Shown in pieces: positions 1 to 10,527 of a stretch of 10,527 nucleotides of DNA. The notes beneath the pieces were generated by a model. The model saw only the letters and a list, made by a program, of their open reading frames with translations. It was not told the DNA's origin and did no database searches. Position 1 is the first letter of the stretch. Every line of letters begins with the position of its first letter. The position numbers and the translations under genes are program-made. The stretch comes from Candidatus Kaiserbacteria bacterium. Its GTDB lineage: Bacteria > Patescibacteriota > Minisyncoccia > Phycocordibacterales > UBA2100. The DNA lies in NCBI GenBank assembly GCA_024654165.1, contig JANLIP010000074.1:1-10527 (forward strand). Reading direction: 5' to 3'.

Positions 1-78
1 ATTCCCCGGTCGCGCTCTAAGCTTCTTAAAATAACGTTTGTCTTTAACATCCGAATAGTCACGGCAGAAACTATGCCA

Positions 79-101
79 AATTGTACTGACCGGGTACAAT
101 T
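79..101. promoter_or_regulatory. Palindromic operator-like site overlapping the -10 of the first gene
   Basis: AATTGTAC (79-86) and GTACAATT (94-101) form a perfect 8-bp inverted repeat with a 7-base spacer. The right arm contains TACAAT (95-100), a good -10 hexamer ending 6 bases before the GTG start at 107. The left arm necessarily gives the same TACAAT on the minus strand (85 to 80), so the site could fire both ways. I see no convincing -35. A dimeric repressor bound here would block the promoter. Promoter and operator roles are inferred from position and symmetry. Confidence 0.5.
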
Positions 102-106
102 AACCT

Positions 107-931
107 GTGAAAAGCATTTTAATTACCAAGGCAGACGGCGAACAAGAACTGTTTGACTCTTCAAAACTTGATAACTCGCTTGCTAAGGCGGGAGCAGGGG
201 AGCCGATACGAGCGCGCGTCATTGCGCACGTGGAAAGAGAATTGAAGCCCGGAATGACCACCGAAGAGATTTATCGGCATGCTTTTGAAATCTTGCGGAG
301 GGAGGAAGCTACGCCTGTTGCCGCCCGCTATTCCATTAAGCGCGCGGTTTTTGCATTGGGCCCCTCCGGTTTTCCATTTGAACAATTCCTTGCCGAGATT
401 CTTCGCGCGCATGGATGGTCCGCCCGCACCGGCGCCGCACTTACGGGAAGATGCGCTCCGCACGAGGTGGATGTGCTCGCAGAAAAAGGCGGGAGGCGAA
501 TTGGAATAGAAGCGAAATTCCACAACGAACCGGGCGGGAAGACAGACATTAAAGACGCGCTTTATGTGCACGCGCGCTACGAGGATTTGAAAAACGCGCC
601 TGACGCGTCTTCTAGAGTGAGCGAGGGATGGCTTGTCACGAACACGCAATTTACCAGAAACGCGATTCGTTATGCGCAATGCTCAAACCTTACGCTCCTT
701 GGATGGGATTATCCACGCGAAAAGGGCTTAATGAAAATGATTGAAGAGGCGAAGGTTCATCCGCTCACATGCCTTACAAGCCTTTCGGAAGGGGAAAAAC
801 ACCGCCTTTTGGATAATAAAATCGTGCTCTGTAAAAGCGTTCAAACCAGGCATCTTCTAGAAGAATATGGAGTAAGGCCTTCACGGATACCCTCCGTGCT
901 GGAAGAGGCTAAACGACTATGCGGAATTTAG
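107..931 (+). CDS. ATP-cone domain / PD-(D/E)XK (Mrr-like) nuclease fusion protein
   Basis: This 274-residue protein begins with an ATP-cone (about residues 3-90), the nucleotide-sensing module of NrdR and class I/III ribonucleotide reductases. The opening I-T-K-A-D-G followed by L-F-D-S-S-K-L is typical. Residues 91-205 look like a restriction-endonuclease fold of the Mrr type: D122 and E135-A-K137 supply the D...ExK metal site, and V-T-N-T-Q-F-T (178-184) followed by A186 matches the conserved strand/helix after it. The C-terminal 30 residues (R-H-L-L-E-E-Y-G-V) may be a small helical DNA-binding element. ATP-cone plus Mrr-like proteins are a known domain combination with unclear biology; a nucleotide-controlled nuclease is the inference. 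The GTG start is chosen because it follows the -10 directly and keeps the whole ATP-cone. There is no Shine-Dalgarno sequence. Confidence 0.8.
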   Translation: MKSILITKADGEQELFDSSKLDNSLAKAGAGEPIRARVIAHVERELKPGMTTEEIYRHAFEILRREEATPVAARYSIKRAVFALGPSGFPFEQFLAEILRAHGWSARTGAALTGRCAPHEVDVLAEKGGRRIGIEAKFHNEPGGKTDIKDALYVHARYEDLKNAPDASSRVSEGWLVTNTQFTRNAIRYAQCSNLTLLGWDYPREKGLMKMIEEAKVHPLTCLTSLSEGEKHRLLDNKIVLCKSVQTRHLLEEYGVRPSRIPSVLEEAKRLCGI

Positions 932-934
932 TGA

Positions 935-940
935 TATAAT
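935..940 (+). promoter_or_regulatory. -10 box for the MgtC-family gene
   Basis: TATAAT, a perfect -10 hexamer, lies 3 bases after the upstream stop codon and 8 bases before the ATG at 949, which places the expected transcription start at the A of the start codon. No good -35 is visible 17 bases upstream. A second AT-rich hexamer (TATTAT, 943-948) touches the start codon. Confidence 0.55.
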
Positions 941-948
941 TCTATTAT

Positions 949-1449
949 ATGAATCCCGCACAATTTATTGACCCCACGTATATAATTTTGGCAAAACTAG
1001 TCCTCGCGCTTTTTTTGGGCGGAACAATCGGTACAGAGCGCGCCGTAATGGCCCGCCAGGCGGCCGGAACGCGCACATTCGGGCTGGTCGCCCTCGGCGC
1101 CTGTCTTTTAATTGTTACTGCTAACTATGCAAATACGGCGTATTTGGGAATCGTAAATTTTGATCCGATGCGCGTAGCGGCGGCCATAATAATGGGCATC
1201 GGCTTTATAAGCGGCGGAGTGATAATTTTCCGCGGCGACACCTTGCACGGCGTAACCACTGCCGCCGGATTGTGGATAGCCGCCGCCTTGGGAATCACGG
1301 TCGGCTTCGGAATGTATGCCGTGGCGATATTCTCCTCTCTGCTCGTCCTCGGCGTTTTTTCGGGAATGTGGTATTTGGAAAATAGATTCAAGCATTGGTT
1401 TACCGAACACCAGCCGGAAATAGAAAGGGATGCTAACAAAGGTTTGTAG
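949..1449 (+). CDS. MgtC/SapB family membrane protein
   Basis: A 166-residue hydrophobic protein with about five membrane segments (roughly 12-30, 42-60, 76-94, 102-120, 122-142) and a short charged C-terminal tail. It shows the MgtC/SapB signature: G-T-I-G-T-E-R near residue 25-31, A-G-T-R-T (39-43), G-I-G-F-I-S-G-G (83-90) and T-T-A-A-G-L-W-I-A-A-A-L-G (103-115). Members with only this membrane domain sit in the inner membrane; the family is linked to growth at low magnesium, F-type ATPase modulation and acid tolerance, but the activity of this version is unknown. It lacks the long C-terminal cytosolic domain of Salmonella MgtC, as many environmental homologues do. The gene begins 17 bases after the upstream stop and seems to have its own promoter. 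No Shine-Dalgarno sequence is present. Confidence 0.88.
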   Translation: MNPAQFIDPTYIILAKLVLALFLGGTIGTERAVMARQAAGTRTFGLVALGACLLIVTANYANTAYLGIVNFDPMRVAAAIIMGIGFISGGVIIFRGDTLHGVTTAAGLWIAAALGITVGFGMYAVAIFSSLLVLGVFSGMWYLENRFKHWFTEHQPEIERDANKGL

Positions 1450-1457
1450 GCAAGAAA

Positions 1458-1466
1458 TGCTATAAT
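1458..1466 (+). promoter_or_regulatory. Extended -10 promoter for the RecB/Cas4-like nuclease gene
   Basis: TGC-TATAAT is an extended -10 element with a perfect hexamer at 1461-1466. It ends 7 bases before the ATG at 1474, so the transcript should begin at or next to the start codon. It lies just after the stop of the MgtC-type gene (1447-1449), so this gene need not depend on read-through. Confidence 0.6.
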
Positions 1467-1473
1467 CCTCGGG

Positions 1474-2277
1474 ATGAGCGATTACTACAAGCCTGACAGA
1501 AATCCGAATTGGAATTACGGCGGGGGGCGCTTCCGCCTTTCCCGTTCTAAAATCGCGCTTTTTCTGGATTGTCCGCGCTGTTTTTATATTGACAACAAGC
1601 TCGGCACCGCGCGCCCGCCGGGATATCCGTTTAATCTCAACAGCGCCGTGGATGCGCTTCTCAAAAAAGAATTTGACATTCACCGCGCGGATAAAACAAC
1701 GCACCCGCTGATGAAGGCCTACGGGGTGGATGCTGTTCCGTTTGCCGATCTGCGCATGGATGAATGGCGCGACTCACTGCGAAAGGGAATTCAGTGGCAA
1801 CACAAGTCGGGACTGCTTGTGAGCGGAGGAGTGGACGATGTGTGGATACGGCCCAATGGGGAACTAATCATCGTGGATTACAAAGCCACGAGCAAAGATG
1901 AGAAAATTACCGCGCTTGATCAGGAATGGCACGACGGCTACAAACGGCAGATGGAGATTTATCAGTGGCTCTTCCGCCAAAACGGTTTTAAAGTCTCCAA
2001 CACGGGATATTTTGTTTATGCAAATGCAGGGAGGGACAAAAAGGCATTTGACGGCGTGCTTGAGTTTGAGGTTACGCTTGTGCCATACGAAGGCGACGAT
2101 TCATGGGTTGAGGGAAAGCTTATTGAATTAAAGAAATGCTTGGACAGCGACGAACTGCCCGAAGGCTCGGAGGAGTGCGACTACTGCAGATACCGCGAAG
2201 CTGTGGGGAAGAAGCTAATGACTTTTGCGAAAAAACCGCAGAAAAAAACACTGGGTGACGGAACGCTCGGAATCTAG
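1474..2277 (+). CDS. PD-(D/E)XK nuclease of the RecB/Cas4-like group
   Basis: This 267-residue protein has the order of motifs found in the RecB-family nuclease fold: an N-terminal S-R-S-K-I-x-L-F-L-D-C-P-R-C-F-Y element (23-38), G-V-D121-D122, V-D135-Y-K137, and Q159-M-E-I-Y163. D121, D135 and K137 are the expected metal and catalytic residues, and Q159/Y163 fit the Q-x3-Y helix. A cysteine pair at 33/36 and another at 235/238 (C-D-Y-C), with C222 also available, resemble the split ligands of the 4Fe-4S cluster in Cas4, AddB and Dna2. Cluster binding is inferred. There is no helicase domain, Cas gene or CRISPR array nearby, so a stand-alone repair or exonuclease role is more likely than a CRISPR one. 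The ung start lies 6 bases downstream, suggesting co-transcription. Confidence 0.8.
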   Translation: MSDYYKPDRNPNWNYGGGRFRLSRSKIALFLDCPRCFYIDNKLGTARPPGYPFNLNSAVDALLKKEFDIHRADKTTHPLMKAYGVDAVPFADLRMDEWRDSLRKGIQWQHKSGLLVSGGVDDVWIRPNGELIIVDYKATSKDEKITALDQEWHDGYKRQMEIYQWLFRQNGFKVSNTGYFVYANAGRDKKAFDGVLEFEVTLVPYEGDDSWVEGKLIELKKCLDSDELPEGSEECDYCRYREAVGKKLMTFAKKPQKKTLGDGTLGI

Positions 2278-2283
2278 CTAAGT

Positions 2284-2970
2284 ATGGGCGAAAAAGAGGT
2301 GGAAATAGAAAGTACGTGGAAAGAGGCTTTGAAAAATGAATTCGGGCAGGATTACTTCAAGAAGTTGCGCGAGTTTGTGAAAGGCGAGTACCAGCACGCC
2401 ATCGTGTACCCCCCGCCCAAGAATATCTTCCGCGCTTTTGAACTTTGCCCTTTTGATAAAGTTGAAGTCGTTATATTGGGGCAAGACCCGTACCACGGCA
2501 AAAGCCAGGCGAACGGCCTGTGTTTTGCCGTAAGCGAAGGAGTGCCTCTTCCTCCGTCGCTTCAAAACATATTTAAAGAGATTTCAACAGATTGCTCTTT
2601 ACCCTTCGAAGCCTTGGCGAAGAAGGGCGGTAGTTTAGAGGACTGGGCCAAGCAAGGTGTGCTTCTTCTCAACGCGACATTGACCGTCTCTGCGCACAAT
2701 GCCGGCTCGCATCAGGGGAAGGGGTGGGAAGAATTTACCGATGCAGTCATCCGAAAACTTTCCGACGAACGGGAGAATCTCGTTTTCATTCTCTGGGGCA
2801 ACTATGCCAAAGCAAAAGGCGCGCATATAGACCGCACCAAGCATCTCGCAATTGAATCCGCGCACCCGTCGCCATTCTCTGCCTTTAGTGGCTTTTTCGG
2901 CTCAAAACCTTTCAGCAAAACGAATGAATATCTCAAAACACACAACAAGAAACCGATTGATTGGCTGTAG
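2284..2970 (+). CDS. ung: Uracil-DNA glycosylase, family 1
   Basis: The 228-residue product removes uracil from DNA, creating abasic sites for base-excision repair. The length matches full-size family 1 enzymes. The water-activating loop G-Q-D68-P-Y-H-G (66-72) is intact, F81 is the uracil-stacking residue, L-L-N130-A-T supplies the uracil-reading Asn, and H194-P-S-P begins the DNA-intercalation loop. In that loop the usual Leu that wedges into the helix is Phe (F198), and the Arg of the usual R-G-F-F-G is Ser (S202). The rest, including G-S-K-P-F-S-K-T-N, is standard. The gene starts 6 bases after the nuclease stop with no -10 box or Shine-Dalgarno sequence, so translation probably depends on the upstream gene. 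Confidence 0.96.
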   Translation: MGEKEVEIESTWKEALKNEFGQDYFKKLREFVKGEYQHAIVYPPPKNIFRAFELCPFDKVEVVILGQDPYHGKSQANGLCFAVSEGVPLPPSLQNIFKEISTDCSLPFEALAKKGGSLEDWAKQGVLLLNATLTVSAHNAGSHQGKGWEEFTDAVIRKLSDERENLVFILWGNYAKAKGAHIDRTKHLAIESAHPSPFSAFSGFFGSKPFSKTNEYLKTHNKKPIDWL

Positions 2971-2985
2971 GTCAAAGAGCCTTAT

Positions 2986-2994
2986 TGTTATACA
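2986..2994 (+). promoter_or_regulatory. Probable extended -10 promoter for the 126-residue hypothetical gene
   Basis: TGT-TATACA (hexamer 2989-2994) is an extended -10-like element just after the ung stop. Transcription would begin near 3001, giving an untranslated leader of about 38 bases that contains the Shine-Dalgarno sequence at 3029-3033. No clear -35 is visible. Confidence 0.4.
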
Positions 2995-3028
2995 GTGAAC
3001 ATGGTGCAACTTCGCGTCACATCTTTTT

Positions 3029-3033
3029 GGAGG
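3029..3033 (+). promoter_or_regulatory. Strong Shine-Dalgarno sequence that fixes the start at 3039
   Basis: GGAGG sits 5 bases upstream of ATG 3039, an ideal spacing. It decides against the in-frame TTG at 2961, which would overlap ung and has no ribosome-binding site. The closer ATG at 3034 is followed at once by TAA. Confidence 0.75.
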
Positions 3034-3038
3034 ATGTA

Positions 3039-3419
3039 ATGGCTACATCAAACGTAAGACGTGCCGGCAATGGCATGAAAGTGGTGTTGCAGTGGGATAA
3101 TGGTTCGCAGTTCTGGACGGAACAAACAGACAATTCTGGAATGAAACAGATTGTCTTTGTTTCAAACGGCACGCGTCTATGCCTCGACGAAGGGTTCTTT
3201 CATCTAATCAATCCCAAGAACCTGGAGGCATTACAGGGGAGAAATTTGCGCGCAATAGCAAGGAAGGAGGGCTTGTATCTCCCATCTATATGCAAAGAGC
3301 TTGGGTGGAAGAGTTGTCCAAGGTGGTTACGTGCCACTGTCGTGTCCATTGGTGAGCCTGTATCCAAGAAAGTTCCCAGACGGTACTTTGAGTTAGGCGG
3401 AGACAAGCTACCATGTTAA
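3039..3419 (+). CDS. Hypothetical protein, 126 residues
   Basis: I do not recognise this protein. It is soluble by inspection, with no signal peptide or membrane segment. The N-terminal half has alternating hydrophobic residues suggesting beta strands (M-K-V-V-L-Q-W-D, Q-I-V-F-V-S-N-G-T-R-L). The middle is helical (L-E-A-L-Q-G-R-N-L-R-A-I-A-R-K-E-G), and the C-terminal third is basic and rich in Trp, Pro and Arg. Cysteines are at 48, 85, 93 and 126. The basic end could contact nucleic acid, but that is a guess. The gene differs from its neighbours in having a strong Shine-Dalgarno sequence and a likely untranslated leader, which may point to a different regulatory history or to acquisition. 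It is followed by a terminator-like hairpin, so it is probably transcribed alone or as the last gene of the run that starts at 107. Confidence 0.7.
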   Translation: MATSNVRRAGNGMKVVLQWDNGSQFWTEQTDNSGMKQIVFVSNGTRLCLDEGFFHLINPKNLEALQGRNLRAIARKEGLYLPSICKELGWKSCPRWLRATVVSIGEPVSKKVPRRYFELGGDKLPC

Positions 3420-3420
3420 C

Positions 3421-3459
3421 CCGACTGCGCCCTCCGATAAAACGGTCGGCGCTTTCGTT
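3421..3459 (+). terminator. Terminator-like hairpin after the hypothetical gene
   Basis: GCGCC (3427-3431) pairs with GGCGC (3448-3452). An inner CCG/CGG stem (3434-3436 with 3443-3445) closes the loop ATAAAA, and TTTCGTT follows. Two mismatches separate the inner and outer stems, and the T-run is short, so it is a modest intrinsic terminator. A second fold, CCGACTG (3421-3427) with CGGTCGG (3443-3449), competes for the same bases. The site lies between two convergent genes, where a terminator is expected. Confidence 0.45.
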
Positions 3460-3529
3460 ATGTGAAAAGAGTTTAAATTCGCAACAGCGAATGGAACTGC
3501 TCTTTGTTCAAATGCGGGCCGATGATGGC

Positions 3530-4759
3530 TCAGTTCAAGCCTTCGGTTCGGAGCAGGTCTTTCGCCACTCGCTCAACGTCTTTCGCTTTCACTTTGTCTA
3601 TTCCTTTAATTATCTCTTCCAAGGTGCGGATTTTGCCTAAGCTGATGAGCGAGGTGGCGGCGTGGGCGGCGACGGCGTCGCTTGTTTCAAGTGCGAGCGT
3701 CAGCGTGCCCTTGATGTGCGCCTTTGCCTTTTTAAGCTCTGCATCCTTAACTTTCTCATTCTTTATTTTGCGGAACTCGGCGAGGATCGTTGAAACAGCC
3801 TTTTGGAGCTTCCCGTGTTCCACTCCTGCCTGCACTGCGAAGTAGCCGGTGTCGGGATATTTTTCCACCATCGCATGGACGGAATAGGCGAGACCCCGCT
3901 TCTCGCGCACTTCCAAAAACAATCGGCTGGACATGCCCCCGCCCAGTATTGTTGAGAGAACCTCCAAAACGTATTCATCTTTGTGCGCATACGGATACGA
4001 GGGCACGCCAATCATCAACTGCGTCTGGTCGGTTTTCTTTTCCTTGATTGCCACGCGCGGGCTGATTTGCATGGATTCAAACGGAACAAACTTCGGCCCC
4101 GGAGATTTTTTGATTCGCCCGAACGACTTTTTAACCGCACCGAGCACTTTCTGCTCTGCTATCGCGCCCGCCACGCACACCACCGTATTTTCCGGCGTGT
4201 AATGATGCTTCAGGTAGCTTGCAAAATCCTTCCGCATAAACGTGCGGATATTTTCCTTGGGGCCCAGGATTGTTCGGCCCAAAGGATGCTCGCCTCCGAA
4301 AATCAATTCATCAAATACATTATCAATTGTGCGCATCGGCATGTCTTCATACATATCTATCTCTTGAATGATTGCTCCGCGTTCTTTTGCTATTTCCTTG
4401 CCGGGCAGGGTGGAGTTGAGGAATATGTCGCTGATGACATCCAACGCCGTGTCCAAGTAGCGACTGCCCACCTTTGCATAATATGCAGTCCTGTCTTTTG
4501 CCGTAAAAGCGTTGTAGACGCTTCCTATCGCATCCAACTCTTCGCTTATCAATCTCGCGCTCGGGCGCTTCTTCGTCCCCTTGAAAAACATGTGCTCCAA
4601 GAAATGCGCGAGCCCGTTCTCTTTCTTATCTTCATAGCGCGAGCCCGTGCCTGCCATCACAACGACGGTCGCCGTCTTGGCACCCGCCATCGGCACGAGG
4701 ACGACCCGCAGGCCGTTTTGCAATGTGTGGATGTTGTATTTCACCCCGTTAGAAGCCAT
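3530..4759 (-). CDS. M16 family zinc metallopeptidase (processing-peptidase-like)
   Basis: This 409-residue protein is a complete single-chain M16B peptidase of the kind related to mitochondrial processing peptidase beta. The inverted zinc motif H52-F-L-E55-H56 is intact and E133 (in I-I-Q-E-I-D-M-Y-E-D) is the third ligand, so the N-terminal domain should be catalytic. The C-terminal domain carries the family's G-G-G-M-S-S-R-L-F stretch (273-281) followed by R288-G-L-A-Y292, whose Arg and Tyr help position substrate. There is no signal peptide, so it probably acts in the cytosol on peptides or small unfolded proteins. It is divergent from alaS and convergent with the hypothetical gene at 3039. 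Its first codons lie inside one arm of a 13-bp inverted repeat. No Shine-Dalgarno sequence precedes the ATG. Confidence 0.93.
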   Translation of the reverse strand: MASNGVKYNIHTLQNGLRVVLVPMAGAKTATVVVMAGTGSRYEDKKENGLAHFLEHMFFKGTKKRPSARLISEELDAIGSVYNAFTAKDRTAYYAKVGSRYLDTALDVISDIFLNSTLPGKEIAKERGAIIQEIDMYEDMPMRTIDNVFDELIFGGEHPLGRTILGPKENIRTFMRKDFASYLKHHYTPENTVVCVAGAIAEQKVLGAVKKSFGRIKKSPGPKFVPFESMQISPRVAIKEKKTDQTQLMIGVPSYPYAHKDEYVLEVLSTILGGGMSSRLFLEVREKRGLAYSVHAMVEKYPDTGYFAVQAGVEHGKLQKAVSTILAEFRKIKNEKVKDAELKKAKAHIKGTLTLALETSDAVAAHAATSLISLGKIRTLEEIIKGIDKVKAKDVERVAKDLLRTEGLN

Positions 4760-4822
4760 AAGCTTTGAGTAATGATTTATAAGATAGATTTTGTAAGATA
4801 TTTCCCGAAGCTTCTAACGGGG
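4744..4822. repeat. 13-bp inverted repeat spanning the protease start
   Basis: CCCCGTTAGAAGC (4744-4756) and GCTTCTAACGGGG (4810-4822) are perfect reverse complements separated by 53 bases. The left arm is codons 2-6 of the minus-strand protease gene, the right arm is upstream non-coding DNA, and the protease start codon and likely promoter lie in between. In a transcript starting upstream of 4822 the arms could pair and tie up the start region. It could also be a trace of a local inverted duplication. Confidence 0.6.
4776..4781 (-). promoter_or_regulatory. Possible -10 box for the M16 protease gene
   Basis: On the minus strand TATAAA reads from 4781 to 4776, ending 16 bases before the ATG. 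Transcription would start near 4769 and give a leader of about 10 bases. No -35 is recognisable, and the region is AT-rich, so chance matches are likely. Confidence 0.3.
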
Positions 4823-4873
4823 CGAGTTGTCGGCCAATACTATCGTCTTATAGCAATTGAGGCAATTTATTCT

Positions 4874-4919
4874 CCAGAGTGACCATTAGTGTACATATGT
4901 ACACTAATGGTCACTCTGG
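4874..4919. repeat. Perfect 46-bp palindrome between divergent genes
   Basis: The 46 bases from CCAGAGTGACC to GGTCACTCTGG are identical to their own reverse complement, with no spacer and no mismatch. The centre is TGTACATATGTACA with the CATATG axis between 4896 and 4897. It lies 115 bases upstream of the protease start and 39 bases upstream of the alaS -35-like element. It can extrude as a cruciform or form a very stable hairpin if transcribed. It does not look like a terminator, because it lies upstream of both genes and lacks a T-run. Operator, recombination or resolution site, and mobile-element end are all open; an assembly inversion artefact cannot be excluded from sequence alone. Confidence 0.9.
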
Positions 4920-4957
4920 CGGAACGTAAGAATGTTGCAGTTGATTTTTACGTATCT

Positions 4958-4987
4958 TAGACAGTGTTAATTTCCATGGGGTATAAT
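4958..4987 (+). promoter_or_regulatory. alaS promoter
   Basis: TAGACA (4958-4963), 18 bases, then TATAAT (4982-4987). The -10 is perfect and ends 8 bases before the ATG at 4996, so the predicted start of transcription is at or within two bases of the start codon. There is no room for a T-box or other leader regulator. Confidence 0.7.
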
Positions 4988-4995
4988 CATCTTTT

Positions 4996-6870
4996 ATGGA
5001 TATCAGCGAGATTCGCACCAAATATCTGGAATTCTTTGAAAAGCGCGGGCACATTCCCATTCCTTCGGCGCCGATAATTCCCGAGAACGACCCGACGACG
5101 CTTTTCACGGGAAGCGGAATGCAACCGCTTATTCCATATCTCTTGGGCAAGAAACACGCCATGGGAGACCGGCTCGTGAATTCGCAGACATGCTTCCGTG
5201 CGATGGATATAGACGAGGTGGGGGACAACCGCCACACAACCTTTTTTGAAATGCTCGGTAATTGGTCGCTTGGAGACTATTTTAAGCGCGAGCAATTGCC
5301 GTGGCTTTTTGAATTCCTGACTAAAGAAATCGGGATTCCCAAAGAGCGTTTATGGGTGACTTGTTTTGAGGGCGATGAAAAACTCAATCTCCCGCGCGAC
5401 AATGAATCAGCGGAAATTTGGAAAGAGCTTGGCATACCGCAAGAGCGGATTCGTTTCTACGGCTCCAAGAAGAATTGGTGGAGTCGGGCTGGCGAGCCCG
5501 AAAATATGCCGGAGGGCGAGCCGGGAGGGCCGGATTCGGAAGTATTTTATGATTTCGGAACTCCGCATGACGCGAAATTCGGAGCGGAATGCCACCCGAA
5601 CTGCGAGTGCGGGCGGTTCTTGGAAATCGGGAACTCCGTTTTCATGCAGTACATCTCGGCCCAAGGCCGATCCGCCTCGGGCGGAAAGCAGACGGTTTTT
5701 AATCTTCTCCCCAAACAAAACGTGGATTTCGGCGGGGGATTGGAGAGGATAGCGGCGGCAAAGAATGACAATCCGGATATCTTTCGGACGGACGTTTTTG
5801 AGGAAACAATATCTCTTTTGGAGCATTATTCCGACGGAAAATCGTATGACGACAGCAGATACACAAGAAGCTTCCGCATCATTGCCGACCATATCCGTGC
5901 GGCGGCATTTATGATTGCGGACGGCGTGAGGCCTTCCAACACCGACCGCGGGTACATCTTGCGCCGGCTCATCCGCCGCGCTTCCCAGCACGCGATAGCT
6001 CTCGGGTGCGCGCAGGGACAGGAGAAAGAGAACGAGCTCGTGCGATGCGCCATTATCGTGATTGAAAAATATAAGGGGTGGTACACGAAACTGGACGGAG
6101 AGGAAGTCTACGAAACCATCTCGCGCGAAATCTGGCAGGAAGAAAAACAATTTGCTCACACATTGGAACAGGGAACCAAGGAATTTGAGAAAATGACGAC
6201 CGATAATATTTCAGGCGAGCAGGCTTTTATGCTTTTCACCACGTACGGATTCCCGATTGAAATGACTCTGGAGATGGCAGAGGCGAAAGGTAAATCTGTT
6301 GACGAGAACGGGTTCAGGGCACTCATGGAGAAACATAAGGATATGTCGCGCGCGGGCTCGGAGCGGAAATTCAAGGGAGGGCTTGCCGACACTTCCGAGG
6401 CCACCACGCGCCTCCACACCGCTCACCACCTATTATTGAAAGCACTGCAAATCGTACTCGGCCCGCAAGTAAAACAGCGGGGGAGCAACATAACAAGCGA
6501 ACGCCTGCGCATAGACTTTTCGCATGGAGAAAAAATGAGGCCCGAAGAAATCAAAGAGGTTGAAAGAATAGTGAACGAAAAAATCCAAGAAGCGTTGCCC
6601 GTTATATGTTCGGCGATTCCGAAAAGCGAAGCGGAGAAACTGGGGGCACAGCAAGAATTCGGCGCCAAATATCCCGACATGGTTTCCGTTTATTCCGTCG
6701 GACCGAAAGGCGCGACAAAAGAAAACCCGCAATTTGAGAAAGCATTTTCCATAGAATTCTGCGGCGGGCCTCATGTGGAAAATACCAAAGAGCTCGGTAG
6801 TACGTTCAAAATCCTCAAAGAAGAAGCTGTTGCCTCCGGCATAAGGCGCATCAAGGCAGTACTCATGTGA
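4996..6870 (+). CDS. alaS: Alanyl-tRNA synthetase, short form without C-Ala domain
   Basis: This 624-residue class II synthetase charges tRNA-Ala. Motif 2 is seen around R68 through H80-T-T-F-F-E-M-L-G-N-W-S (80-91), and motif 3 is D-F-G-G-G-L-E-R-I (244-252). The tRNA-recognition helices follow (R-G-Y-I-L-R-R-L-I-R-R, 318-328). The editing domain is complete, with zinc ligands H474/H478 (H-T-A-H-H) and C589/H593 (C-G-G-P-H), so mischarged Ser- or Gly-tRNA should be hydrolysed in cis. The protein stops soon after it; the dimerising coiled coil and C-Ala domain of the roughly 875-residue E. coli enzyme are missing. The stretch that in E. coli carries G-P-C-G-P-C-S-E is here G-E-P-G-G-P-D-S-E, and a C-H-P-N-C-E-C cluster (199-205) occurs slightly later, which may hold metal. 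The stop is genuine: the next gene follows with its own promoter, and no C-Ala-coding frame remains downstream. Confidence 0.97.
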   Translation: MDISEIRTKYLEFFEKRGHIPIPSAPIIPENDPTTLFTGSGMQPLIPYLLGKKHAMGDRLVNSQTCFRAMDIDEVGDNRHTTFFEMLGNWSLGDYFKREQLPWLFEFLTKEIGIPKERLWVTCFEGDEKLNLPRDNESAEIWKELGIPQERIRFYGSKKNWWSRAGEPENMPEGEPGGPDSEVFYDFGTPHDAKFGAECHPNCECGRFLEIGNSVFMQYISAQGRSASGGKQTVFNLLPKQNVDFGGGLERIAAAKNDNPDIFRTDVFEETISLLEHYSDGKSYDDSRYTRSFRIIADHIRAAAFMIADGVRPSNTDRGYILRRLIRRASQHAIALGCAQGQEKENELVRCAIIVIEKYKGWYTKLDGEEVYETISREIWQEEKQFAHTLEQGTKEFEKMTTDNISGEQAFMLFTTYGFPIEMTLEMAEAKGKSVDENGFRALMEKHKDMSRAGSERKFKGGLADTSEATTRLHTAHHLLLKALQIVLGPQVKQRGSNITSERLRIDFSHGEKMRPEEIKEVERIVNEKIQEALPVICSAIPKSEAEKLGAQQEFGAKYPDMVSVYSVGPKGATKENPQFEKAFSIEFCGGPHVENTKELGSTFKILKEEAVASGIRRIKAVLM

Positions 6871-6878
6871 ATTATCCT

Positions 6879-6902
6879 CTACTGACTAAAAACTACTGAC
6901 TA
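6879..6902 (+). repeat. Two copies of a 10-base direct repeat upstream of the PilM-like gene
   Basis: CTACTGACTA occurs at 6879-6888 and 6893-6902, a 14-base period, and is followed by the related CTAACTA. The second copy contains CTGACT at the position of a -35 element for the downstream promoter. It may be simple-sequence spacer with stops in several frames, or a tandem regulator site. Confidence 0.55.
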
Positions 6903-6925
6903 CTAACTATTTGAGTTGTTATACT
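6896..6925 (+). promoter_or_regulatory. Promoter of the PilM/FtsA-like gene
   Basis: CTGACT (6896-6901) matches four of six -35 bases. After 18 bases comes TATACT (6920-6925), preceded by TGT to make an extended -10. It ends 8 bases before ATG 6934, again predicting a leaderless transcript. Confidence 0.55.
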
Positions 6926-6933
6926 ATTAACTA

Positions 6934-8094
6934 ATGCTCGGCCTATCCTCTTTACATAAGAAAGAAAATATAGTTTCTGTTGCTGATATTGGAAGCGGGC
7001 ATGTAGGCTACGCGCTTGTAGAGGTTCGGAAAGGGCAAATTCCAGTGATACTTGCATCGGCGCGAGCGGTATTGCCCCTTGAGAAGCGCACGCCCGCGCA
7101 GGTAAAATCCGGAATTCTTTCTTTGCTTGATGATATCTGCAAAAAAGCCTCGGAGGAGTATGTGCAAATACATGCTCGGCAAAGCCTACCCCTTGTCTCT
7201 GCGTCTTATGTCATATTGCAGGCACCATGGTCTGAATCAGAAATTGCGCATGCCGAGACTGTCTTCAAAAAAGACACGCACATCACTGATGAAATTATAG
7301 CAGGCCTTGCACAGGAGGCGCTTAAAACCGATGAGAAGCTGGACCACAATAACTTATTTGAAGCGGGCGTCGTGCGCGTGAGCTTAAACGGATATCCGAC
7401 GAAAAAACCGGCAGGCAAAGAAGCTCATGCCGTTGCAGTCTCCGCATTAATTTCGCAGTGCGAGCCAAAATTGCTTGCTAACATTAAAGAAAAACTGCAA
7501 CGCGTTTTTCCTTCCGCCAAGCCCAGCGCGTATTCGCGCGTGCGAGTCCTTTTGTCGGCATTGCGCGAAATGCGTCCCCAATCTTCAGACAGCATGATAA
7601 TTGATATGGAAAATGAAGCCACAAACTGCATCGTGATGCGCGACGGGTTAATATCAGAACATTTTCTTGTGCCCGAAGGCACCCAGACAATCTTAAAAAG
7701 AATTTCGGAAGGAATGCCGGAGGAGACGCTATCGCTTATGCGCATGGTATCTCGCGGTACATGCAGTACTCCGGCATGCGACAAATTAAACTCCTCGCTA
7801 GCATTGGCAGAACCGGAAATCGTGCGCATATTTGGAGATGCGCTTGGCCACCTCGTAAGCAAGCACAGGCTTCCAAACGAGCTTTTGCTGATTTCCGACC
7901 CGGCTTTGTCGGATTGGCTCTCTACTATTTTTTCGCGCATCGATTTTAGCCAGTTCACGGTAACGACAAGAGAATTCGCACCGTCAGTTATTACTTCCGA
8001 GAACTTGCGCGCATCTGTAGCAAGCGCAGGAGGGGCTATAGACACCGGCCTTATGCTCGCCGTGAGCTTTGTCAACACGGAAGAGCGAAATTGA
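6934..8094 (+). CDS. PilM/FtsA-like actin-fold ATPase
   Basis: A 386-residue protein with the ASKHA (actin/FtsA/PilM) layout. Residues 14-30 (V-S-V-A-D-I-G-S-G-H-V-G-Y-A-L-V-E) are the phosphate-1 strand-turn-strand. L-N-G-Y-P-T-K-K-P-A-G-K (151-162) resembles the opening of the FtsA/PilM 1C subdomain. M-I-I-D-M-E-N-E-A-T (221-230) stands where phosphate 2 is expected, with the usual D-x-G changed to D-M-E. The adenosine-side glycine pair is not obvious around 316-325, so nucleotide binding may be weakened. PilM is the cytosolic ring component of type IV pilus systems and FtsA anchors FtsZ. The next gene encodes a single-pass membrane protein, as pilN follows pilM, which favours a PilM-like role. 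No other pilus gene is in view, and the last residues do not form a membrane-binding amphipathic helix like that of FtsA. Confidence 0.68.
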   Translation: MLGLSSLHKKENIVSVADIGSGHVGYALVEVRKGQIPVILASARAVLPLEKRTPAQVKSGILSLLDDICKKASEEYVQIHARQSLPLVSASYVILQAPWSESEIAHAETVFKKDTHITDEIIAGLAQEALKTDEKLDHNNLFEAGVVRVSLNGYPTKKPAGKEAHAVAVSALISQCEPKLLANIKEKLQRVFPSAKPSAYSRVRVLLSALREMRPQSSDSMIIDMENEATNCIVMRDGLISEHFLVPEGTQTILKRISEGMPEETLSLMRMVSRGTCSTPACDKLNSSLALAEPEIVRIFGDALGHLVSKHRLPNELLLISDPALSDWLSTIFSRIDFSQFTVTTREFAPSVITSENLRASVASAGGAIDTGLMLAVSFVNTEERN

Positions 8095-8114
8095 CGTTGC
8101 CAGCCGATTTCACA

Positions 8115-8123
8115 TGATATAAT
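8115..8123 (+). promoter_or_regulatory. Extended -10 promoter before the J-like membrane protein gene
   Basis: TGA-TATAAT (hexamer 8118-8123) is a perfect extended -10 in the 59-base gap between the two genes. A TTGACG at 8091-8096 overlaps the upstream stop but is 21 bases away, longer than ideal. Transcription would start near 8130. A second hexamer, TATAAA (8142-8147), ends 6 bases before ATG 8154 and could give a leaderless transcript instead. Confidence 0.5.
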
Positions 8124-8153
8124 TTCATCCGTAGAGAGTTCTATAAATTTCAT

Positions 8154-9521
8154 ATGGCAGACGATTATTTCAAAGATATATTGCCGAAATCAGGCTCATC
8201 CAGGAACACAGTCTCCGCGGGTGCTCCGCAACAGCCTTCTTTCTCAAGCGCAGAGCGCTCCATAAGAAACATAACGGTTTCTCCCAGGCATAAACAGCGC
8301 GTGGGTTCTAGCGATATGCGCGAAATGAGGGAACCGCCATCAACTCCCAGCTTTGCTTCCTCCGGGCCTTCAAAACCCCTGGGAAAGAGGGTGTGGATTT
8401 GGATAATCGCAGCCGTTTCTGTGCTCGTGCTTATCATAATTGCAATATTCTTCTTCCGTTCCACTACCGTCACCGTGACGCCTCGCTCTCACGCCGTTGT
8501 CTTTGACAGCACATCAAATTTTGTCGCATACCCAATCGCAGAAGCGGCTACAGGCACTCTCGCATATAGCGTCTCTGCCAGCGATTTGGAAGATTCGGCT
8601 GTTGTTAAATCTGAAGGCAAAGAACATGCGGAAGAAAAGGCCACAGGTACTATAGAGGTGTTTAACGAGTACGGAACTGGAAGCATTCGCCTCATTAAGA
8701 ATACTCGTTTTGTAACAGAAAGCGGTCTTGTGTTTCGAGTTCCGGCCACAGTAGTAGTCCCGGGAAAGAAAGGCACAAAGCCCGGCTCCGTGGCAATTAC
8801 GGTGTTTGCCGATCAGGCGGGCGTAGAATACAACGTCGGCCCTTCGCGGTTTACGCTTCCCGGCCTAAAGAGCAGTCCGGATATGTATGCAAAAGTTTAT
8901 GGGCGTTCATCTGCCGCAATGTCGGGCGGATTCGTGGGGGATAGGCCTGCCATTGCGCCCGCGACTCTTGAATCGGCGCGCGCGGAAATCCGGGGCAGGC
9001 TAGAAAGCAAAGCGCGGGATACAGCTGACTCGCTCGCGAATGATACAAGCGTTGTCTTTCCTGGTCTCGTGAAGATTACTTATGAATCTTTGCCTATCAC
9101 GAGCGAGGCAGGGGGCGATGTTAGACTGCACGAAAAAGCGCACGTTGAAGTTCCAGTTTTCACGGCAGAATCTCTTGCACAGGTTGTGGCTCTCGCAGCC
9201 GGGGCGAATGTGGGGAATGAAAAAATATCCCTATCGGGAATGGATAAGGCAAAAGCAGTTGCAAAGGGCGCTTCTGTATTAGGTAAAGACACCCTCGCAT
9301 TTGCTTTAAATGGAGGAGCAGTAATTGTTTGGAATGTTGATTCCGGGGCCTTAGCCCAAGCTCTTGCGGGCCGGGACAATTCCGCATTTCAGGGAATAGT
9401 AAATGGTTTCCCTGGAATACAAGAAGCTCGGGCCAGGATAGAACCATTCTGGAAGGGATCGTTCCCCGCATCTCCATCTGACATCAAAATTGAATTAGTG
9501 CCTGTAGAAAGCGCCAAATAA
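8154..9521 (+). CDS. Single-pass membrane protein with baseplate-J-like extracytoplasmic region
   Basis: This 455-residue protein has a cytosolic tail of about 79 residues that is Ser/Pro/Arg-rich and probably disordered, one membrane helix (80-101, preceded by G-K-R and ending F-F-F-R), and a large outer domain. Residues 162-245 (A-T-G-T-I-E-V-F-N, T-R-F-V-T-E-S-G-L-V-F-R-V, then A-G-V-E-Y-N-V) follow the pattern of phage baseplate-J/gp47-type beta domains, a similarity often flagged in CPR proteins. The family match is by pattern only. The tail contains two short motifs, F-K-D-I-L-P (7-12) and R-S-I-R-N-I-T-V (35-42), that look like docking peptides. With the PilM-like ATPase just upstream, the arrangement parallels PilM-PilN, in which the N-terminal peptide of PilN sits in PilM. 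An envelope or pilus-like assembly role is inferred; no phage genes are nearby. Confidence 0.6.
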   Translation: MADDYFKDILPKSGSSRNTVSAGAPQQPSFSSAERSIRNITVSPRHKQRVGSSDMREMREPPSTPSFASSGPSKPLGKRVWIWIIAAVSVLVLIIIAIFFFRSTTVTVTPRSHAVVFDSTSNFVAYPIAEAATGTLAYSVSASDLEDSAVVKSEGKEHAEEKATGTIEVFNEYGTGSIRLIKNTRFVTESGLVFRVPATVVVPGKKGTKPGSVAITVFADQAGVEYNVGPSRFTLPGLKSSPDMYAKVYGRSSAAMSGGFVGDRPAIAPATLESARAEIRGRLESKARDTADSLANDTSVVFPGLVKITYESLPITSEAGGDVRLHEKAHVEVPVFTAESLAQVVALAAGANVGNEKISLSGMDKAKAVAKGASVLGKDTLAFALNGGAVIVWNVDSGALAQALAGRDNSAFQGIVNGFPGIQEARARIEPFWKGSFPASPSDIKIELVPVESAK

Positions 9522-9523
9522 GC

Positions 9524-9552
9524 TTGACGCCGCTGTTCTAAGCTGATATTGT
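9524..9552 (+). promoter_or_regulatory. infA promoter
   Basis: TTGACG (9524-9529), a 17-base spacer, and TATTGT (9547-9552) preceded by TGA (extended -10). It begins 2 bases after the upstream stop. Transcription should start near 9559, about 110 bases before the infA ATG, leaving a long leader by the standards of this window. Confidence 0.6.
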
Positions 9553-9565
9553 AACTCGCGCAGAT

Positions 9566-9664
9566 ATGCCCGCACACACGAATTACCAAAGAATATCCGT
9601 TATAGGAATTCTGGAGGTATTGGGTAAATCTGATAGTACGTCAGCGCATTCTTATTTCGTGTGA
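9566..9664 (+). CDS. Possible 32-residue leader peptide upstream of infA
   Basis: An ATG at 9566, a few bases downstream of the expected transcription start, opens a 32-codon frame that ends in TGA at 9662-9664. The stop overlaps a GTG (9661) in the infA frame by four bases (GTGA) and lies 5 bases before the infA ATG, a layout suited to translational coupling. The peptide is not recognised. A GGAGG at 9613-9617 lies inside the frame with no well-spaced start after it. A 32-codon frame can easily occur by chance, so this is offered as a candidate only. Confidence 0.25.
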
Positions 9665-9669
9665 CGGGT

Positions 9670-9876
9670 ATGGCGGAACCAGAGGTTGTAGAGGGAGTAG
9701 TCGATGAGGCTCTTCCTAATACGCTTTTTCGCGTGAAGCTTGGAACCGGAGAGGTCGTTCTAGCGTACCTAGCCGGAAAAATGCGTCTGCATAGAATCAA
9801 GGTTTTGGTCGGCGACAAAGTCTCTGTCCGGCTCGATCCTTACGGGGGGCGCGCACGCATTACGCGAAGAACTTAG
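9670..9876 (+). CDS. infA: Translation initiation factor IF-1
   Basis: The 68-residue product is a single S1-like OB fold that binds the ribosomal A site with IF-2 and IF-3 during initiation. Recognisable family elements are E-G-V-V near the start, L-P-N-T-L-F-R-V, the G-K-M-R-L-H-R-I-K segment, and [12 protein letters not shown]. The ATG at 9670 gives a normal-length IF-1 beginning M-A-E-P; a GTG at 9661 would add three residues (V-T-G) and overlap the small upstream frame. Neither start has a Shine-Dalgarno sequence nearby. The gene is followed by rpmJ and rpsM, a common bacterial order, but map, adk or secY do not precede it directly here. Its stop codon is in the 5' arm of a stem-loop. 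Confidence 0.95.
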
Positions 9877-9909
9877 AAAATCTTATGCGCCGTGCGAATT
9901 AGATTTTCT
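9875..9909 (+). other. Stem-loop overlapping the infA stop codon
   Basis: AGAAAATCT (9875-9883) pairs perfectly with AGATTTTCT (9901-9909) around a 17-base loop that includes GCGCCGTGCG. The AT-rich stem and the lack of a T-run afterwards argue against a strong intrinsic terminator. The stem sequence recurs in the hairpin at the rpmJ start. Confidence 0.5.
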
Positions 9910-9911
9910 TA

Positions 9912-10015
9912 GCCCGCCCAAATTTTGTCGTGGGGAATTCAAAACTCTGTTCAAAATCATTGATAACCATTCGTATAAATGTTATAAACGCATCTGAGCA
10001 AAAATTTAGGCGGGC
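9912..10015. repeat. 15-bp inverted repeat enclosing the rpmJ promoter
   Basis: GCCCGCCCAAATTTT (9912-9926) and AAAATTTAGGCGGGC (10001-10015) are reverse complements with one mismatch (9919 against 10008) and 74 bases between. The enclosed DNA carries the promoter at 9960-9988. The arrangement resembles the ends of a miniature inserted element, or paired binding sites either side of a promoter. No transposase and no clear target-site duplication are visible. Confidence 0.6.
9960..9988 (+). promoter_or_regulatory. Strong promoter for the rpmJ-rpsM cluster
   Basis: TTGATA (9960-9965), exactly 17 bases, then TATAAA (9983-9988): five of six matches at each box with ideal spacing. Transcription should begin near 9995, leaving a leader of about 60 bases before rpmJ that contains the hairpin at 10015-10057. 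Confidence 0.72.
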
Positions 10016-10057
10016 ATAGATTTTTCTAACTCGCTGCGCTCGTAACAAAAATCTATG
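10015..10057 (+). promoter_or_regulatory. Hairpin sequestering the rpmJ start codon
   Basis: CATAGATTTTT (10015-10025) and AAAAATCTATG (10047-10057) are perfect 11-bp reverse complements around a 21-base loop containing CTCGCTGCGCTCG. The last three bases of the 3' arm are the rpmJ ATG, and no Shine-Dalgarno sequence is present, so the folded leader should hide the start. This placement fits a translational control element for the ribosomal protein cluster. That role is an inference; a dispersed repeat that landed here is the alternative. Confidence 0.6.
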
Positions 10058-10168
10058 AAGGTCAAAGCGTCAGTCAAGAAAATTTGCATGCATTGCAAGC
10101 ACGTAAAGCGCCACGGGCGCCTTCGCGTCATATGCACAAATCCGCGCCATAAACAAAGACAGGGATAA
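10055..10168 (+). CDS. rpmJ: Ribosomal protein L36 (bL36)
   Basis: A 37-residue basic protein of the large ribosomal subunit, too short for routine gene callers. It begins M-K-V-K-A-S-V-K and holds the zinc-binding set C11, C14, C27 and H32 of the cysteine-containing L36 form, ending R-H-K-Q-R-Q-G. Length and sequence are typical. The retained cysteines mark it as the zinc-binding paralogue type rather than the zinc-independent one. It lies 178 bases downstream of infA behind its own promoter, and its stop is 3 bases before rpsM, so the two are co-transcribed. Its ATG ends the 3' arm of a perfect hairpin. Confidence 0.96.
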
Positions 10169-10171
10169 TTT

Positions 10172-10527
10172 ATGCTAAGAATTTCAGGAATCACAGTGCC
10201 AGACAGCAAGCGCCTTGAAATAGGCCTAACTGCCATTTACGGCGTTGGCCGTCCGCGCGCGCTCGCTACTTTGAAGGCGCTTGGAATTGATGCCGGGAAA
10301 AAGCCGGCGGGACTAACGCCCAAAGAAGAGGCTAGCATACGCGAAGCGATAGAAAAATTTACAGTTGAAGGCGAGCTTCGCCGGCAAATCAGCGGAAATA
10401 TTCGCCGTCTAAAAGATATTAAATCGTACAGAGGCATGCGTCACTTAAACAAACTTCCTGCGCGCGGCCAGCGAACAAAAACAAATTCCCGCACGACCAG
10501 GGGCAACGTGCGCAAGACCATGACATC
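10172..10527 (+). CDS. rpsM: Ribosomal protein S13 (uS13), 3' end beyond the window
   Basis: The frame runs off the right edge after 118 complete codons. It begins M-L-R-I-S-G-I-T-V-P-D and contains the helix-two-turn-helix region I-Y-G-V-G-R-P-R-A (28-36), a central segment L-R-R-Q-I-S-G-N-I-R-R-L-K-D-I, and the conserved Y-R-G-M-R-H-L-N-K-L-P-A-R-G-Q-R-T-K-T-N, which contacts 16S rRNA in the head of the small subunit. The E. coli protein has 118 residues, so only a few should be missing. AGGGA (10161-10165), within the end of rpmJ and 6 bases from the ATG, may serve as a weak Shine-Dalgarno sequence. In most bacteria rpsK, rpsD, rpoA and rplQ follow. Confidence 0.97.
   Translation, partial: MLRISGITVPDSKRLEIGLTAIYGVGRPRALATLKALGIDAGKKPAGLTPKEEASIREAIEKFTVEGELRRQISGNIRRLKDIKSYRGMRHLNKLPARGQRTKTNSRTTRGNVRKTMT

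Follow-up and report, generated by a model that had tools for sequence, protein, structure and literature searches.

A perfect 46-bp palindrome in the window (the whole stretch of 10,527 nucleotides that was analysed) is almost certainly a solo member of a lineage-specific family of palindromes with a cognate gene that family members bracket in related genomes. The family probably spreads as mobile DNA, and on balance we favour a reading of the window palindrome as the orphan of a REP/RAYT-like mobile palindrome system that has an unrelated winged-helix/Cas2-fold protein as its agent. Among the origins proposed in the initial annotation, a mobile element's footprint is the best fit, as relatives carry dispersed palindromes of this kind, which bracket a small gene there.

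The window palindrome and its family

An inverted-repeat search found two arms of 23 nt, 100% complementary and meeting with a 0-nt spacer, in a 236-bp gap between divergent M16 peptidase and alaS genes (Table 1). The initial description of a spacer-less palindrome between a protease gene and alaS was thus accurate, Pfam matches confirming both neighbours. It is the sole palindrome with an arm score of at least 12 in a scan of the 10.5-kb window, and base composition predicts 1.4 × 10−10 perfect 46-bp palindromes there, so that it is not a product of chance. In single-stranded form the region has a folding energy of −23.7 kcal/mol (z = −10.8), a value equalled by 0 of 200 shuffles. Neither a second copy of the 23-base half-site, with up to three mismatches allowed, nor a close cognate gene was found in the window's own assembly (616 kb, 135 contigs, 87% complete), where the sole homolog of the bracketed PaaX-like protein has 24% identity and is accompanied by other palindromes. 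A second inverted repeat, CCCCGTTAGAAGC ... GCTTCTAACGGGG (4741–4756 and 4810–4825), lies across the start codon of the peptidase. Similar sequence is present in G003, in G075 (again at the start of this peptidase), and in G013 (next to smc). An ORF at 107–931 of the window encodes an ATP-cone and an Mrr-type restriction endonuclease domain.

Table 1. Features at the palindrome locus (positions in the window).
Feature	Position	Strand	Remarks
Perfect 46-bp palindrome	4874..4919	.	Solo copy of the TGTACATATGTACA family
Left arm, 23 nt	4874..4896		
Right arm, 23 nt	4897..4919		
14-bp core TGTACATATGTACA	4890..4903	.	
30-bp inner part ACCATTAGTGTACATATGTACACTAATGGT	4882..4911	.	Whole also in G013 (left bracketing palindrome of the element) and in three palindromes of G071
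M16 peptidase gene	3530..4759	-	Left neighbour (Pfam); host gene, outside the element
alaS	4996..6870	+	Right neighbour (Pfam); host gene, outside the element

When 60 relatives were searched at the DNA level with the intergenic region, related palindromes were recovered in G023, G013, and G030, two of those in G013 flanking one ORF. Across 52 genomes of the genus, the 14-bp core retrieved 29 palindromic sites in 11 genomes, with one to six exact-core sites per positive genome, and a reversed control pattern retrieved none; the core is invariant across the family because members were found by searching with it. Perfect arms of 18–24 nt are present at 15 of the 29 sites, the others having mismatches nearer the centre, and solo copies (21 of 29) outnumber bracketing ones. 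Two solos in G062 have a common imperfect 34-nt unit at loci without other tblastx similarity. Core sites occur in six of seven genomes with a close cognate gene versus five of 45 others (Fisher p = 1.4 × 10−4), a comparison for which the gene cut-off was set after the homolog counts had been seen and in which bracketing copies were counted.

Among 30 alaS loci fetched, four carry such a palindrome within 420 bp upstream (G000, which is the window's own genome, G023, G071, and G072), G033 has a GC-rich hairpin, and 25, in a set that is not all syntenic, have none at the threshold used. The palindromes of the alaS/peptidase gap are centred on the TGTACATATGTACA core in G000 and G023, on GCGGCCGC in G071, and on CGACCG in G072; because these centres differ, unrelated palindromes evidently occupy this gap in close relatives. 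The initial annotation had also raised the possibility of a spurious inverted join confined to this metagenome assembly. The window is indeed one of the 135 contigs of a draft genome, and one fetched contig (L072; G014:C26) folds back on itself over 124 bp near its end, around a palindrome, and this is probably an artefact that the repeats caused in assembly. However, the two sides of the window palindrome have different flanks, the same gap in G023 holds a palindrome that shares its core but differs in its arms, and the 29 core sites come from 11 separate genomes of the 52, which together make an artefact very unlikely and leave such a join with a negligible probability.

Palindromes with a spacer of 0–2 nt number 66 in 369 kb of G072 (17.9 per 100 kb), 50 in 350 kb of G071 and G023 (14.3 per 100 kb), and 11 in 400 kb of G027, a genome without a PaaX-like match in which we found Y1 matches, one of them beside a palindrome, and one distant wHTH match; no palindromes arose in a single mononucleotide shuffle of each of the three. 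They measure about 26–48 bp and were mostly called intergenic, with 29 of 127 inside crudely called ORFs. When all families are pooled, intergenic palindromes with a spacer of 0 or 2 nt fall into 41 codirectional, 18 convergent, and 15 divergent gaps, and these classes follow intergenic length without a preference for promoters (chi-square p = 0.34, on crude ORF calls). Flanking direct repeats of at least 3 nt, as a sign of target-site duplication, were found at three of 127 palindromes. Exact 11-mers TTCTAACGGGG, on either strand, occur seven times in the 369 kb of G072, seven times in the 350 kb of G071 and G023, and not at all in the 400 kb of G027.

The bracketed gene and its protein

In several relatives the element consists of a gene between two palindrome copies, in a unit of about 600 bp, and in many elements the left palindrome lies at the gene start. 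Palindromes are present on both sides of the gene in 16 of 41 homolog loci of the genus, or in 15 once L072 is dropped, after which 29 of 40 loci have at least one. The best 80 of 413 confirmed relatives' loci (at least 13 of the 80 contigs being shared with the 41 genus loci) include 35 with a palindrome on the left, 46 on the right, 29 on both sides, counted without requiring equal sequences (L212 pairs two unlike palindromes), and 28 with none at the threshold used. The flanks of the same loci, with 16 palindromes in 291 kb, predict 0.026 and 0.010 per window searched. A wider draw of 50 loci (47 distinct), selected by place and, across the phylum, by Pfam family, gave 22 with at least one palindrome, six with both, of which one pairs unlike palindromes, and 28 with none; the outer parts of these loci hold 10 palindromes in 60.6 kb, or ~0.13 per side searched. 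Left and right palindromes agree at 0.93 (best-arm score) within 15 elements versus 0.48 between elements (0 of 5000 permutations), and protein similarity correlates with palindrome similarity (Mantel 0.51, 0 of 2000), a correlation that shared descent alone would also give.

The cognate ORF encodes a protein of ~190 aa with an N-terminal winged helix and a C-terminal PaaX_M/Cas2-like ferredoxin-fold domain. The bracketed ORF of G013 matches PF20803 (PaaX_M, Cas2-like domain) at 2e-18, and the seven proteins scanned pass the gathering score of this family (58.5–81.2 bits vs. 24). One protein compared with the TIGR02277 PaaX equivalog missed its cut-off (29.5 vs. 264.55 bits), and six of the seven scanned are below the cut-off for Cas2 (PF09827; L011 scores 16.4 vs. 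23.8), which L022 passes (26.3). A Pfam scan of the seven cognate proteins with E values up to 10 and HMMER filters on returned PaaX_M and HTH families and no Y1_Tnp. An AlphaFold2 model (pLDDT 84.8) has winged-helix-like and ferredoxin-like parts; its top Foldseek match, and the sole one below 0.001, is E. coli PaaX (E = 1.2e-4), followed by Rv0674, VapD, and Cas2 above 0.001. G85, F114, D115, R124, G135, Q140, and S142 are invariant in 41 sequences. In the alignment the FDIP motif corresponds to FDMP of Cas2, and D115 (41/41), a putative catalytic residue, to the catalytic Asp after strand 1 of Cas2.

Homologs occur in 39 of the 52 genus genomes, with up to 14 per genome, and of 286 Patescibacteria genomes sampled 90 have PF20803 matches; where sources name the family they use "hypothetical protein" or "repressor-type". 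Cas1 was found in only two of the 52. The dN/dS of 0.06–0.15 in five pairs, with dS high in all and a sixth pair saturated, indicates purifying selection on the PaaX-like gene. Its dN is above that of its smc and rnc neighbours (0.08 vs. 0.03 for G013/G071), and relative to G013, identity drops from 95 to 86% for the smc neighbours and, over the same comparisons, from 86 to 41% for the PaaX-like proteins. The gene lies between rnc and smc in six of 30 fetched rnc loci (G013, G071, G072, G016, G026, and G009) and, by coordinates, in G005 and G062 as well, whereas little separates the two genes in G065 and G007; 25 of the 30 loci yielded smc. In G000 the rnc match (G000:C117:1–174) runs into the edge of its contig. 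As the best-matching gene copies share this one orthologous slot, they look long-resident rather than hopping. Genus members have at most 81% nucleotide identity at the alaS locus and are too diverged to provide a clean empty-site pair with exact ends.

Symmetry, persistence, and a proposed mechanism

In an alignment of the 29 sites, covariation between the arms is 0.471 versus 0.141 when shuffled and at most 0.099 when slid. Cells changed on both sides number 131 versus 53.6 when shuffled, and in 14 of the 15 pairs that vary both sides have changed. The outer arms vary between copies yet stay largely self-complementary: at 18, 19, and 20 nt from the dyad, 72, 62, and 48% are self-complementary, while agreement within the same genome is 39, 39, and 18%. 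Overall, sites are more similar within genomes (0.71) than between them (0.51; 0 of 2000 permutations). Where G071 and G072 carry an element in the same location, its right palindrome has compensated changes and its left a one-sided change. Pairing of the outer arms is what fold-back copying or quasi-palindrome repair would predict, and what a binding motif alone would not.

Long perfect palindromes are usually considered unstable in bacteria, and SbcCD cleaves them. None of the 52 genus genomes has SbcD over the cut-off, and three have weak partial matches; among 14 control genomes 13 match and eight of these are over the cut-off, which means that a strongly diverged SbcD could escape detection. 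A lack of SbcD could explain the tolerance of perfect palindromes, which are common where SbcD went undetected, as the densities in G072 and in G071 and G023 illustrate.

We infer that the palindromes move. The presence of the gene at the rnc–smc slot in some genomes and its absence in others, the imperfect unit common to the two G062 solos, and the several copies per genome speak for movement; the long residence at the rnc slot and the want of an exact empty site speak against it. In the mechanism we propose, the PaaX-like protein would bind the palindrome as a symmetric dimer across the dyad, or bind its hairpin in single-stranded DNA, and would cleave and copy or move it into intergenic DNA, with or without the gene and without duplicating the target. 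Solo palindromes would then represent scars or miniature derivatives. Each copy may keep its symmetry under sequence drift through fold-back copying or quasi-palindrome repair, and perfect palindromes would persist through the lack of SbcCD. A bolder proposal, which we offer tentatively, is a new class of minimal mobile DNA in Patescibacteria in which a single winged-helix/Cas2-fold nuclease gene is bracketed by perfect palindromes that its product cuts and copies as hairpins, with solos seeded across the genome, a non-CRISPR Cas2-fold protein having reached the REP/RAYT lifestyle independently and the absence of SbcCD being permissive. A literature search found no description of such a system.

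Known systems and rival explanations

For RAYT/REP, the literature describes a gene between two palindromes, dispersed cognate palindromes, protein–palindrome coevolution, and orthologous copies that keep palindromicity through point changes (PMC2817692, PMC3733652), as well as RAYT genes that evolve faster than their neighbours (PMC2817692). These features have counterparts here, bracketing in 29 of 80 loci and not in all, and the PaaX-like gene outpaces smc and rnc much as RAYT genes are reported to outpace their neighbours (PMC2817692). In contrast to RAYT, the protein joins a winged helix to a Cas2-like domain and has no Y1 HUH tyrosine transposase match. The palindrome centre is 0–2 nt, with no unpaired GTAG/CGTC head noticed in the 29 aligned sites, positive genomes hold one to six exact-core sites rather than the >100 copies of REP, and there is no gap-class preference. 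Despite the likeness in its working, we do not class the system as REP/RAYT because its protein has no match to the Y1 transposase that defines that group. The PaaX repressor (TIGR02277; PDB 8a39) likewise has a winged helix followed by a Cas2-like domain and is the top structural match, but the proteins here are shorter (~190 vs. ~300 aa), multi-copy, palindrome-bracketed, and far below the TIGR02277 cut-off. Cas2 and VapD nucleases resemble them in the ferredoxin-like domain, in FDMP (Cas2) for FDIP, and in the invariant Asp; the winged-helix fusion, the scarcity of Cas1 (two of 52 genomes), and scores below the Cas2 Pfam cut-off in six of seven proteins set them apart. Unlike classical DDE insertion sequences, the palindromes show no target-site duplication (3/127). 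Rickettsia palindromic elements and MITEs are also small dispersed palindromic insertions without a gene of their own, but at about 100–150 bp, and often inside genes, they differ from the shorter, mostly intergenic palindromes described here.

An operator, one of the candidates of the initial annotation, survives as a rival, although the pooled palindromes lack the promoter preference that might have gone with it. The protein would be a PaaX-type repressor, its bracketing palindromes would loop and silence their own gene, and the solos would be its regulon, a scheme we regard as rather unlikely. The nearest structure is a repressor, E. coli PaaX, and many elements have the left palindrome at the gene start, but a similar palindrome also lies 3′ of the gene in 46 of 80 loci. 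Sites track the protein, and solos are common to orthologous gaps at alaS (G000 and G023), at one G023/G072 locus, and in a dnaK–dnaJ-like gap (named by eye) with a site in G071 and an imperfect copy in G023; yet the alaS gap has other palindrome families in G071 and G072, pooled gap classes fit intergenic length (p = 0.34) with two of 21 solo core sites convergent, and outer arms are self-complementary where same-genome copies disagree. Genes of other kinds are bracketed as well: the sampled contigs contain 13 pairs of like palindromes no more than 1.6 kb apart, of which three enclose a PaaX-like gene, three an ArsR-like winged-helix gene, one a HicB-like ORF (Pfam below cut-off), and six either other ORFs or none that is clear. 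A 93-aa winged-helix protein (HTH_27/ArsR-like) without a Cas2 domain occurs in 33 of 52 genomes, with up to 11 per genome, and like palindromes were seen by eye on both sides of its gene in eight of 30 fetched loci, including L293 in the window's own genome. Because this gene is bracketed likewise, the Cas2 domain cannot be the general mobiliser, and the 93-aa system is the strongest point for an operator or for a trans-acting mobiliser. The palindromes that bracket it are TTTTGCAAAA-centred at L124:16830–17256, L278, L281, L284–L286, L290, L293, and L295. At L154:11389–11791 a HicB-like ORF lies between near-identical 38–40-bp palindromes with starts 365 bp apart, and another copy is found at L158:3981 in G071.

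A mobiliser acting in trans could be a resident Y1 (RAYT/IS200-like) transposase, with the PaaX-like gene as a passenger between two copies. The search for transposase genes suggested by the initial annotation did find Y1_Tnp, in 45 of 52 genus genomes, and the missing target duplication suits single-strand transposition. One G072 Y1 gene lies between two related palindromes (C56:72660 and 73386), other Y1 genes have palindromes nearby, and a 46-bp palindrome of another family, present in two identical copies in G072, adjoins a Y1 gene with one of them, a pair that favours palindrome mobility rather than the PaaX-like protein. The core palindrome, however, tracks the PaaX-like protein; none of 12 palindromes within 1 kb of seven Y1 loci is of the TGTACATATGTACA type, seven of the 12 having 3–5-nt spacers; and G013, only 69% complete, has the element and no Y1 match, so that we hold mobilisation by Y1 to be quite improbable. 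The Y1 matches at G072:C56:72660–73410 and G072:C63:108035–108788 lie beside palindromes of their own, mostly with 3–5-nt spacers, as apparent RAYT/REP-like pairs. The telomere-resolvase-like target of the initial annotation found no backing, ResT-TelK_cat (PF16684) matching none of the 52 genus genomes in a search that matched only one of 14 control genomes. An unlikely origin, finally, is a solo scar, in which a gene-bearing element once stood at alaS/peptidase and was lost by recombination between its palindromes, as in solo LTRs, the palindrome having no mobility of its own. The two palindromes of an element are alike enough to serve as direct repeats and G023 has a same-family solo in the same gap, but no gene is kept there in G000, G023, G071, or G072 (gap sequences judged by eye), solos exceed bracketing copies, and the two G062 solos with one common imperfection suit copying.

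If the window palindrome is indeed an orphan of a mobile palindrome system with a winged-helix/Cas2-fold agent, a Cas2-fold protein would drive a mobile palindrome outside CRISPR or give it its specificity, with implications for the origin of Cas2, and the PF20803-type gene family, so far "hypothetical" or "repressor-type", would gain a testable role.
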